Shown here: piece by piece, positions 1 to 62,916 of the stretch
How positions within the stretch are numbered: the stretch's first letter is position 1
How the letters are laid out: each line of letters begins with the position of its first letter
NCBI GenBank assembly: GCA_902537445.1
Contig: CACBBI010000005.1
Span: 1-62,916, forward strand
Direction: 5' to 3'
DNA: 62,916 nt
Source: an uncultured Prochlorococcus sp.
Lineage (GTDB): Bacteria > Cyanobacteriota > Cyanobacteriia > PCC-6307 > Cyanobiaceae
The notes under the pieces: model-generated
What the model was told of the DNA's origin: nothing
Databases searched by the model: none
What the model saw: only the letters and a program-made list of their open reading frames with translations
Position numbers and translations under genes: made by a program

Positions 1-33
1 AAGTAGTCTCATATTTAGATTTACCCCTCCCAT
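1..33 (-). CDS. 5' end of an unidentified gene running off the window
   Basis: Only the first 11 codons are visible (ATG at 33-31, read leftward). A strong Shine-Dalgarno GGAGGG lies just upstream on the minus strand, which is the main reason for calling it. It would be the third gene of a minus-strand run of small ORFs. Nothing can be said about function. Confidence 0.3.
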   Translation of the reverse strand, partial: MGGVNLNMRLL

Positions 34-93
34 AGTCCCTCCTGAGCTATAGCTTGCTATTACTTGCACTTATTAGTTCTCCTTTTGCCCCTT

Positions 94-222
94 CTAGTCA
101 TATACTTTCTCCTGGTCTAAAATCTCCCTCTTATAACCCTCAGCAAGCTCATCATTATATCTGCACTCTTCAATTATTTTTACTATCTCGGAGATAGCTA
201 TAGTTTTTCGATCTTGCATCAT
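94..222 (-). CDS. hypothetical protein, 42 aa
   Basis: Small acidic ORF starting at tandem ATG ATG, downstream of the 66-aa ORF on the same strand. Predicted mostly helical with no membrane segment or known motif. Position and strand suggest it is co-transcribed with its neighbours. A 13-codon basic ORF overlaps its 3' end and is too short to call. I do not recognise the family. Confidence 0.4.
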   Translation of the reverse strand: MMQDRKTIAISEIVKIIEECRYNDELAEGYKREILDQEKVYD

Positions 223-235
223 TTAATAGTTATTT

Positions 236-436
236 TTAAGCAGCATCATATTCATCCCTATCTTCAAGCTCTCTCATAAATCTTTTATCTAATAAGTAAT
301 TGTCTATAAGCTCTAGATTGTTATTTTCTTTAATTTGTTTATCGCTGTTTAATAGTTCTCTTATGTAGTTATATACAAGCTCTTGATCGTATCCACTTTC
401 TCTAATTTCTTTCAACATTTCGTCAGGAATTTCCAT
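236..436 (-). CDS. hypothetical protein, 66 aa
   Basis: Acidic, helix-rich soluble protein beginning MEIPDEMLKEI and ending in an acidic tail. An in-frame TTG three codons upstream would also be possible, but ATG at 436 is preferred. No signal peptide, membrane segment or recognised domain is seen. It heads a minus-strand run of small ORFs at the edge of the tRNA-flanked variable region. Function unknown. Confidence 0.5.
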   Translation of the reverse strand: MEIPDEMLKEIRESGYDQELVYNYIRELLNSDKQIKENNNLELIDNYLLDKRFMRELEDRDEYDAA

Positions 437-544
437 AATCGTCAACCCCTTAAAAACTTCTATATATATATAGAAACGTATTTCGAATAAAAATCAAATA
501 TTACTTATAGAATAAATTAGAAGAAAAATAATCTTTCATGTTTA

Positions 545-862
545 ATGTTGCGACTTCTTCCGTTACCAATTTTTATTTGCATTTATCTATTCTCTTGGTG
601 GAGATGTAAAAAAAATATTATCGCTAGTGATAAGCAACTAAAACCTTGCATTGATTGGGCATATATAAAAAATTTATCTCTCCCACCAAAACCTTCATTT
701 GTCGAGTTTTATATTGTTTATGTTTCTTCTTTTTTTAAATTTCCTTTTGGGATAATTATTCAACAACTACCTTTCGCAAAGAAAGTAAGATATTACGAAA
801 GAGAAATGAAATTAATATTTGATAAATGGAATTTAGAAAAAATTAAAAAAATAATTAACTAA
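545..862 (+). CDS. hypothetical membrane-anchored protein, 105 aa
   Basis: One hydrophobic segment near residues 5-18 is followed by a basic, lysine-rich region, and a second weakly hydrophobic stretch lies around residues 55-75. The C-terminus is highly basic. A hairpin terminator at 905-946 follows, so it is probably monocistronic. It lies just left of the first tRNA-Pro fragment. No family is recognised. Confidence 0.5.
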   Translation: MLRLLPLPIFICIYLFSWWRCKKNIIASDKQLKPCIDWAYIKNLSLPPKPSFVEFYIVYVSSFFKFPFGIIIQQLPFAKKVRYYEREMKLIFDKWNLEKIKKIIN

Positions 863-904
863 ATATCTATCAAACCAGAAGAGCCCCTTAGAGAGCTCCT
901 CCCG

Positions 905-946
905 ACTGATATCATGCTATTTAAACAATATCAGTGCTGTTTTTTC
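905..946 (+). terminator. Rho-independent terminator after the 105-aa gene
   Basis: An 8-bp stem ACTGATAT / ATATCAGT (905-912 and 928-935) is followed by a T-rich tract (GCTGTTTTTTCTG). Confidence 0.6.
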
Positions 947-1024
947 TGTCTCAAAAATGATTAACTATTAGATATTTAATCAGTAATATCAATAGTTCTT
1001 AGAAATCTCTTAAAAAACATCTCT

Positions 1025-1073
1025 AGTGCTTTGGGAGCACTAGGTCGCAGGTTCGAATCCTGTCGCCCCGACT
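1025..1073 (+). repeat. tRNA-Pro(UGG) 3'-half fragment, copy 1 (PRE1-like)
   Basis: The segment has a complete anticodon arm (AGTGC, loop TTTGGGA with anticodon TGG, GCACT), then a T arm with GGTTCGAATCC and the 3' acceptor strand GTCGCCCCGACT. There is no D arm or 5' acceptor strand upstream, so it is not a functional tRNA. Similar fragments occur at 3073-3111 and 8044-8092. In Prochlorococcus such fragments mark integration events at tRNA genes; the assignment to the described element PRE1 is from memory. Confidence 0.85.
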
Positions 1074-1204
1074 CAATCAAAACCAAGTCATAGGAAGCTA
1101 TCCCAAGGTTGCCTTTTTTATTTCTAATTTGTCTTAAAATCTCTACGTGCGAGGATTTGTATAGCTTTGGATAACTTTGGAGGTTAGCTCGCCCGCAATA
1201 CCAA

Positions 1205-1242
1205 TTAAAAAAAGTCAGCCTGTATCTCTACTAGCTGACTTT
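1205..1242 (-). terminator. Rho-independent terminator, minus strand
   Basis: A perfect 9-bp stem AAAGTCAGC / GCTGACTTT (1211-1219, 1234-1242) is followed on the minus strand by a run of T. It ends the hli plus small-ORF transcript (1511 to 1266). Confidence 0.8.
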
Positions 1243-1265
1243 CATGGCAATGAAAGTTTTAAAAA

Positions 1266-1376
1266 CTATACAAATGTTGTTGTTGTTGTTGTGATGCTTA
1301 AAACAACTGCAACAAAGAATATATAAGGAACCACCTTAAGGGGAACATATCCTTGTTTTTTAGATATAAAATCCAT
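1266..1376 (-). CDS. small membrane protein downstream of hli, 36 aa
   Basis: It starts MDFISKKQGYVPL, has one hydrophobic segment (about residues 14-28) and ends in a run of six threonines coded by an imperfect ACA repeat. The ATG abuts the stop of the hli gene, so the two are almost certainly translated from one mRNA that ends at the adjacent terminator. Small proteins of this type commonly accompany hli genes in Prochlorococcus. The role is unknown; an accessory thylakoid peptide is a guess. Confidence 0.55.
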   Translation of the reverse strand: MDFISKKQGYVPLKVVPYIFFVAVVLSITTTTTTFV

Positions 1377-1511
1377 TTATACAAGGCCTGGAATAATTTG
1401 TCCTGTTGTTAGATATGCGCCAATAAGGGCAATAAATCCGATCATTGCAAATCTACCGTTAAGCTTCTCAGCTACGATTTTTTCCTTCTCAACTTTTTTT
1501 GTTTCGTTCAT
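1377..1511 (-). CDS. hli: high light-inducible protein (Hli), 44 aa
   Basis: Single-helix thylakoid protein of the CAB/ELIP/HLIP superfamily. These bind chlorophyll and carotenoid and help to dissipate excess light energy and protect photosystem assembly intermediates. The family signature AEKLNGRFAMIGFIA, containing the chlorophyll-ligand pair E and N/R, precedes a GAYLTTGQIIPG turn. The C-terminal 30 residues match the Hli at 2213-2473 closely, so the two derive from one ancestor. Start is the first ATG. It is followed without a gap by a 36-aa membrane ORF and a terminator. Confidence 0.85.
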   Translation of the reverse strand: MNETKKVEKEKIVAEKLNGRFAMIGFIALIGAYLTTGQIIPGLV

Positions 1512-1638
1512 TTGTTTGGTTGATTCTTTAGTTAAGATGCTTCCTAATGCAATCTTTAAACAAACATAATAATAGAAAAATATAAGTGCGAGTATAATTA
1601 CTTACTCTCATACCATCTATAAGCTGTACTTATTAAAG

Positions 1639-1785
1639 TTATCTTCCTTCCTTTGCATATTCGAGACTAAACAAATACTTTTCACCATCATCACTGTCAT
1701 CGTCATCATCATTGAAAGACGCAATTAATACATAAACGCCTCCAAGACCTAGGATCATTGATATGTAGAGAATAGGATCAGCCAT
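1639..1785 (-). CDS. small membrane protein with acidic Asp run, 48 aa
   Basis: One hydrophobic segment (MILGLGGVYVLIASF) is followed by five aspartates and a polar tail. The same layout, with PILYFSM...GLGEVYVLISSF and DDDDD, occurs in a 43-aa ORF at 13508-13639 on the other strand, so this is a small paralogous family. The Asp run could be a cation-binding or surface-charge feature; that is inference. Start is the first ATG of the frame. Confidence 0.6.
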   Translation of the reverse strand: MADPILYISMILGLGGVYVLIASFNDDDDDSDDGEKYLFSLEYAKEGR

Positions 1786-1951
1786 AATTTTATTTTGATC
1801 AATCAAAAACAAATCTGAGGAAGCTTTTTTATGTCTTCATGATCTTTTAATTATTAGGTTCAACTTTTTAAAAAGATAACTACTATCTGTAACGTATATG
1901 TAGCAAGTTTGATTATAAAGTACCGAAATTCACATAATTGCAGCCTTTTTC

Positions 1952-1990
1952 TTTACATTAGTTAATAAGAATGTTACGTTTGTTAACAAT
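1952..1990 (+). promoter_or_regulatory. conserved hli promoter with direct repeats (HLR1-like)
   Basis: Two imperfect direct repeats, TTACATTAGTTAATAAG and TTACGTTTGTTAACAAT, end 13 bp before the hli start codon. The same arrangement occurs before the second hli cluster (27428-27466), although the flanking DNA differs. The repeats resemble the cyanobacterial HLR1 box (pairs of G/T-TTACA-A/T-A/T), the binding site of the high-light response regulator RpaB. This is a resemblance, not proof. Confidence 0.5.
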
Positions 1991-2003
1991 TAATTTTTAA
2001 CTA

Positions 2004-2213
2004 ATGACTAATTCTTCATACATAACTACAGAATCAGGTGGAAGGCAAAATATTTTTCCAACTGAGCCTCGTCCTTATGTTGATCAATCTGTTTCTTACG
2101 ATGGATATCCTCAAAACGCAGAAAAAGTTAATGGTCGTTGGGCGATGATCGGTTTAGTTGCACTTTTGGGAGCTTATGTAACCACAGGCCAAGTAATTCC
2201 AGGTATTTTTTAA
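2004..2213 (+). CDS. hli: high light-inducible protein (Hli), 69 aa
   Basis: Hli protein with a 40-residue soluble N-terminus (SGGRQNIFPTEPRPYVD) and one transmembrane helix carrying the signature AEKVNGRWAMIGLVAL, followed by GAYVTTGQVIPGIF. It is a close paralogue of the 68-aa protein at 27479. The stop codon overlaps the start of the next hli gene (TAATG), implying translational coupling. The promoter repeats just upstream suggest light-stress control. Confidence 0.9.
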   Translation: MTNSSYITTESGGRQNIFPTEPRPYVDQSVSYDGYPQNAEKVNGRWAMIGLVALLGAYVTTGQVIPGIF

Positions 2214-2473
2214 TGTCTCCTCTTTCAGGTTTTTTAGCTGTAATCGTATTCTTCACAGCTGTCCTCATTGCTTATCTAACCAAGCAATTTCAAAACGAAA
2301 ATTTTAACTATTCATCTTCTAATCAAATGAAAAACACAAACACAAAAGTCAAAACAATCGAGAAAGAAAAAGTAGTTGCTGAAACTCTTAACGGCAGGTT
2401 CGCAATGCTTGGATTAATTGCTGCTGTTGGAGCATATCTAACAACAGGTCAAATAATTCCTGGTTTCGTTTAA
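2213..2473 (+). CDS. hli: two-helix high light-inducible protein (Hli), 86 aa
   Basis: It has an N-terminal hydrophobic segment (residues about 5-25), a polar linker and a C-terminal Hli helix with AETLNGRFAMLGLIAAVG and TTGQIIPG. I use the ATG at 2213, which overlaps the upstream stop; a longer frame beginning at 2138 runs inside the previous hli gene and is not credible. From 2282 to the stop, the DNA differs from the copy at 27754-27946 at a single position, while the 5' part is more divergent. Confidence 0.88.
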   Translation: MSPLSGFLAVIVFFTAVLIAYLTKQFQNENFNYSSSNQMKNTNTKVKTIEKEKVVAETLNGRFAMLGLIAAVGAYLTTGQIIPGFV

Positions 2474-2701
2474 ATGCTTTTACTCTCTGTACCATTCTAC
2501 GATTTTCCATCTTCGCCCATACTAATAATTGGTGCCATAGGCATTGTTGTAGCACTGGCTGTTTTTTTTCTAGCTTACAAAGAGTACTTCAATTCTCCAT
2601 TTAACAAAGAATTTCAATTAAAGAAAAAAGCTCTATTGAAGGAGAAAAAAGAACTAAACATAAAACTTGAAAAAATAGAGCAAGATTTAAAAAATTTATA
2701 G
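2474..2701 (+). CDS. membrane protein with C-terminal coiled coil, 75 aa
   Basis: It starts directly after the hli stop codon. It has one long transmembrane segment (about residues 15-35) and then a charged, lysine/glutamate-rich region (KKKALLKEKKELNIKLEKIE) that should form a coiled coil. It probably belongs to the hli operon. It has no counterpart at the same place in the second hli cluster. Function unknown. Confidence 0.65.
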   Translation: MLLLSVPFYDFPSSPILIIGAIGIVVALAVFFLAYKEYFNSPFNKEFQLKKKALLKEKKELNIKLEKIEQDLKNL

Positions 2702-2709
2702 TTAAATCC

Positions 2710-2811
2710 ATGAACATAGACATTTTTCTAATCTCTTTCTTTACTTATCTCTTAGTACCAGTAGTAATGATCGCTAAGGGTAAAAAAGCAACTAACATAA
2801 AAAAGATTTAG
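2710..2811 (+). CDS. small single-helix membrane protein, 33 aa
   Basis: It consists of one hydrophobic segment (IFLISFFTYLLVPVVMIA) and a basic tail, which fits the size class of photosynthetic small subunits and hli-linked peptides. It starts 9 bp after the previous stop, so it is likely in the same operon. No specific family is recognised. Confidence 0.5.
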   Translation: MNIDIFLISFFTYLLVPVVMIAKGKKATNIKKI

Positions 2812-2896
2812 GCTCCCAAAAATAAGATTTTAAACTCTATTCAATACTTACATAGTCGTTATGGAGTTTTCTTATAAGTTTAAGGAGGGTAATCTT

Positions 2897-3070
2897 ATGA
2901 CCAACCTCGCTATTGAGATACTTATCTGAACTATAGTTTTAGTAAATTTTGGAGCAATCCTTACAGCTAATATCTACTCAAAATCAGTAAAGGAATTTAA
3001 ACGAAATAGATTTTTTTGCAGTAAGTCTTTCAGCAATATTTATTGCATTATTTGATAAAAATTTGTTTTG
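2897..3070 (+). pseudogene. decayed small membrane protein gene
   Basis: A good Shine-Dalgarno (AGGAGG at 2883-2888) precedes ATG at 2897. Ten codons later there is an in-frame TGA (2927-2929). After it the same frame continues as a hydrophobic segment (TIVLVNFGAILTANIYSKS). Near the T-run at about 3010 the sense reading shifts by one base (FFAVSLSAIFIALFDK) and runs into the second tRNA-Pro fragment. One stop plus one frameshift argues for a pseudogene. Confidence 0.5.
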
Positions 3071-3072
3071 TA

Positions 3073-3111
3073 AAGCACTAGTTTGCAGGTTCGAATGCTA
3101 TCGCCCCGACT
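3073..3111 (+). repeat. tRNA-Pro 3' fragment, copy 2 (degenerate)
   Basis: The fragment reads AGCACTAGTTTGCAGGTTCG then AATGCTATCGCCCCGACT. It aligns with the T arm and acceptor strand of copies 1 and 3 but has several mismatches and has lost the anticodon loop. It closes the 1.0-3.1 kb segment carrying hli genes. Confidence 0.75.
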
Positions 3112-3197
3112 CTAATAATCCAGATCAAAGAACGGTTCCCCAGTCTGTATTTTTTAAAGACTAAATTCTGTCCTAAAAGATTGCGGACAAAAGATGC

Positions 3198-3611
3198 TTA
3201 ATTGAAAGGTGAAGTGTTATTAGTAGGAGCTATTAGTAGGATTTCAAAAACTATCCCGGTTAAGGCAATTGGTAAAACCCAAATCCCAATAAATCTATGA
3301 TCAAAAAATCTTAAATGATCTTCACCCCTGAAAACACTTTGCAAAGAAGTAAATAGGGTTTCTGGTTGCTTATATGATGGCACATTTTTAGAAGGAGAGT
3401 ATGGCTTAACAAAAGCGGAAGACGCATAAAACTTTGCAATTTTTCTTAAAAAATAAATAGGTAAAACCCATATAGCAACGAATCTTCCACCAAGCCACTG
3501 TCTCGCATTAGGTAGAGCATACTCTTTAATAGATTTATTCTCTGGCATTCCAGATTCCAAATTCTTATAAATTTTTTCTAATGTAAATTCATTACTTGAT
3601 TTATTGATCAT
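3198..3611 (-). CDS. membrane protein with internal duplication, 137 aa
   Basis: Two similar segments, GGRFVAIWVLPIYFL (about residues 41-55) and DHRFIGIWVLPIALTGI (about 104-120), share the core RF-x-x-IWVLPI, so the protein looks like a tandem duplication of a one-helix unit joined by a polar linker. I do not recognise the family. It lies 41 bp downstream of the end of two structured RNA-like elements on the same strand, which might control it. A thylakoid location is a guess from the neighbours. Confidence 0.6.
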   Translation of the reverse strand: MINKSSNEFTLEKIYKNLESGMPENKSIKEYALPNARQWLGGRFVAIWVLPIYFLRKIAKFYASSAFVKPYSPSKNVPSYKQPETLFTSLQSVFRGEDHLRFFDHRFIGIWVLPIALTGIVFEILLIAPTNNTSPFN

Positions 3612-3652
3612 TTGATTTCCAGAAAAATTTACTTTAAAAGGTGAAATAAATA

Positions 3653-3775
3653 AAAATATTCCTAACTACTAAAATAACTAAAAAGAAGCTAGGAATATTT
3701 TCGTTGGCTAGGTTCATAAAGACGGAATCTATACCGTTGCAGATTCGCCAAATATCTACATATTCTTTATAAGTA
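3653..3775 (-). ncRNA. structured RNA-like element A ending in a terminator
   Basis: Read on the minus strand it begins GTAGATATTTGGCGAATCTG, which can fold (GTAGAT with ATCTGC). A second hairpin ACGG-TATAGATT-CCGT follows. The element ends in a 12-bp stem (3690-3701 with 3653-3664) followed by T-rich sequence. Element B at 3893-4008 has the same order and the same opening but different stem sequences. It could be a small RNA or a leader of the 137-aa gene. Confidence 0.45.
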
Positions 3776-3892
3776 AAAAACTCTTTTTTAAAAAGTAAAT
3801 AATATACAGAAGAAGGAATAATATTTAATAATTTAGAGTTTTTGTTAAGAATTTAATTTAATATTTATGATTATTTAAAAAAAATATTTAAA

Positions 3893-4008
3893 CCTCATTT
3901 TCTAAGATTGCGAAAAAGAAAATGAGGTCAAAGGGAGGTTCTCATTACGAACCGCTTTATCAAAGCTAGCGGCTAAGTAGATTGCCCTAATATCTACTTA
4001 TATATTTA
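3893..4008 (-). ncRNA. structured RNA-like element B ending in a terminator
   Basis: On the minus strand: AAGTAGAT-ATTAGGGCA-ATCTACTT (perfect 8-bp hairpin), then CCGCT...AGCGG, then GGTTC...GAACC, then a 10-bp stem CCTCATTTTC / GAAAATGAGG (3918-3927 with 3893-3902) followed by a T-rich tract. Its opening matches element A, with pairing kept where the sequence differs. No protein is encoded here. Confidence 0.5.
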
Positions 4009-4080
4009 TATAATGAGTTTTAAAATACAGGAAGATTAATTTTATACAAATAAGTGTTTAATATTTAATGTAATTATTGC

Positions 4081-4179
4081 TTAGGAAAAGCTAATTAATG
4101 TACTTACTATAGTTATTGAAAGATAAAAAAATGCATAAAGAGAAACGGCTAAAAACAAATACTGTTCTATTGGAATCAT
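4081..4179 (-). CDS. small single-helix membrane protein, 32 aa
   Basis: The ORF starts MIPIEQYLFLAVSLY and is almost wholly hydrophobic. It is the third gene of a minus-strand set after the PsbF-like 98-aa and the 62-aa proteins (gap 34 bp). Its size and hydrophobicity resemble small photosystem subunits, but no family is recognised. Confidence 0.5.
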   Translation of the reverse strand: MIPIEQYLFLAVSLYAFFYLSITIVSTLISFS

Positions 4180-4213
4180 AAAAGGTATTAATTTAAGGAT
4201 AAGAAAAATTTGA

Positions 4214-4402
4214 TTAATTTTTTGTTAAAAAGATATTCTCTAAAATATAACTTTGTTCTATTGATTCATTTTTAAGAGAATTGTTTTTTGGCAAATTGTT
4301 ATTCGTAGAATTAAAAGCACCCCATTTTTTTAGCCAAAATAAGGTATAAAAAAATGCGATTAAAAATGGTGCTCCAACAATTAAAAATCTAATGTCCATC
4401 AA
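4214..4402 (-). CDS. small membrane protein related to the N-terminus of its neighbour, 62 aa
   Basis: It starts MMDIRFLIVGAPFLIAFF. This aligns with the start of the 98-aa protein upstream ([18 protein letters not shown]), including FWL-x-x-W after the helix, so the two N-terminal helices are paralogous. The rest is a polar, asparagine-rich tail with no PsbF-like part. It is separated by 8 bp from the upstream gene and so is probably co-transcribed. A PsbY-like helix is a weak alternative label. Confidence 0.55.
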   Translation of the reverse strand: MMDIRFLIVGAPFLIAFFYTLFWLKKWGAFNSTNNNLPKNNSLKNESIEQSYILENIFLTKN

Positions 4403-4410
4403 AATTCCTA

Positions 4411-4707
4411 TTAATAAGATTTAAACTGCATTGCCAATATTGCTCCAAGGAAGAAAACGGTTGGGATCCCTAGGGCATTAACTGCTGCGGTTCTTACAGT
4501 AAATACTGGATAACCTTCTGCTGGTCTGCCAGTATCAGGAATTAATGCTGAATCTTCCCATACTTGATAATTTTTAAAAGGAGCTACTCCCTTCTTTGGT
4601 AATCCTAGTGGTGTTAATCTAAATACATCCCACCTACCTAACCAAAAGACTGTAAATATCCATGAGAATATTATTGGTGTAATAACGAGTAAAATCCTGA
4701 AATCCAT
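4411..4707 (-). CDS. two-helix membrane protein with a PsbF-like C-terminus lacking the haem histidine, 98 aa
   Basis: Residues 66-95 read YPVFTVR, then [16 protein letters not shown] and AMQF, which match the cytochrome b559 beta subunit PsbF (YPIFTVR, AVHALAIP, VFFLG, AMQF). In PsbF the histidine of AVHAL is the axial haem ligand; here that position is Asn77, so b559-type haem ligation should be impossible. An extra N-terminal helix (residues 1-25) and a 40-residue linker precede it. First gene of a three-gene run of tiny membrane proteins. Likely a thylakoid protein of unknown role, derived from or mimicking PsbF. Confidence 0.65.
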
Positions 4708-4928
4708 TTCTAAAAGGTAATAATAAATTTGATTATTATTTTGTCTTTTTTAGTTAAATAAATGATTTGATCATTAACTTATATTTAAAGAAAAACCCCT
4801 AATAACATTGTTTCTAATCATTAGTAACATCATGAAATGATTAATTGATTTATTTAAAGTATATTTTTTTGGATTGCGATATGTTGGATATTTTTTTGAT
4901 GTAGATTTTGGTTAATTAAAAAACAAAT

Positions 4929-5297
4929 ATGGAAACCTTTAGATTCTTACTTTTTGGTTTTGCAGGAGTTAGTGTAGTTTTTTGGGTGGCAATAATAGCT
5001 TTATGGCATACATACATGTTTCCAAGATTCTTTAATGAAGATAAAGGATTAAATTCTGTTATCAATCAAGAAATAAAAGTTTCTACAGATCCAATTTTAG
5101 GCAGTTTGGTTAAAAGCAATAATTTCAGAAATAGAGATAAATATTCAATGAAAAATTTGGTTATTGCTGACTTTTCATCTGCAAGTAATAATTTCAAACT
5201 TAATAAACTCTATACAACAGTAATGATTGGTGTTACTTTTGCAAGTTTTATTTTTCTTACTTATGGATTAAGCAGTTCAATAACAACGGTAAGTTAA
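4929..5297 (+). CDS. two-helix membrane protein, 122 aa
   Basis: Transmembrane segments lie at about residues 5-30 (FLLFGFAGVSVVFWVAIIAL) and 95-118, with a polar asparagine/lysine-rich loop between. It is divergent from the PsbF-like operon. Its stop is followed immediately by a second small ORF (5298). No family recognised; it is specific to this accessory region as far as I can tell. Confidence 0.6.
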   Translation: METFRFLLFGFAGVSVVFWVAIIALWHTYMFPRFFNEDKGLNSVINQEIKVSTDPILGSLVKSNNFRNRDKYSMKNLVIADFSSASNNFKLNKLYTTVMIGVTFASFIFLTYGLSSSITTVS

Positions 5298-5381
5298 ATG
5301 GAATCTATATATGTAATTGTTTTCATTACTTGCTTTGTTTATTTAATTTTTGACTCATTCAAAAATATAAATATTAAATAG
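5298..5381 (+). CDS. small single-helix membrane protein, 27 aa
   Basis: The ATG follows the previous stop with no gap (TAAATG), which suggests coupled translation. One hydrophobic stretch (IYVIVFITCFVYLIF) is followed by a short basic tail. Function unknown. Confidence 0.45.
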   Translation: MESIYVIVFITCFVYLIFDSFKNINIK

Positions 5382-5385
5382 ATTG

Positions 5386-5547
5386 CTAATGTTTTTTGCC
5401 AGCTAATAAGATTTTTCTTCTTATATAAAAGAATACTAATGTAGTTATTATCATTACAGGTGGATGAAATGATATTGAATTTAGATATTCGAAGTAATCA
5501 AATGATTCCAAAATTTTTGCTCGTAATTTCCTAAAACTATATTTCAT
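5386..5547 (-). CDS. small membrane protein, 53 aa
   Basis: It has a basic N-terminus (MKYSFRKLRAKILES), one hydrophobic segment (PPVMIITTLVFFYI) and a basic end (RRKILLAGKKH). It converges with the 27-aa ORF. It has no recognised family but shows coding character and a clear ATG. Confidence 0.5.
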   Translation of the reverse strand: MKYSFRKLRAKILESFDYFEYLNSISFHPPVMIITTLVFFYIRRKILLAGKKH

Positions 5548-5668
5548 CTCTCAAATTTTTATTGATTTAAATAGATCAATATCTTGTATAAAATGCTAGT
5601 TAAATTTTTCTTAACTAATATTTTGCGGACAAATATCGGACAAACATTACTTCAAAATAATTTAAATT

Positions 5669-6096
5669 TTACTTATTAGTAGTTGTAGAAAGTCCGACAG
5701 CAGATGCCGCAACTACATAAATTACTGCTGGTTCATTTCCTATATTTTCAACAAAATGTTCGTCACCATTAGTACTCTCTATTAATAATTGCTTGGATGA
5801 AAAGTAATTAATAAAATCTCCTCTAGTATGCTTCAATTGTCCTTGACCAAGATAAACGACCATTGGTGCTGGGTGCGTGTGAATTGGAGTCTTTCCACCA
5901 GCAGGGATAACTACCTTGAAAAATCTAAGCTTAGCTTGCTTCCACCTAGGGTAAGAAATCTTTTTACCTCCTAAACCTTTAGTACTTTGAATAAGAGGTA
6001 TTACTTCAATCTTTTCTTGAGCCTTAGTAATTTCCAAAGGTAGAAGAACTGATGAAATTGTTATTGCAGAGATTAAAGATTTCTAAATTTTTGCAT
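5669..6096 (-). pseudogene. cupin-domain protein with frameshifted signal peptide
   Basis: The frame up to 6037 encodes 122 residues with a cupin core: PIHTHPAPMVVYLGQG gives the HxH metal ligands and the glycine turn, and GDEHFVENIGNEPAVIYVV forms the second motif. Upstream, the DNA codes a good signal peptide (SLISAITISSVLLPLEITKA). It is joined to the only ATG (6096, MQKFR) out of frame by one missing base, so translation from the ATG stops after seven codons. Start at an internal TTG (6037) would give a cytoplasmic protein. A decayed second copy lies near 11.3 kb. Promoter-like motif 6119-6140 sits 23 bp upstream of the ATG. Confidence 0.65.
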
Positions 6097-6118
6097 AAAA
6101 AAGGAGCTAATTTCACCC

Positions 6119-6140
6119 TTATTTTAGATCGACTGTCAAT
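6119..6140 (-). promoter_or_regulatory. recurrent promoter-like motif, site 1
   Basis: Minus-strand ATTGACAGTCGATCTAAAAT followed by AAGGG, located upstream of the cupin gene. TAAAAT is a plausible -10 box; TTGACA lies only 7 bp from it, too close for a normal -35, so it is more likely a regulator site or an unusual promoter. Confidence 0.55.
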
Positions 6141-6218
6141 CATTCTCCTCTTGTGTATTCTTTAGTCTTTCGTAGAAGATCCTGTTGGATATAAGATAGA
6201 GTTAATAGAAAGAAACTT

Positions 6219-6368
6219 ATGAAGGAATTAGAAGAAAATACTATAGAGCAAATAAGAACTCTTCTTAATTATTTAGAGCAAACAGATCTATTAAAAAACA
6301 AGGATATTCTTAGTTGTTTAGATGTAATAGCAAGAGAGTATGGCGGAGAGGTAGTTGACAAAAATTAA
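6219..6368 (+). CDS. hypothetical soluble protein, 49 aa
   Basis: Helical acidic protein (MKELEENTIEQIRTLLNYLE). The next gene begins with GTG directly after its stop, so the two form a pair. No motif recognised. Confidence 0.5.
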   Translation: MKELEENTIEQIRTLLNYLEQTDLLKNKDILSCLDVIAREYGGEVVDKN

Positions 6369-6554
6369 GTGGCTAATCCAGATCAAAAAACAATATTGCT
6401 AGAAAAAGCTTATGACGAACTTAAGGCAATTTGCCGCAAGTTCCAAGACGAATCTGGAGCTAAAGATATGGAAGTAAAAACTTTACTAAGAGAACTTGCG
6501 AGGGTTTATGAAAAAGATATTGATGACGATTATGACATAAATTGGGAAGTTTAA
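6369..6554 (+). CDS. hypothetical soluble protein, 61 aa
   Basis: It starts at GTG immediately after the 49-aa ORF. It is acidic and helical, ending in DIDDDYDINWEV, with one cysteine near residue 20. The gap-free spacing shows that it shares an mRNA with the preceding gene. No family recognised. Confidence 0.6.
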   Translation: MANPDQKTILLEKAYDELKAICRKFQDESGAKDMEVKTLLRELARVYEKDIDDDYDINWEV

Positions 6555-6652
6555 ATCAGTTTATTTGATATTCTTTTGATATAAATGAAATGAGGCCAAA
6601 CCTCATCAGCACACTATATATTTGCTGCAAGACATAAATTGATTCTATATAG

Positions 6653-6671
6653 TTGAGAGTCGATTTAATAA
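6653..6671 (+). promoter_or_regulatory. recurrent promoter-like motif, plus-strand site
   Basis: TTGAGAGTCGATTTAATAA differs at three positions from TTGACAGTCGATCTAAAATAA after allowing a 2-base shorter end. It faces the 74-aa gene at 6938, but about 270 bp away, so its target is unclear. Confidence 0.35.
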
Positions 6672-6708
6672 CCCTTTCAGTAGTTGGAATTTCTGGAGAG
6701 ATTTCTTG

Positions 6709-6852
6709 TTACCGATATTTATTTAGTAATCGGGTATAAATTACCAACAATACTATTACCCCTACTATTCCATAAATTGCATGGTATGGGTCGTGATGAT
6801 TCTGCCAAAGCTCCTTTAAAAATTCCTTCAATACTTCATAGCCATTGCTCAA
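6709..6852 (-). CDS. small membrane protein, 47 aa (TTG start)
   Basis: Reading from TTG at 6852 gives SNGYEVLKEFLKELW, a histidine/aspartate stretch (QNHHDPYHAIYG) and one transmembrane helix (GIVGVIVLLVIYTRLL). The plus-strand frame here is longer but starts at TTG and has no protein-like pattern. No ATG is available in frame, so either TTG is used or the start has been lost. Function unknown. Confidence 0.45.
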   Translation of the reverse strand: MSNGYEVLKEFLKELWQNHHDPYHAIYGIVGVIVLLVIYTRLLNKYR

Positions 6853-6937
6853 TGAGAATAACACCCATAAGATTTTCTCTAATTAATTTGCATAATTCCT
6901 TACAACTGGTAATTTTAGTGGGCTTCAATAAATTCAA

Positions 6938-7162
6938 ATGCAAGACCAAAAAATTGAAAAGATAGCAGCTTTTGCAGTAAACATAACTAAGGTGCTGGTA
7001 ATAATTTATCTAGGCTTAATAGAAGCATTTAAAATTGGAAAATTACTTAGAGAGAAGTTAGATGCTGAATTTGATATTTCTCGAAAATGGGCTTCACAAA
7101 ATTATTCAATTCTAAAAAAACGACTAGCGGAACGAAAAGTAGCTGGTGTTCCAGAAAATTAG
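6938..7162 (+). CDS. membrane-anchored protein, 74 aa
   Basis: One transmembrane segment (about residues 12-30, FAVNITKVLVIIYLGLI) is followed by a basic amphipathic C-terminus. It converges with the 87-aa gene. No recognised family. Confidence 0.55.
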   Translation: MQDQKIEKIAAFAVNITKVLVIIYLGLIEAFKIGKLLREKLDAEFDISRKWASQNYSILKKRLAERKVAGVPEN

Positions 7163-7174
7163 TAAGCGTTTCAT

Positions 7175-7438
7175 TTACGCAACAAGTTTGATCGAATATA
7201 CCGCATCCTTACAATTATTTTTTTTATCCCATTCCTTCGCGAAAGGAGATTCCATCTCTGCACCTAATTTTTCTAAGTCGGTACAGTTCATTAATAAATG
7301 AGATTTGTGTTCATTCACTTTTACAAACTCATAATCAGTTACAAACTCCTTGCACATTTCTTCAAGAAATAATGTCGTTACATCATTTTTAAATTCTTCA
7401 AATGTACAGCTAAAAGTTGAGATGATAAGAGTGTTCAT
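7175..7438 (-). CDS. small protein, possible ferredoxin-fold dimer family, 87 aa
   Basis: It begins MNTLIISTFSCTFEEFKNDV. The early beta strand followed by a FEEF/FEQYE-type helix resembles the DUF3764-type protein at 23123, and ends with SIKLV, so a small alpha/beta-barrel dimer is plausible but unproven. Its start lies 23 bp from promoter-like motif site 2. Between motif and start is a hairpin GGGGC-AATTA-GCCCC in the predicted 5' leader. Function unknown. Confidence 0.55.
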   Translation of the reverse strand: MNTLIISTFSCTFEEFKNDVTTLFLEEMCKEFVTDYEFVKVNEHKSHLLMNCTDLEKLGAEMESPFAKEWDKKNNCKDAVYSIKLVA

Positions 7439-7460
7439 AAAAATAGGGGCTAATTGCCCC

Positions 7461-7482
7461 TTATTTTATATCGACTGTCAAT
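7461..7482 (-). promoter_or_regulatory. recurrent promoter-like motif, site 2
   Basis: Minus-strand ATTGACAGTCGATATAAAAT AAGG, 23 bp before the start of the 87-aa gene: the same distance as site 1 to its ATG. It is followed by a small G+C-rich hairpin. Confidence 0.55.
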
Positions 7483-7488
7483 CTCCTT

Positions 7489-7761
7489 CTATGAGTAGAC
7501 TTTGGCAACTATTGGACCAGCCTCTTCATCAGTAAATACAGGTATGGTTTCCCAATTGAGAAATTCACCCCATTCAGCGGCATGTTGATATATTGCTTTT
7601 GGATTATCAGTCTTTAAAACTATCCAACCCTCTAAAGAACCGGGTGCGTGATATCTTCCAATCATCTCAACTCCAGGATAATTTCCCCCACCACTAAGAA
7701 ATTTTTCTGCACCTTTTTGATGATATCCGGCCTTAAATGACCAATGCTGAACATAAAGCAT
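7489..7761 (-). CDS. DUF3303-type protein, 90 aa
   Basis: It starts MLYVQHWSFKAGYHQKGAE and contains GSLEGWIVLKTDNPKAIYQH and TPVFTDEEA-like elements (here IPVFTDEEAG), the pattern of DUF3303 proteins of marine cyanobacteria, which probably adopt a ferredoxin-like dimeric fold. A paralogue is at 14556-14867. Function unknown. Promoter-like motif site 3 lies 78 bp upstream. Confidence 0.7.
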   Translation of the reverse strand: MLYVQHWSFKAGYHQKGAEKFLSGGGNYPGVEMIGRYHAPGSLEGWIVLKTDNPKAIYQHAAEWGEFLNWETIPVFTDEEAGPIVAKVYS

Positions 7762-7838
7762 TTTCTTTTAAATTTTTATTGGCTTTCTATTACTAGCAAA
7801 AAAAATAATAACTGAAAATAAATAGTTTTAATTGCCCA

Positions 7839-7860
7839 TTATTGTAGATCGACTTTCTAA
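7839..7860 (-). promoter_or_regulatory. recurrent promoter-like motif, site 3
   Basis: Minus-strand AAGTCGATCTACAATAA, the core AGTCGATCTA-AATAA with the TTGACA part degenerate (TTAGAA). It lies upstream of the DUF3303 gene. Confidence 0.45.
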
Positions 7861-8043
7861 AAAAAATATCAAATGTCCGACCTAGTTAATAGAGAGCACT
7901 ATGTCGTAAGGGGGGTAGCTAAGGTTACGTATTAACTATATGCAAGTACATACTTTATGCAATATGCAGTCTCAAACTAGTTCCACTAACGTCAATAAAC
8001 TCTTGTTATATCAAAAGAATAATGGATGAAAAATCAACAAAGG

Positions 8044-8092
8044 AGTGCTTTGGGAACACTATATCGCAGGTCCGAATCAGGTCGCCCCGACT
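8044..8092 (+). repeat. tRNA-Pro 3'-half fragment, copy 3
   Basis: The fragment has AGTGC-TTTGGGA-ACACT, T-arm sequence GCAGGTCCGAATCAGG and acceptor end GTCGCCCCGACT. It has the same boundaries as copy 1, with scattered substitutions. It is the right-hand limit of the tRNA-flanked region. Confidence 0.8.
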
Positions 8093-8286
8093 TTTAAAAA
8101 CCAATTTATAAAAAAGACTTTTCCGGACTCTCTTTATTTATTTTTTTCATTATCAGAAGAGAAAAAGTTGCTAGGAGGTAGCTAACAAATATATATTTTT
8201 AAAAAAATTGAAAAATCAAACTTTTTTGGGAGTTATATTCTAAAATTTTAAAACCTTAATTTACGATATTTCTTGTCTATAGATTT

Positions 8287-9381
8287 ATGAATAATTACAT
8301 TTCGGTTATTTTACCTACTCATAATGAAGAAAAAAATATTATTCCTATTATTCGAGAGATAGTAGAAAAAAATGATAAAGATAATCTCGAAATTATTGTT
8401 GTAGACGATAATTCTAATGATAATACAGAAAATTTAATTAGAGAGTTTTCCAAGAAAGACAGCAGAGTGAGATTAATTAGCCGAATAGATAGATTTGGCT
8501 TATCTAGTGCAATTAAAGAAGGATGTTTAAATGCGCGTGGCGACATAATTGCAGTAATGGATTCAGATGGTCAGCATGAAGTCAGTTCACTTGTCTCAGC
8601 TTTAGATTATATTTCTAACAATAATGAAGATGTAGTAATTGGTAGTAGATTCTTGAAAAAATCTTCTATAGAGGGTTTAAGCAAGAATAGAAAGGACAGT
8701 TCAACAATCGCTAATAAAATAGCAAGGGTAAGTCTTTCAAATAACTATAAAAATCTCACAGACTATTTAAGTGGATTCTTTGTATTTAAGAGGTTTTCTT
8801 GTATTGAATTTATAAAAAGAATTGATGTAAATGGTTTCAAGTTTTTATATGAGTTACTCGCGATAAGTAAGGGCAGATTAAATATTTTCGAAATTCCTCT
8901 TAAATTCAAGCCAAGAAGATCAGGTAATTCAAAATTAGATATTGCTGTTGTTTGGGATTTTAATATTTCTATAATTCATTCTATTCTTGGAAGAGTTATT
9001 CCAAGGAGAGCAATCAGCTTTGGAATAGTTGGTTTGACTGGAGTACTTGTACAATTTACTGTCTTATATCTTTTACTTTGGTTTACAAAATTCACCTTTA
9101 TTAGAATCCTGCCTTTTGCTGTTATTAGTGCCGCATGTTCAAATTTTTTAATTAATAATTTATTTACATTTAAAAATAGAAGACTTTTCGGATTAAATCT
9201 TTGGATTGGCTTATTCAAATTTTTATTAGTATCGTCACTTCCAGTAATCGCAAATGTGGGACTTGCTAGTTCATTCTACGTTTTCATATCATCAAACACT
9301 TTTTTTTCTCAAATTGCAGGAATTTTCGTAGTCTTCATTTGGAACTATGCAGCCTCTTCTAAATTTGTATGGAATAATTGA
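8287..9381 (+). CDS. family 2 glycosyltransferase fused to GtrA-like domain, 364 aa
   Basis: Residues about 5-230 form a polyprenol-phosphate sugar transferase of the DPM1 type: ILPTHNEEKNI, VVDDNSNDNT, and MDSDGQHE with the metal-binding acidic residues, then GSRF. Residues about 240-364 contain four hydrophobic segments with the GtrA pattern (FGIVGLTGVLVQFTVLYLLL, NFLINNLFTFKNRR). Such fusions make or flip lipid-linked sugars for surface polysaccharide or glycoprotein. The next gene, a DUF2079 membrane protein, starts 10 bp later and probably acts with it. Located just right of the tRNA fragments, typical for surface-modification cargo. Confidence 0.85.
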   Translation: MNNYISVILPTHNEEKNIIPIIREIVEKNDKDNLEIIVVDDNSNDNTENLIREFSKKDSRVRLISRIDRFGLSSAIKEGCLNARGDIIAVMDSDGQHEVSSLVSALDYISNNNEDVVIGSRFLKKSSIEGLSKNRKDSSTIANKIARVSLSNNYKNLTDYLSGFFVFKRFSCIEFIKRIDVNGFKFLYELLAISKGRLNIFEIPLKFKPRRSGNSKLDIAVVWDFNISIIHSILGRVIPRRAISFGIVGLTGVLVQFTVLYLLLWFTKFTFIRILPFAVISAACSNFLINNLFTFKNRRLFGLNLWIGLFKFLLVSSLPVIANVGLASSFYVFISSNTFFSQIAGIFVVFIWNYAASSKFVWNN

Positions 9382-9390
9382 ATAAAATCA

Positions 9391-10848
9391 ATGCGGCAAA
9401 ATTTGGAATTAATCAAGAACTTTTTAAAAAAAGAACACTTTTTTTTCTTTGTAAGCTTTTTAATACTAAGTTTTGCTTCTTCTTTGCGTCACTTTTGGTT
9501 TCATTCATCTTCTTGGGATTTAGGAATTTTTGATCAAGCTATTTATCTGATATCTCAAGGTCAAGAGCCTTTTAGTACTTTACTAGGATTTCATATTCTT
9601 GGAGATCATGGTGCATTAGTTCTATATCCACTGGGATTTTTATATAAATATTTCTCATCCACTTATTTTTTATTTTTCATTCAAAGCTTTGCTTTATCAG
9701 TTTCAATTTTTCCTCTTTATAGATTATCTAAATATTTGTATTTGTCTAAAATAGCAACGAGCGCAAGTTACATTGCTTTCTTGCTTTATCCGATAGTTTT
9801 TAATGTAAATATTTTTGATTTCCATCCAGAGGTACTAGCTTTTCCGATTGTATTAGATCTATTTATTTCAGTAAAAATCAATCAAATCAATTCTTTATGG
9901 AAATTTTCTTTAAAAGTTATTTTTATTTTAAGTTGTAAAATTACCAACTCATTTTTGGTTTTCGGTTTGGGTATTTGGTTAATTTTTAAAGGTTTTTCAA
10001 AAATTGGAGCATCAATAATTTGTGTTTCAATATTTTGGTTTATTTCAGTAGCTTTTTTTCTAATACCTCACTTTGGTGGACAGAATGCAAGCGTACTTCG
10101 ACAAGTAAGTAAATTTGGTATGAATCCCAATTTAGATTTTGATTTATTTACATTAATAAAGATTAGCAATCAATTATTTCTTCAAATATTAAGTTTTTCT
10201 AATTTAGAGTATATATTCTTACTATGTTTACCAGTTTTATATCTTTTTTTTAGTAAAAGTCGTTTTACTTTTTTTTCAAATCTAATTCCATTTTTACCGC
10301 TATTTTTACTTAATTTAGTATCTAATTCTTATTCCATGAAGAATATTGTTCATCAATATTCATTGTTTTTTGTTCCTTTCATAGCTGTCTCAATTCAAGA
10401 AAGTTTATCTCCAAGATTAATTCAAGGTTTTGTTAATTACCCTAAGTGGTTTCAAATTAGAGCATCCTATTTAATAATCTTTTGGAGTGTATTAACTTTT
10501 TTAATTTTTTCAAGATTTAGTTTTTATTTAGGTCCTTTTCATAATCATTTTACTTCCTCAGATGCACGAAGAGAGGCTATTTCACTTGTTAAAGATGCAT
10601 CTGCAGTATTGACTACTAACGACTTAGTCCCACACTTATCAAGGAGAAAATATATTAAATTCACTGACTCAGAGAAAGAATATAATTTAGAAAGTTTTGA
10701 TGAAATTCTTTTGGATACAGATAAACCTGGATGGCGATCTAACCATTTATATGTTGATAAAATTTATGATTATCTTGAATCTTCTAACGAATGGGGAAAA
10801 GTTTATGAAAAAAATTTCATAGCATTATTTAAAAAACTCAATTATTAG
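9391..10848 (+). CDS. DUF2079 polytopic membrane protein, 485 aa
   Basis: About ten hydrophobic segments. The N-terminal region has the DUF2079 hallmark: SSWDLGIFDQAIYLISQGQ, then HILGDHGALVLYPL, and later FDFHPEVLAFP. The conserved D-x-x-x-x-D and H-x-P elements resemble the luminal motifs of GT-C glycosyltransferases, so it may transfer sugar from a polyprenol carrier made by the upstream enzyme; that is inference. It is transcribed with the upstream gene (10-bp gap). Length is normal for the family. Confidence 0.8.
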   Translation: MRQNLELIKNFLKKEHFFFFVSFLILSFASSLRHFWFHSSSWDLGIFDQAIYLISQGQEPFSTLLGFHILGDHGALVLYPLGFLYKYFSSTYFLFFIQSFALSVSIFPLYRLSKYLYLSKIATSASYIAFLLYPIVFNVNIFDFHPEVLAFPIVLDLFISVKINQINSLWKFSLKVIFILSCKITNSFLVFGLGIWLIFKGFSKIGASIICVSIFWFISVAFFLIPHFGGQNASVLRQVSKFGMNPNLDFDLFTLIKISNQLFLQILSFSNLEYIFLLCLPVLYLFFSKSRFTFFSNLIPFLPLFLLNLVSNSYSMKNIVHQYSLFFVPFIAVSIQESLSPRLIQGFVNYPKWFQIRASYLIIFWSVLTFLIFSRFSFYLGPFHNHFTSSDARREAISLVKDASAVLTTNDLVPHLSRRKYIKFTDSEKEYNLESFDEILLDTDKPGWRSNHLYVDKIYDYLESSNEWGKVYEKNFIALFKKLNY

Positions 10849-10860
10849 AGACATATTTAG

Positions 10861-10926
10861 CTAGAGGGGTAGCCAATACGTTCCTAACTTATCAACACCA
10901 TTTTTATCAAAATTAGAATTACTCAT
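10861..10926 (-). CDS. tiny ORF downstream of hli, 21 aa
   Basis: ATG directly abuts the hli stop codon on the minus strand. The product is polar (MSNSNFDKNGVDKLG) and ends TYWLPL. The tight spacing mirrors the other hli plus small-ORF pairs, but the length makes the call weak. It may be a truncated version. Confidence 0.3.
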   Translation of the reverse strand: MSNSNFDKNGVDKLGTYWLPL

Positions 10927-11181
10927 TTAAAGGATTGGATATGCTATCCATCCAAATAAGGTGTAGTTAATAATGACAGCCATAAAACCTATCATCGCCA
11001 ACCTTCCATTTGTTCTTTCAGCAATAAACCAATAGGTATTTGGCCATTCAAATTTAGAAGTATTGGATATTTGATCTTCTGAAAGTGGGGTCTCTTTAGG
11101 AGTATTTTCCTGATCAAGATAAAAGTTACTATCTGGGTAATAGCTTTCACTTCTAATATTGTCTTCTTTTTTTTCAATCAT
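10927..11181 (-). CDS. hli: high light-inducible protein (Hli), 84 aa
   Basis: A 50-residue acidic N-terminus is followed by one Hli helix with the signature AERTNGRLAMIGFMAVIINY and FGWIAYPIL. It differs from the TTGQIIPG type and is closer to the 42-aa Hli at 27981 (AERTNGRMAMMG, NYGLFGWIIPGIF). Thylakoid membrane pigment binding and photoprotection are expected from the family. It stands alone, away from the two hli clusters. Confidence 0.88.
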   Translation of the reverse strand: MIEKKEDNIRSESYYPDSNFYLDQENTPKETPLSEDQISNTSKFEWPNTYWFIAERTNGRLAMIGFMAVIINYTLFGWIAYPIL

Positions 11182-11286
11182 TTTCCAGAAATTTGATTTT
11201 TATACATCTTAAAACCTAAAAAGGCTAAATAGGTTAAAAAAAGTATTTGTTCAATCAAATATTTTTATCTTATTCAGGTTTGCATT

Positions 11287-11450
11287 ATTTAAAGTCGTAG
11301 GAAGTCCAACAGCAGATTTCGAAACTACATAAAGAAAAGCTGATTCATTTCCTGTGTTCCCAACGAAATGTTCATCGCTATTATTGCTCTCTATTAATAT
11401 GAGCTCTCTTTTATAATTCCCACTAGTATGAAAATTTCAACGAGCTATGG
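11287..11450 (-). pseudogene. remnant of a cupin gene (3' part)
   Basis: Minus-strand translation gives IESNNSDEHFVGNTGNES and YVVSKSAVGLPTT, matching the C-terminal end of the cupin gene at 5669 (IESTNGDEHFVENIGNEP, YVVAASAVGLSTT). Upstream of this the cupin HxH region is missing or scrambled, and no start is present. It is a fragment left from a duplication or deletion. Confidence 0.7.
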
Positions 11451-11523
11451 TTTATTTATCTTTAGATAATTGTTAGAGGGTTTATCAACCACTCTTTCTT
11501 AAAACCATGGTGGTTGTTTTTAA

Positions 11524-12246
11524 TTAGTCATATGTTTTTGAGGAGTTTTCAAGTAATCCATTTAATTCTAGGAGTTCTTCTTTACTAAGTTCCCTATATT
11601 CTCCTGTTGGCACGTCTAACTTAATATTCATAATTCTTACACGTTTTAATGATCGTACCCTATATCCTAAGGCCTCACACATTCTTCTAATCTGGCGGTT
11701 AAGTCCCTGTGTGAGTATAATTTTAAAATTTCTTGGGCCCAATTGTTCTACGAAACAATTTTTAGTTATTGTGTCTAATATTTCAACTCCATTACTCATG
11801 CTTTGAATAAAGTCGCTATTAATCGGACGATTAACTTTTACAATATATTCTTTTTCATGATTATTTCTTGCTCTGAGTATTTTATTTACTATATCTCCAT
11901 CATTAGTTAAAAAAATAAGTCCCTCACTGAGCTTATCTAATCTTCCGATAGGGAAAATTCTTTTAGGATATTTAATGAAATCTATGACATTATTTGGTTC
12001 TAATTTTCTATCTGTTGTACAAACAATTCCTATAGGTTTATTAAAGGCTAAATATATGTCTTTTTGTCTCTTTGATTTTTCTATTGTTTGACCTTCAACT
12101 TTTATTTGATCACTATCCTCTACTTTGGTTCCAAGGTCTGGAATTTTGCCATTAATGGTTACTTTTCCTTCTAGGATTAATCTATCTGCTTCTCTTCTAG
12201 AACAATAACCGACTTCACTTAAATATTTATTTATTCTGGTAGCCAT
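11524..12246 (-). CDS. rluF: 23S rRNA pseudouridine synthase RluF-type, 240 aa
   Basis: It has an N-terminal S4 RNA-binding domain (residues 1-55, RINKYLSEVGYCSRREADR) and an RsuA/RluF catalytic domain with FPIGRLDKLSEGLIFLTNDG, where Asp104 is the nucleophile, plus GLNRQIRRMCEALGY. The strong match to RluF (IVDF/VIDF, KRVFPIGRLDK, HEKEY, LTQGLNRQIRRMCE) supports modification of 23S rRNA around the U2604 position. The C-terminal basic tail of the E. coli protein is absent. Motif site 4 lies 55 bp upstream. Its position in an accessory region suggests it can be gained or lost. Confidence 0.85.
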   Translation of the reverse strand: MATRINKYLSEVGYCSRREADRLILEGKVTINGKIPDLGTKVEDSDQIKVEGQTIEKSKRQKDIYLAFNKPIGIVCTTDRKLEPNNVIDFIKYPKRIFPIGRLDKLSEGLIFLTNDGDIVNKILRARNNHEKEYIVKVNRPINSDFIQSMSNGVEILDTITKNCFVEQLGPRNFKIILTQGLNRQIRRMCEALGYRVRSLKRVRIMNIKLDVPTGEYRELSKEELLELNGLLENSSKTYD

Positions 12247-12300
12247 TTTCGATGTTTCACTTTTATCTGCACTAAATAAAATAATTTACTAATCTCCTTA

Positions 12301-12321
12301 TATTTTAGATCAGCTGTCAAT
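12301..12321 (-). promoter_or_regulatory. recurrent promoter-like motif, site 4
   Basis: Minus-strand ATTGACAGCTGATCTAAAAT, upstream of rluF; differs from site 1 by the swap TCG to CTG. Confidence 0.5.
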
Positions 12322-12399
12322 TTTAGTTATTATTCTCATTATTGAATTTCTGATTATTTTCATTAGTAATTTATACCGCACAGATCTATCTCTTTTTTT

Positions 12400-12645
12400 T
12401 TAATTCCAATTTTTTTCAATTTTCCTCCATCCCTTAGAAAGTAATCTTTCATAAATTTCTCTAGCTAAATCTATTTCAACAGAAACTGTATTTGTCATTA
12501 ACGGTGGTTTGTTTCCTAATCCCCCCACTATTTTTCCAGTATCTATAAACATATACTCAAAAACTCCATCAATACTCTTATCGTTTTTCATAAATCTTTT
12601 AACTTCTGACCTATTTGAATTGATCAACCAATAAGATTTAGCCAT
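12400..12645 (-). CDS. hypothetical protein, DUF1651-like, 81 aa
   Basis: It starts MAKSYWLINSNRSEVKRF and ends IDLAREIYERLLSKGWRKIE. The pattern of an early W, then an A-x-x-x-(W/Y)-x-x-L-x-x-x-GW ending, resembles DUF1651 proteins of Synechococcus and Prochlorococcus. The match is from memory and moderate. It lies 32 bp downstream of the SRAP gene and may share its transcript. Function unknown. Confidence 0.6.
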   Translation of the reverse strand: MAKSYWLINSNRSEVKRFMKNDKSIDGVFEYMFIDTGKIVGGLGNKPPLMTNTVSVEIDLAREIYERLLSKGWRKIEKNWN

Positions 12646-12677
12646 TAATCTAACCTTGGAATTAGTAAGCGTTCCAT

Positions 12678-13316
12678 TTAAAACAAACTCATTTGATCAG
12701 TTTCTTTTTTCATTACATCTTCTACTAACCAACCATCAGGGGGCCAACTCATCATGATTGCAAATAATCCCTTTAATTCATCTGCATCTTTAACTTGCTC
12801 TGTCCATTGTTCCTCATATCCATTAGGAACGATGACAGGCATGCGGTGATGTAAAGGTTTAATTAAATCATTCGGATCAGTAGTTAAAACGCAGCAACTT
12901 TCAAGTTCTGCTCCATCTGGTGCGGTCCATTTGCTCCAAATTCCTCCTAACCAAAAAGTTTCATAATTAGCTTTTCGAACACGATATTTTTTTTCAAAAA
13001 AACCGCTAGCAGGTATTAGGCACCTTTTATGTTTCCAACTTCCACTAAATAATTTTTTTTCTTCTACGGTTTCTGATCTTGCATTAAATGGTCTTGGTCT
13101 TTTCTTATCAAATGGGTCTTTCGCCCAAGGAGAAATAAAGCCCCATGTCATAAAAGTAGTTTTAATTCTTCCTTCGTTTTTAATTACAAGAACAGGATCA
13201 TTAGGTCTTATTAGATTTTGAGTCTCATATTTAGAATCCAGTCCACTTGGATAGTCTTTTTTTAAAACCGTTGGCAACTTCTCAAATTTAGTTGTCAGCT
13301 CAAATCTTCCGCACAT
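12678..13316 (-). CDS. SRAP domain protein (HMCES/YedK family), 212 aa
   Basis: Autoproteolytic SRAP proteins crosslink covalently to abasic sites in single-stranded DNA and shield them. The catalytic Cys2 (MCGRFE), FNARSET (Asn78), PASGFFE (Glu108) and LHHRMPV (His156/157) are all present, and the length is normal. Family members are linked to DNA-damage tolerance. The motif site 5 lies 52 bp upstream; it is not a recognisable LexA box. Start is the ATG that exposes Cys2, required for activity. Confidence 0.88.
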   Translation of the reverse strand: MCGRFELTTKFEKLPTVLKKDYPSGLDSKYETQNLIRPNDPVLVIKNEGRIKTTFMTWGFISPWAKDPFDKKRPRPFNARSETVEEKKLFSGSWKHKRCLIPASGFFEKKYRVRKANYETFWLGGIWSKWTAPDGAELESCCVLTTDPNDLIKPLHHRMPVIVPNGYEEQWTEQVKDADELKGLFAIMMSWPPDGWLVEDVMKKETDQMSLF

Positions 13317-13367
13317 TGATTTTAAAAATATTTTTTAAACTCACTTTAAAAAAACAGCAAATTTACC

Positions 13368-13388
13368 TTATTTTAGATCTACTTTCAG
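13368..13388 (-). promoter_or_regulatory. recurrent promoter-like motif, site 5
   Basis: Minus-strand CTGAAAGTAGATCTAAAATA A upstream of the SRAP gene. The right-hand half GATCTAAAATAA is intact while TTGACAGTC is changed to CTGAAAGTA. Confidence 0.45.
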
Positions 13389-13507
13389 TTTTCTGAAATA
13401 AAAAACAATTTTTTGATCTTATAAAGTTTTTTATTTAAATAATTGAAAGAAAATTTAGATATTGAAATGCTTCCTCAAATTTAGTTTGAATGCTTCAAAC
13501 TTATTCT

Positions 13508-13639
13508 ATGAAAAATCCTATTCTTTATTTTTCAATGTTCTTTGGACTTGGAGAAGTTTATGTATTAATCTCTTCCTTCCATGATGATGACGATGATAAT
13601 AGGGAAAATATATTTATAATCTTGAAGTCAATAACTTAG
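13508..13639 (+). CDS. small membrane protein with acidic Asp run, 43 aa
   Basis: Paralogue of the 48-aa protein at 1639: MKNPILYFSMFFGLGEVYVL, then SSF and HDDDDDN. The C-terminal tail is unrelated and short, which may reflect a frame change after the Asp run. One transmembrane helix. Function unknown. Confidence 0.5.
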   Translation: MKNPILYFSMFFGLGEVYVLISSFHDDDDDNRENIFIILKSIT

Positions 13640-13785
13640 CGAGATAATTGATGATTTTATGAAGCTATATTTTTTGATGAAAATTGCTCGCTGAAACAGA
13701 CCGCCTTTAAATTTAGAGTTATATAGGAGAAACGAAATTATTACCTTACTTTCAAATATACCAAATTATTATATTCATTTTTAAA

Positions 13786-13889
13786 TTAAGTTGTTGGTCC
13801 TCTATCCGTATATGTTTGTGCCTTAAACCGTACTTCTTTATTAGTCGGTTGATAAGCATCCCTAGTTAGAACTTAGTTGTATCAGACAT
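13786..13889 (-). pseudogene. frameshifted small gene (one base missing)
   Basis: From ATG at 13889 the frame reads MSDTTKF then stops. One base shifted, the DNA continues as LTRDAYQPTNKEVRFKAQ then TYTDRGPTT and a stop. Restoring one base gives an uninterrupted 34-residue protein of a type I recall from Prochlorococcus. The 104-bp length, one short of a codon multiple, fits a single deletion. Confidence 0.5.
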
Positions 13890-13896
13890 AAATCAA

Positions 13897-14082
13897 ATGC
13901 CTTCAACACCAATAAAATCTTGTAATAAATATGTGTTGAGTTACAAAGATTCATCAAATAAGACACATGAAGTTGGCTTCTACGCACGTAATGCATACGA
14001 TTGCCTAATGCTAGCGAGAGAATTCAACTCTTACGTACATGACAATCCAGGATCTGTAATCAGAATCCAACAGAAATTTTGA
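13897..14082 (+). CDS. conserved hypothetical protein, 61 aa
   Basis: Soluble, with two beta-like stretches (NKYVLSYKDSSNKTHEVGF) and a helix (AYDCLMLAREFNSYV), ending in IRIQQKF. Well-formed start with no overlap to neighbours; it is followed after 11 bp by a 54-aa gene with GAGGAAATTA as ribosome site. Typical of small conserved picocyanobacterial proteins; function unknown. Confidence 0.65.
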   Translation: MPSTPIKSCNKYVLSYKDSSNKTHEVGFYARNAYDCLMLAREFNSYVHDNPGSVIRIQQKF

Positions 14083-14093
14083 GGAAATTAATT

Positions 14094-14258
14094 ATGAATT
14101 TAAAAAGATCACCATTCGCAATTCAAGATAAAAATGCAAGAGATCTTGATAATACAAAAGATTATCCAACAATTGCTGATTTAATGAGAGAACAGAAAGT
14201 TCCACATGATGACGGAAATACAGTTCACCATCGTAGAGATTTAGACTCCCTCGGTTAG
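14094..14258 (+). CDS. hypothetical protein, 54 aa
   Basis: Polar, probably disordered protein (MNLKRSPFAIQDKNARDLDN) with a central helix and a histidine/arginine patch (HHRRDLDSLG) at the end. RBS GAGGAAA precedes the ATG. It is likely an operon partner of the preceding 61-aa gene. Confidence 0.55.
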   Translation: MNLKRSPFAIQDKNARDLDNTKDYPTIADLMREQKVPHDDGNTVHHRRDLDSLG

Positions 14259-14326
14259 TTTACGAGAATGGCTATTTACTAATTTTTAAAAATTAAAGAT
14301 CATGATAAATGCTATTTGCGATTCAT

Positions 14327-14494
14327 TCATAAGATAATATTTTCTTCCTCAAGTTTTTTTTTAAGCTCTATAGGCATATATGCAATATCTTTCTTTATTG
14401 CATTAATAGCATCTATATACTTTTCAGGTTCAGCTAAAAGCATTTTTATTAAATTGTATTGACTTTCAATTTCTTCAGAAGAAAATTTTCCCAT
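14327..14494 (-). CDS. hypothetical helical protein, 55 aa
   Basis: Highly charged helix-rich protein (MGKFSSEEIESQYNLIKMLL, then ELKKKLEEEN). No membrane segment. It lies convergent to the plus-strand pair and downstream of the DUF3303 gene on the same strand. Function unknown. Confidence 0.5.
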   Translation of the reverse strand: MGKFSSEEIESQYNLIKMLLAEPEKYIDAINAIKKDIAYMPIELKKKLEEENIIL

Positions 14495-14555
14495 AAAAAA
14501 TATGTAATATCCTTTTTATATTAAATTAACAGTCACACAAAGAAAAGATTAACTA

Positions 14556-14867
14556 TTAGTTAGAAGCTGCTGCAATTTCTTTATGGACGGAAAGAAATTC
14601 TTTATCCGTTAAAACCGGCGTAACTTCAATTTCTACTCCAAAATTATCGACCCAAATACTACTCCATTTCCAAATGTTCTGATGATTTGAAGATTCAACA
14701 ATTGCCCAACCATTAGCTCCCTCAGGATTTACTACTCGATTAAGAACTTTAAAACCATCAAATTCATCACCTTCGCATCCTCCTTCAACAAAACCCGCAA
14801 AAGCTTCGGCCCCTTGCATATGACTTTCTTGATCTGGAAATTGCCAGTGTACTATGTAAGTTTGCAT
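14556..14867 (-). CDS. DUF3303-type protein, 103 aa
   Basis: It starts MQTYIVHWQFPDQESHMQGA and contains EGANGWAIVESSNHQNIWKW and VTPVLTDKEF, matching the protein at 7489 (HWSFK, EGWIVLKTDNP, IPVFTDEEA). Probable small ferredoxin-fold dimer of unknown role. Unlike its paralogue it lacks the recurrent promoter motif in the 80 bp upstream. Confidence 0.7.
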   Translation of the reverse strand: MQTYIVHWQFPDQESHMQGAEAFAGFVEGGCEGDEFDGFKVLNRVVNPEGANGWAIVESSNHQNIWKWSSIWVDNFGVEIEVTPVLTDKEFLSVHKEIAAASN

Positions 14868-14879
14868 GAATAAAATTAT

Positions 14880-15161
14880 TTTTTTAATTATTAATTATCG
14901 AATTTAAAAATTAAATAAAAAGTCTTTAAACACTAATTAAAAAAGGCTTAAACCTAAAAGGGAAAATAGCAAAAAAAAAGACTCTTACGAGCCTAGGTGA
15001 TGGGGACTCCTATAATGACAAATTAAACAGAAACAAACAACCCCACCAATAGGTAATTTTAAATACTTACAAACACCATATGTAGTGCTAAGATTTTAAA
15101 AAGGCTGGGTGATGGGGATTATCCCGCTTTTTGATTGGGGCGAAGCTAACGCCCTTTTTTT
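14880..15161 (+). other. intergenic region with repeated GGTGATGGGGA and terminator
   Basis: No gene was seen. The 11-mer GGTGATGGGGA occurs twice, near 14996-15006 and 15108-15118, each within a G-rich context. The second is followed by GGGATTATCCC and then a terminator. A short non-coding RNA ending at 15161 is possible. Confidence 0.35.
15137..15161 (+). terminator. Rho-independent terminator
   Basis: Stem GGGCG / CGCCC with loop AAGCTAA is followed by seven T. The start codon of the next ORF lies in the T-run, so the terminator ends an upstream, probably non-coding, transcript. Confidence 0.7.
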
Positions 15162-15443
15162 ATGGAAAAATTTACTTTAATCAATAAAGCCAGATCGAGG
15201 ATAAAAGTATTAGAACCTTTTGAAGATAGTTCTAAGAACTCTTCAATGATTAATGCAATTTTAATCTCCTATGGTTTCGTTTTTATGCGATCAAGTAAGC
15301 CAGTTATGAAAGGCTCTAGGGTTGAATCTGTAGAAGAAGCGAGAAACGAATATAAAAAACTATTGGAGAAAGGGAAGGGTGAGAAAAAACTTATAGATTC
15401 GATAGTTTTTTTAAAAAAAATGGTAAATAGGTACTTTACCTAA
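15162..15443 (+). CDS. hypothetical basic protein, 93 aa
   Basis: Basic soluble protein with a beta-rich first half and a helix ARNEYKKLLEKGKGEKKL in the second half. The ATG lies directly in the T-run of the terminator with no ribosome site, so the true start could be an internal one or transcription may read through. Family not recognised. Confidence 0.5.
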   Translation: MEKFTLINKARSRIKVLEPFEDSSKNSSMINAILISYGFVFMRSSKPVMKGSRVESVEEARNEYKKLLEKGKGEKKLIDSIVFLKKMVNRYFT

Positions 15444-15499
15444 AATTTGACATTATTAAAAATTAATTGCTAGATAAGCTTCAGAATGGAACATTGAAC

Positions 15500-15667
15500 A
15501 TGAAAAATGACATCTATTCAAATATTAAAGATTCAGATGCTTTGGAAAGTTTTTTCGAATGCATAACTTCTTGTAGCATCAATAATGAGGGAGTAGATTG
15601 CACAACAGCATGTTATGTAAAACATTTAGAACCAAACAATATCGATTACCCATTAAAATTTTCATAA
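15500..15667 (+). CDS. small protein with paired CX3C motifs, 55 aa
   Basis: It contains CITSC, then a spacer, then CTTAC: two CX3C units 9 residues apart, the layout of helical-hairpin disulfide or metal-binding proteins. The ATG at 15500 is preferred; a TTG frame starting at 15467 adds 11 unlikely residues. No signal peptide, so in the cytoplasm the cysteines may bind metal or be redox active; inference only. Confidence 0.5.
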   Translation: MKNDIYSNIKDSDALESFFECITSCSINNEGVDCTTACYVKHLEPNNIDYPLKFS

Positions 15668-15700
15668 ACAAAGCTTATTGATAATTGTTATATTTTGTTG

Positions 15701-15814
15701 ATGCTATTTCCTCCTCCTCAAGTTATTTTTGGGCTATTACTTTTATCTATAGCAGTAGTTCTCATCTGGGATATTAGATACAATCCTTTTGGAGAAGACG
15801 AAGACGGATTTTAA
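15701..15814 (+). CDS. small single-helix membrane protein, 37 aa
   Basis: It starts MLFPPPQVIFGLLLLSIAVV, one helix, then WDIRYNPFGEDEDGF. The short proline-rich start and acidic tail suggest a bitopic membrane peptide. Function unknown. Confidence 0.5.
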   Translation: MLFPPPQVIFGLLLLSIAVVLIWDIRYNPFGEDEDGF

Positions 15815-15817
15815 TCT

Positions 15818-15934
15818 TCAACTAGGAAGCTGATTTGTAGGTGCTGCGTGAAATCGCCGTTTCTTTCTTTTGAGTCTTTTGTAAGCGCCTAAGGAGCCTA
15901 AAAATAACAATTTAATAGCTATTAAGTTAATCAT
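15818..15934 (-). CDS. small basic membrane peptide, 38 aa
   Basis: One hydrophobic segment (MINLIAIKLLFLGSLGAY) is followed by KRLKRKKRRF, a strongly basic tail. It converges with the 37-aa ORF. Length makes this tentative. Confidence 0.4.
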   Translation of the reverse strand: MINLIAIKLLFLGSLGAYKRLKRKKRRFHAAPTNQLPS

Positions 15935-16115
15935 ATCAAGTTGTTTTATATATAAAAAAACAAATATGTTCTAGTTATCAATGATTAAAGTTATTTTTTC
16001 AAAAAGTGGCTAATTATGTACTAATTTTTAATTTTTAGCTTTGACATTAAGTACCCTAAACAACAAAGAGAAAATGCTTATCTGACCAAAAGTAATTTTA
16101 CTCAATAAGAATTAA

Positions 16116-16220
16116 TCACTTTTTCTTATTTCTCATTTGATATTGCAGAACAGCTTTTAGGTGTTGTACTTCTTTTTCTAAAGTCTTAATTCTTTTTTCT
16201 AGTTCTTCATTAGTTGCCAT
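16116..16220 (-). CDS. small coiled-coil protein, 34 aa
   Basis: Heptad-like sequence ELEKRIKTLEKEVQHLKAVL should form a coiled coil. ATG start, no membrane segment. Similar tiny coiled-coil ORFs are common in picocyanobacteria; function unknown. Confidence 0.5.
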   Translation of the reverse strand: MATNEELEKRIKTLEKEVQHLKAVLQYQMRNKKK

Positions 16221-16364
16221 ATTTTTTAGAGATAAATTCCTTGATATTTATACTATTAAAAAGGTGACTTGTTACCCATGGCAACCTCAAATAAGTATTA
16301 GGGCCTATTGATGGACATAATTTCTCTAGATAAATTATGCAGAGTATAAATTCAGGGGAAATTT

Positions 16365-16508
16365 ATGAGTGGAGATTATGAGACATTAGAAATCAATCAA
16401 CCTAAAATTACATATTTTCAGAAAAGATCCGAAAATAATACAAAATGGTTAGATGAATTAATCAACAAAATTGAAGATATGAAAAACAATATATCCAAAT
16501 CTGCTTAA
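16365..16508 (+). CDS. hypothetical protein, 47 aa
   Basis: Polar ORF (MSGDYETLEINQPKITYF) ending in an amphipathic helix. A ribosome site CAGGGGA lies 8 bp upstream. Its stop overlaps the ATG of a 20-codon ORF (TAATG). Confidence 0.5.
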   Translation: MSGDYETLEINQPKITYFQKRSENNTKWLDELINKIEDMKNNISKSA

Positions 16509-16570
16509 TGGCAGAAAAAGAGTTAAAGGAATTAGAGAAATTTGTAAAAGAAAATGGATACAACTACTAG
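16508..16570 (+). CDS. tiny ORF, 20 aa
   Basis: ATG overlaps the preceding stop (TAATG) and the product is a lysine/glutamate helix. The overlap is the only support. Confidence 0.25.
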   Translation: MAEKELKELEKFVKENGYNY

Positions 16571-16620
16571 CTAAAAGATATATATTTAAGGGAAGTTATT
16601 GACAGAAATAAAGAAAACGA

Positions 16621-16851
16621 ATGAGAGCAAATTTTCGACCAAACATTCGACTAGTTACCAACATTCCTTTAGTTATTGGTACTTTTGCAATTGCTTTAAA
16701 GATTACTCCAATAGCAGAGGTATATAAGGAAAAAAATTTATGTATTAAATATTTAAAACATCAAATAGATCGAGACAAGCTTATCAAAAGACTAAAAATA
16801 GTTAAACAAGCAAATCCATCTAGTATTTGTGATTCTGTCATTAAAAGTTAA
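16621..16851 (+). CDS. hypothetical exported or anchored protein, 76 aa
   Basis: A basic start and one hydrophobic segment (NIPLVIGTFAIALKI, about residues 14-28) look like a signal anchor. The remainder is lysine-rich with two cysteines (NLCIKY, SSICDSV) that could form a disulfide outside the membrane. It is followed closely by a DUF3721 protein. Family not recognised. Confidence 0.5.
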   Translation: MRANFRPNIRLVTNIPLVIGTFAIALKITPIAEVYKEKNLCIKYLKHQIDRDKLIKRLKIVKQANPSSICDSVIKS

Positions 16852-16853
16852 AA

Positions 16854-17075
16854 ATGAGTATTATACTTAGAAATTTTAAATTTCTTATTTTTTTATTTTT
16901 CTTATCTCTAAATTTCAATAGTTATTCTCTTTCACATACGAGGGGTACATTTCTTTCTGAAGAGGATGCTGAAAAAAGATCTTTAGAACTTGGTTGCGAA
17001 GGAATACATAAGAACCAAGAAAGATGGATGCCATGCAAAAACGAAAAAGAATTACATATTTATTTAAGGAAATAA
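16854..17075 (+). CDS. secreted DUF3721-type protein, 73 aa
   Basis: It has an N-terminal signal peptide (FKFLIFLFFLSLNFNSYS), then the DUF3721 motif: EEDAEKRSLELGCEGIHKN followed by ERWMPC. The pair of cysteines and GC-x-G-x-H...WMPC are the family hallmark in marine picocyanobacteria. Probably periplasmic, with unknown function. The next gene starts at the following base, so they are co-transcribed. Confidence 0.7.
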   Translation: MSIILRNFKFLIFLFFLSLNFNSYSLSHTRGTFLSEEDAEKRSLELGCEGIHKNQERWMPCKNEKELHIYLRK

Positions 17076-17333
17076 ATGGGAAAATTAAAAACCGATAAAA
17101 GAAAAATTCATAGAAAAATAACGGCACTTTCAGCAATCCCTTTACTAATTACTATTTTATCTGGGACTATTTATAGTATTCTTCAACCACTAGGGATAGA
17201 TGCTTTTTGGTTAATCAAATGGCATACAGGCAATTTTGGCATTATTAATCTGCAACCTTTTTACTCGATATTTCTTGGTATAGCATCAATAATTTCTTTA
17301 ATATCTGGCATTAGTCTATTAAAAAAAACTTAG
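17076..17333 (+). CDS. two-helix membrane protein, 85 aa
   Basis: A basic N-terminus KLKTDKRKIHRKITAL leads into a helix (IPLLITILSGTIYSI) and a second helix near the C-terminus (SIFLGIASIISLISGISLL), with a WLIKWHTGNFG loop. The RKIHR...LP-LLI-LSG pattern resembles the first helix of PepSY-type membrane proteins. It abuts the DUF3721 gene and may act with that secreted protein; inference. Confidence 0.6.
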   Translation: MGKLKTDKRKIHRKITALSAIPLLITILSGTIYSILQPLGIDAFWLIKWHTGNFGIINLQPFYSIFLGIASIISLISGISLLKKT

Positions 17334-17358
17334 ATAAACTCTAAGCCAAACCAAAAAT

Positions 17359-17559
17359 TTAATTAATACTATTTGCTCCTCCGCTCACCAAGAAAATTAT
17401 CGCTCCTAGTGCCATTGTTGCCACACCTATATAAGGGTATTTCTTGATTTTTGATTTGGTAATAGGAAGCCATGAAATATATCTATCAGATTTATTTAAT
17501 TCAACTTTTTTTTGTCTAGGCGGCAATCCTAATTCTTCTCTTCTTTTAGCTTCACCCAT
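17359..17559 (-). CDS. DUF2839-type protein (MGEAKRR), 66 aa
   Basis: It begins MGEAKRREELGLPPRQKK, the signature of a cyanobacterial family (DUF2839) with one C-terminal transmembrane helix (IGVATMALGAIIFLVSGG). A paralogue is at 19758-19973. The role is unknown. Confidence 0.75.
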   Translation of the reverse strand: MGEAKRREELGLPPRQKKVELNKSDRYISWLPITKSKIKKYPYIGVATMALGAIIFLVSGGANSIN

Positions 17560-17661
17560 AATCTTAAATTTATGTATAAACCAATATTAAAAATCATGTT
17601 CTACAACTGCGAGCTAATTTATTAAAAATAGTTCTCTATATATGGATAAATTATTTAAAAT

Positions 17662-17808
17662 TTATTTAGCCTTCTTTAAATATAGATTCTTTGTATTTGC
17701 CTGATCTGATGTAAATAACAAAATTAATATAGTTCCAACTAGAAATGAAAAAATCATTGTTAAACCAACAACTTCAACCATCTCACTAGGCAGATAATTT
17801 AGAAACAT
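17662..17808 (-). CDS. small single-helix membrane protein, 48 aa
   Basis: A hydrophobic segment (VVGLTMIFSFLVGTILILLF) is flanked by polar ends. It has a clear ATG and good coding pattern. Not recognised. Confidence 0.5.
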   Translation of the reverse strand: MFLNYLPSEMVEVVGLTMIFSFLVGTILILLFTSDQANTKNLYLKKAK

Positions 17809-17962
17809 GATGAATCGATCTCTTATTTTAAACTTAGCAATTGTATTTTTTATGTAAAGTAAGTATTCTTTCTTAAATTTAGAAAAGAAGTCAGTGAGTC
17901 TTCATACTCTCAACTTACTTCTATTGTAAGGATAAATCTTTTCTTAGTTAATCAAAATTTTA

Positions 17963-18253
17963 TTACTTGGCTATCCCTATTTTCTTAAGAAATTTCAGAT
18001 AAGGCAAGGCCCAATTACCAAAGGTAAAAGAGATTGTCGTATTTTTTGTACTTGGGAATAATGTTTTAGAACGTATAGAGGCCAATTTAGATAATTTCTT
18101 AATAGTCTCTGCTTCTAAATTATCCATATGCAATTTTTTTTGAACACCTCGATTTTTCTTCTGTGGCAAATAATTTTCTATAAACCATAAGACTTGATCT
18201 AACTTTGATTTATTGGGTAAGTTATTAAATCGTTTATTTTTCTCTTTAAACAT
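17963..18253 (-). CDS. hypothetical basic protein, 96 aa
   Basis: Soluble, lysine-rich protein with helices (KLDQVLWFIENYLPQKKN; AETIKKLSKLASI). No motif recognised. A bidirectional hairpin at 18391-18420 separates it from the upstream gene. Confidence 0.5.
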   Translation of the reverse strand: MFKEKNKRFNNLPNKSKLDQVLWFIENYLPQKKNRGVQKKLHMDNLEAETIKKLSKLASIRSKTLFPSTKNTTISFTFGNWALPYLKFLKKIGIAK

Positions 18254-18390
18254 TTTTATTTACCTATTTATTCCTAAGTTAAATTTGCCATTTATATACT
18301 TTAAATCAATAGTAAAAGTATCAAAATATTGTTCTTTTAATAATCGAGAATCTGTAAAGCAGATATATTTAAATTCCTATATTTCCTTAT

Positions 18391-18420
18391 AAAAAAAAGA
18401 GGGTTTAATCCCTCTTTTTT
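18391..18420. terminator. bidirectional terminator hairpin
   Basis: GAGGG-TTTAAT-CCCTC flanked by eight A on the left and six T on the right, so it can act on both strands; mainly it ends the 56-aa minus-strand gene at 18442. Confidence 0.75.
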
Positions 18421-18441
18421 ATATCAGTGCCAAATAAGAAT

Positions 18442-18612
18442 TTAATTTTTTGATTCTTTTAATTTCATTTCTTTTTGTGTTTGCCTGATTCTTTCTTCAA
18501 AGACGGATCTTCTGTATGGAGTTACTTCTCCATTTTTAGTTGCCAAAAGTTGGGCTTTATAAAGCCTATTGGCTCTTGTGATTTTTTCTCTTATTTTTAA
18601 GAGGTTATTCAT
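18442..18612 (-). CDS. hypothetical basic helical protein, 56 aa
   Basis: Basic, helical protein (LLKIREKITRANRLYKAQLL; YRRSVFEERIRQTQKEMK). No membrane segment. It ends at the terminator at 18391-18420. Function unknown. Confidence 0.5.
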   Translation of the reverse strand: MNNLLKIREKITRANRLYKAQLLATKNGEVTPYRRSVFEERIRQTQKEMKLKESKN

Positions 18613-18800
18613 GATCTTGTGCAGTTAATGAGAATCCCGTTCCCTATTCCCATTTCATGCGTCCAGAGATATAAACTTGGATGAACGTTAATGAACAATA
18701 ACACCTCCTAAAAAATAACGCGAGAGTAATTTTTACTAATTATTTTCTCAATAATAAAGAATTTATAAATTAGGAAAATAATATTTTGGTATTGAGTTCA

Positions 18801-19079
18801 TTAGTATAAGAAAATGGTCTGGGAACCATCATTCTTATCCTGAACAACTATTTTTTTGTTTGGGAAAATATCTGATAATATTCTTTTCAAATTTGAATTA
18901 TCTGAAGGAATTTTATCATCCATATTTTTTGAATTAATTTTCCAATTTTCATCTACAAATAGTTCTTTATCATCACTATTTTTTGGTTCAATTAAGGTCT
19001 TATTTAGAATCTTAAGTAACAAATCAGAATCATATTCTCTAAATTCTTGATGGCTATCTTTGTAATTTTTAAACATCAT
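18801..19079 (-). CDS. hypothetical protein, 92 aa
   Basis: Charged soluble protein (HQEFREYDSDLLLKILNKTL) with a C-terminal beta-like segment KIVVQDKNDGSQTIFLY. The plus-strand reading of the same DNA is phenylalanine/serine rich and unlikely. No recognised family. Confidence 0.5.
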   Translation of the reverse strand: MMFKNYKDSHQEFREYDSDLLLKILNKTLIEPKNSDDKELFVDENWKINSKNMDDKIPSDNSNLKRILSDIFPNKKIVVQDKNDGSQTIFLY

Positions 19080-19301
19080 TTAGAAATCTAAAGTTCCTAA
19101 ATCATGCTTGATAAATTTGAAGAATACAAGGTATTAATTACCTAAAATTTTGTTCAGAACAAAAAATTAATGATGAAATTAAAACATATTTCTGTAGAAA
19201 ATTTATTTACAAAATATTTAAAGAATGATATTTAAAAAGATTAATTAATCATTTACACAATTTATTTACTTGTTAAGTTTCAAATAAGAGATTCAGGGAA
19301 A

Positions 19302-19433
19302 ATGCCAAGAGTAATTAACAAAAAAATTAGACTTTTAAGATGGTTAAACTCAGGAATGATATTACCATTTATCTTTATGGCTGCATCCTCATCTATCATT
19401 CTTTATTGTGTTTTATTTATCCTAATAAAATAG
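19302..19433 (+). CDS. small membrane protein, 43 aa
   Basis: A basic N-terminus (MPRVINKKIRLLRWLNSG) and then one long hydrophobic helix to the end. RBS AGGGAAA is upstream. Unknown function. Confidence 0.5.
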   Translation: MPRVINKKIRLLRWLNSGMILPFIFMAASSSIILYCVLFILIK

Positions 19434-19442
19434 CTTTCTCAT

Positions 19443-19577
19443 TTAGGCGGCTAAACTTTCCTCTGATTTAGACATAATAATTGCAGCTTTTTTTAATAAA
19501 CTAACTACTTCTTTTCTTCCAACTGCATTATCAGCTTGACGCATAATTTCAGCATATTTTTTATTTATTTTTTTCAT
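19443..19577 (-). CDS. hypothetical basic protein, 44 aa
   Basis: Helical and basic (MKKINKKYAEIMRQADNAVG; EVVSLLKKAA). Converges with the 43-aa membrane ORF. Not recognised. Confidence 0.45.
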   Translation of the reverse strand: MKKINKKYAEIMRQADNAVGRKEVVSLLKKAAIIMSKSEESLAA

Positions 19578-19757
19578 AAATAGTTTTAATTTAATCCAAA
19601 ATTACAACACTATATGATGGTGTCAATCGTAAATAATTCTTATATATTACTTCTTTAATTATATTTGCTCAAAAAAATTGTTCATTTATTATCCTTAAAT
19701 TTTTTTTAATTGATGCCGCCAAAGAATCATAAATATAAAAAACAACAATCCTTATAA

Positions 19758-19973
19758 TTAAACAATATTAAAGGATTTGAAAACATAAAATAAACCTCCT
19801 ATTAGGATCAATATTGCAGCTCCATAAAAAAGAAAAGGGATAATTGGATATTTATATAATGTAGACCTTACTTTTTGTTGTATAGCTTTTTTATCAAGTT
19901 GAGGTAGCTTGATATCTTCAGTTTTTTCTCTAGGCGAAATACCTAAATTTTTTCTTCTCTTTGCCTCTCCCAT
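19758..19973 (-). CDS. DUF2839-type protein (MGEAKRR), 71 aa
   Basis: It starts MGEAKRRKNLGISPREKT with a single C-terminal transmembrane helix (IIPFLFYGAAILILIGGLFY), and is a paralogue of 17359-17559. It follows a 76-aa gene on the same strand by 2 bp, so the two are co-transcribed. Confidence 0.75.
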   Translation of the reverse strand: MGEAKRRKNLGISPREKTEDIKLPQLDKKAIQQKVRSTLYKYPIIPFLFYGAAILILIGGLFYVFKSFNIV

Positions 19974-19975
19974 AA

Positions 19976-20206
19976 TTAATACTTAGGTATTCCCATACAT
20001 TTTAAATAATTGTTATCAGCTAAATCTAAAATTTGATTCCATTCTTCATGAGATGTTTCCAAATTATTTTTAAAATCTTTTTCAAATTTAAGAATACATC
20101 TTTTTTCTATATTTTCTGGAGAATTATAATTTCTTAAAAAAGAAACACTCAAATAAGATAATGATGAAAAAACTATAATTATTTTTGCAATTATAAAATT
20201 ATTCAT
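19976..20206 (-). CDS. hypothetical exported or anchored protein, 76 aa
   Basis: N-terminal hydrophobic segment (FIIAKIIIVFSSLSYLSVSF), then a soluble part with two cysteines (EKRCILKFEK and LKCMGIP). It forms an operon with the DUF2839 gene. Unknown function. Confidence 0.5.
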   Translation of the reverse strand: MNNFIIAKIIIVFSSLSYLSVSFLRNYNSPENIEKRCILKFEKDFKNNLETSHEEWNQILDLADNNYLKCMGIPKY

Positions 20207-20285
20207 ATCTTTGATATTACCTTATAAATAAATAAGTTACTTGTTTGTTTTATAATTAATTTAATCTATTAAAAACAATTATCAA

Positions 20286-20483
20286 ATGATAAATTCGGTA
20301 GATTTTAAAAATTTGCCTATTGAGGATTTGGTTGTTTCAGGGTTAATAATCTTCATGATGTCGACGATTATTGCCAATATTTATGACCCATTATTAGGAA
20401 TAACTTATGCATTTGGGAATATACTTACTCTTACTTTTTTGAGCTGGTTATACAAAGAGACTTGGAGTGATCCAAAGAAATAA
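20286..20483 (+). CDS. two-helix membrane protein, 65 aa
   Basis: Hydrophobic segments at about residues 15-33 and 38-55, with an acidic N-terminus (NSVDFKNLPIEDLVV). Not recognised. Confidence 0.5.
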   Translation: MINSVDFKNLPIEDLVVSGLIIFMMSTIIANIYDPLLGITYAFGNILTLTFLSWLYKETWSDPKK

Positions 20484-20509
20484 AACAAATTTAGAAAAAA
20501 ATAAAAAAA

Positions 20510-20623
20510 CTACTTCTGCATTTTTAATTTTGAAGAATACTTTAAATTAACAATGTACGTTGCAAGAAGAGAAAGTATCAAAAAAAATAATAAGCTTTCC
20601 AAGGTAGATTGGGGCATAACCAT
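20510..20623 (-). CDS. small single-helix membrane protein, 37 aa
   Basis: MVMPQSTLESLLFFLILSLL then a basic tail. The opposing 28-codon plus-strand ORF at 20622 is less convincing. Length makes the call tentative. Confidence 0.4.
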   Translation of the reverse strand: MVMPQSTLESLLFFLILSLLATYIVNLKYSSKLKMQK

Positions 20624-20704
20624 GAGTAGTACCAAAAATGATATATCTTTAGAGAAACGAATTCTGAAGAAAAATCAACCCTTTAATGATTTTTTATTTT
20701 CAAA

Positions 20705-22021
20705 TTAATAAATCCCAATCCCAAAAAATGAATTTGCAATAAACAATAAACTAAATAATGTTAAAAAAATTAATCCTATCCAACTTATTGTTTTTAGAAA
20801 AAATCCATATCTATTTTTAAATGGTACTAATTTGCTATTTATAGTATCCATTGCCATCCACGCGAATAAAGGGGCGGTTAGAAAACTTCCAGTCATTGCA
20901 GCAAATACAAAATCTTTTACTCCTATACCTCCTGACCTTGCAATAAGCAAAGCTATTAATGATGCAAAGATATGTACAATCATCCAAATTTGAAATCTAT
21001 TTCGCTCTGCTTTGGAATCCAGGTGTCCAAAATCAGTGCCTCTCAATAATCCTTGAATAGCAGAAATACTTCTTGGATATGCATCTAGACAAGTAATTGT
21101 AGTACTAAACATTGCGGCAAATGCTGCAGGTATTATGATCCATTTAGCCCAATTCCCGATGGATTTAGTGTAAAGGAGTATTAACTTTTGAGCGAAAGAA
21201 ACTCCACTTCCGGAAAGCATTCCATCGCCAGTACCATACATTGTTATTGCGCCAAGAGTAAGGAAGAAAATAGCAGTAACAACAGTTATTAAGTAACCGA
21301 GATTAAAATCAAATTCTGCTTCACTAATATTTGGTTTGTAGTTTGAATCTTTTGCTCGAGAAAACATCCATAAAGAAGGCCAAACACACAACTCTACTGG
21401 GCAAGGCATCCATCCCATTAATGGGATCAAAAAAGCTAAATTTGTTAACTTCCATGGGCTGACTTCTGGTTCAAAAAAACTAATTTTTAGAGACTCATTT
21501 ATTGAACCTTTGAATAAAAGTGATAAAACTGCAAATAATGTTAAAAAAGTTAGAAGAGATACTAAAAATTTCGAAATCCTATCAAGGGCTTTATATTTCC
21601 CAAGAATTAATATCATTCCAGAAACAATCAGGATTCCTATAGACAAGTCCATGGCTGGAAAAGCTGAGAAAAAGGGAATATTAGTTAAAAGAACACCAGA
21701 GACAAAACTTACAGCCGCTATTGTGAAAGTACCTGTAATTAGACTAACTATTAGAAATAAAGGAAGATATAAAGAATTCCGCTCTTTGAAACCTTCTAAT
21801 AATGATTTACCAGTAGAAGCTGTAAATCTAGTCCCAACCAACAAGAATGGATATTTAAAAAGATTAGTAAGAAGGATTAGGCCAACTAATGAAAATCCAA
21901 ACCTTGCACCAGCAGTAGTTGATGACAATAAATGAGAACCCCCAATAGCCGCTCCAGCTAGCAAAATTCCAGGACCTAAACTTTTTTGTATACCTTTTGT
22001 TAAATTCATGTCTTTGATCAA
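20705..22021 (-). CDS. Nramp-like divalent metal transporter, 438 aa
   Basis: About 11 hydrophobic segments with the Nramp fold order (LGPGILLAGAAIGGSHL in helix 1; PLMGWMPCPVELCVWPS in helix 6). Canonical MntH/Nramp proteins carry DPGN in helix 1 and MPH in helix 6 as the metal site. Here helix 1 reads GAAIGGSH and helix 6 reads MPCPVE, so the usual Asp, Asn and His ligands are absent. It therefore belongs to a divergent branch whose substrate may not be manganese. ATG at 22021; a second ATG four codons on is possible. Confidence 0.75.
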   Translation of the reverse strand: MIKDMNLTKGIQKSLGPGILLAGAAIGGSHLLSSTTAGARFGFSLVGLILLTNLFKYPFLLVGTRFTASTGKSLLEGFKERNSLYLPLFLIVSLITGTFTIAAVSFVSGVLLTNIPFFSAFPAMDLSIGILIVSGMILILGKYKALDRISKFLVSLLTFLTLFAVLSLLFKGSINESLKISFFEPEVSPWKLTNLAFLIPLMGWMPCPVELCVWPSLWMFSRAKDSNYKPNISEAEFDFNLGYLITVVTAIFFLTLGAITMYGTGDGMLSGSGVSFAQKLILLYTKSIGNWAKWIIIPAAFAAMFSTTITCLDAYPRSISAIQGLLRGTDFGHLDSKAERNRFQIWMIVHIFASLIALLIARSGGIGVKDFVFAAMTGSFLTAPLFAWMAMDTINSKLVPFKNRYGFFLKTISWIGLIFLTLFSLLFIANSFFGIGIY

Positions 22022-22026
22022 ATGAT

Positions 22027-22143
22027 TTAATTTAATTTTTGAGCCCTTCTAAACTTATTTTTTAATACTCTTTTTTTAAACTCAAAATCAGATAATGAGT
22101 GAAAAATAAAAAGAATAATTAGTAATCCTATTCGAACTTTCAT
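22027..22143 (-). CDS. small basic membrane peptide, 38 aa
   Basis: MKVRIGLLIILFIFHSLSD is a hydrophobic start or signal anchor, followed by a strongly basic tail (KKRVLKNKFRRAQK). GGAGATAT lies before the ATG as ribosome site. It sits just upstream of the transporter gene on the same strand. Confidence 0.45.
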   Translation of the reverse strand: MKVRIGLLIILFIFHSLSDFEFKKRVLKNKFRRAQKLN

Positions 22144-22170
22144 AAGATATCTCCTTCAAATATGCTTTTA

Positions 22171-22287
22171 TCAGATATTTATTTTGTATTGAACCTCTTT
22201 TCTCCATAAGATTCTCAAAAACCTATCTAAAACATCTAATTCCTTTTTATCAAAACTTTTTATTTTCTTTTTATTTTGTTTTTGCAT
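22171..22287 (-). CDS. small basic protein, 38 aa
   Basis: Lysine-rich start (MQKQNKKKIKSFDKKELD) and a helix DVLDRFLRILWRKEVQY. No membrane segment. Tentative. Confidence 0.4.
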   Translation of the reverse strand: MQKQNKKKIKSFDKKELDVLDRFLRILWRKEVQYKINI

Positions 22288-22378
22288 AAATTATTACTTA
22301 AGTATTTCAACTTTAAACTGAGCTAAAAAAAACACAATAAGCAAAACTTCTTAAAGCTCAAGGTAGTTTGGATTGTTT

Positions 22379-22735
22379 TTAATTTGATATATATTTTTCT
22401 GCCCTTCTTAATGCTTTTATTGCACCTCTATAATCAAGATTTTTTAATTTTTCCTTACTTTTTTGTTCCAGCATTTTTACTATTTCATTTCTCTTTATTT
22501 CATCAATTTTCAGCTTATGATCGAAAATAAGATCAAATTTTGAGGAATACAATCTAGATAATTCTTCTCTATATTTTTCAATAATTATTTCATCACAAGC
22601 TTTGGATTTCAATATTGCATTAGCCTTCATTTTGTCATCTATTGCACCTTTAAAATTTCCTAGTTTAAATTTCTTTTCACTTGATCTAGTTAGCTTAATA
22701 ATATTTCCTAATATCAATTCATTAGAATCTTTCAT
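22379..22735 (-). CDS. TPR-like helical protein, 118 aa
   Basis: Two similar helix-turn-helix units, KKFKLGNFKGAIDDKMKANA and EKLKNLDYRGAIKALRRAEK, fit a tetratricopeptide-type repeat (G/Y-x-G/A-A-I/L pattern). A protein-interaction role is plausible; the partner is unknown. No signal peptide. Confidence 0.55.
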   Translation of the reverse strand: MKDSNELILGNIIKLTRSSEKKFKLGNFKGAIDDKMKANAILKSKACDEIIIEKYREELSRLYSSKFDLIFDHKLKIDEIKRNEIVKMLEQKSKEKLKNLDYRGAIKALRRAEKYISN

Positions 22736-22807
22736 TTATTTATCTGACCCTAGGCTAATGCTATCAGAATAAAGAATAAACAACTTATTTTTTTAATACT
22801 CAAATAA

Positions 22808-23107
22808 TTAACCAATAACAAGTCCTTTTTCAAGAAGTAAATCGAAAACCTCCACACTTTTCGTTTTCCCAAATTGGGGGGGCTTATGTAAATCTAATAT
22901 TTGAGCAAGGCACATAATCCAATAAGTATCTTTTTTTAAATTTAGACCTTCGCAAATATTGGTAGGGGCCGATTTAAAACAGCCAAATTCTGTTGATATA
23001 TTAATGTTCATGATTTGAGTTTCAAGTTCAAGACTTAAAAGTTCTATTTCTTGCTCAGAAAGGGATGTCCCAAAACAATATGATTCAATTAAAAGTTGAT
23101 AATTCAT
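22808..23107 (-). CDS. hypothetical protein, 99 aa
   Basis: Soluble protein with three cysteines (ESYCFG, FGCFKS, NICEGL) plus IMCLAQILDL, no signal peptide. It starts 15 bp after the DUF3764-like gene on the same strand and may share its mRNA. Not recognised. Confidence 0.5.
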   Translation of the reverse strand: MNYQLLIESYCFGTSLSEQEIELLSLELETQIMNINISTEFGCFKSAPTNICEGLNLKKDTYWIMCLAQILDLHKPPQFGKTKSVEVFDLLLEKGLVIG

Positions 23108-23122
23108 AAAATATTTATTTTT

Positions 23123-23404
23123 TCAAGAAATCCATCGAGTTATTTTTGTACCTTCATAAATATGCCCTGAAGCTTCAACAATAGGTTTTGTTTCAGGATT
23201 CATAAAAATATCGTATAGAACATTTTCTGGTCCTTGAAAAATTACAGTTGCCCGTTGAGGAACATCTAATGATTTACCAATATAAAATGTTTTAACTCCC
23301 ATTTCTTTAAACATCGACTGTTGTTCCTCAGCATTCATATGAGATTCATATTGTTCAAACGTATTACTTAGTTGAAAATCTAGAATAGTCGTTTCAATAG
23401 TCAT
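23123..23404 (-). CDS. DUF3764-like protein, 93 aa
   Basis: It starts MTIETTILDFQLSNTFEQYE and contains KTFYIGKSLDVPQRATVIFQ and FMNPETKPIVEASGH, the pattern of DUF3764, a small cyanobacterial family with a probable ferredoxin-like fold. The ATG at 23404 is used; an upstream in-frame TTG adds 14 residues with no family support. Function unknown. Confidence 0.7.
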   Translation of the reverse strand: MTIETTILDFQLSNTFEQYESHMNAEEQQSMFKEMGVKTFYIGKSLDVPQRATVIFQGPENVLYDIFMNPETKPIVEASGHIYEGTKITRWIS

Positions 23405-23543
23405 AGTAGTAATAAGATATTTCTTAGATTTTAAATCTTTTTGCAAAAAAAATACTTGAATAAAGATTAGTTTTTATTAAGCAACGTATTAACTATTTTT
23501 TATTTATGAGTTATAAATCAACTATAAAAAACAGATTTTAATT

Positions 23544-24887
23544 TTGGACTCAAAAATTTCTCCAAGAGAACAATGGACTAGTAAGTTGGGATTCATTCTT
23601 GCAGCTGCTGGTAGCGCAGTAGGACTTGGTAACCTTTGGGGTTTCGCCTACAGAGCCTCCCAAGGTGGAGGTGCTGCTTTTGTAATTTTATACATACTAA
23701 TCGTTTTAATTGTATGCCTTCCGGTATTTGTTGCCGAAATGGCTTTAGGAAGAAACGCTACTGCCAGCACATTGCTTGCACCAGTAAAGTTAGCTGGGAA
23801 AAATTGGTATCCATTAGGAATTCTTTTCTTTATAGCTCCCTTAGGAATAGCATCATATTATTCAGTCATAATGGGCTGGACCGCAGATACCTTGTTCCAT
23901 TCATTATTTTTTGGATTACCAAAAAATTTAAGTGATGCAGAAACTTTCTTTGGCTCAATTAGTAGTGGTAGCAGTGTTTTATTGGGGCACCTATTAAGTC
24001 TCGTTCTTACAGCCATAATAGTTTCATCAGGGATAAAAAAAGGAATCGAAAAGGTAACACGATTCTTTATGCCTATACTTTTTATAATTCTTCTATTTCT
24101 TGCAATATGGGCCACTTCACTTTCAGGCGCATGGGAAGGATATAAAACATTTTTGTTTAAGTTTGACTTTGATGAATTAAGGAACCCTCAAACTATAAGA
24201 AATGCTTTTACACAAGCTTTCTTTTCTTTAAGTTTAGGAATTGGGGTTATGGTGACTTATGCTTCCTATCTAAATAAAAAGAGTAATCTTCCAAAACTAA
24301 GTGTTGGAGTTGCATCATTGGATACTTTGGTAGGTCTTATGGCAGGACTTATTACTTTTCCGATTGTTTTAACGTTTGGTTTAAGTGATGCTATTTCTGA
24401 ATCAACAGTTGGTGCATTATTTATATCAATTCCTACAGGCCTTGGTTCATATGGAGCGGTTGGAAGAATTGTAGCTGTTGCATTTTTTGCACTAGCTTAT
24501 ATTGCAGCAATAACTTCCTCTGTTTCATTATTAGAAGTTCCAGTTTCATCTTTAATGGATAAATTTGGTTTTAAAAGAGAAAAATCGGTTTGGTTGATAA
24601 CTCTTTTCCTATTCTTAGCAGGCATTCCCTCTGCATTAAATTTAAACGTTCTTGGGACAATTGATTCGATTTTTGGAGGTGTATTACTAATCTTTGGTGG
24701 ATTCTTGGTTACTTTCTTTATGGGATGGGTAGTCCCTGGAAAGTTTAATGAAGAACTTAGTGGTTCAAAAGTTGGAATCAAAACGACACGTTATTTGAAA
24801 TTCATGACAAGGTGGGTTGCGCCCCCAATTATTGGTTTTGGACTATTTATTAGTGTGTTTGATTTGCTTAAAGGCTGGGTAAGTTAA
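23544..24887 (+). CDS. sodium-dependent transporter, NSS (SNF) family, 447 aa
   Basis: About 11-12 helices. The family signature is clear: REQWTSKLGFILAAAGSAVG, LGNLWGFAYRA, GGGAAF and YSVIMGWT. NSS proteins import amino acids or related amines with sodium; the substrate cannot be told from sequence. Start is TTG (23544), since no in-frame ATG precedes the conserved REQW and TSKLGF region. The length matches bacterial 11-helix members. Confidence 0.85.
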   Translation: MDSKISPREQWTSKLGFILAAAGSAVGLGNLWGFAYRASQGGGAAFVILYILIVLIVCLPVFVAEMALGRNATASTLLAPVKLAGKNWYPLGILFFIAPLGIASYYSVIMGWTADTLFHSLFFGLPKNLSDAETFFGSISSGSSVLLGHLLSLVLTAIIVSSGIKKGIEKVTRFFMPILFIILLFLAIWATSLSGAWEGYKTFLFKFDFDELRNPQTIRNAFTQAFFSLSLGIGVMVTYASYLNKKSNLPKLSVGVASLDTLVGLMAGLITFPIVLTFGLSDAISESTVGALFISIPTGLGSYGAVGRIVAVAFFALAYIAAITSSVSLLEVPVSSLMDKFGFKREKSVWLITLFLFLAGIPSALNLNVLGTIDSIFGGVLLIFGGFLVTFFMGWVVPGKFNEELSGSKVGIKTTRYLKFMTRWVAPPIIGFGLFISVFDLLKGWVS

Positions 24888-25292
24888 AAATATAGTAAAA
24901 ATAATAATGTATAAAATTGAATAAATTTACTGCGATATAGTGCCGAAATAGGGGGAGGGGTACAAGTCAAAAAAAGATAAAATAGTTTAACTTTTTCGCA
25001 TTATTTTTGAGCAAACTCAAAAAAATACTAGTCAATAATTAAGTATTTGCAATGGTTATTGATTAAAAAATTGATATTAAGGCTAAGTGCTTGGTCTTAT
25101 TTTTAAAGTCTAAATATTTTTCTCAAGAAAATCTTTTACTGCTGAATCTTTTTTTAATAAATATTAAATTTTAACTTCTATTTAATCTCGAACGTATCGG
25201 CAAAAACCATCCCTTATAGAATCTATATAAAATACATTTAAATGTTTAATTTAAATAAATTAGAACGACTACAAGAATAGATAGCAAATTTG
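24888..25292. other. 405-bp intergenic region
   Basis: No ORF was seen. A weak inverted repeat TTTTTGAG-CAAA-CTCAAAAA (25004-25023) could end the transporter transcript. AT-rich tracts near 25200-25280 may hold the promoter of selO, but no clear box stands out. Confidence 0.4.
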
Positions 25293-26996
25293 ATGTCAAA
25301 CAAATCTGAATCATTAAAAGGAAAGCTTACAGAAAATTTTTCTGAATTTTCTCAACTATCTGACTATTCTTTTATGAATTCTCTTAAAGCAGATCCTCAA
25401 TCAACCAAAAATGGAAATGATCATAAGCCGCGTTCAGTATATTCAGGTCATTACGTACCAGTTGTTCCAACTGCTATTCCAGATCCAGAATTTATTTCCC
25501 ATAGCAACAAACTTTTTCAAGAACTAAGGCTAAGTCCAGATCTTATTAAAGACCAGAATTTTTGTCGTTTTTTCTCAGGTGATATTTCTGTTGCTAATTA
25601 TCCAATGAGTCCTGTTGGTTGGGCAACAGGTTATGCATTATCTATTTACGGAACTGAATATACCCAACAATGTCCCTTTGGCACTGGCAATGGTTATGGC
25701 GATGGCAGAGCAATTTCTGTTTTCGAAGGTTTGTTCAATGGGAAAAGAATGGAAATGCAACTTAAAGGAGGAGGTCCAACGCCCTACTGTCGTGGAGCAG
25801 ATGGTAGAGCTGTCTTAAGGTCTAGCGTACGAGAATTTCTCGCACAGGAATTAATGGATTCCTTGGGAATCCCTACCTCAAGATCTTTAACACTTTATGT
25901 CTCACGTTCAGAAATAGTTAGAAGACCGTGGTACTCAAAAGGGTCCAGGTATTTTGAACCTGACATCATGATTGATAATCAAGCGGCAATTACTACGAGA
26001 GTCGCGCCATCTTTTTTACGTGTAGGCCAGATTGAACTTTTTGCAAGAAGAGTTCGTAATTATGCGCATGATGAGGCCCTCAATGAACTAAAGATGATAG
26101 TTCAACATCTAATTGATAGAAATTATAAAGATGAAATTGAATATGAGATTTCACTTGAAAGTAAGGTAATAAAACTGGCTTCTTTATACAGATCAAGACT
26201 CATATCACTTATAGCCAACTGGATGCGAGTTGGTTATTGCCAGGGTAACTTCAATAGTGATAATTGTGCTGCTGGAGGTTATACCTTGGATTATGGCCCC
26301 TTTGGATTCTGTGAATTATTTGATCCAAGATTTCAACCATGGACAGGTGGAGGTGAACATTTCTCATTTTTCAACCAACCTTCTGCTGCGGCAATTAACT
26401 TTAAAACATTTTGTTCCTCTCTTAGTCCGTTACTTTCAGAAAGCAAAAAAGATCAAGAAAAGTTAGATCAAATCGAAAAGGATTTTTCAGAATTGATGAA
26501 CAAAGAGCTGAAGAAAATGTGGGCAAACAAGCTTGGTTTAGAACATTACAACGAAACTCTAATAAATGAATTTTTTAATCTCATGGTAATTTCAAAAGCA
26601 GACTATACAATTTTGTTTCGTAAACTCTCTGAAATACCTAATAACTTAGAATCTTTAAAAGACAGTTTCTATTTAACAATTAATGATGAGCTAAATAATA
26701 GGTGGGAAGTATGGCTTGAGAACTGGCAATCAGTCTTGAAGAAAGAGGGAAATATTAAAGCAAAATCGGCAACAATGAAGTCCCTTAATCCAGTCTATAC
26801 TTGGCGTGAATGGATGGTAGTTCCCGCATATGAAGAAGCTGAAAAAGGAAATTACAACAAAATAAAAGATTTGCAGGATGTTTTTAGAAACCCATATATA
26901 GAGCAACCCTCAGAAATAGATCAAAAATATAATCGACTAAAGCCAAGCAAGTATTTTAACTATGGAGGAGTATCCCACTACAGCTGCTCTTCTTAA
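25293..26996 (+). CDS. selO: SelO family protein adenylyltransferase, 567 aa
   Basis: Pseudokinase-fold enzyme that transfers AMP to hydroxyl groups of proteins and is linked to oxidative stress. The conserved blocks are present: LSPVGW-like SPVGWATGYALSIYG, GDGRAISV, QLKGGGPTPYCRGADGRAVL, SVREFL, LGIPTSRSL, RVAPSFLRVGQIELFA, NFNSDNCAAGGYTLDYGPFG. The family ends in a Cys-rich or selenocysteine tail; here it ends HYSCSS. ATG at 25293 is preferred over TTG one codon earlier. Length is normal for bacterial SelO. Confidence 0.9.
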   Translation: MSNKSESLKGKLTENFSEFSQLSDYSFMNSLKADPQSTKNGNDHKPRSVYSGHYVPVVPTAIPDPEFISHSNKLFQELRLSPDLIKDQNFCRFFSGDISVANYPMSPVGWATGYALSIYGTEYTQQCPFGTGNGYGDGRAISVFEGLFNGKRMEMQLKGGGPTPYCRGADGRAVLRSSVREFLAQELMDSLGIPTSRSLTLYVSRSEIVRRPWYSKGSRYFEPDIMIDNQAAITTRVAPSFLRVGQIELFARRVRNYAHDEALNELKMIVQHLIDRNYKDEIEYEISLESKVIKLASLYRSRLISLIANWMRVGYCQGNFNSDNCAAGGYTLDYGPFGFCELFDPRFQPWTGGGEHFSFFNQPSAAAINFKTFCSSLSPLLSESKKDQEKLDQIEKDFSELMNKELKKMWANKLGLEHYNETLINEFFNLMVISKADYTILFRKLSEIPNNLESLKDSFYLTINDELNNRWEVWLENWQSVLKKEGNIKAKSATMKSLNPVYTWREWMVVPAYEEAEKGNYNKIKDLQDVFRNPYIEQPSEIDQKYNRLKPSKYFNYGGVSHYSCSS

Positions 26997-27044
26997 AAAG
27001 TTCAATCCTCAAAATACAGATTGAACAAATTACAAAAATATTAA

Positions 27045-27206
27045 TCATTTTTTATATAACTTTTCTAATTGCTTAATTTCCTTTCTTAAATCCTTACCTC
27101 TCTTATTTAATTTATTATTCTTAATAACTATAGGGATAATCCACCAAGCTTGAAGACCTAAAAAGATAAATACTAGAATCAATAATTCAAAAGTTCCAGG
27201 CTGCAT
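27045..27206 (-). CDS. small membrane protein with basic tail, 53 aa
   Basis: A hydrophobic helix (LLILVFIFLGLQAWWIIPIV) and then a basic coiled-coil-like tail (KRGKDLRKEIKQLEKLYKK). It converges with selO. Unknown. Confidence 0.5.
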   Translation of the reverse strand: MQPGTFELLILVFIFLGLQAWWIIPIVIKNNKLNKRGKDLRKEIKQLEKLYKK

Positions 27207-27427
27207 TTAATAAATTTACCTTCTTTGTAAACACTAATATCCTAAAAGCTATTAAATATTCATGAGATTTGCAATATTTCTAGGCTGCTTCTAATTCAAT
27301 ATTAAGTTCAATACCCTTTAAAAAGGGTTGCTTCTTTAAATTCAATAAGTATTTAACTTTATATGTAACGATTATGCTACATATACGTAGCATAAGTCTT
27401 GGAAATAACTTATTTTTAGCCTTTTGC

Positions 27428-27466
27428 TTTACATTTGTTAATAGTAGTGTTACATTAGTTAACAAT
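27428..27466 (+). promoter_or_regulatory. conserved hli promoter with direct repeats (HLR1-like)
   Basis: TTTACATTTGTTAATAG and GTTACATTAGTTAACAAT form the same tandem pair as at 1952-1990, again ending 12-13 bp before the ATG. Surrounding intergenic DNA is not conserved between the two loci, so the repeats are likely functional. Confidence 0.5.
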
Positions 27467-27478
27467 TACACAACTTAA

Positions 27479-27685
27479 ATGGCTAATTCAAACGTTACTA
27501 CTGAATCAGGTGGCAGACAGAATATGTTTCCTACTGAGACGCGTCCTTACATAGATGAGTCCGTTTCTTATGACAGCTACCCACAAAATGCAGAAAAAGT
27601 TAACGGTCGATGGGCAATGATTGGGCTTGTTGCGTTAGTAGGTGCTTACGTATCAACCGGACAAATTATTCCTGGCATTTTTTAA
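27479..27685 (+). CDS. hli: high light-inducible protein (Hli), 68 aa
   Basis: Paralogue of the Hli at 2004: SGGRQNMFPTETRPYIDES, then AEKVNGRWAMIGLVALVG and STGQIIPGIF. Single thylakoid helix with the pigment-binding motif. It overlaps the next hli by TAATG. DNA identity with the 2004 copy is clearly lower than in the next gene. Confidence 0.9.
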   Translation: MANSNVTTESGGRQNMFPTETRPYIDESVSYDSYPQNAEKVNGRWAMIGLVALVGAYVSTGQIIPGIF

Positions 27686-27945
27686 TGAGTCCACTTTCAG
27701 GTTTCTTAGCCGTAATTGTATTCTTTACAGCTATACTCGTTGCTTATCTAACTAAGCAATTTCAAAACGAAAATTTTAACTATTCATCTTCTAATCAAAT
27801 GAAAAACACAAACACAAAAGTCAAAACAATCGAGAAAGAAAAAGTAGTTGCTGAAACTCTTAACGGCAGATTCGCAATGCTTGGATTAATTGCTGCTGTT
27901 GGAGCATATCTAACAACAGGTCAAATAATTCCTGGTTTCGTTTAA
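27685..27945 (+). CDS. hli: two-helix high light-inducible protein (Hli), 86 aa
   Basis: It has the same layout as the protein at 2213-2473 and is nearly identical in its last 64 codons. Its first segment differs at synonymous and conservative sites. Start ATG overlaps the upstream stop; the longer frame from 27610 runs through the preceding gene and is rejected. Probably induced with the cluster under high light. Confidence 0.88.
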   Translation: MSPLSGFLAVIVFFTAILVAYLTKQFQNENFNYSSSNQMKNTNTKVKTIEKEKVVAETLNGRFAMLGLIAAVGAYLTTGQIIPGFV

Positions 27946-27980
27946 AACTTACTATTAAGTCAACCTTCAACTCAAATAAA

Positions 27981-28109
27981 ATGGAAAATTCAAAATCAAC
28001 TTATTGGCAAAATGCTGAGAGAACTAATGGAAGAATGGCAATGATGGGCTTATTTGCATTAGTAGTAAATTATGGCTTATTCGGCTGGATTATCCCAGGA
28101 ATCTTTTAA
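27981..28109 (+). CDS. hli: high light-inducible protein (Hli), 42 aa
   Basis: Minimal Hli: STYWQNAERTNGRMAMMGLF, then NYGLFGWIIPGIF. It is the subtype with NY-x-LFGW rather than GAYLTTGQ. It lies 35 bp after the previous hli and 1 bp before the next ORF, so it is part of the cluster transcript. Confidence 0.85.
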   Translation: MENSKSTYWQNAERTNGRMAMMGLFALVVNYGLFGWIIPGIF

Positions 28110-28110
28110 A

Positions 28111-28290
28111 ATGAATTTAGGCTTACTTTTTCTTAAAGTTAATACTTTAGGCGTAATAACTCTTTCAGAACTTGATTGGATAACTAGTCATCAATCCGAA
28201 TTTTCAAGGTTAGATATGGCATTAGTTATTAAAATTGGCCGTCTTATGGATTCTGGAGTGGTTGAAATTGATAATAGATTACCTGTTTAA
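28111..28290 (+). CDS. hypothetical protein in hli cluster, 59 aa
   Basis: It starts MNLGLLFLKVNTLGVITLSE at an ATG one base after the hli stop; a longer frame from 28072 lies inside hli and is rejected. Soluble, helix-rich (SRLDMALVIKIGRLMDSG), not an Hli. A strong terminator at 28313 ends the operon. Confidence 0.6.
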   Translation: MNLGLLFLKVNTLGVITLSELDWITSHQSEFSRLDMALVIKIGRLMDSGVVEIDNRLPV

Positions 28291-28312
28291 TTTTAAAAAA
28301 TTGATCGTCATG

Positions 28313-28350
28313 AGTGTTTGTCATTAGGGATACTGACAAGCACTTTTTTT
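28313..28350 (+). terminator. Rho-independent terminator of the second hli cluster
   Basis: AGTGTTTGTCA / TGACAAGCACT stem (one G-U-type mismatch) with loop TTAGGGATAC, then seven T. Confidence 0.8.
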
Positions 28351-28361
28351 ATGAGAAAAAA

Positions 28362-28400
28362 TAAAAAAAAGAGATTGTTTCTTAGCTAAAAACAATCTCT
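28362..28400 (-). terminator. Rho-independent terminator, minus strand
   Basis: Stem AGAGATTGTTT / AAACAATCTCT followed on the minus strand by a long T-run. It serves the 71-aa gene at 28494-28709. Confidence 0.75.
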
Positions 28401-28493
28401 CAATTACCTAATTCTTACATGAAAATTTCAAGTAAGCTCACAGATTTTAACTGATTTATTTTTATAGTAAATACGCAACAATACTTTTGTTAT

Positions 28494-28709
28494 TTATCTT
28501 TTTAAACCACCTCTTTTTATCCATAGGAACCATGTAACCCAAATAGGAGGGAGGAATCTGATTAAAAAAGAAATTTTATAAATATAAAATGGGGCATTTT
28601 CATTTTGAAATAAATTTAGCAAAAAAGAAGATATAGTTACCCAGAACAAAATTATTAATATATTTGCTCCCAACAAAGCAAACTTATTTTGTTTGAATAT
28701 CTTTGGCAT
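28494..28709 (-). CDS. two-helix membrane protein, 71 aa
   Basis: Hydrophobic segments at about residues 11-33 and 40-62, short basic ends (MPKIFKQNK; KRGGLKR). Not recognised. The downstream terminator matches its orientation. Confidence 0.5.
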   Translation of the reverse strand: MPKIFKQNKFALLGANILIILFWVTISSFLLNLFQNENAPFYIYKISFLIRFLPPIWVTWFLWIKRGGLKR

Positions 28710-28767
28710 AAGGTAAATTTTTTATATTCTAAATTTTAAATAATCTCATGAAATTAATCATACATTT

Positions 28768-29019
28768 TCAAAAAAACTTCAAATTTAAAATCCATATCCA
28801 AATAAAAAAAGTACTAAATTTCAATCCCTCTCCAAATATCAATCCAAAAGCGATAGGAGGAGAAAATATTAAAAAAAGAATAGAGAATAAACTAAATAAA
28901 GCGAATGATCCTCTTAGAAAAAAATTCTTTCTTTTTGTTCTTCTTAGATTTTTTAAGGTATTCCACTCCCATTCGATAAACCTATAGAACTTTTCTGATA
29001 ATAAAAATAAATACTTCAT
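28768..29019 (-). CDS. membrane protein, 83 aa
   Basis: A soluble basic start (SEKFYRFIEWEWNTLKNLRR) is followed by two helices (LFSLFSILFLIFSPPIAFGL; FFIWIWILN). A plus-strand frame covers the same DNA but is lysine/asparagine-rich and unstructured. Minus strand agrees with both neighbours. Confidence 0.45.
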   Translation of the reverse strand: MKYLFLLSEKFYRFIEWEWNTLKNLRRTKRKNFFLRGSFALFSLFSILFLIFSPPIAFGLIFGEGLKFSTFFIWIWILNLKFF

Positions 29020-29074
29020 TGAATATTATTAATTTCTAACGGCTTTTCTTAATTTATAAAATTAATTTCACCTG

Positions 29075-29359
29075 TTAGCAATAAACTTTATCCCCTTCTT
29101 CAGAAAGATAGTAAATTCTATTTTGTGAACTTACAAAGAAAGTTAATCCCTTATATTGTGATCTTTTAAATTTATCTAATCTAAGTTTGTGTAAATCCCA
29201 ATTATCAGTGCTTATGTCAGGATTAAATTCTTGTTCTTTTAAGAAAGGTAGATAAGTTGGAATAATTGTTGTTTTTTGGGCTAACCTTCTATTTCGTTTT
29301 GAATAAAAAAATAATAAAAATAAAAGTACAAAAAAAAGAATTAATAATATATTTTTCAT
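29075..29359 (-). CDS. membrane-anchored hypothetical protein, 94 aa
   Basis: N-terminal helix (MKNILLILFFVLLFLLFFY) with a basic stop-transfer (SKRNRRL), then a soluble 70-residue domain ending in beta-like YKGLTFFVSSQNRIYYL. Probably faces the cytoplasm. Unknown family. Confidence 0.55.
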   Translation of the reverse strand: MKNILLILFFVLLFLLFFYSKRNRRLAQKTTIIPTYLPFLKEQEFNPDISTDNWDLHKLRLDKFKRSQYKGLTFFVSSQNRIYYLSEEGDKVYC

Positions 29360-29522
29360 TGTAAATTTTTCTAATTTGAAAAAACTTTATTTTGGAGAGT
29401 CAAGAACTTTTCAAAATAAATTTCTTAGTAAGTAAAAAATCCTATTTTTATATTCTTGTATTTTTGAATACTTATCAAGGGTTTACCTAAATCAGATTAT
29501 AAAATGAGTCGCATTTTTCAAC

Positions 29523-29666
29523 ATGACTCAAAATTCTATGAATACTCCTTATGCAAAAAGAGTAGCTGAAAAATTTAGAGAAGCTCAAAACTATTTAAAA
29601 ACTAATGGCTTTAGTAGATCTACTAAACATTTACTTGAAGATATTGAAAATTCTGTTGAAAAATAA
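29523..29666 (+). CDS. hypothetical soluble protein, 47 aa
   Basis: Helical basic protein (NTPYAKRVAEKFREAQNYLK). The stop overlaps the next ATG (TAATG), marking a two-gene operon. Confidence 0.5.
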   Translation: MTQNSMNTPYAKRVAEKFREAQNYLKTNGFSRSTKHLLEDIENSVEK

Positions 29667-29824
29667 TGCCAATAACCCCTCACTTCCCACAATTACAATA
29701 TGGTTACGATGATGGCTTTACAACTATTGTTTTTGGGTTAATAGGAAGTTGCTTAGGATGTATCTTAATTTTATTAATTTCATTTTTTGAATTTAAATTC
29801 AAAAAGCAAAATAGTAAGCCTTAA
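29666..29824 (+). CDS. small single-helix membrane protein, 52 aa
   Basis: Polar aromatic start (HFPQLQYGYDDGFTTIVFG), one helix and a basic tail (FKFKKQNSKP). Coupled to the preceding ORF by a TAATG overlap. Confidence 0.5.
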   Translation: MPITPHFPQLQYGYDDGFTTIVFGLIGSCLGCILILLISFFEFKFKKQNSKP

Positions 29825-29832
29825 GAGACTTA

Positions 29833-30924
29833 CTAAACATTAAATAAGAACTCCATTACGTCACCTTCGTTAACAATATATTCTTTACCTTCACTTCTTA
29901 AAAGACCTTTAGTTTTTGCATTGGCAATTGAACCTGAATCAATTAAATTTTGATATGAAATAGTCTGAGCTCTTATAAATCCTTTTTCAAAATCAGTATG
30001 AATTACTCCTGCTGCCTGTGGCGCAGTCATCCCATCTTTTATGGTCCATGCTTTTGTCTCCTTTTCGCCGGTAGTGAAATAAGTTTTTAATCCCAATAAT
30101 TTATATGTTGATCTAATTAAAGAACTTAATCCCCCTTCTTCTACTCCTAAACCCATAAGGTAGTCTTTTTTATCTTCTGGTTCTAACTCTATTAATTCAG
30201 ATTCAACTTGCGCTGATATTTTTATACATTCTGTATTTTCATTGCTTGCAAGACTATGAACTTTTGATGAGAAATCATTACCTTCAGCTAAATCATTTTC
30301 ATTCAAATTTGTTGCGTAAATAATTGGTTTAGCAGTAAGGAAGCCTAGTTGCTTGATTATTAAATTTTCTTCTTCACTCAAAGATATTGATCTAACTGAA
30401 AGGCCTTTCTCTAGCTCTTCTTCAATTTTTTCCAGTAATGTGTCTTCTTTTCCTGCCTCTTTACTAGTTCTAACCTGTTTTTTAATTCTTTCTCTTCTTT
30501 TTTGGAGTTGAGATAAATCAGCTAAATTTAATTCCAGATTAATTATCTCAATGTCATCCAACGGATCTACCTTCCCAGAAACATGAATTACATCATTATC
30601 TTCAAAGCACCTTACAACATGAACTATTGCATCAACCTCCCTAATATTTGATAAAAATTTATTTCCCAAACCTTCTCCTTTACTAGCTCCTTTTACTAGT
30701 CCCGCAATATCTACAAATTCAATTTTTGTTGGGATAATATTTTGGCTAGAACTTAAATTACCTAACTCTTGCAACCTTTGATCTGGGACTGAAACTATGC
30801 CTTTATTAGGTTCTATAGTACAAAAGGGAAAATTAGCCGCTTGGGCCTTAGCATTTTCTACAAGTGCATTAAATAGAGTTGATTTCCCAACATTTGGCAA
30901 TCCAATAATACCTGCTTTTAACAT
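29833..30924 (-). CDS. ychF: redox-regulated ATPase YchF (Obg-type P-loop), 363 aa
   Basis: P-loop GLPNVGKSTLFNAL at residues 8-21, switch II DIAGLVKGASKGEGLGNKF, a coiled-coil insert around 130-170, and a C-terminal TGS-type domain with LKTYFTTGEKETKAWTIKDG. In YchF the G4 motif is altered (here TNLNE), which gives the known preference for ATP. It is linked to ribosome function and stress response. Length is normal. It marks the return to core genome. Confidence 0.95.
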   Translation of the reverse strand: MLKAGIIGLPNVGKSTLFNALVENAKAQAANFPFCTIEPNKGIVSVPDQRLQELGNLSSSQNIIPTKIEFVDIAGLVKGASKGEGLGNKFLSNIREVDAIVHVVRCFEDNDVIHVSGKVDPLDDIEIINLELNLADLSQLQKRRERIKKQVRTSKEAGKEDTLLEKIEEELEKGLSVRSISLSEEENLIIKQLGFLTAKPIIYATNLNENDLAEGNDFSSKVHSLASNENTECIKISAQVESELIELEPEDKKDYLMGLGVEEGGLSSLIRSTYKLLGLKTYFTTGEKETKAWTIKDGMTAPQAAGVIHTDFEKGFIRAQTISYQNLIDSGSIANAKTKGLLRSEGKEYIVNEGDVMEFLFNV

Positions 30925-31068
30925 TTGAAAAAACTTATGGGAAAATTATCAAGAAAACATCTTCTAGTAATATAGTATTTACTTAACCAATCTTGGATAA
31001 GTTAATTATAATCGTCTTGATTATTTATTTAGTTCCTAAATATTCTCTACTTCTGCTTTTAAAAAGAA

Positions 31069-32130
31069 ATGTTTGATTTAATAAAAAAAAATATAAATCT
31101 AAGAAGTGGACTTATATTGCTTTCTCTAGCCATATTTTTCGTTTTTATAACCAATTCCTTCAAGAAAAATAAATCAAAAGACATTTCTGATTTTGTAGTT
31201 CAAGTTGAGAAAGGAATCCTCTCAGATTCAATTAATACAAGTGGTGAAGTAAAAGCAATCAGGACAAGCAATATTGGACCTCGGAAGCAAGGTTTAATAA
31301 AAGAAATCAAAGTAGATGAGGGCGATCTTGTAAAAAAAGATCAGGTTTTAGCTTCACTCGATGATGAAGACTTTATCTATAAAATTGAAGAACTTGAATT
31401 AAATGTCGAAAAACAAAAATCTGAATTTTTAAGAAGGGAATACTTATATCAAGAAGGTGCGGTAAGTAAAGAAGATTATGAAAGTTATAAAAACAAATAC
31501 GACATTAGTAGCGCCAAACTTAATGATGCAAAAGCTGAAAAAAGTTTCTATCTAATTAAAGCTCCTTATGGAGGGAAAATAACTGCAAAATATGCAGAGA
31601 TAGGATCTTATGTCACACCAAGTACAAACTTAAGTTCAGACCCTAAAACCAAAAACTTTATTTTTGAACTATCAGAGGGTCTTGAAATTGTTGCCAAAGT
31701 TCCTGAGAGTGACATTGGCAGAATAAGAATAGGTCAAGTAGCCTCAGTAAGAATTGAGGCTTATCCCTCAAAAAAATATAGTGCCATAGTTAAAAAAATA
31801 GCTACAAGAGCTATAAAAGATAATAATGTAACCTCATTCGAAGTAACTTTAAATTTTAAAGATATTTTTGAAGAAATTAAAATTGGAATGACTGCAGATC
31901 TTGAATTTAGAGTCGAAGGTATTGAAGAAAAAATCTTAGTGCCAACAGTTTCTATTGTCACAGAAAAAGGTGAAAAAGGAATTTTGAAAGTTGATAAAAA
32001 CAATTCTCCCAAATTTGAAAAAATCGAAATTGGTATTAGTAGTGGAAATAAAACTTCAGTCATTGATGGATTAGAACCTGGAGAGCAAATCTTTATTGAT
32101 ATTCCACCTTGGGCTAAGAAGAGAAAATGA
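31069..32130 (+). CDS. membrane fusion (HlyD/RND adaptor) protein, 353 aa
   Basis: N-terminal membrane anchor (SGLILLSLAIFFVFIT), then a split lipoyl-type domain (GEVKAIRTSNIGPRKQGLIK; LIKAPYGGKITAKYAEIGSY), a helical hairpin between them (about residues 105-160) and C-terminal beta-barrel strands. It is the periplasmic adaptor of an ABC or RND exporter such as DevB or MacA, though no ATPase or permease lies next to it. Its last bases overlap polA (ATGA). Confidence 0.8.
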   Translation: MFDLIKKNINLRSGLILLSLAIFFVFITNSFKKNKSKDISDFVVQVEKGILSDSINTSGEVKAIRTSNIGPRKQGLIKEIKVDEGDLVKKDQVLASLDDEDFIYKIEELELNVEKQKSEFLRREYLYQEGAVSKEDYESYKNKYDISSAKLNDAKAEKSFYLIKAPYGGKITAKYAEIGSYVTPSTNLSSDPKTKNFIFELSEGLEIVAKVPESDIGRIRIGQVASVRIEAYPSKKYSAIVKKIATRAIKDNNVTSFEVTLNFKDIFEEIKIGMTADLEFRVEGIEEKILVPTVSIVTEKGEKGILKVDKNNSPKFEKIEIGISSGNKTSVIDGLEPGEQIFIDIPPWAKKRK

Positions 32131-35057
32131 GTTTAAAATCTGAAAACTCTAAAAAACCAATTTTACTATTAGTCGATGGCCACTCACTTGCTTTTAGAAG
32201 CTTCTATGCATTTAGCAAAGGGATTGATGGAGGTTTAACCACTAAAGAGGGATTTCCAACAAGTGTCACTTATGGATTTCTAAAAAGTCTTCTGGACAAT
32301 TGCAAAAATATTAGTCCTGAGGGTGTTTGTATTACGTTTGATACCGAAAAACCAACTTTCAGACATGAATTAGATCCAAATTATAAGGCCAATAGAGATG
32401 TAGCACCAGATGTTTTTTTTCAGGATATTGAACAACTAGAAATCATTTTAGAAGAAAGCCTTAATTTACCAATTTTTAAATCTCCAGGATACGAAGCGGA
32501 TGATCTCCTAGGCACAATCGCAAATGATGCTTCTTCTAAAGGATGGTGCGTGAATATTCTTTCTGGGGATAGGGACTTATTTCAATTAGTAGATGATCAA
32601 AAAGATATTTATGTACTTTATATGGGTGGTGGTCCATATGCAAAAAGTGGTAATCCAACTCTTATGAATGAAAATGGAGTAAAAGAAAAATTAGGTGTTG
32701 CCCCAGAAAGAGTAGTTGATCTTAAAGCTCTAACTGGTGATAGTTCTGATAATATTCCTGGTATTAAAGGGGTAGGTCCAAAAACTGCAATTAATCTACT
32801 AAAAGAAAACGATACACTTGATGGGATTTATCAGGCTTTGGAGAAGATTCAGCAGAACAATGATAAAAAATATAAAGGATTCATCAAAGGTTCGGTTATA
32901 GACAAGCTTAGAAACGATAAGCATAATGCTTTTCTTTCCAGGGATTTAGCAAAAATAAATACTGAAGTGCCTTTAATATTAAGTGATGGTTATGAATTAA
33001 AAAATATAAATCAAGAACTCCTCTCAGAGTCACTCCAAAAACTTGAATTATCAACACTACTTCGGCAAATTGATATTTTTAATTCAACTTTTAGTAAAGG
33101 TGGTTTTGACAAAAATAATGTAGCTAAAGAGGAGGAGAGAGATCCAAAGGTCTCTAGTAAAAGTGAATTAGAAAATAGTGAAAATAAAATCCCTAAAATC
33201 AAAGTAACTGTTGTAAATGATTTTGAATTACTTGATAAATTAATTCAAAGATTAGAAAAGACCAATGAGATAGTTTCTTTAGATACAGAGACTAATAGTT
33301 TAAATCCAATCGATGCGGAACTTGTTGGGATAGGGCTATGTCTTGGAGAAGAAACTGATGATTTATTTTATATACCTCTTGGTCATCAAACAAAAAAAGA
33401 GACCCCAAAGCAATTATCGATTGAAGATGTTTTCTCAAAACTAAGAACTTGGATAGAAGATCCAAAAAAAGAAAAGGCACTCCAAAATTCCAAATTTGAC
33501 AGGCAAATATTTTTTAATCATGGACTTGATCTTAAAGGCGTAACCTTTGACACCTTGTTAGCAGACTATCTTCTAAATAATCAGGAGAAGCATGGGTTAA
33601 GTGAAATTAGTTTTAGATTATTTGGATTTAAACCTCCTTCATTTAAGGAAACAGTTGGAAAAAATAAAGACTTTTCATTTGTTGATATTGATGAAGCTAG
33701 TATTTACTGCGGTTATGATGTGTTTCTAACTTTTAAGATTGTCAAAATTTTTAAAGAAAGATTCTCAAAAGAAAAAAATGAATTAATCAAATTGTTCGAA
33801 GAAATTGAGCTACCCTTAGAGCCGGTATTGTCTCAAATGGAAATGAATGGAATAACCATTGACATCCCTTATTTGGATAAACTCTCAAAAGAACTAAAAA
33901 GTACCTTAGGAGATATTGAAAGTAAAGTTTATGATTTAGCAGAAGAGACTTTTAATCTATCTTCACCAAAACAACTTGGTGAGATCTTGTTTGAAAAATT
34001 AAATTTGGATAAGAAAAAATCACGGAAAACAAAAACAGGATGGAGTACAGATGCAGTAGTTCTTGAAAGATTAGTCGACGAACATGAAATAATCCAACAT
34101 TTAATAAAACACAGAACTCTTAGCAAATTACTTAGCACCTATATTGATGCTCTTCCAAATCTTATAAACGAAAAGACAGGAAGAGTTCATACAAACTTTA
34201 ATCAAGCTGCTACAGCGACTGGGAGACTAAGTAGTAGCAATCCTAATCTTCAAAATATACCGGTTAGGACTGAATTTAGTAGGAGAATCAGAAAAGCATT
34301 CTTGCCTGAAAAAAATTGGAAACTTTTATCAGCTGATTATTCTCAGATCGAATTAAGAATACTTGCTCACTTAGCTGATGAAGAAATACTAATTAATGCG
34401 TTTCATAAAAATGATGACATTCATTCTTTGACTGCAAGATTAATTTTCGAGAAAGAAGAAATATCATCCGAAGAAAGGAGAGTTGGGAAAACAATAAATT
34501 TCGGAGTTATCTATGGTATGGGTATAAAAAAGTTTGCTCGTTCAACAGGAGTAAGTACTCCAGAGGCAAAAGAATTCCTAATAAAATACAAAGAAAGATA
34601 TTCAAAAATTTTCAAATTTCTTGAACTCCAAGAAAGGCTAGCCTTATCAAAAGGTTATGTAAAAACAATTTTTGGTCGAAAAAGAGAATTTAAGTTTGAT
34701 AAAAATGGACTTGGAAGATTAATAGGGAAAGATCCTTACGAAATTGACCTGCAATCTGCAAGAAGGGCTGGCATGGAAGCACAGTCATTAAGAGCCGCAG
34801 CTAATGCACCAATTCAGGGTTCAAGTGCAGACATTATTAAAATTGCAATGGTTCAACTAAATAAGAAATTCATAGAAATGAATGTTCCCGCAAAAATGCT
34901 TTTGCAAGTACATGATGAATTATTGTTTGAAGTTGAACCAGATTCTTTGGAAATTACGACGAAATTAGTAAAGAAGACTATGGAAGATTGTATAAAATTA
35001 AATGTGCCTCTTTTAGTTGATATTGGTATTGGAGACAATTGGATGGAGACAAAATAA
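32127..35057 (+). CDS. polA: DNA polymerase I, 976 aa
   Basis: Three domains in order. The 5'-3' exonuclease (about 10-300) has LLVDGHSLAFRSFYAF, YEADDLLGTIA and LTGDSSDNIPGIKGVGPKTA. The 3'-5' proofreading domain (about 355-560) keeps LDTETNSL, NSKFDRQIF and CGYDVFLTF, so the catalytic acids are intact. The polymerase has motif A SADYSQIELRILAH, motif B GKTINFGVIYGMG and motif C VHDELLFEVE. Length is typical for cyanobacteria. It fills gaps after RNA primer removal and repair. ATGA overlap with the upstream gene implies shared transcription. Confidence 0.97.
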   Translation: MSLKSENSKKPILLLVDGHSLAFRSFYAFSKGIDGGLTTKEGFPTSVTYGFLKSLLDNCKNISPEGVCITFDTEKPTFRHELDPNYKANRDVAPDVFFQDIEQLEIILEESLNLPIFKSPGYEADDLLGTIANDASSKGWCVNILSGDRDLFQLVDDQKDIYVLYMGGGPYAKSGNPTLMNENGVKEKLGVAPERVVDLKALTGDSSDNIPGIKGVGPKTAINLLKENDTLDGIYQALEKIQQNNDKKYKGFIKGSVIDKLRNDKHNAFLSRDLAKINTEVPLILSDGYELKNINQELLSESLQKLELSTLLRQIDIFNSTFSKGGFDKNNVAKEEERDPKVSSKSELENSENKIPKIKVTVVNDFELLDKLIQRLEKTNEIVSLDTETNSLNPIDAELVGIGLCLGEETDDLFYIPLGHQTKKETPKQLSIEDVFSKLRTWIEDPKKEKALQNSKFDRQIFFNHGLDLKGVTFDTLLADYLLNNQEKHGLSEISFRLFGFKPPSFKETVGKNKDFSFVDIDEASIYCGYDVFLTFKIVKIFKERFSKEKNELIKLFEEIELPLEPVLSQMEMNGITIDIPYLDKLSKELKSTLGDIESKVYDLAEETFNLSSPKQLGEILFEKLNLDKKKSRKTKTGWSTDAVVLERLVDEHEIIQHLIKHRTLSKLLSTYIDALPNLINEKTGRVHTNFNQAATATGRLSSSNPNLQNIPVRTEFSRRIRKAFLPEKNWKLLSADYSQIELRILAHLADEEILINAFHKNDDIHSLTARLIFEKEEISSEERRVGKTINFGVIYGMGIKKFARSTGVSTPEAKEFLIKYKERYSKIFKFLELQERLALSKGYVKTIFGRKREFKFDKNGLGRLIGKDPYEIDLQSARRAGMEAQSLRAAANAPIQGSSADIIKIAMVQLNKKFIEMNVPAKMLLQVHDELLFEVEPDSLEITTKLVKKTMEDCIKLNVPLLVDIGIGDNWMETK

Positions 35058-35081
35058 ACCCTATGAAATACTTAATTTAAA

Positions 35082-36551
35082 ATGATTAAACTTTTTAATA
35101 CTTTAAGCAAAAGAGTTGAGGTTTTTAAGCCTATTGATGATGTAGTAAAAATTTATTGTTGTGGAGTAACTGTTTATGATTTATGTCATCTTGGTCATGC
35201 CAGAAGTTATATAGCTTGGGATGTATTGAGAAGATTTTTAATTTACAGTGATTTCAAAGTAAAATATGTTCAAAATTTTACAGATATTGATGACAAGATC
35301 TTAAAAAGAGCGAAAGAAGAAAGCAGTTCAATGAAGGAAGTATCTGAAAAGAATATTATTGAATTTCATAAAGATATGGATTCTTTAGGGATAATGCGAC
35401 CGGATAGTATGCCAAGAGCAACTAATCATATATGCAATATCTGCTCCTTCATAACAATCCTCGAGGACAAAGGTTATGCATACTCTAGAGATGGAGATGT
35501 TTATTATTCTGTTTTTAAAAATAAAAATTATGGAAAGCTAAGTAATCAAAATATACAAGAACAAAATATCAATCAGCAAGGAAGAATGGCTAATGATGAA
35601 AATAGTAAAAAACTAAATCCGCAAGATTTTGCACTATGGAAAAAAGCCAAAGATGATGAGCCATTTTTTGATTCGCCATGGGGTAAAGGTAGGCCAGGAT
35701 GGCATATTGAATGTTCGGCGATGGTTAAAGATGAATTAGGAGATACTATTGATATCCATTTAGGTGGTTCTGATTTGATTTTTCCTCATCATGAGAATGA
35801 AATCGCCCAATCAGAAGCAGCCAATGGCAAAAAGCTAGCAAACTATTGGTTACACAATGGGATGGTCAATGTAAATGGACAAAAGATGAGTAAATCCCTT
35901 AAAAATTTTAAAACTATCAGAGAGCTAATAAAGTCAGGTATAAGCCCTATGACTTTGCGATATTTTGTTATGACTGTGAATTATAGAAAACCACTCGATT
36001 TTACTGAAGAAGCTTTAAGGAGTGCTTCAGAAGCTTGGAAAAACATTAATGTAGCCCTTTCTTTTATGGACCTTACAAAAGGTGCTTTTAGATCTATTGA
36101 AAAAAATGAATATCTCGAAGAAGAATATAAAAAGAAAATAAGTTTTGAATTATCTCAAAAAAAGCTTAAATTTTCTGAGGCTCTTGGAAATGACCTTAAT
36201 ACAGCAGGTGCTATTGCAATTATTTATGATTTAGCGAAGCCATTAAAAAACTTTTTAAACCAATTTCAAAGGGTTGAAGGTTTTAAAATAGACCTAAATG
36301 AAAAATTCTTTCTACTTGAGAATTTTAAAACTCTTGAAAAGTTGACCGATGTACTTGGTCTTAAAAAAGAGGTTTTAGTAAAAGAAAGTAAAATAAAAGA
36401 AGACGAAATATCATCGCTTATTGATGAAAGATTGAAAGCAAAAATGGAAAAGAATTATGCGAAGGCGGATGAAATCAGGAATTTGTTAAAAGAAAAAGGT
36501 ATTGAACTTATTGATCAATCAAAGGAAATAACAACATGGATAAGGGTCTAA
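35082..36551 (+). CDS. cysS: cysteinyl-tRNA synthetase, 489 aa
   Basis: Class I synthetase: KIYCCGVTVYDLCHLGHARS contains the zinc-binding Cys and the HIGH-type motif HLGH, and KMSKSLKNF is the KMSKS loop. GWHIECSAM and FPHHENE supply the other zinc ligands. The C-terminal anticodon-binding region is present. It starts 24 bp after polA and precedes dxr. Confidence 0.97.
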   Translation: MIKLFNTLSKRVEVFKPIDDVVKIYCCGVTVYDLCHLGHARSYIAWDVLRRFLIYSDFKVKYVQNFTDIDDKILKRAKEESSSMKEVSEKNIIEFHKDMDSLGIMRPDSMPRATNHICNICSFITILEDKGYAYSRDGDVYYSVFKNKNYGKLSNQNIQEQNINQQGRMANDENSKKLNPQDFALWKKAKDDEPFFDSPWGKGRPGWHIECSAMVKDELGDTIDIHLGGSDLIFPHHENEIAQSEAANGKKLANYWLHNGMVNVNGQKMSKSLKNFKTIRELIKSGISPMTLRYFVMTVNYRKPLDFTEEALRSASEAWKNINVALSFMDLTKGAFRSIEKNEYLEEEYKKKISFELSQKKLKFSEALGNDLNTAGAIAIIYDLAKPLKNFLNQFQRVEGFKIDLNEKFFLLENFKTLEKLTDVLGLKKEVLVKESKIKEDEISSLIDERLKAKMEKNYAKADEIRNLLKEKGIELIDQSKEITTWIRV

Positions 36552-36633
36552 ATTTTAAGAAAAAAACCAATTTGAAATTTTTGTTTTTTAAATACACCTT
36601 TAAATGGGAAGATATTAGAAATATCAGAGAAAA

Positions 36634-37863
36634 TTGAAATACATTACTGTGCTCGGTTCTACTGGTTCAATAGGGACTCAAACTCTTGAAATAGCTAGTG
36701 AGCAGCCTGATAAGTTCAAAGCCGTAGCTCTTTCTGCAGGAAGAAATATTAATTTATTAACTGAACAAGTTAAAACACATAAACCAGAGGTAGTTGCAAT
36801 TGAGGATGAAAGTCTTATAGAAGATTTAAAAGATAATATTAATAACTTAGATTTGGATGATGCTCCCTTGGTTTTAGGTGGGAAGCAGGGGATTAACGCT
36901 GTTGCAGCATGGGATAAGGCAGATACTGTGGTAACAGGGATAGTAGGCTGCGCAGGCTTAATTCCAACAATGTCAGCAATTAATGCGGGGAAAAATATTG
37001 CACTTGCTAACAAAGAAACTTTAATTGCGGCAGGACCAATTGTTATTCCTGCATTAAAGAAAAATAATAGTAGGCTTTTACCTGCTGATTCAGAACACTC
37101 TGCTATTTTTCAATGTTTACAAGGATTACCTAATTATGAAAATGCAGATTTTTCAACAGGAGAGATGCCTAAGGGTTTAAAAGCCATACATTTAACGGCT
37201 TCTGGTGGTGCTTTCAGAGATTGGGCCGTTGAGGATTTAAAGCATGTCACAGTGGAAGATGCGACTTCACATCCTAATTGGGATATGGGAAAAAAAATAA
37301 CTGTAGATTCTGCAACTCTTATGAATAAAGGATTAGAAGTTATAGAAGCTCATTATTTATTTGGGACCTCTTACGAAAATATAGAAATAGTTATCCACCC
37401 TCAAAGTATTATTCATTCAATGATTGAGATGGAAGATTCTTCAGTATTAGCTCAATTAGGTTGGCCAGATATGAAACTACCCATTTTATATGCGATGAGT
37501 TGGCCTGAAAGATTTAAAACAAATTGGAAAAGATTAAACCTAAGTGAAATTGGAAAATTAACTTTTAAAGAGCCAGACGAGTTTAAATATCCATGCATGG
37601 GACTTGCCTATGCTGCAGGAAAATCTTCTGGGACTATGCCCGCAGTCTTAAATGCTGCTAATGAAATGGCTGTCGAACAATTCCTCAAAGAAAAAATTTC
37701 TTTTCAAGAAATTCCAACATTTATAAGTAAAGCTTGTGAATCACATATGGAGAATTTGAATTTGAGTCCCGAATTGGAGGATATTCTTGAGGTAGACAAT
37801 TGGGCCAGACTTTTTGTTGAGCAAGAAATTCAAAAAGGGAAAAAATACGTAAGTATTGGATAA
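36634..37863 (+). CDS. dxr: 1-deoxy-D-xylulose 5-phosphate reductoisomerase, 409 aa
   Basis: Second enzyme of the MEP isoprenoid pathway, making MEP with NADPH and a divalent metal. It begins with the dinucleotide-binding motif [18 protein letters not shown]. Active-site blocks are [60 protein letters not shown] and NEMAVEQFL. Start is TTG; there is no ATG before the conserved start. Length normal. Confidence 0.96.
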
Positions 37864-37903
37864 AAAGTGAATATAAAAAAACATCTAAATAACTAAACCC
37901 ATT

Positions 37904-38005
37904 TTATCCCTTATAAATAATTCCTAATACCCCCTTTATTGCAATTAGTTTTAAATATTTACGTAAAGCAAAAGCTGCTATAAGTAAGAGTAGTAAATAT
38001 TTAAT
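37904..38005 (-). pseudogene. short hydrophobic ORF with no standard start (ATT), 33 codons
   Basis: Directly after the stop of the TM2 gene the minus strand reads ATT AAA TAT TTA and continues as KYLLLLLIAAFALRKYLKLI to a stop. No ATG, GTG or TTG exists in frame. It may be translated from ATT or be a dead gene; see the finding on ATT/ATA starts. Confidence 0.35.
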
Positions 38006-38233
38006 TTAATCTTCTGCATCTTCAAATTCTCTTAGCAAACGAAAAGTTTTTGAAATAAAAGGAAAGATCCATACCAACAACCCGACTACTGTTATCAAGG
38101 CGATAAGAAAACCCAAAATAGCTAAGAATCCCCCTGTTACGTCTCCTTCATAGAAGCGATCAAGCCCAATTGGTGCACCAACACCTAAAAGAAAGAGTCT
38201 CGTTAAAGTTTGTTTTTCTTTTTTTCTCAACAT
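38006..38233 (-). CDS. TM2-domain protein, 75 aa
   Basis: It has the TM2 pattern: GVGAPIGLDRFYEGDVTGG (G-x-x-G-x-DRFY-x-G), a second helix, and a polar tail. Two transmembrane helices are expected. TM2 proteins have no settled function in bacteria. Motif site 6 lies 26 bp upstream. Confidence 0.75.
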   Translation of the reverse strand: MLRKKEKQTLTRLFLLGVGAPIGLDRFYEGDVTGGFLAILGFLIALITVVGLLVWIFPFISKTFRLLREFEDAED

Positions 38234-38258
38234 AAATAAAAATAGGTTTTTATCCTTC

Positions 38259-38280
38259 CAATTTTAGATCGACTGTCAAT
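38259..38280 (-). promoter_or_regulatory. recurrent promoter-like motif, site 6
   Basis: Minus-strand ATTGACAGTCGATCTAAAAT followed by TGG, identical to site 1 over 20 bases although 32 kb away and in core genome. It lies 26 bp before the TM2 gene and directly after the stop of the upstream gene. Confidence 0.55.
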
Positions 38281-38584
38281 CATGATATCCAACTTTAGAA
38301 ACAATATTTCCTGAAACGGGATCAGTAACTCCAAGTTCAGGAGACAACTCTTCCATAAATCCTCTAACCTCATCAAGGTGAGCAATCATAGCTGGTCTTT
38401 GAGCTGCAATGGCTTCTGCACTTTTCCAGATGCCAACAAAGCAGTAGTCATAATCTCCAGTTTTAGCGATATATCTTTGAGTCATTCCCTCAAAACTTGT
38501 TTTATCTATTACTTCAAAATACTTATCTACACAATCTGACTTTAATTTAAATCGAACAACATTAATAAAATTTTGGGCAGTCAT
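38276..38584 (-). CDS. antibiotic-biosynthesis-monooxygenase-like protein, 102 aa
   Basis: FINVVRFKLKSDCVDKYFEV, then YCFVGIWKSAEAIAAQRPAM and IAHLDEVRGFMEEL fit the dimeric ferredoxin-like ABM fold (a strand, a helix, then a W-x-S/N-x-E-A helix). Such proteins can be mono-oxygenases or haem/small-molecule binders; no catalytic assignment is possible. Motif site 7 lies 25 bp upstream. Confidence 0.65.
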   Translation of the reverse strand: MTAQNFINVVRFKLKSDCVDKYFEVIDKTSFEGMTQRYIAKTGDYDYCFVGIWKSAEAIAAQRPAMIAHLDEVRGFMEELSPELGVTDPVSGNIVSKVGYHD

Positions 38585-38608
38585 AAAAAAAAGAAGATTT
38601 ATCCCTCT

Positions 38609-38629
38609 CAGTTTAGATCAAATGTCAAT
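38609..38629 (-). promoter_or_regulatory. recurrent promoter-like motif, site 7
   Basis: Minus-strand ATTGACATTTGATCTAAACT, 25 bp before the ABM-like gene; keeps TTGACA, GATCTAAA and spacing. Confidence 0.5.
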
Positions 38630-38738
38630 AATGAATATACATAGTAGTTTCTTCACCTTTTGTTAAATAAGTTTTTTGCAGTAGCTCATAACATTGCCTA
38701 GAATCATTCAAAAAGCAGTAAGGGAAGGTTTCTTAAAA

Positions 38739-39089
38739 ATGACCAAAGGGGTTCATAAACACCTTCTACTATGCGCAACACCCACAAAACAGAAATGCTT
38801 TAAAGGCAATGAAGGCCAAAAAACATGGGAATGTCTGAAAAAGACATTAAAAAAATTTGAGAATGATCCATCTTCAAAAAACGTTCATATATTAAGATCA
38901 AAAGCTGACTGTTTAACGGTATGTAAGAACGGTCCAATTCTTCTTATTTGGCCTGATGGTATTTGGTATGAGAAAGTTTCTCCAGAAAAAATTTCTGAAA
39001 TTTTTACCTCACATATTATTAACGGTAAGCCAATAGAAAAATGGATTTTCAAAAAAACACCATTTTTAAATAGTCCTAGATACTCATAA
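38739..39089 (+). CDS. thioredoxin-like [2Fe-2S] ferredoxin, 116 aa
   Basis: Four cluster cysteines: HLLLCATPTKQKC and SKADCLTVCKNGPILLIWPDG, with the DCL-x-x-C-x-x-GP and PDGIWY hallmarks of Shethna-type thioredoxin-like ferredoxins. ATG at 38739 just before the HLLLC strand is chosen; a TTG frame 15 codons upstream is possible. The 3' end overlaps the opposing YheT gene by 14 bp. Confidence 0.8.
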   Translation: MTKGVHKHLLLCATPTKQKCFKGNEGQKTWECLKKTLKKFENDPSSKNVHILRSKADCLTVCKNGPILLIWPDGIWYEKVSPEKISEIFTSHIINGKPIEKWIFKKTPFLNSPRYS

Positions 39090-40143
39090 ACCAGTTCTTT
39101 ACGACTTCGTCTGACCAGCAGCCATTAATCGAATGAAAACCATTATGACCTCCTTTTTCAGTTATAAAAATAGTGAATTTATCATTAGATTCTTTTCTTA
39201 AATTCAAAGTATCCTTATATGGAACCCAAGGATCATCCTTAGCATGAATAAAAAGCATTGGAGGTAATTTTTTTATTGAGTTTTGGATTCTAAATATTGG
39301 AGAAGCTTTAATATAATAATCTTCTAAAGAATTAAATCCCCAACTAGGAGCTGTAAATTTCTCATCAAGTTCCCTTATACTTTTTAAACTTCTAATTTTT
39401 TTTCTTAATTTTTCATTATTAAGAAGTTTGCCTTCATCATTAAATCCGTCCCATAATTGATTTTTTAAGCGGTGAAGTAACCATCTTTGGTAGATATAAT
39501 TTCTAGGTTTTTCAATGCATAAACTGCATGATGATAAATCTAAAGGGCTACTCACGCAGGCTAGGCCATCTAAAAGTTTTTCTCCTTTGTTTTCATCGTA
39601 ATCTAAGCAGGCATTTAAAAGAATTGTTCCGCCTAAAGATAATCCAACTCCATAAATTGGAAGACTATCAATCTTAATAAGATCTTTAAACTCTAAATTA
39701 ATCAATTTTTTAAAATAATTAATTGCTGAATTAACATCACTGGAGCATCTAGCACAATAATTTCCTTTAGCTAAATATCTCGCAGATCCAGATCCTCTTA
39801 GATTTATTTTAAGAACTCCAAAACCATTATTTGCTAATTTCCTAGAGATTCTTCTTAAACCAAACCGTTTAGTTGAGCCTCCTAACCCATGTGTAACAAT
39901 TACAAAACCCCTAAGAGATTTTAAGTTTTCAGGTAATTCTAAAAAACCCAGAAGAAAATCACTTTCAAATTTTTCAATAAGAATTTTATTAATCGGAAAG
40001 AATATTTTTTTATTTTTTTTTGATTTACCAAAATCAATAACAAAAGTATCTCTCAAAGTTTGTAAGTCGCCACCTATCCAAGGTAAAACTTCTCGAAATG
40101 GCTTATTTTTTAAATAATCTGAAAAAACTTGAAAATTTACTAT
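39076..40143 (-). CDS. YheT-type alpha/beta hydrolase, 355 aa (ATA start)
   Basis: It has the fold's GLGGSTKRFGLRRISRKL, nucleophile elbow GLSLGGTILL (Ser), Asp in AKDDPWVPY and His in GGHNGF. The first standard start (TTG at 40056) cuts through a conserved YheT block. The DNA upstream encodes FREVLPWIGGDLQTLRDTF in the same frame, so the gene really begins further left. The only start-like codon there is ATA (40143-40141), next to the pntB stop and preceded by GGAGAG. Probable esterase/lipase; substrate unknown. Confidence 0.85.
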   Translation of the reverse strand: MVNFQVFSDYLKNKPFREVLPWIGGDLQTLRDTFVIDFGKSKKNKKIFFPINKILIEKFESDFLLGFLELPENLKSLRGFVIVTHGLGGSTKRFGLRRISRKLANNGFGVLKINLRGSGSARYLAKGNYCARCSSDVNSAINYFKKLINLEFKDLIKIDSLPIYGVGLSLGGTILLNACLDYDENKGEKLLDGLACVSSPLDLSSCSLCIEKPRNYIYQRWLLHRLKNQLWDGFNDEGKLLNNEKLRKKIRSLKSIRELDEKFTAPSWGFNSLEDYYIKASPIFRIQNSIKKLPPMLFIHAKDDPWVPYKDTLNLRKESNDKFTIFITEKGGHNGFHSINGCWSDEVVKNWFMSI

Positions 40144-41582
40144 TATTTCTCTCCAACACCAAGATCCTTTAATTCTCCAATTAGATCATTTAAGACCTTC
40201 TTCGCATCCCCAAAGACCATAGAAGTGTTTGGCAGATCAAATAAGTCATTTTTTATTCCGGAGTAACCTGCACTCATACCTCGTTTAATTACAAATACCG
40301 TTCTTGCTTCCTGCACATCAAGAACTGGCATTCCATACAGAGGAGAAGAACTATCATTTTTAGCCTGAGGATTGACTACATCATTTGCTCCTAAAACTAA
40401 AACAACATCCGTTGCTGGAAAATCAGGATTCACAACATCCATCTCTTTAAGTTGTTCGTAAGGAACATCTGCTTCTGCTAAAAGTACATTCATGTGTCCA
40501 GGCATCCTCCCTGCTACAGGATGAATTGCGTAAACAACTTCAATACCATTTTGTTCTAGTTTTTTTGTCACTTCCCGTAAAGTATGTTGAGCCTGAGCCA
40601 CCGCGAGACCATAACCAGGAACAATTATTACCTTATTTGCTGCTTCTAAAGTCAATGCACATTCTTCAACACTGCAAGAAGTTATATTTGTATACTCTCC
40701 TGATCCAGAAGAGGCCGTACTTTGCGCAGACAAAGATCCTCCAAAAAGAACTGATACCAAAGATCTATTCATCCCCTTACACATTACTTGAGTAAGTATT
40801 AGACCTGCTGCTCCAACCATTGCGCCTGCTACTATCAAAAGCTGACTATCTACAACGAAACCTGCTGCTGCTGCTGCAATCCCTGAATAGCTATTTAATA
40901 AAGATATAACGACTGGCATATCCGCTCCACCAATTGGCAAAGTAACTCCAATACCTAATAAAGAAGAAACTATAACTAAAAGCCAAATAGAACTTGTATT
41001 GCCGTTTATCAAATCAAAAAAGGCTATCAAGGAAGCAACTGCAAAAACAATATTTACAAAATGTCTAACTTTGCTCTGAGTCCATCCTGGAGTTGACAAC
41101 CAACCCTGTAACTTCGCCATTGCCACAATTGAACCTGTGAAAGTTATGGCTCCTACAAATATAGAAACAGATATAGAAACTTGGTTAATCAGTGACTTGA
41201 AAAAATCAAGATTCTCTGAACTACTAGAAATCGGGAAAATAGCTACTCCCAAGGCCACTAAAAGTGATGACATTCCACCACAACCATTAAACAATGCAAC
41301 TGTTTCAGGCATGGAGGTCATAGGTACTTTTTTTGCAAGTATTGCACCGAACAAACTACCTATGATTGATCCAATTATTATCCAAATCCAAGACTGAATA
41401 GCAATCCCAGAAGTTCCCAAATAATATGAAAGTAATCCTATTACTGATAGCGACATTGCAAATGCAGCCAATCTATTAGCATCCCTTGCTGATTTTACTT
41501 TTGATAATCCTTTTATTCCCAAAGCCAGTAAAAGTACTGCTAGAAGGTCAATAATGAATTTAATGATTACAGGTAGATTCAT
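40143..41582 (-). CDS. pntB: NAD(P) transhydrogenase subunit beta, 479 aa
   Basis: Membrane part (about residues 1-280, many helices) and a C-terminal NADP-binding domain with IVPGYGLAVAQAQHTLRE, GRMPGHMNVLLAEADVPY and LGANDVVNPQA. Together with the two alpha subunits it couples proton flow to hydride transfer between NADH and NADP. The gene order pntA1-pntA2-pntB on the minus strand is intact, with 8-11 bp gaps. Confidence 0.96.
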   Translation of the reverse strand: MNLPVIIKFIIDLLAVLLLALGIKGLSKVKSARDANRLAAFAMSLSVIGLLSYYLGTSGIAIQSWIWIIIGSIIGSLFGAILAKKVPMTSMPETVALFNGCGGMSSLLVALGVAIFPISSSSENLDFFKSLINQVSISVSIFVGAITFTGSIVAMAKLQGWLSTPGWTQSKVRHFVNIVFAVASLIAFFDLINGNTSSIWLLVIVSSLLGIGVTLPIGGADMPVVISLLNSYSGIAAAAAGFVVDSQLLIVAGAMVGAAGLILTQVMCKGMNRSLVSVLFGGSLSAQSTASSGSGEYTNITSCSVEECALTLEAANKVIIVPGYGLAVAQAQHTLREVTKKLEQNGIEVVYAIHPVAGRMPGHMNVLLAEADVPYEQLKEMDVVNPDFPATDVVLVLGANDVVNPQAKNDSSSPLYGMPVLDVQEARTVFVIKRGMSAGYSGIKNDLFDLPNTSMVFGDAKKVLNDLIGELKDLGVGEK

Positions 41583-41590
41583 GTTAAAAA

Positions 41591-41884
41591 TTACTTCTTA
41601 TTTGATGGTTTACGACTAAACATCGAGAGCATTCGATCAGTTACAAAGAAACCGCCTACAACATTGAAAAGAGCAAATCCAAGTGAAACTGAACCAATAA
41701 TTAAAAGTGGAACGTTTCCTTCTGCTTTCACAATTAAAGTCAATGCTGCCAGCATTGTTATTCCTGAAATTGCATTCGCTCCACTCATTAAAGGAGTATG
41801 AAGTGTAGGAGGAACTTTTCCTATTAACTCGAGGCCTAATAAACTACCAAGTAAAAGAACCCAAAGAAGACTTATAAAAGACAT
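41591..41884 (-). CDS. pntA: NAD(P) transhydrogenase alpha subunit, membrane part, 97 aa
   Basis: Three helices. It corresponds to the C-terminal membrane domain of E. coli PntA (LIGKVPPTLHTPLMSGANAI, then GFFVTDRMLSMF). Split alpha subunits are normal in cyanobacteria. Second gene of the pnt operon. Confidence 0.93.
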   Translation of the reverse strand: MSFISLLWVLLLGSLLGLELIGKVPPTLHTPLMSGANAISGITMLAALTLIVKAEGNVPLLIIGSVSLGFALFNVVGGFFVTDRMLSMFSRKPSNKK

Positions 41885-41895
41885 AATTTAAAACC

Positions 41896-43026
41896 TCAAA
41901 TTTCAAAAACTTTGTTTTGAAGGACAACTCCTTCATCGCTTAATAAGCACCCAGAAATTAGCTCATCCTCTTTATCTAATTTAATTAGACCATCTTTTAT
42001 AAATGGTGTAATCAAAGATGTTAAGTTCTTAGCATAAAGTGAACTTGCATCATAAGGTACTGATGAGGGTAGTTCGCCAGCCCCAATAAGTTTCACTCCA
42101 TCTTTGATAATAGTCTCATTTGATTTTGTTCCTTCGCAGTTACCTCCTTGTGAAACTGCTAAATCAATCACTACTGCACCAGGCCTCATTTTTTCAATCA
42201 TTGGAGAGTCTATTAAAACAGGAGCCTTTTTACCTAGAACTTGCGCAGTACAAATAGCAACATCAGCTTCAGATAAATATTTAGTTAAAGTTGCCTTCTG
42301 TCTTGAAAGGAATTCGGGTGTTACAGCTTTTGCATAACCGCCTGCCTCTCCAGGCTTTTCGTCCACTTCAGGAAGTTCTATAAATCTTGCTCCTAAGGAC
42401 TCTACTTGTTCTTTAACTGCAGGTCTAATATCAGATACAAATACTATTGCACCAAGTCTTTTTGCTGTTGCAACTGCCTGTAATCCTGCAACGCCTCCAC
42501 CAAGAACCACTACTTTGGCAGGTTGGACTGTCCCTGCTGCAGTCATAAGCATTGGAAAATATCTATCTAACTCACTTGCAGCTAAAAGAACGGCTTTATA
42601 TCCAGCAATATTGGCCTGTGAAGAAAGAACATCAGAAGATTGGGCTCTACTAATCCTCGGAAGCAACTCTAGCGATAAAGCAGAAATCTTATTACTATTT
42701 ATAATCCTAAGAAGCTCCTTATTACCATATGGGTTAAGAAGACCAAGAAGAACAGCGCCTTTCTTTAATTTTGTTAAATTAACCTCTGATGGAGTTTGAA
42801 CACAAAATATTAAGTCCGCTTCACCCCAAATTTTTTGATCTAAGTTATTTATTATTATTCCGCCCGACTTTTCATATGATAAGTCACTAAATCCTGATAA
42901 TTTTCCTGCTGAACTTTCAATATAAACATCACATCCGAGGCTTTTTAATTTCTTTACCGCTTCTGGTGTAGCTGAAACTCTCCTTTCACCAGAGCTTGTT
43001 TCAGAAGGAATAAGTATCTTTGTCAA
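41896..43026 (-). CDS. pntA: NAD(P) transhydrogenase alpha subunit, soluble part, 376 aa
   Basis: NAD-binding domain I: ILIPSETSSGERRVSATPEA, AQSSDVLSSQANIAGYKAV, and VVLGGGVAGLQAVATAKRLG (Rossmann motif), then RPAVKEQVESLGA. Related to alanine dehydrogenase. Start is TTG, placed right before the conserved TKILIPSE. First gene of the operon. Confidence 0.94.
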   Translation of the reverse strand: MTKILIPSETSSGERRVSATPEAVKKLKSLGCDVYIESSAGKLSGFSDLSYEKSGGIIINNLDQKIWGEADLIFCVQTPSEVNLTKLKKGAVLLGLLNPYGNKELLRIINSNKISALSLELLPRISRAQSSDVLSSQANIAGYKAVLLAASELDRYFPMLMTAAGTVQPAKVVVLGGGVAGLQAVATAKRLGAIVFVSDIRPAVKEQVESLGARFIELPEVDEKPGEAGGYAKAVTPEFLSRQKATLTKYLSEADVAICTAQVLGKKAPVLIDSPMIEKMRPGAVVIDLAVSQGGNCEGTKSNETIIKDGVKLIGAGELPSSVPYDASSLYAKNLTSLITPFIKDGLIKLDKEDELISGCLLSDEGVVLQNKVFEI

Positions 43027-43153
43027 TTTATTTATTTTTTTAACATACTAAATATAAATTGAAGAAAGTCAAAAGTCTTGGATTTTTGTTAAAAATATAT
43101 TTTCTTTTCTATAAAAAATAGCTATCTAGAATATATAGACACTAAATAATCCA

Positions 43154-43732
43154 ATGAGTATAAAAGCAATCGAATGTCCTGATGGAGTATGTCACAGTCA
43201 TCATGGTGGTCATGCTGTTCCAAGACAAGCTATGCAGAAAAATCTAGAAAAGCATGGCAAAGACTGGTGCGAGAAATTAGCAGAAAGAATTTATGAAATG
43301 TCAGTTGATACATACTCACAAACAGTCATGCCTAGTCTCCACTCGGCAGGTTGGCAAAGAAGACATTTAGATTGGGAATTTAAGCTGGCAGAAAATGATT
43401 CTGAACCTGATGAAGCTCTTGTTGAAGGGATTATTAATGCCACAGAAAGCTTTCTAAGAAGTAGTGAGGTGCATCGATTATTTATTCAGGAATTAGTCCA
43501 GGGCACATTTGAGGAAGCAAATGACAAAAAAATAATTTCTAAAGCAATAAAATCAATCATTGAAGAAGAAATTGTTAGTTCACTAAGAGAAAAGAAAGAA
43601 ACTCTTTTAAAGAAAGTATCCGCAAAATTAATAACAGAAGAAAAAGTTAGCGAGGAACTTGCAATAAATTCAGCTAAAGAGGGTTTCGAGGAAGTGGAAA
43701 GACTACTTGCAAATCACAGCGAGGCAGTTTAA
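43154..43732 (+). CDS. conserved cyanobacterial hypothetical protein, 192 aa
   Basis: The N-terminus is rich in His and Cys (CPDGVCHSHHGGHAVPRQAM), a possible metal site, followed by a helix-rich body with coiled-coil character (EEIVSSLREKKETLLKKVSA). No signal peptide. It lies divergent from pntA and upstream of a 74-aa gene and NTRC. I know the family only as conserved in picocyanobacteria. Confidence 0.75.
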   Translation: MSIKAIECPDGVCHSHHGGHAVPRQAMQKNLEKHGKDWCEKLAERIYEMSVDTYSQTVMPSLHSAGWQRRHLDWEFKLAENDSEPDEALVEGIINATESFLRSSEVHRLFIQELVQGTFEEANDKKIISKAIKSIIEEEIVSSLREKKETLLKKVSAKLITEEKVSEELAINSAKEGFEEVERLLANHSEAV

Positions 43733-43887
43733 CCCTGATTCTTTATATTTTCTTTATAATTAGCGCAAAAATCTGCTCAAATATAAATTAAAGATTAAAT
43801 TATTGTTTGGAAGTACAAAGTTGTAACTTATTAGACAATACATAAGCTGTTTGATGTGTTTATCTATATACAACTTTTTAAGTTTCA

Positions 43888-44112
43888 ATGGACAATTTTA
43901 TAAGAAAAAGGATCGACATCGCAACCTGTTGGGCAACCAACAGAATCTCTGCAATGGACACTCTAGAAAGATATGAAGACAGTTTTGCAATTGCAGAAGA
44001 ATTTAGAGAGTGGATATTACATATTGGAGAAAAGAACGAAAATTTAAAAGATTCTGTTTTAAACTTCCCAAAGGAATTAAAAAATTTATTAGACCAAAAA
44101 GTCAACGATTAA
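43888..44112 (+). CDS. conserved hypothetical protein, 74 aa
   Basis: Soluble and mostly helical: RKRIDIATCWATNRISAMDT, then FREWILHIGEKNE. A weak hairpin (AAACCC / GGGTTT, 44132-44157) follows before the NTRC gene. Function unknown. Confidence 0.65.
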   Translation: MDNFIRKRIDIATCWATNRISAMDTLERYEDSFAIAEEFREWILHIGEKNENLKDSVLNFPKELKNLLDQKVND

Positions 44113-44131
44113 ATAACAAATCGATCGAGTG

Positions 44132-44162
44132 AAACCCGCCCTACATTATTTGGGTTTGTTTA
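44132..44162 (+). terminator. possible weak terminator
   Basis: Inverted repeat AAACCC / GGGTTT with 14-nt loop and a following T-rich tract GTTTGTTTATT. Weak stem. Confidence 0.4.
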
Positions 44163-44191
44163 TTATTATTAATAGTGAAATTTGCAAATAA

Positions 44192-45568
44192 ATGGAGAAT
44201 AAAGAGAACACTTCAAACGTAGAAAATGTTGTAATTATAGGCTCAGGACCTGCGGGTTATACCGCTGCAATATATGCAGCGAGAGCAAATCTTCAACCTC
44301 TACTCGTAACAGGATTTAACTCTGGTGGAATTCCAGGTGGCCAATTAATGACTACAACATTTGTTGAAAATTATCCAGGTTTCCCAGATGGAGTATTAGG
44401 TCCTGAATTGATGGATCTAATGAAGGCTCAAGCAGAAAGATGGGGTACTAATTTATACGAAAGTGATGTTGTCTCAATAAATACTGATTCACATCCCTTT
44501 GAATTAAAAACTTTAGAAGGGACTATAAAAACTAACTCAATTATTATTGCAACTGGAGCAAGTGCAAATAGATTAGGAGTGATAAATGAAGATAAATTCT
44601 GGAGTAAAGGAATAAGTGCTTGTGCAATCTGTGATGGAGCAACTCCACAATTCAGAGATGAAGAATTAGCTGTTATAGGAGGAGGCGATTCTGCATGTGA
44701 AGAAGCAGCATACCTCACAAAGTATGGTAGTAAAGTGCATTTGATTGTTAGATCAGAAAAATTAAGGGCTAGCGCAGCAATGGTTGATAGAGTAAAAGCT
44801 AATCCAAAGATAGAAATCCATTGGAACACGAAGGTTGATAAAGCTGATGGTTCTGGATGGCTTGAGAAAATAGAAACTATTCACTCTGAAGAAGGTAAAG
44901 GGGAAATCAATATAAAGGGTCTTTTTTACGCGATAGGGCACACACCAAATACTAAGTTCTTAAGCAATAAAATTGATTTAGATAATAAAGGATATATTGC
45001 TTGCAAATCAGGAAGACCAGAAACATCTATAGAAGGCATTTTTGCTGCAGGTGATGTTGTTGATTCTGAGTGGAGACAAGGAGTTACCGCTGCAGGAACT
45101 GGATGCATGGCAGCATTAGCTACCGAAAGATGGCTAGCCGAGAAAAACTTAGCAAAAACTATAGTCAGAGAAACACCAGAACCAGAAAAAAAACTTAATT
45201 CATCAGATTTTAATGAAGAGGAAGTTAGTGAAGATACTTTCGATCCAAATTCTGAATGGCAAAAAGGCAGTTATGCATTAAGGAAACTTTATCACGAGAG
45301 TAAAAAACCTATCTTAGTAATTTTTAGTTCTCCAAGCTGCGGCCCATGTCATGTTTTGAAACCTCAGTTAAAAAGGGTAATTAAAGAACTTGATGGTGCA
45401 GTGCTTGGCGTTGAAATAGATATTGATAAAGATCAAGATATTGCAAAGCAAGCTGGTATCAACGGCACACCAACAGTTCAACTTTTTAAAGAAAAATTAT
45501 TAAAAAAACAATGGCAAGGTGTTAAACAGAGAGGTGAGTTTAAAGAAGCAATAAAAAATATTATCTAA
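44192..45568 (+). CDS. trxB: NADPH-thioredoxin reductase fused to thioredoxin (NTRC), 458 aa
   Basis: FAD-binding [16 protein letters not shown] near residue 17, redox pair CAIC (Cys144, Cys147), NADPH-binding [11 protein letters not shown], then a linker and a thioredoxin domain with [12 protein letters not shown] (Cys383, Cys386). The fusion is the NTRC type known from chloroplasts and some cyanobacteria, passing NADPH electrons to 2-Cys peroxiredoxin and other targets. All four redox cysteines are present. Confidence 0.95.
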
Positions 45569-45577
45569 AGTAACTTT

Positions 45578-45844
45578 TTACTTATTATTCCTCTTAGGGT
45601 TATTTTTATTAGTTGTGACTCTGGCACCCCCCGCATTTCTTTCTCTATAAGTAATCCTCCCTCTAGATAAATCATAAGGACTTATCTCAACTAATACTTT
45701 GTCTCCAGCTAATAATTTAATTCTAAATTTTGTCAATTTACCTGCAGCTCTGCATAAACATTGATGTCCTTCAGGCTGTTCTAACGTAACCAAATAAAAT
45801 CCATTCCCCTGTTCTTTTTCTATTACTCCTGAAGTTTCAATCAT
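45578..45844 (-). CDS. infA: translation initiation factor IF-1, 88 aa
   Basis: S1/OB-fold protein: GVIEKEQGNGFYLVTLEQPE, CRAAGKLTKFRIKLLAGDKV, SPYDLSRGRITYRERN. A basic asparagine/lysine-rich tail of about 15 residues extends beyond the bacterial norm, as usual in picocyanobacteria. It is converging with NTRC. Confidence 0.92.
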   Translation of the reverse strand: MIETSGVIEKEQGNGFYLVTLEQPEGHQCLCRAAGKLTKFRIKLLAGDKVLVEISPYDLSRGRITYRERNAGGARVTTNKNNPKRNNK

Positions 45845-45936
45845 TAATTAATCCTTTACTAAGTTCATATTATCAGAAAAAGATTGGCCAAAATTGATTT
45901 AAGAAAAATTACATACGTAAGAATTTGAAATTCAAT

Positions 45937-46149
45937 TCAAATTGAAAACTTAATTTCATTAATTATTTGAAGTTGACCATAGTAAAAATTTGCTTTCGCA
46001 ATTTTATCAGAATCTTCTAATTGATCAAAAAAAACAAACCCAAGGCTTTCCCATAATGAAGATCCGCAAACATTATTCAATTGATTTTTTGCTTCTTTTG
46101 CAAAAATATCTAGTTTTCGTTCAAGATTTTTAGATTTAGAAACAGACAT
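45937..46149 (-). CDS. hypothetical protein, 70 aa
   Basis: Soluble helical protein (SKSKNLERKLDIFAKEAKNQ; GSSLWESLGFVFFDQ). It lies between ycf39 and infA on the same strand. Not recognised. Confidence 0.6.
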   Translation of the reverse strand: MSVSKSKNLERKLDIFAKEAKNQLNNVCGSSLWESLGFVFFDQLEDSDKIAKANFYYGQLQIINEIKFSI

Positions 46150-46203
46150 AATAAATGGTATTGATATAGTACAAATATACTATGTAAGTCTAAAATTGCA
46201 ATA

Positions 46204-47166
46204 TTAAAAAGGTAATCTCTTTTTTTCTTCAATATTTAGATCTGCTTCCATTTCCCTTAATCTTTTAAGTATTTGTTGGTAGTACTCCTTTATATAACTC
46301 TCTAGTGAGGTCATATCTTCTTTCTTAAGTTCTAATATTTCGTAAGTTTTGCTCATGTCAGCATCTAATGCTTCACCACTACTAGTTACTTCAGCAAAAG
46401 CCAATCTTTCAGAAACATTTAGAGAATCTTGGAAAAAGGAAACTACTTTTTGAGTGACACTAATTAGGAAGGGGGAAACTCTAAAAATTTTCGCCTTTTT
46501 TTCACTAAATTTTTCACATAAAGATATAACTTCATCTGAATCCCATGCTCTGGGGCCTACTAATGGCAATGATGTTCTGTAGGTTTTTGGATTATTAACA
46601 GCTGCTACAACAATTTTCGCCATATCTTGAGTATTCATATAAGCAATTTTAGTTGGAGTCCCACTCATCCATACTGCTTGACTATCCAAGATTGGAATGG
46701 CAAATTGACCAATAACTCCTTGCATAAAAGCTGCGGATTTGAAAATTGTATAGTCTAAATCTGATTTCTCAAGAAGTTTTTCAGTGCAAAATTTAATGTC
46801 CATCAAAGGAACATTTCTAAACTTTTCTGTTAAGAGGATAGAAAGGAAAATTACCCTTTTTACATTTAAAGTTTCACAAGCATTGAATAAGTTAAGTTTT
46901 CCATTCCAATCAATTTCATAAATACTTTTAGGATCATCTGGCCTGCTAGTCGCCGCATCAATAACTACTTCAATATCTTGTAATGAATATTCAATATCAG
47001 AAGAATTTAATAAATTACCTTTTGTTAGTTCACATCCCCACTCTTGTAGAAAGGAAGCTTTTCTTGGGTTTCTGACAAAGCATCTTACTTCATGTCCATC
47101 TTCTATAGCTTGCTTTGCTATTTGTCTGCCAAGTGTCCCTGTTGCTCCTACTAAAAGAATCTTCAT
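46204..47166 (-). CDS. ycf39: Ycf39-type photosystem II assembly protein, 320 aa
   Basis: Atypical short-chain dehydrogenase fold with ILLVGATGTLGRQIAKQAI at the N-terminus and RCFVRNPRKASFLQEWGCEL. Ycf39 (HCF244) works with Hli proteins to deliver chlorophyll to newly made D1, which links it to the many hli genes here. Length and the C-terminal extension fit. petM lies just upstream on the same strand (57-bp gap). Confidence 0.92.
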   Translation of the reverse strand: MKILLVGATGTLGRQIAKQAIEDGHEVRCFVRNPRKASFLQEWGCELTKGNLLNSSDIEYSLQDIEVVIDAATSRPDDPKSIYEIDWNGKLNLFNACETLNVKRVIFLSILLTEKFRNVPLMDIKFCTEKLLEKSDLDYTIFKSAAFMQGVIGQFAIPILDSQAVWMSGTPTKIAYMNTQDMAKIVVAAVNNPKTYRTSLPLVGPRAWDSDEVISLCEKFSEKKAKIFRVSPFLISVTQKVVSFFQDSLNVSERLAFAEVTSSGEALDADMSKTYEILELKKEDMTSLESYIKEYYQQILKRLREMEADLNIEEKKRLPF

Positions 47167-47223
47167 ATTTAAGATTTACTTAACTTGTAGACCATAACTC
47201 AAATTGTGATGTATTCGTGAGAA

Positions 47224-47322
47224 TCAATCTCCCTGAAACTTTAATAACAAAGCACCTCCAACCAATCCTATTGGTATCAGTATCCAAAAAACTGCTGCAA
47301 TACTAAAAATTTCTTTAGCCAT
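47224..47322 (-). CDS. petM: cytochrome b6f complex subunit PetM, 32 aa
   Basis: [20 protein letters not shown] then GGALLLK and an acidic end: the single-helix small subunit of cytochrome b6f. Neighbour of ycf39 as in other Prochlorococcus. Confidence 0.88.
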
Positions 47323-47415
47323 AGTAAAATTTAATGATTACTATAATTTACATTCAATATACATTTATTTGTTAAAAAAGTAGATAATGCAAATATCTTG
47401 AAAATTTTTGAATAT

Positions 47416-48357
47416 ATGAATAATAATTTCAAAGAAAATATCAACTTTCCTAATTACTGGATTTGGAATGGTTTTAAAATTTGTTGGAGTGTTGCAGGCG
47501 AAGATAATAAAGTTCCAATTATCTTTCTCCATGGATTTGGAGCCAGTCGAAAACATTGGAGAAAAAATTTAGAATATTTTGCGAAAAGGAATTGCGCCTC
47601 ATATTCTTTAGATCTAATAGGATTTGGAGATTCAGATCAACCCGGGATTAGACAAATTGGAAAACTAGATAATGAGATTTGGTCTAATCAAGTGAAAGAC
47701 TTTATTGCACAGGTGATAAGACCAAAGAATTCTGAGAAAATAATTCTTATTGGCAATTCCCTTGGATCACTAGTTGCCTTAACATGTGCCGTTACATTAG
47801 AGGATCAGATTGCAAAAGTTATTGCATCCCCGCTGCCAGATCAAATTCAAAAAAATAAAAAGTCGAAAACAAAAAAATCATTATTTAAGAAATTTCAAGA
47901 TAAATTCATAAGAATATTTTTTATGTTTTTCCCTTTAGAGATTATTTTATTTTTAATAACCAAATTAGGTGTTATAAAACTGGGACTAAATTCTGCCTAT
48001 TTCAAAAAAGATAATATTGATAGCGAATTAATAGATTTGGTAACAAAACCAGTCCTAAGGAGAACTTCAGCTAGATCATTAAGAGCGATGTGTATTGGAA
48101 TGTCTTCAAGAGATGAAAAATTTCAGGCTTCTTACCTTTTGAGAAAACTTAGCGCCTCAAGAAAAGTTCCTTTTTTATTGATTTGGGGAGAAAAAGATAA
48201 TTTCATACCTTTGTTTTTTGGTAAAAAGATTGCAAATTTCCATAGATGGGTAAAATTAAAAATAGTATCCAATTCAGGGCATTGTATCCATGATGAAGAT
48301 CCTTCAATATTCAATAGAATCTCTTATGAATGGATTAGAGATTTAAAAACCTTTTAA
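47416..48357 (+). CDS. alpha/beta hydrolase, 313 aa
   Basis: FLHGFGASRKHWRKNLEYFA (oxyanion region), nucleophile elbow LIGNSLGSLVAL (Ser), Asp in WGEKDNFIP and His in SGHCIHDEDPS. ATG at 47416 is chosen; TTG at 47398 adds six residues. This kind of enzyme is near ycf39/ilvH in picocyanobacteria; substrate unknown. It ends 3 bp before ilvH and is likely co-transcribed. Confidence 0.85.
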   Translation: MNNNFKENINFPNYWIWNGFKICWSVAGEDNKVPIIFLHGFGASRKHWRKNLEYFAKRNCASYSLDLIGFGDSDQPGIRQIGKLDNEIWSNQVKDFIAQVIRPKNSEKIILIGNSLGSLVALTCAVTLEDQIAKVIASPLPDQIQKNKKSKTKKSLFKKFQDKFIRIFFMFFPLEIILFLITKLGVIKLGLNSAYFKKDNIDSELIDLVTKPVLRRTSARSLRAMCIGMSSRDEKFQASYLLRKLSASRKVPFLLIWGEKDNFIPLFFGKKIANFHRWVKLKIVSNSGHCIHDEDPSIFNRISYEWIRDLKTF

Positions 48358-48360
48358 AAT

Positions 48361-48885
48361 ATGAAACATACATTATCAGTCCTTGTAGAAGACGAATCTG
48401 GAGCCTTGAGTAGGATCTCAGGTCTCTTCGCTAGAAGAGGATTCAACATAGATAGTCTTGCAGTAGGACCTGCAGAGTCTAAAGGGATTTCAAGGTTAAC
48501 AATGGTAGTAGAAGGTGATGATGAAACTCTTCAACAAATGACGAAGCAACTTAATAAGTTGTTTAATGTTCTGGGAGTTGTAGATTTTACTAATCTCGCG
48601 GCTGTAGAGAGGGAATTGATGTTACTAAAAGTTTCATCAAAAGAAGATACCAGGAGTAATATCCTTGATATAGTCCAGATTTTCCGTGCAAAAGTTGTTG
48701 ACGTATCAGATATGGCATTAACTCTTGAGGTAGTTGGAGATCCTGGGAAATTAGTTGCTCTAGAGAAACTACTCGAGCCATACGGCATCCTTGAAATTGC
48801 GAGGACTGGTAAAGTAGCTCTTAAACGCTCTTCAGGAGTTAATACAGAGATGTTAAAGATAAACAAATATTCTCTAGAAATTTAA
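48361..48885 (+). CDS. ilvH: acetolactate synthase small (regulatory) subunit, 174 aa
   Basis: N-terminal ACT domain [35 protein letters not shown], then the second domain [18 protein letters not shown]. It gives valine feedback control and activates IlvB for branched-chain amino acid synthesis. Full length. Its 3' end overlaps the convergent cyclophilin by 4 bp. Confidence 0.95.
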
Positions 48886-49538
48886 TTAGAAATCTGGATT
48901 GCCTTTATATAGTCTTCTTTATTTATTTTTTTGAGTACATCATATCCTTTAATAATCTTCCCAAAAATCGAATATCTTCCATCGAGTTCTGGGATCTTAC
49001 TAGTTACAAAAAAAAATTCAGTAGATGAAGACTTATTCCTACCACTTTTAACCATAGCGATTGAACCACTCTCAAAAGTATTAACTAAATTTCTAGTTTC
49101 ACTAGGATTTTTTATTTGATAGTAATATCTTGGCTTAATTTCTTCTTTGAATTTTATTTCTAAAGGTATTGATGGACTTGCCTTATGCAAGTTTTGTTTT
49201 GGTTCAATATAAAGTTTATTTTCTCGTTTAACACCACCATGTATAAACCTTATTTGGGCAAAATTGATTATTTTATAAAATTTTTGATTTACGTAAATAT
49301 TATTTTCTATGTTTTCTATAAAGTTTGATACTGTTACTGGGTTATCTTTACCAAATAATTTAACCTCAAAATCACCTTTTGTAGTTTTGAAATAGACCAC
49401 TTTATTACTCTGAATACAACTAAATTTAAGTTTTTGGCAATAATAATTTGAATCAATCTTATTTTTATAACTACAAGCTTGCACCAAAAACAAAACCTGT
49501 ATAAAAGATAATGTTTTTAAAAAATATTTTTTTTTTAT
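48882..49538 (-). CDS. cyclophilin-type peptidyl-prolyl isomerase lipoprotein, 218 aa (ATA start)
   Basis: Cyclophilin core: [20 protein letters not shown], then [40 protein letters not shown]. Several canonical active-site residues of the family are weakly kept. The first standard start (TTG, 49493) lies inside a lipoprotein signal: the DNA upstream codes [20 protein letters not shown], with lipobox-like VQAC. The only start-like codon before it is ATA (49538-49536), overlapping the ycf4 stop and 6 bp from GGAGGG. A periplasmic folding role is inferred. Confidence 0.8.
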
Positions 49539-50092
49539 TTTAAGCCCTCCAAATTAACATCCAAAAATTTAGCCAGACGAGCTCCTTCTTCTTCAACTTG
49601 AAGCAGTGGTTTAAGTTCACCTGCTCCGCTTAGAGGGAGAGGTTTTTTTCTACCTTTTAATACCAAGGCAATTCTTCTTCTAGGATTAAATCCCTCACTA
49701 ATATCTAATTTAACCGATTTAATTTCATCGAAATTTAATTTAACTTCAATATCTTTAAATAATCCTTTTCTTTTTATTTCTACAGATTTTGATGATTTAT
49801 CAAAATAATTACTCCCGGAACCAAAATTTATGTAAACCAAATACCACAAGTAAAAATTTAATAAATTAGCTATTACTCCGTATGCTCCCATTATGATTCC
49901 TTGAGGGATAAATAATAAAGTTGAAGGATTTCCTAAAGGTAATAAATCCCTGCCTGTGTAACTAGATATAGAGGCCAAAAGAAAACCAATACCTCCTATC
50001 GTTAGCATTCCTCCAATAACATAATTTGAAATTTTTCTTGATCCACCAATTTTTTGTTCGATTTTATCGAAAGACGTGAGGTCTGAATTCAT
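49535..50092 (-). CDS. ycf4: photosystem I assembly protein Ycf4, 185 aa
   Basis: Two helices near the N-terminus (NYVIGGMLTIGGIGFLLASI; LLFIPQGIIMGAYGVIANL) and the soluble part with FNPRRRIALVLKGRKKPLPL. Ycf4 helps assemble photosystem I in the thylakoid. It is adjacent to psbD in divergent orientation. Its stop overlaps the downstream lipoprotein start. Confidence 0.93.
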   Translation of the reverse strand: MNSDLTSFDKIEQKIGGSRKISNYVIGGMLTIGGIGFLLASISSYTGRDLLPLGNPSTLLFIPQGIIMGAYGVIANLLNFYLWYLVYINFGSGSNYFDKSSKSVEIKRKGLFKDIEVKLNFDEIKSVKLDISEGFNPRRRIALVLKGRKKPLPLSGAGELKPLLQVEEEGARLAKFLDVNLEGLK

Positions 50093-50274
50093 TTTTATCT
50101 TTTTTTAGAGCCTAATTCAGATAATTTAACAAACTAAGGGAGTATTCTTACCTAATTTTTAATAAAAAAGTCAGGAAAGCTTTACAAGGCATTTCAGATA
50201 TACAAATATTTCCCCACATTACTCTCAATCTTTGTTAAAGTCACTGCGTATCCCGAAGCTAAAAACGATTTCTC

Positions 50275-51351
50275 ATGACGATCGCAGTTGGTAGCGCCCC
50301 ACAAAGAGGATGGTTTGATGTCCTTGATGATTGGTTGAAGCGCGACCGCTTTGTATTTATTGGTTGGTCCGGACTACTTCTACTTCCTTGTGCATATCTT
50401 GCTATAGGTGGTTGGTTCGTCGGAACAACATTTGTTACCTCTTGGTACACACACGGAGTTGCAAGCTCATACCTCGAAGGTTGTAACTTTTTAACAGCAG
50501 CTGTAAGCACCCCTGGTGATGCCATGGGACACAGTCTTCTATTTTTATGGGGTCCTGAAGCCCAAGGTAGTTTCGTACGATGGCTACAACTTGGTGGTCT
50601 TTGGAACTTCGTTGCATTACATGGAGTATTTGGCCTAATTGGTTTTATGCTTCGTCAGTTTGAAATTGCTGGCCTTGTTGGAATTAGACCATACAACGCA
50701 TTAGCTTTCTCAGCAGTAATCGCAGTTTTTACAAGTATTTTCCTTATTTATCCTTTAGGACAGCATAGTTGGTTCTTCGCACCTTCATTTGGTGTTGCAG
50801 CAATCTTCCGTTATATCCTGTTCATTCAAGGCTTTCACAATATCACTTTAAATCCATTCCACATGATGGGAGTTGCTGGAATTCTTGGTGGTGCTCTACT
50901 TTGCGCTATTCATGGAGCTACAGTACAAAATACTTTGTATGAAGATACAAGTATCTATACAGATGGTAAGGTACAAAGTTCAACATTTAGAGCTTTTGAC
51001 CCAACTCAAGAAGAAGAAACTTATTCAATGATTACAGCGAATAGATTCTGGAGTCAAATCTTTGGTATTGCTTTCTCAAACAAGCGTTTCTTACACTTTT
51101 TGATGCTTTTTGTACCTGTTATGGGTATGTGGACATCTTCAATTGGTATTGTCGGCCTAGCACTAAACTTAAGAGCTTATGATTTCGTAAGCCAAGAAAT
51201 TCGTGCAGCAGAAGATCCAGAATTTGAAACTTTCTATACAAAAAATATACTTTTGAACGAAGGTATGCGAGCATGGATGTCTTCTGTGGATCAACCACAC
51301 GAAAACTTTGTATTCCCTGAGGAGGTTCTTCCACGTGGAAACGCCCTTTAA
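50275..51351 (+). CDS. psbD: photosystem II reaction centre protein D2, 358 aa
   Basis: Five-helix D2 with [40 protein letters not shown] and [20 protein letters not shown], including the chlorophyll and non-haem iron histidines. It forms the PSII core with D1 and binds QA. Possible HLR1-like boxes (CTTTACA at about 50178) lie about 95 bp upstream. The 3' end overlaps psbC by 17 bp, the classic arrangement. Confidence 0.97.
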
Positions 51352-52717
51352 TAATCTATTAAGAGCTCCAAACCAAAGTATTGAGGAAACTGGTTATGCC
51401 TGGTATGTAGGCAACGCTAGATTAATCAATTTATCTGGACGTTTATTAGGAGCTCACATTGCTCACTCTGGACTAATAGTCTTTTGGGCGGGAGCAATGA
51501 TGCTCTTTGAGGTTAATCATTTTACTTTTGATAAACCAATGTGGGAGCAAGGTTTAATCTGTATGCCACACGTTGCAATGTTTGGTTATGGAATAGGCCC
51601 AGGTGGTGAAGTTACTGATATCATGCCTTTCTTTCAAGCAGGTGTGGTGCACTTAATAGCTTCCGCTGTTCTTGGTTTTGGTGGTATTTACCATTCATTA
51701 GCAGGTCCAGAGAAGCTTGAAGAAGACTTTCCATTTTTCTCCACTGATTGGAGAGATAAAAATCAAATGACAAATATCCTTGGATATCATTTGATTGTTT
51801 TAGGTGTAGGTGCATTAGCATGGTCTGTAAACTGGTGTTTTATTGGCGGTGCATATGACACATGGGCACCTGGTGGTGGTGAAGTCAGACTTGTAAATCC
51901 AACTTTAGATCCAAGAGTTATTCTTGGTTATCTATTCAGATCTCCATGGGGAGGAGCTGGTTCAATAATCGGTGTTAACTCTATTGAAGATATTGTTGGT
52001 GGACATGTTTATGTGGGTATTACTGCAATTATCGGAGGAATATTCCATATCTTTACTAAACCTTTTGGTTGGGCAAGAAGGGCATTCATCTGGAATGGTG
52101 AAGGATTATTAAGTTATGCTCTTGGTGGAATTTGTGTAGCAAGTTTCATTGCTTCAACATTCATCTGGTTTAACAACACTGCTTACCCTTCAGAATTTTA
52201 TGGTCCAACTAATGCTGAAGCTTCACAGGCTCAAAGCTTTACTTTCCTAGTGAGAGATCAAAGAATTGGAGCTAACGTAGGTTCAACAATGGGACCAACA
52301 GGTCTAGGTAAGTATCTCATGAGATCTCCTACTGGTGAAATTATATTTGGTGGTGAAACAATGAGATTTTGGGATTTCAGAGGCCCATGGTTAGAGCCCT
52401 TAAGAGGACCTAACGGATTGAGCCTTGAGAAAATCCAGAATGATATTCAGCCTTGGCAGGTCAGAAGAGCTGCTGAATATATGACTCACGCTCCTAACGC
52501 TTCTATCAACTCTGTTGGTGGAATCATTACAGAGCCTAATGCTGTTAACTTCGTTAACTTAAGACAGTGGTTAGCCGCAGCTCAATTCTTCCTAGGATGG
52601 TTTACATTCATCGGTCACCTTTGGCATGCTGGACGTGCTAGAGCAGCCGCTGCTGGTTTCGAAAAAGGAATCGACAGAAAGAGTGAACCAGCTCTAGAAA
52701 TGCCTGATTTAGATTAA
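51335..52717 (+). CDS. psbC: photosystem II CP43 antenna protein, 460 aa
   Basis: Six-helix chlorophyll antenna: [20 protein letters not shown] start, [20 protein letters not shown], a large luminal loop with [20 protein letters not shown] holding the Mn-cluster ligands, and the [18 protein letters not shown] end. Start is GTG at 51335, with Shine-Dalgarno GAGGAGG at 51319 inside psbD; a longer frame from 51308 is not used. Co-transcribed with psbD, ending at the hairpin at 52733. Confidence 0.96.
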
Positions 52718-52732
52718 TTTCTATCTCAATTA

Positions 52733-52765
52733 AAAAAACCCTATCTAAAGATAGGGTTTTTTTTT
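52733..52765. terminator. bidirectional terminator after psbC and maf
   Basis: ACCCTATC-TAAA-GATAGGGT flanked by A-run and T-run, lying between convergent psbC and maf. Confidence 0.85.
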
Positions 52766-52776
52766 GCTCAATTTTA

Positions 52777-53388
52777 TTATCTATTTAAATTTTCTCTGAG
52801 CCATGGCAAACTTAAACCCATTACATTACTAAAACAACCCTCTATTTTTTCTATATATTTACCGCCTATACCTTCCAAGGCAAATCCTCCGGCGCAATAT
52901 AAAGGTTCATTTGTATCTACATAACTCTTAATTTCCCAATCTTCCAAATTAGAAAAATAAACTCTTGAACTTACTGTTTTTTTTATTATTTCAGTGATTT
53001 TTAAAATTTTGGAAGTTGTATCAAAATTCCCAATTATTAGAGTATGACCAGTATGTAAAAATCCAAATTCTCCAGACATTTTTTTCCATCTAATAAATGC
53101 CTCCTCTTTATTAGATGGCTTTCCATAAGCTTCTCCTTTAAATTCAAAAATTGAATCACACCCAAGTATTTCCAAAGGACCATAATTAAATTCTACGGGC
53201 AATGATATGTTTTGAATATTTTCAGATAAACTATTAGCCTTTTGAAAAGATAATTCCAAAGCTAAATTAGATATATTCTTTTCTTCAATAGTAGTTTCAT
53301 CAAAGTCGCTTGATATTTGGATAAATTCGATTTGACAATTTTCTAGTAATTTCTTTCTAGATTGAGAAGCAGAGGCTAGAATTAACAC
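52777..53388 (-). CDS. maf: Maf-like nucleotide pyrophosphatase, 203 aa
   Basis: [20 protein letters not shown] (phosphate-binding S-x-S-x-x-R-x-x-L), [24 protein letters not shown] and [20 protein letters not shown]. The family hydrolyses non-canonical or modified nucleotides and is linked to cell-division control. Full length. Confidence 0.92.
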
Positions 53389-53454
53389 AAATTTTTTACC
53401 AAATTATAATTCAATTTAATAATTAATAAATTTTAAAATTAATATAAATTACTA

Positions 53455-54984
53455 ATGAACTTAGAAGCAAAATTACATGAAATAAGGAAACCAATAATGG
53501 TCCTAGGCACTTCTAGTGGAGCAGGAAAATCATTAACTGTTACTGCTATTTGCAGGATTCTTAAAAATTTAGGAGAAGAACCAATACCTTTTAAAGGACA
53601 AAATATGAGTAACAATGCTTGGGTTGACTGGGAAGGTGGAGAGATGGCATATTCACAAGCACTTCAAGCTTTTGCTTGTGGTATTAATCCTTCTTCAGAG
53701 ATGAATCCCATTTTATTAAAACCACAAGGAAACTCAATAAGCGAGGTGATTCACCTTGGCGAAAGCATAGGGACCACAAGTGCAAAAAATTACTATAAAG
53801 ATTGGTTTATTCCAGGCTGGGAAGTAATTAAAAAAAGTTTAAAGTCTATTTACGAACGTAATCCGAATTGCCGTTTAATTATCGAAGGAGCTGGAAGTCC
53901 GGTAGAGATGAATTTGATTCATAGAGATCTGACTAATTTAAGAGTTGCTAAATATTTAAATGCAAATTGCATTTTGGTTACTGATATTGAAAGGGGAGGC
54001 GTATTTGCACAAATAATTGGCACTCTTGAATTAATGAAGCCTGAAGAAAAGAATCTTATTAAGGGAATTATTATAAATAGATTCAGAGGAGACCTTTCAT
54101 TATTTGAAGATGGGAAAAAATGGATAGAGAATAGGACTCAAATCCCTGTTATTGGAATTATTCCATGGTTAAATGATTCATTTCCTCCTGAGGATTCTTT
54201 AGATTTAATAGAAAAAAAATCACTTTCTAAAAATCCTGAAATCAAAGTTGGAATTATAAAATTACCATCTATAAGTAACTTCTCGGATTTTGATCCATTA
54301 GAAAATGAAGAAACAATATTAATTGAATGGATTAACGAATCACAAAACCTGACTAAATATGACTTCATTATCCTGCCTGGTAGTAAACAAACGATTAAAG
54401 ATCAAATATTTCTTGAAAATTCTGGTTTATCTGAGGATATAAGAAAATATTCAAATAACAAAGGAAATATTATTGGAATATGTGGAGGGTTACAAATGTT
54501 AGGGGAAACACTTGAAGATCCTTATTTTAAAGAGGGTTCCAAAAGTTATTCTGAACAAAAAATTAAAGGGATTGGATTACTTCCATTAAAAACGACTTTT
54601 TTTAAAAAAAAATTAACACGTCAAATAAAGTCTGAATCTATATGGCCATGCCAATCAGAAATTAATGGATTTGAAATTCATAATGGTCAAACTGTATTGG
54701 ATGAAATGCAAAGATCATTAAAGATTAACCCTATTTTTGAAGATTCAGATCTTGGATGGTACAAAGAAAATAATAGAGGCGGAACTATTGCTGGAACATA
54801 CATTCATGGGATCTTTGAAAATGACATTTGGAGAGACCAATATATTAATTTAATAAGGAAGAGTAAAAATCTACCAAAATTAAATAAGAAATCAATATCT
54901 TATAAAAAGAAGAGGGAATCCATTATTGACAATCTTGCGAATGTATTCCACAAACATTTAAATCTCAAATCATTTTTAATTTGA
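53455..54984 (+). CDS. cobQ: cobyric acid synthase, 509 aa
   Basis: N-terminal ATP-dependent amidoligase domain (IMVLGTSSGAGKSLTVTAIC; FKGQNMSNNAWV) and C-terminal triad glutamine amidotransferase (GNIIGICGGLQMLGETL with the catalytic Cys, and a late His in GTYIHGIFEN). It adds four amide groups in cobalamin synthesis. Full length. The 3' end overlaps the ferredoxin gene by 4 bp. Confidence 0.95.
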   Translation: MNLEAKLHEIRKPIMVLGTSSGAGKSLTVTAICRILKNLGEEPIPFKGQNMSNNAWVDWEGGEMAYSQALQAFACGINPSSEMNPILLKPQGNSISEVIHLGESIGTTSAKNYYKDWFIPGWEVIKKSLKSIYERNPNCRLIIEGAGSPVEMNLIHRDLTNLRVAKYLNANCILVTDIERGGVFAQIIGTLELMKPEEKNLIKGIIINRFRGDLSLFEDGKKWIENRTQIPVIGIIPWLNDSFPPEDSLDLIEKKSLSKNPEIKVGIIKLPSISNFSDFDPLENEETILIEWINESQNLTKYDFIILPGSKQTIKDQIFLENSGLSEDIRKYSNNKGNIIGICGGLQMLGETLEDPYFKEGSKSYSEQKIKGIGLLPLKTTFFKKKLTRQIKSESIWPCQSEINGFEIHNGQTVLDEMQRSLKINPIFEDSDLGWYKENNRGGTIAGTYIHGIFENDIWRDQYINLIRKSKNLPKLNKKSISYKKKRESIIDNLANVFHKHLNLKSFLI

Positions 54985-55232
54985 AAGAAAAAAATATTAA
55001 AGTAATATGGTCAAATAATAAAGAAACATTCGTTTCAGAAGGTGATGACTGGTTTTCTTCTGCTGAAAAAGCAGGTTTAGAAATCCCTACTGGCTGTCTT
55101 ACAGGAAGTTGTGGAGCTTGTGAAATAGATGTGAATGGTGAAACAGTAAGAGCTTGTATAAGTGATATTAAAAATAATAAAAAATGTACGTTGCAGGTTT
55201 CTTTAACTACAGACCCCTTTTGGGAAAAATAA
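54981..55232 (+). CDS. plant-type [2Fe-2S] ferredoxin, 83 aa
   Basis: Cluster motif PTGCLTGSCGACEIDVNG with the last Cys in VRACIS: C-x4-C-x2-C...C. It is shorter than photosynthetic PetF, so it is a side-branch ferredoxin. The TTG start overlaps the cobQ stop (TTGA), indicating coupled translation. A link to cobalamin biosynthesis redox steps is possible but only from position. Confidence 0.85.
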   Translation: MKEKNIKVIWSNNKETFVSEGDDWFSSAEKAGLEIPTGCLTGSCGACEIDVNGETVRACISDIKNNKKCTLQVSLTTDPFWEK

Positions 55233-55253
55233 ATTTCACTAACCATTACCTAA

Positions 55254-55508
55254 TTATTTGATAAAGGGAAACATAGTAAAAAATGATCCCAAAAATGTGT
55301 TTATTAGAATAACCTTCTTTTTGATTTTTGACGAGGCAATAATATAGCTACCCAAAACATGAGGCAGGAATGGGAAAGATCTAATGATTAAAATATAAAA
55401 AGATCTAAAAGTAATATTGTCAAAAAACCGATAAATATTATTTTTTTCTGGTTTTTTTAAAAATATATTTCTAGAAAATTTAAATTTAATTTTCCTCAGA
55501 ATAAGAGC
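55254..55508 (-). pseudogene. 84-codon ORF without a standard start (ATT possible)
   Basis: The frame is open for 84 codons and reads protein-like: KFKFSRNIFLKKPEKNNIYR, later RSFPFLPHVLGSYIIASSKI and INTFLGSFFTMFPFIK. No ATG, GTG or TTG lies in the first 60 codons. A Shine-Dalgarno GAGGA precedes an ATT that would give KFKF at the N-terminus. It is either translated from ATT or a 5'-truncated gene. It is the only content of the 300-bp gap after the ferredoxin. Confidence 0.45.
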
Positions 55509-55532
55509 TTAATCAATAAAGAATTATTTTAT

Positions 55533-56138
55533 TTAGATCAAGAATAAAAAACATCCAGCAATAAATCCACTTATATGGCCCAATAAACTAATTCCAGGTA
55601 AGAAAGAAAAAATCAATCCTATAATGCATATTGTCTTTGACATCTTGTGCACTTCATAATTAGATTTTAAACCAATTTTTTTGGCTAAAAAGTGACTTTT
55701 TCCATAAAAAGAAGTTAAAAGTAAGAATCCAAATAAAGCATAAATTATTCCACTAAATCCTAACGCGGCATAGTTGGGATAGAAATTTAGAATGTACAAT
55801 AAAATCTTTTCGTAAATCCAGATAATAGAAAAATTCAGAAAAGAACAAATTAAAATAAATTTCAAATAAAAAAATCTGCTTTCGATTCCAAGTCTCATCA
55901 AAAAATATCTAGTAATGATTATCCCGCCAAGATTACTTAATAAATGATTTAAATCTGCATGAACCAGGATTGATGTAAAAATCCTATAGGGTTGATCACG
56001 AATTAGTCTTGGTACAAAGTATAAAAATTCTTTATCAAATACCCTAATTAAATCTGTAAGTATAAAAACTATAATTAAAAGAGATGCGATTAGGATGTAT
56101 TGCCAATCATTTTTAGATATTGATTTATTAATAGCCAT
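55533..56138 (-). CDS. rhomboid-family intramembrane protease, 201 aa
   Basis: Six hydrophobic segments. YRIFTSILVHADLNHLLSNL gives the helix-2 H-x-x-x-N pattern, ALGFSGIIYALFGF the GxSG serine, and LLGHISGFIAG the catalytic histidine. The Ser-His dyad is therefore present, so it should be active in cutting membrane proteins. Substrate unknown. Confidence 0.8.
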   Translation of the reverse strand: MAINKSISKNDWQYILIASLLIIVFILTDLIRVFDKEFLYFVPRLIRDQPYRIFTSILVHADLNHLLSNLGGIIITRYFLMRLGIESRFFYLKFILICSFLNFSIIWIYEKILLYILNFYPNYAALGFSGIIYALFGFLLLTSFYGKSHFLAKKIGLKSNYEVHKMSKTICIIGLIFSFLPGISLLGHISGFIAGCFLFLI

Positions 56139-56220
56139 ATTTTCCGTAGTTTTATAATCAAAGAATATCTACTTACTTAGAAGAAAAAGGCCATAAAAGG
56201 GTATTTTGAATATCTTGAAT

Positions 56221-56379
56221 TTAGTAAACTTTGCAATGAGAACTTGTTGGGTGGTCTATGCATTCTTTTTCCCAATAATCTTGCCTTTGGTCTTTTGGCA
56301 GTTGATAATTAAAATCATGCATTCTCCAAATATCTGAAGTTGCATTTTTTAAGGCAGTGAATGGAGTAGTGAGTCTCAT
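56221..56379 (-). CDS. small protein with CP12-like C-terminal cysteine loop, 52 aa
   Basis: An excellent ribosome site (AAGGAGG) is placed 5 bp before the ATG. The end reads DYWEKECIDHPTSSHCKVY. In CP12, the redox switch of the Calvin cycle, the C-terminal loop is C-x8-C followed by x-x-Y; here it is C-x7-C-K-V-Y. The N-terminal half lacks the CP12 AWD-VEEL core, so it is at best a partial relative. Confidence 0.5.
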   Translation of the reverse strand: MRLTTPFTALKNATSDIWRMHDFNYQLPKDQRQDYWEKECIDHPTSSHCKVY

Positions 56380-56834
56380 AAAACCTCCTTTATCTCTACT
56401 AACTAATTATCCTCCTATTCAATTGAAATTAATAGAGTATTAATACCCGAGTATTATTGCTTTACGTTTGTAACAGATATCTTTCTCTATATATTAGGAG
56501 TATGAACAATTCAAGATCAGGATTTATAGCACTTCATCGACTTTGTGAACAGCAAGGTGCCTATGGCTAGAAGAGGACAAATAAATGCTCTCTTATTTTA
56601 TTTTTAGGATTTATAGGTTCTATTAATTAACGGAGAGGGTGGCCTAAGACTTGATCATAATAGTGGACTCTAGAAAATAACTGAACAGTTTTTCATTCCG
56701 TATTTCAATCCCCTCCAACAAAAATTTCAACCTTATTTAAATTTATTTTTAAAAACTTTGATCCTTTGACTTTCAATACTTTTATAGTTGTAATTGAATT
56801 ACGAAGATTCAAAGGACGTAAAAGTTAACTAAAA
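56380..56834. other. 455-bp intergenic region with tRNA-Ser-like 12-mer
   Basis: It contains a 22-codon ORF with a good ribosome site (56502-56570, RBS TTAGGAG) that is too short to call firmly. CGGAGAGGGTGG at 56631-56642 copies the 3' end of the tRNA-Ser gene at 58721. Nothing else with coding character was seen. Confidence 0.4.
56631..56642. repeat. 12-bp copy of the tRNA-Ser 3' end (possible att remnant)
   Basis: CGGAGAGGGTGG is identical to 58721-58732, the 3' end of tRNA-Ser(CGA), in the same orientation. The two copies bracket 2.1 kb with two unusual genes. Confidence 0.4.
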
Positions 56835-57686
56835 ATGTTTAAAAATAAAATTTTATTTTTTATTATTTTCTTAACCGTACCTCTTTCTTCCTGCTCATTA
56901 AGAAAAAATGATCCTAAAATCAATCAAATTGAAAATCAAAAAACTTCTGAAGAAAAGAAAGTATCAAATGTAATAGGCAGAGAAGAAAAAGAAACTTTAG
57001 GTGAAAAGTTAAATATTAATGAGACAACTTTTAAGCAAAATAAGTCAATGGGAATGATCATAGAAAATGATCAACAAGTTAAAAGTTTTGAGAATTATAG
57101 AAAAAGCTTTTATCTAAACTTTTCTTTTGGATCCTCAAGTTTAAAAAATTACGATGTGTACAATACTTCCACAAATAAGGCAATTTGGGACGATAGATAT
57201 ACAGAATTAGGGCGTTCAATTGAGATAGGTATAGGTTATGACTTTGGAAAAATAAGAACAGAATTAACATATGCTCAGGAAAATGGAAGATTTGATGAAT
57301 ACCTTACCTATTTCGATAACAGCATTACAAAAATCGAAAACGGCAGAGGGAAATTACATAAAGACTTTTACATAATTAATACTTATTACGATTTCAGAGA
57401 TAGTAAAAAATTCTCTCCATTCATCGGCTTAGGAATTGGGTTCGTTAACAGTGTCCAAGATTCGGCTCCTTTTATTCCTGAATACGTAAGACAAGCTTTT
57501 GTTTTGCAGTTAAAAGCAGGTTTGAGTTATAAGTTTTCCGATAAAAACATCTTTTACATCGAGGGATACAAAAGGGATGCAAAATCCCACACCACCAATG
57601 ATGGATTGGGGACACCTTATATCTACGAAGCTAAAGATGGCTTTGATTCTTCAGGGGTACAAGTTGGATTTAGGAAAATAATATAA
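56835..57686 (+). CDS. lipoprotein-type outer-membrane beta-barrel protein, 283 aa
   Basis: Lipoprotein signal KILFFIIFLTVPLSSC (lipobox LSSC), a 60-residue polar linker, then alternating strands of an 8-strand-type barrel: FYLNFSFGSSSL, SIEIGIGYDFGKIRTELTYA, FSPFIGLGIGFVNS, FVLQLKAGLSYKFSDKNIFY, and a terminal VQVGFRKII. It resembles the small porin/surface antigen families. It is part of the segment next to tRNA-Ser, suggesting a variable surface protein. Confidence 0.65.
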   Translation: MFKNKILFFIIFLTVPLSSCSLRKNDPKINQIENQKTSEEKKVSNVIGREEKETLGEKLNINETTFKQNKSMGMIIENDQQVKSFENYRKSFYLNFSFGSSSLKNYDVYNTSTNKAIWDDRYTELGRSIEIGIGYDFGKIRTELTYAQENGRFDEYLTYFDNSITKIENGRGKLHKDFYIINTYYDFRDSKKFSPFIGLGIGFVNSVQDSAPFIPEYVRQAFVLQLKAGLSYKFSDKNIFYIEGYKRDAKSHTTNDGLGTPYIYEAKDGFDSSGVQVGFRKII

Positions 57687-57715
57687 AATAATAAATTTCA
57701 AAGCAATCTCTTTGA

Positions 57716-58485
57716 TTACTTATATCTAAAACATTGAGATGGATTTCTTGGATTCCAATAAATACACTTAGGTTTTTCTTCCTCAGCTTTCCTTGCTTCC
57801 TCAGCTTTCCTTGCTTCCTCAGCTTTTCTTGCTTCCTCAGCTTTCCTTGCTTCCTCAGCTTTTCTTGCTTCCTCAGCTTTTCTTGCTTCCTCAGCTTTAT
57901 TGATTTGTAATGCTGTGAAACAAGACATAAATTCTTTTTCCCCAACATTTAAGAAAGAATATTCCTTAATACTTGATATTCCTTCTATTGGATTAAAACA
58001 TCCAGTTACACTACTTCCCTTATCTCTATATATGACTCCATTTGGAATAGCTCTTACTTGAAAAATAATATCAGAATTACTAATCCCAATAGTCTTGAAT
58101 TCAACTTTATAATTTCCAGATGGAGAATAAAAATAGTCATCATTTGCCTCAGTTTTTGTAATAGTATTTAAATCACAAACTTCTCTACCTTTTATCGAAA
58201 CTTCTTCAGAGATACACTTTTGAAATGAAGCAAATTTTTCAAGAGATTTTATTTTAGATGGTAAAAATCCATCCCGAGCATAACTAGCCTTTACTGCTTT
58301 AAGAACACTATTTACTATAAGAGTTGCCTCTTTTTGCCTTGCCTTATTAATTACAGTCCCAAACAATGGAAGAGATACACTACAAGTCAAGCCAATGACT
58401 AATGTTACTAGAAGGATTTCAACGATTGTATATCCTTCTTGTTTATCGTAAAAACTTTTTTTTTTAGGATTTTTTTACGTTTCAT
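57716..58485 (-). pseudogene. type IV pilin-like protein, frame broken at an A9 run
   Basis: The long frame (open from 58474, first standard start TTG at 58390) includes the prepilin cleavage site and helix QEGYTIVEILLVTLVIGLTC upstream of that TTG. The only ATG (58485, MKRKKILKKK) is joined to it out of frame by one base across an A9 run. So a pilin of about 255 residues would result if one A were added. The rest has cysteines in possible disulfides (FQKCISEE, REVCDL), and seven KAEEAR-type repeats near the C-terminus. Either a pseudogene or switched by slippage. Confidence 0.65.
57778..57900. repeat. 18-bp tandem repeat, about seven copies
   Basis: Plus-strand unit TCCTCAGCTTTCCTTGCT, with C/T variation at one base between copies. 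It codes KAEEAR on the minus strand, the helical linker of the pilin-like protein. Confidence 0.85.
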
Positions 58486-58720
58486 AATTGAACAACTCTC
58501 ACCAAGCATCTCACTTATAAAAGTTTTGTCGAGACCTCATATAAAAAAATTCAAAAACCCCCCAATAGATTTTCAAAAACCCGCCAACAGCCACTTCTCT
58601 TTTAAGCAAAATTTAAACTTTCTTTTAGATATTTAAAAATCTGAAATTTACTTAAAGAGCTGACTCTTCAAGAGAACAAAATAATTGCTTGTCCTTAAAA
58701 TAGTAAGATTTGAAATCGTA

Positions 58721-58805
58721 CGGAGAGGGTGGGATTCGAACCCACGAATATTTTACTATTAAACGATTTCGAGTCGTTCGCTTTAGACCTCTCAGCCACC
58801 TCTCC
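58721..58805 (-). tRNA. tRNA-Ser(CGA)
   Basis: The minus strand starts GGAGAGGTGGCTGAGAGGTC, has anticodon stem ACGA-CTCGAAA-TCGT (anticodon CGA), a long variable arm, T arm GGGTTCGAATCCC and acceptor CCTCTCCG. The long variable arm is typical of serine. CCA is not encoded. Confidence 0.93.
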
Positions 58806-58866
58806 TGTTTTACAATTATGAATAGAATGGGCTAAAAAATCATATTTTATCTAATTTTCTTGATTT

Positions 58867-59889
58867 TCAATCCCAACCTGCATCTTTCATCATTTTTATT
58901 GCAGTAGAGTTGAATTCCCCAAGTTCTTCTACACTAACCATATCAGGAGTAAATTCTCCAAAGTCTTGAACAATTGGATTTTGATTAACCTCTAGCAAGG
59001 GATGTTCAAAAGTTGGGGCAGCAAGTCCTTTACTTCCTCTTGGAGAAGCTAAAAATTCAAGAAGCTTAATAGCTTCAGCTTTATTTTTTGCGTATTTAGC
59101 TAGCCCACCAGCACTAATGTTTACATGTGCAGGATTTGGAGTAATTACTGAAGTTCTTTTTGCATATAAAGCATCTCTTCTGCCATTAACACCCGCCAAC
59201 ATTCTTGCGACATAATAATGATTAACTATTCCTACTCCACATTTTTTCTTGGAAACTGCTCTAATTATTGAAATATCACCAGGGAAGAAAGGTTGGGAAA
59301 CATTAGAAATCATTCCGCCTAACCAAGCTTTAGTTGTTAATTCACCTTTGTTAACTATTTGATTAGCAACTAAAGATTGATTATACGGACTTTTTCTATT
59401 TCTTAAGCATACTTTGCCTTTTAGTGATGGATCAGCTAAATCTGAATAGTCTCTAATCTTGCTTACATCTACAACTTTTGGATTTGCGACCATAACTCTT
59501 ACTCTTCTAGTTAGTGCATACCATTCCTTACTTTTATCCTTTAGTCCAACGGGAACATCATTTTCTAAAGATTTTGAATCTATGCTTTGAAGCAATCCAG
59601 CCTTAGCAGCATTAGTAATTCTTGCAGCATCTACTAGCAAAATTAAATCTACCTGAGAACTCTTGCCCTCTCTTTTCAGTCTTTCAATTAAGGAAATTCC
59701 TGCCGCTTCGATAAGCCTAACTTTGATTCCTGTTTCTTCTGCAAACTTTTTATATACACTTCTATCAGTATTGTAATGTCTACCTGAATAAACTCTGACT
59801 TCTTTTTCTGTTGAATTAACAGGTCCATTAACAGCTAGTAAAAATGTACAAGTTAGTACTGAGTTAATTATTTTTTTTAGATTTTGCAA
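58867..59889 (-). CDS. futA: iron(III)-binding protein of ABC transporter (FutA/IdiA type), 340 aa
   Basis: Signal peptide (INSVLTCTFLLAVNG), then VRVYSGRHYNTDRSVYKKFA with the His/Tyr ligand region, and VNHYYVARM with the paired tyrosines that bind ferric iron. Periplasmic binding-protein fold of normal length. TTG is used as start since no ATG precedes the signal. Expected to be induced by iron limitation. It is divergent from the PiuC-type gene, sharing a 100-bp intergenic region. Confidence 0.88.
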   Translation of the reverse strand: MQNLKKIINSVLTCTFLLAVNGPVNSTEKEVRVYSGRHYNTDRSVYKKFAEETGIKVRLIEAAGISLIERLKREGKSSQVDLILLVDAARITNAAKAGLLQSIDSKSLENDVPVGLKDKSKEWYALTRRVRVMVANPKVVDVSKIRDYSDLADPSLKGKVCLRNRKSPYNQSLVANQIVNKGELTTKAWLGGMISNVSQPFFPGDISIIRAVSKKKCGVGIVNHYYVARMLAGVNGRRDALYAKRTSVITPNPAHVNISAGGLAKYAKNKAEAIKLLEFLASPRGSKGLAAPTFEHPLLEVNQNPIVQDFGEFTPDMVSVEELGEFNSTAIKMMKDAGWD

Positions 59890-59990
59890 TTTTTCAAAAT
59901 AGTATATATGGTTACTTTATATGCATCTTCGGAACAAGTCCTCGCAAAAAAAAAATTATACATTAATCTGTATCATTTTTAATCTCAAAA

Positions 59991-60656
59991 ATGAATTATT
60001 TAACTCATCAATTACTAAAAAAGGAAGAAGTTGAAATACTAAAGGCAAACTTAGACAAAAAAAGTTTGCCTTGGGAAGATGGAAAAAAAACTGCCGGTAG
60101 CCATGCATCAAGTGTTAAATATAATTTGCAATTGGATAAAAATTCAGAAACTTCAAAGAAATATACCCAATTAATTATTAAAAAAATTCTGGCAAATTCA
60201 TTAATAAAAAGTTTTGCTTTACCTAAAAAAATTCATGGCATGATGTTCACCAAGGCATTAAAAAATATGAAATATGGTCACCATATTGATAATCCTTTTA
60301 TGTCAACAGGCAGATCAGATTTGTCATTCACTATAGCTTTAACTCAAAAAGATAATTATGAGGGTGGAGAGTTAATCATTGAAACAATGAATTCAGAAGA
60401 AAAATTTAAATTAAATCAGGGAGAAATAATTATATATCCTAGTTCTTACTTGCATTCAGTTAATGAAGTAAAAAATGGTGAAAGAATAGTATGCGTAGGA
60501 TGGATAGAAAGTTATGTCAAATCTCCTGAGGAAAGGGAATATCTATTTGATCTTGATACAGGTGCTAGAGGACTACTAGCAAAATATGGGAGGATGGACG
60601 AAATTGATCTCATTTTCAAATCCTATTCAAATTTCCTGAGACTGTTAGGTGATTAA
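59991..60656 (+). CDS. piuC: PiuC-type iron/2-oxoglutarate-dependent hydroxylase, 221 aa
   Basis: Iron ligands HHID (His98, Asp100) and His155 in SSYLHSVNEV, with Arg165 (NGERIV) for 2-oxoglutarate, plus YEGGELII. These PKHD-type hydroxylases are linked to iron uptake in many bacteria; the substrate is unknown. It is divergent from futA, and near a porin, forming an iron group. Length normal. Confidence 0.88.
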   Translation: MNYLTHQLLKKEEVEILKANLDKKSLPWEDGKKTAGSHASSVKYNLQLDKNSETSKKYTQLIIKKILANSLIKSFALPKKIHGMMFTKALKNMKYGHHIDNPFMSTGRSDLSFTIALTQKDNYEGGELIIETMNSEEKFKLNQGEIIIYPSSYLHSVNEVKNGERIVCVGWIESYVKSPEEREYLFDLDTGARGLLAKYGRMDEIDLIFKSYSNFLRLLGD

Positions 60657-60731
60657 TGGATCATTTTATACAAAGATTAGAAAATTTTTTAGAGATATTT
60701 AGAATAAAATCATAACTTTAAAAAATTTAAA

Positions 60732-60959
60732 ATGCCAAAAAAAAGTTCAATTAGATTATTTATAGCCGCAACTAGCGCGCTAGCACTTTCCTCACCTGTT
60801 AGTGGAGGTGAAAATGATTTAGGGGGGCTAAAAGAATGGAATACTGATATGTCTATTGATGCAGAATTTGTCTTAGATAAAGAAGCTCAGAAAATAGCTG
60901 ATGAAGCTGCTGAATCTAGTACTTGCATTCCAATAGGAGAAGGTGAAAACTGCTGGTAG
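60732..60959 (+). CDS. small secreted protein, 75 aa
   Basis: Signal peptide (SSIRLFIAATSALALSSPVSG), then acidic mature part and a C-terminal STCIPIGEGENCW with two cysteines that could form a disulfide loop. It is between piuC and the porin; a periplasmic role in the same uptake is a guess. Terminator at 60977 follows. Confidence 0.6.
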   Translation: MPKKSSIRLFIAATSALALSSPVSGGENDLGGLKEWNTDMSIDAEFVLDKEAQKIADEAAESSTCIPIGEGENCW

Positions 60960-60976
60960 TTTTTAAAAATTTCAGA

Positions 60977-61013
60977 CAAAAAAAGGGTCTCAAATCTGAG
61001 ACCCTTTTTTTTT
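60977..61013. terminator. bidirectional terminator
   Basis: AGGGTCTCA-AATC-TGAGACCCT stem with A-run on the left and T-run on the right, between convergent genes. Confidence 0.88.
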
Positions 61014-61023
61014 AATTCTAAAT

Positions 61024-62328
61024 TTAGAATTTGAAAGTTGTAGTTAAAACAGCACCAAACACATCATTATATGTTGTTTTGTATGTATCTGTTCCTCCAA
61101 AGATTGCTGGAGTAACCTCTATAGATTCATTTGGTCTAAATGAGTAATAAATCTCCCAGAGGAATGGATCAATATTAGCCAATGTAGTACCAGAAGCAGC
61201 TTCAGTGGCATCGATAGGTTGTCCTACAGCAATACCAATCTTGTCGTCTGCTTGGAACATGTCTGCCCAATTAAGACCAACAGTAAAACCACTAGCTTCA
61301 GTGATTGTATGACCAGTGAAACTCATAGTGTCATAACCTAGAGAAATTGAAGGTACAGCAGTACCAGTTTCTTCAGGTCTCCACCATCCTCTTAAAGCAA
61401 CAGAATCAGACTTTACTGAAGTATCGCCTGCACCATTTGAGACTTCATATGTTGAGAAATAGGACCAAGAATTCCATCCTCTCTGTGTTGATAAAGTGGC
61501 TGATAGATGGTAATTATCATCTGTATATGCAAGTTGAGCATTTACTTTATTCTGATCTTCTGCTGTGAAGAAGCCTTTAGAAGCACTGGTAGCTCCCTTA
61601 GAGTTTCCTGTAACACTAGCAGCAAAACCATTATCCGCTACATACTTAAGACCAACACCAGTAGAGGTACTCGCACCAAAGGCTGCACCATGTCCACCTA
61701 GCTTGAATGCTTTCAATGCCCCAGGCTTATAGACTGATGGAGTAGCTGCAAGCATATAGTAGTTCTCAATCTTTGGACCTATTGTTGCAGTAACCTTATC
61801 TGTAACAGGGAAGGTATACCAGATCTTATCTACATTAAAACTATCTCCGGTATCCTTAGCCTCAATGTGGTAGGTATCTGGCTTTGAAGTGAATGAGCTC
61901 TTCCATCCATCACCAGCTTTAAGTCTTACATATAAATTATCATCACCAGTAAAACTTGTATTCAAGTTCATCTGATAAACATAATTAGATGTAATTCTCT
62001 CTTGATGGTTAGTTCCTGTATTTGCACCGTTGTCTACAGTACCGATAGCGAAAACAGCTTTACCATCTAATGTAGTGGTGTCAGAGAAGCCACCAGCTTC
62101 GTATTCATTTGTTCTAGCCTCAAGGCCATCTAGGCGTCCTTTAAGGTTTGCAATATCTTCACTAACGTCGTTAATGAAAGTTTTACTGTCAAGTCTTGAA
62201 GATTTTTTTTGGCTACGACTGTAGCCATTCATTTCTTCAATATTGACAACATCGGAAGCTTGAGCAGCAATTGGAGCTATTAAACTCAAAGATGCCCCTG
62301 CAACCAACATTTGTTGGAAGAGTTTCAT
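61024..62328 (-). CDS. outer-membrane porin (SomA/OprB-like), 434 aa
   Basis: Signal peptide (FQQMLVAGASLSLIAPIAAQ), a short helical linker with coiled-coil character (DVSEDIANLKGRLDGLEAR), then a 16-strand-type barrel with alternating strands and a C-terminal Phe (LTTTFKF). The SLH domain of larger cyanobacterial porins is missing, as in Prochlorococcus. It admits small solutes. GTGAGGT precedes the ATG, and TACAGTATAGATACC upstream may hold the -10 box. Codon use looks highly expressed. Confidence 0.85.
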   Translation of the reverse strand: MKLFQQMLVAGASLSLIAPIAAQASDVVNIEEMNGYSRSQKKSSRLDSKTFINDVSEDIANLKGRLDGLEARTNEYEAGGFSDTTTLDGKAVFAIGTVDNGANTGTNHQERITSNYVYQMNLNTSFTGDDNLYVRLKAGDGWKSSFTSKPDTYHIEAKDTGDSFNVDKIWYTFPVTDKVTATIGPKIENYYMLAATPSVYKPGALKAFKLGGHGAAFGASTSTGVGLKYVADNGFAASVTGNSKGATSASKGFFTAEDQNKVNAQLAYTDDNYHLSATLSTQRGWNSWSYFSTYEVSNGAGDTSVKSDSVALRGWWRPEETGTAVPSISLGYDTMSFTGHTITEASGFTVGLNWADMFQADDKIGIAVGQPIDATEAASGTTLANIDPFLWEIYYSFRPNESIEVTPAIFGGTDTYKTTYNDVFGAVLTTTFKF

Positions 62329-62466
62329 TGTACCTCACACTAAAGTAACCCACTAAAAATGGGTATCTATACTGTATCGAGCGTAACCAAAAAGGAAAGA
62401 AAAATAAGTTTCAATTCTGTGTATCTTTTGATACGAATAAATAATTTTATATCGAAAATAACTACG

Positions 62467-62916
62467 CTATTTTTTTAATGGATAACCCAAAGATTCTCTT
62501 TCCTCAACCCAAGATGATGCAACTTCTCTTGCTAATTTTCTAATCTTTTCAATATATTGAGCACGATCAGTTACAGATATTACGCCTCTAGCATCAAGCA
62601 AATTAAATGTATGACTACACTTTAACACATAATCAAGCGAGGGGTAAGTAAGCTTTTTCTCAATTAATGAATTTGCTTCATCTTGATATATCTCAAATAA
62701 TTGCCTAAGATTTTCAGCACTAGATTCAGTAAAATTATAAGAGCATTGACTTTTTTCAAATTGAAGCCAAATATCGCGATATTTCAAATCTTTGTTCCAA
62801 TTTAAGTCCCAGATACTTTCCTTATCTTGCAAGAACATTGCAATCCTCTCTAGTCCATAAGTAATTTCAATTGGGATCGGATTGCAATCTATACCTCCGC
62901 ATTGTTGGAAATAAGT
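62467..62916 (-). CDS. glyQ: glycyl-tRNA synthetase alpha subunit, C-terminal part
   Basis: The gene runs off the right end of the window; 149 C-terminal residues are visible. [20 protein letters not shown], then [10 protein letters not shown] and [15 protein letters not shown] are GlyQ class II catalytic blocks. The alpha subunit pairs with GlyS. Confidence 0.92.

Follow-up and report, generated by a model that had tools for sequence, protein, structure and literature searches.

On the minus strand of the window (the whole 62,916-nucleotide stretch of DNA analyzed here), two RNA-like units lie between a 32-aa ORF, which ends near 4080, and a 137-aa gene, p137. Comparison across genomes suggests that these units, B upstream and A downstream (∼3650–4000), joined in some lineages by a third, C, are probably tandem, separately transcribed sibling small RNAs (sRNAs) of one new family.

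Layout of the Locus

In both units a 5′ hairpin (P1) is followed by another hairpin (P2), then by a linker containing AACCU, and finally by a long terminator stem and U-rich sequence. The preliminary description had reported two related RNA-like elements, each ending in a terminator hairpin, and this holds, as the P1, P2, and terminator stems are all present in both. The common minus-strand start that it gave, GTAGATATT-N-GG, is likewise found in both elements, whose shared first letters are GUAGAUAUU-N-GG. It missed the pairing of the P1 loop with the tail, a pseudoknot with compensatory changes that are strongest in A; the promoter-like sequence that each element has of its own; the third tandem paralogue, C, in some divergent genomes; and the tie between the B–A pair and the downstream p137. 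The conserved sequence also exceeds the span originally given, with the promoter-like part of B reaching ∼4050. None of the listed ORFs of at least 40 aa overlaps A or B. The features, in window coordinates, are as follows.

4032–4049, minus: putative upstream promoter element of B, TTGTATAAAATTAATCTT (TGTA at −51 in 84 of 87 unique upstream sequences)
4005–4010, minus: −10-like box of B, TATAAA (TAT[AG][AT]A within −18 to −6 in 114 of 115 unique B)
3877–3999, minus: element B, a predicted sRNA of ∼120 nt (folding, covariation, genome distribution, conservation)
About 3975–3999, minus: B P1 hairpin, GUAGAU/AUCUAC (94.7% of cells paired in 19 sequences; five of six pairs invariant)
3985–3988, minus: 5′ strand of the B pseudoknot, AGGG, in the P1 loop (100% of lettered cells pair with the tail)
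3951–3973, minus: B P2 hairpin, CCGC/GCGG, with conserved loop UAGCUUUGAUAA (double changes at three of five pairs)
3932–3950, minus: conserved B linker with AACCUC, and the pseudoknot 3′ strand CCCU at 3932–3935 (AACCUC in 78 of 80 model-placed B)
3892–3928, minus: B terminator stem, the U-rich tract running onward to ∼3877 (mean pairwise identity 0.981, 92 sequences)
3792–3810, minus: putative upstream promoter element of A, TCTGTATATTATTTACTTT (TGTA at −49 in 84 of 85 unique upstream sequences)
3766–3771, minus: −10-like box of A, TATAAA (found in 113 of 114 unique A and, among model-placed A of the named loci, in 79 of 80)
3648–3761, minus: element A, a predicted sRNA of ∼110 nt (folding, covariation, synteny, conservation)
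3739–3759, minus: A P1 hairpin, GUAGAU/AUCUGC (100% of cells paired in 16 sequences)
3747–3752, minus: 5′ strand of the A pseudoknot, UUUGGC (pairs with GCCAA; paired variants in relatives)
3722–3737, minus: A P2 hairpin, ACGG/CCGU (G-C to C-G swap in 5 of 16 sequences)
3704–3721, minus: conserved A linker, CUUUAUGAACCUA, and the pseudoknot 3′ strand GCCAA at 3704–3708 (AACCU in 78 of 80 model-placed A)
3652–3702, minus: A terminator hairpin (mean pairwise identity 0.946, 92 sequences)
3198–3611, minus: p137, the 137-aa gene downstream of A (two hydrophobic segments by eye)

A third copy of GTAGATATTAG at ∼2977 was rejected as a member, as neither covariance model matches it at E ≤ 5 and its fold is ordinary (z 0.06). 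Also on the minus strand, at ∼3075–3120, a tRNA-like 3′ fragment (GGGGCGA...TTCGAACCTGC) was recognized by eye and is perhaps an island attachment scar.

Conserved Fold and Predicted Pseudoknot

Both elements fold better than their dinucleotide shuffles: B has z = −3.47, which none of 200 shuffles equals, and A has z = −3.02, which 1 of 200 does. A covariance model of B finds A as its second-best match in the window (14.2 bits, E 0.34), and a model of A finds B in the same way (14.7 bits, E 0.045); these E values are weak when taken alone. For the comparison across genomes, 16 A and 19 B/C elements were aligned and turned into covariance models R1 (A) and R2 (B/C), six elements without a clean start or end (four A, two B) having been excluded and the remainder thinned to 17 A and 19 B/C. 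A pattern demanding the P1 letters plus AACC or GAATATCCC was used to collect the 236 unique elements, so that counts of those letters among them carry no weight as evidence; the training elements of R1 and R2 share this circularity. Counts for the linker and for P1 are therefore taken from 160 model-placed elements in 80 named loci.

The preliminary description had read compensatory differences between the two copies as a sign of selected structure. The sign is there across genomes, as the covariation in the alignments attests, but not between the two copies, whose P2 stems cannot be aligned pair by pair. Double changes occur at three P2 pairs in the B/C alignment, and sliding the partners by 1 to 3 columns lowers the paired cells from ∼95% to 28–52%. 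The loop–tail helix varies in a similarly compensated manner. In A, the loop strand UUUGGC pairs with GCCAA(A) of the tail, and relatives carry UUCGGC/GUCGAA, UUCGGC/GCCGAA, UUGGGC/GCCCGA, and UUGGGCA/UGCCCAA, that is, changes of U-A to C-G and of U-A to G-C. In B, AGGG of the loop and CCCU of the tail are paired in all two-sided cells of the 19 sequences (7 rows are gapped at one pair), one pair being GC in 15, GU in 2, and AU in 2, and divergent B elements have UGGG/CCCA. MAFFT misplaced 5 of the 16 A rows by one pseudoknot column, which scored them as unpaired at one pair, and these were re-read in register by a script.

Loops were also scored against tails. The A loop scores 14.0 against its own tail, versus 8.98 against shuffled tails (the largest of 300 shuffle means being 9.94), 7.2 against B tails, and 6.8 against C tails. 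The B loop scores 12.0 against its own tail, versus 9.69 for shuffled tails (largest shuffle mean 10.68), a small margin, and 10.5 for C tails, with a register that is partly ambiguous. The seven C elements do not score above chance (10.33 vs 9.12, largest 12.17). Support for the loop–tail pairing is strong in A and fair in B. With unconstrained RNAfold, the best structure of A, B, and C of one divergent locus (L083) has the loop–tail helix in place of P1, and P1 without the loop–tail helix is returned for the C element of L113 and for A and B of the window. The comparison therefore backs both helices, not their coexistence, and P1 and the loop–tail helix may be alternative folds.

A generic terminator scan found none at the A/B region, probably because it allowed loops of 3–8 nt only and those of A and B are longer.

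Conservation and Coding Potential

Across 92 unique sequences, the mean pairwise identity is 0.898 for the B core, 0.981 for the B terminator, 0.666 for the B–A spacer, 0.903 for the A promoter, 0.918 for the A core, 0.946 for the A terminator, and 0.429 for the A–p137 spacer. This profile leaves aside ten loci that are divergent or hold extra DNA (L080, L081, L083–L086, L088, L112–L114), as well as loci having <520 nt upstream. One might suppose plain intergenic DNA that holds two terminators and promoters and is conserved only through its youth, and the terminators are indeed the most conserved parts. We give this explanation next to no weight, since the spacers and the third codon positions of p137 (0.881, 0.920, and 0.655 for positions 1, 2, and 3) diverge far more, and the compensatory changes in P2 and in the loop–tail helix contradict it.

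Short leader-peptide genes are another way to account for conserved stretches: MRTSL* in B, MRISL* in C, and a hydrophobic frame of ∼25–30 aa through the A terminator. The B frame, AUG-AGA-ACC-UCN-CUU-stop, is found in 101 of 115 unique B elements, MRISL* occurs in three of seven C, and the ATG in 97 of 114 A. Even so, 7 of the 115 B and 17 of the 114 A lack a start, the C-termini in A diverge past the hairpin, no Shine–Dalgarno sequence was seen by eye, and the pseudoknot accounts for the synonymous C/U change in B. Within the A frame, codon positions 1, 2, and 3 have identities of 0.943, 0.925, and 0.959 (43 of 46 frames, in-phase), so that the third position is the most conserved. For want of coding selection by codon positions and of the ATG in those 17 elements, the coding frame in A was dismissed; the five-codon frame of B is dismissed less firmly, and we regard the leader-peptide explanation as a whole as very improbable.

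Promoter-like Sequence

Each class of element has a TAT[AG][AT]A box just upstream of P1 (7 of 7 in C, with the counts for A and B listed above), and for A and B alike 79 of the 80 model-placed elements of the named loci carry this −10-like box. Farther upstream, TGTA recurs at a nearly fixed distance: −49 in A, −51 in B, where the three remaining sequences have it at −50 or −52, and −50 in all seven C. Elements of class C and seven divergent B also show TTGNNN boxes 16–18 nt before the −10. A simple sigma-70 scan returned fewer promoter-like sites than in shuffles. From the shared boxes and the TGTA spacing, A, B, and C look separately transcribed and commonly controlled. An NtcA site upstream of A was considered and dismissed: the sequence there is GTA-N7-TAC, not the N8 spacing that we take as the yardstick for the NtcA motif, and the TAC half is missing in B and C.

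Distribution in the Genus

When 200 genus genomes were searched at the DNA level, the whole stretch was found at 80–96% identity in many and was split or more diverged in a few. The preliminary description had proposed a covariance-model search for further copies over Prochlorococcus genomes, and such copies are plentiful: model B (R2) has matches at E ≤ 0.01 in 130 of the 266 genus genomes, two of them matched only weakly (G070 and G073, E 0.008 and 0.010), and in 56 of the 87 with completeness of ≥90% and contamination of ≤5%. Among 251 genomes of the family, spanning 59 genera, R2 has 12 strong matches, all in the genus, and three weak ones outside it (E 0.026–0.034), with no convincing match outside the genus; R1 has 12 strong matches in the genus and five weak ones outside (E 0.009–0.038). 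The three outside B matches and four extra weak B matches inside the genus (together L104–L107 and L122–L124) were taken as chance. A second weak A match occurs in G184, and matches at E 0.02–0.93 lie away from the locus in 14 complete or near-complete genomes.

Tandem double R2 matches occur in eight genomes (G134, G077, G097, G121, G080, G204, G206, G225), and the seven elements upstream of B in these double-match lineages make up class C. Carriers of the pair include genomes that we take to be MIT9312, AS9601, MIT9215, and MIT9515. In the genomes taken to be MED4 (G015) and MIT9301 (G171), neither element has a match beyond chance (best E 0.82); p137 has no match in the former and is present only as a broken fragment in the latter. 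No phage match was found, nor any relative of p137 in viral contigs. The single match to AATGAGAACCTCYCTTTR among the viral contigs was set aside as chance; it lies on the opposite strand, inside a predicted protein gene, and neither a promoter nor a terminator was seen there.

Linkage to p137 and the Leader Alternative

One A and one B stand upstream of p137 on the same strand in all 80 named loci (the best 80 of 108), including one, L177, whose B is decayed and without P1. In lists compiled by hand for genomes G000–G199, with thresholds of >200 bits for p137 and E < 1e-6 for B, p137 is found in 89, B in 90, and both in 88; in the exceptions (G032, G013, G168) the missing partner would fall at or past a contig end. 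The p137 protein has no Pfam or NCBIfam match and has distant homologues (30–45%) in other genera. Most fetched loci have a PsbF-like gene and a p62 paralogue upstream, but the divergent lineages yielded just the RNAs and p137.

This neighborhood has variants. The B–A–p137 unit is present twice in G050 (L006, L044), ∼360 kb apart. Two genomes (G008, G198; L080, L081) hold ∼1.3 kb of extra DNA between B and A, with A still adjoining p137. At L082 (G052, about 2376–2440), the sole remnant of A is its terminator, apparently reused behind another sequence. In the window itself, a 98-aa long-form PsbF-like protein (NF002720, 211 bits) is encoded at 4411–4707 on the minus strand; it has Asn at the position of the His in AVHTLG of the solved PsbF, presumably the haem ligand, and the same Asn is found in several genomes of other genera. 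A 62-aa ORF at 4214–4402, also minus, resembles only the N-terminal part of the long PsbF, as if duplicated and trimmed.

So constant a neighbor raises the alternative that A, perhaps along with B, serves as a 5′ leader whose terminator is conditional, in which P1, P2, and the pseudoknot sense a ligand, a protein, or a ribosome and gate read-through into p137. The preliminary description had suggested tandem leaders of the 137-aa gene, and for A this may be so: it sits directly upstream of p137 in every named locus, and the spacers, commonly 32–51 nt, leave little room for another promoter (two short values, 10 and 12 nt, are artifacts of the pattern, which hit a wrong site). In G076 (L078), where both RNAs are decayed, the A core remains as a plain 5′ UTR after loss of its terminator, although B has lost P1 there and the locus may simply be decaying. 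Pseudoknotted aptamers are also known in these organisms, a glutamine-II riboswitch (RF01704) being present in the window at 18628–18690 on the minus strand. The suggestion fits B and C less well. Both have terminators and promoter-like sequence of their own, and B lies ∼230 nt upstream of A, or ∼1.3 kb in the two genomes with extra DNA. No conserved alternative pairing was seen by eye, and the possible AAUGAG/CUCAUU pairing between B and its terminator is not preserved in C. Beside 17 loci with distant p137 homologues outside the genus, neither A nor B rises above chance; with three remnant loci of the genus added, the best E values over the 20 are 0.55 for A and 0.22 for B (L218, next to p137). 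On balance we think a leader, the main rival, somewhat unlikely as the main explanation, and within the preferred reading of sibling sRNAs, A may double as the 5′ end of a read-through p137 mRNA.

Comparison with Known RNAs

Searching Rfam 15 at E ≤ 5 over window positions 2600–5000 left A and B unmatched, the only match being to the fluoride model (13.4 bits) inside p137. On four divergent loci (L083, L084, L085, L088) there was no sense-strand match on A, B, or C; a sub-threshold RefA9 match (25.5 bits, against a gathering cutoff of 49) lies on the opposite strand, where it overlaps the terminator of C in L083. Rfam does place other RNAs in the window: Yfr13 at 6592–6689 (plus), Yfr19 at 28356–28437 (minus), and IsrR at 51749–51932 (minus). 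The features generally used for bacterial intergenic sRNAs, namely, own promoter-like sequence, conserved structure, and a terminator hairpin, are all found in these elements at the level of sequence. The earlier suggestion of Yfr-like sRNAs thus stands as to form, in the covariation, promoter-like sequence, terminators, and occurrence in many genomes, but the likeness to Yfr RNAs applies only in the general sense of Prochlorococcus sRNAs.

Small size and a conserved C-rich motif are shared with Yfr1, Yfr10, and Yfr18, but the ACUCCUCACAC motif of Yfr1/Yfr10 is in 0 of the 236 unique A/B/C elements. The glutamine-II (downstream-peptide) riboswitch is likewise a small pseudoknotted RNA of the same organisms, but Rfam leaves A and B unmatched, their P1 loop–tail topology encloses P2, and they end in a terminator. 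PrrF1 and PrrF2, arranged in tandem, resemble A and B as sibling sRNAs with separate promoters; A and B are far less alike, however, and have a 5′ pseudoknot and a constant p137 neighbor. PrrF1/PrrF2 of Pseudomonas are named in the part of PMC2518516 consulted. Yfr11 and Yfr16 of MED4, ∼140–150 nt, are also a sibling sRNA pair of a high-light strain; according to the same part of that source they are 74% identical to each other, lie at distant loci, and have a reported homologue only in MIT9515 (PMC2518516). In blastn, A and B share with this pair no more than pieces of chance length (best E 0.014, over 11 nt on the opposite strand). MED4 Yfr11 and Yfr16, taken at their published coordinates, match each other at 6e-27, and model B finds nothing at E ≤ 5 on the loci that hold them (L108, L128). 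Yfr2–Yfr5, as described in the consulted part of PMC1242208, are related short RNAs of marine picocyanobacteria that occur in several copies with a 5′ hairpin; they stand at scattered loci, whereas A, B, and C are in tandem. The GGAAACA repeat of their 5′ hairpin loop is in none of the 236 unique elements. Yfr103 is set apart by its size (290–328 nt) and by its range as described in the part of PMC5069720 consulted (LL strains and Synechococcus). Among the titles found in the Prochlorococcus sRNA literature, none describes A or B (considered in part: PMC2518516, PMC7368042, PMC6778093, PMC1242208, PMC2864571, PMC6698751, and PMC5069720); an unnamed entry in a supplementary table is possible.

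Candidate Targets

In our reading, A and B would most likely act by base pairing with mRNAs. The kept AACCU of A is extended in B to AACCUC, and the B linker adds CUCC, an anti-Shine–Dalgarno string; the C linker is without AACCU. The stretch AGAACCUCC of B is perfectly complementary to GGAGGTTCT at 51321–51329, in the psbC start region (window 51308–51351), which lies inside psbD. Among the 63 ORF starts of the window, psbC is the best for the B linker (−18.2 kcal/mol), with seven other stretches of the window outscoring it. For a 12-nt P2-loop query, psbD is the best start, narrowly (−10.2 vs −10.0), and it falls outside the eight best window stretches for a longer P2-loop query. The psbC 9-mer is not enriched in four genomes (8, 20, 17, and 24 sites versus 19, 21, 20, and 25 for the reversed control); in the first of these, G000, one of the 8 sites is B itself. 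The psbC complementarity is a lead only.

Proposed Mode of Action and Implications

Taken as sibling sRNAs, A, B, and C would be transcribed as separate RNAs, each driven by its own −10-like box and a shared activator-like element near −50, and each running from the P1 hairpin through P2 and the linker to its own terminator, giving ∼110–125 nt. The P1 loop would pair with the tail before the terminator to form a compact 5′ pseudoknot, which may protect the RNA and expose or hide the AACCU(C) seed. The contacts with mRNAs would be made by the unpaired linker, AACCU(C), joined in B by the P2 loop. The A terminator may sometimes be leaky, and read-through into p137 would link the sRNAs to a membrane-protein-like product encoded near a PsbF-like gene.

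A bolder version, which we hold to be improbable, has the three paralogues as free-standing pseudoknotted sensor RNAs that share a near-invariant P1 and one regulator while each keeps its own pseudoknot and P2. The P1 GUAGA/UCUAC, retained as the remainder drifts, would be a protein- or ligand-binding face, opening of the pseudoknot would free the anti-Shine–Dalgarno seed AGAACCUCC of B, and the RNAs with p137 and the PsbF-like gene would form a photosystem II regulatory cassette of high-light Prochlorococcus.

As stated in the part of PMC2518516 consulted, Prochlorococcus has few protein regulators, and sRNAs are thought to carry much of its regulation. The sRNA surveys considered rest, in the parts consulted, largely on MED4 and a few low-light strains. 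The pair may have been overlooked because the usual laboratory strain seems to be without A and B, and its presence in about half of the genus genomes searched, with no match in the genome taken as MED4, shows how a MED4-based catalogue can leave RNAs out. The covariance models, the natural compensatory variants of the pseudoknot, and the constant neighbor gene make the proposals testable in cultured strains. For the biology of the family, the tandem arrangement of siblings with a common upstream element suggests that one signal is used by dosage or in a graded way.
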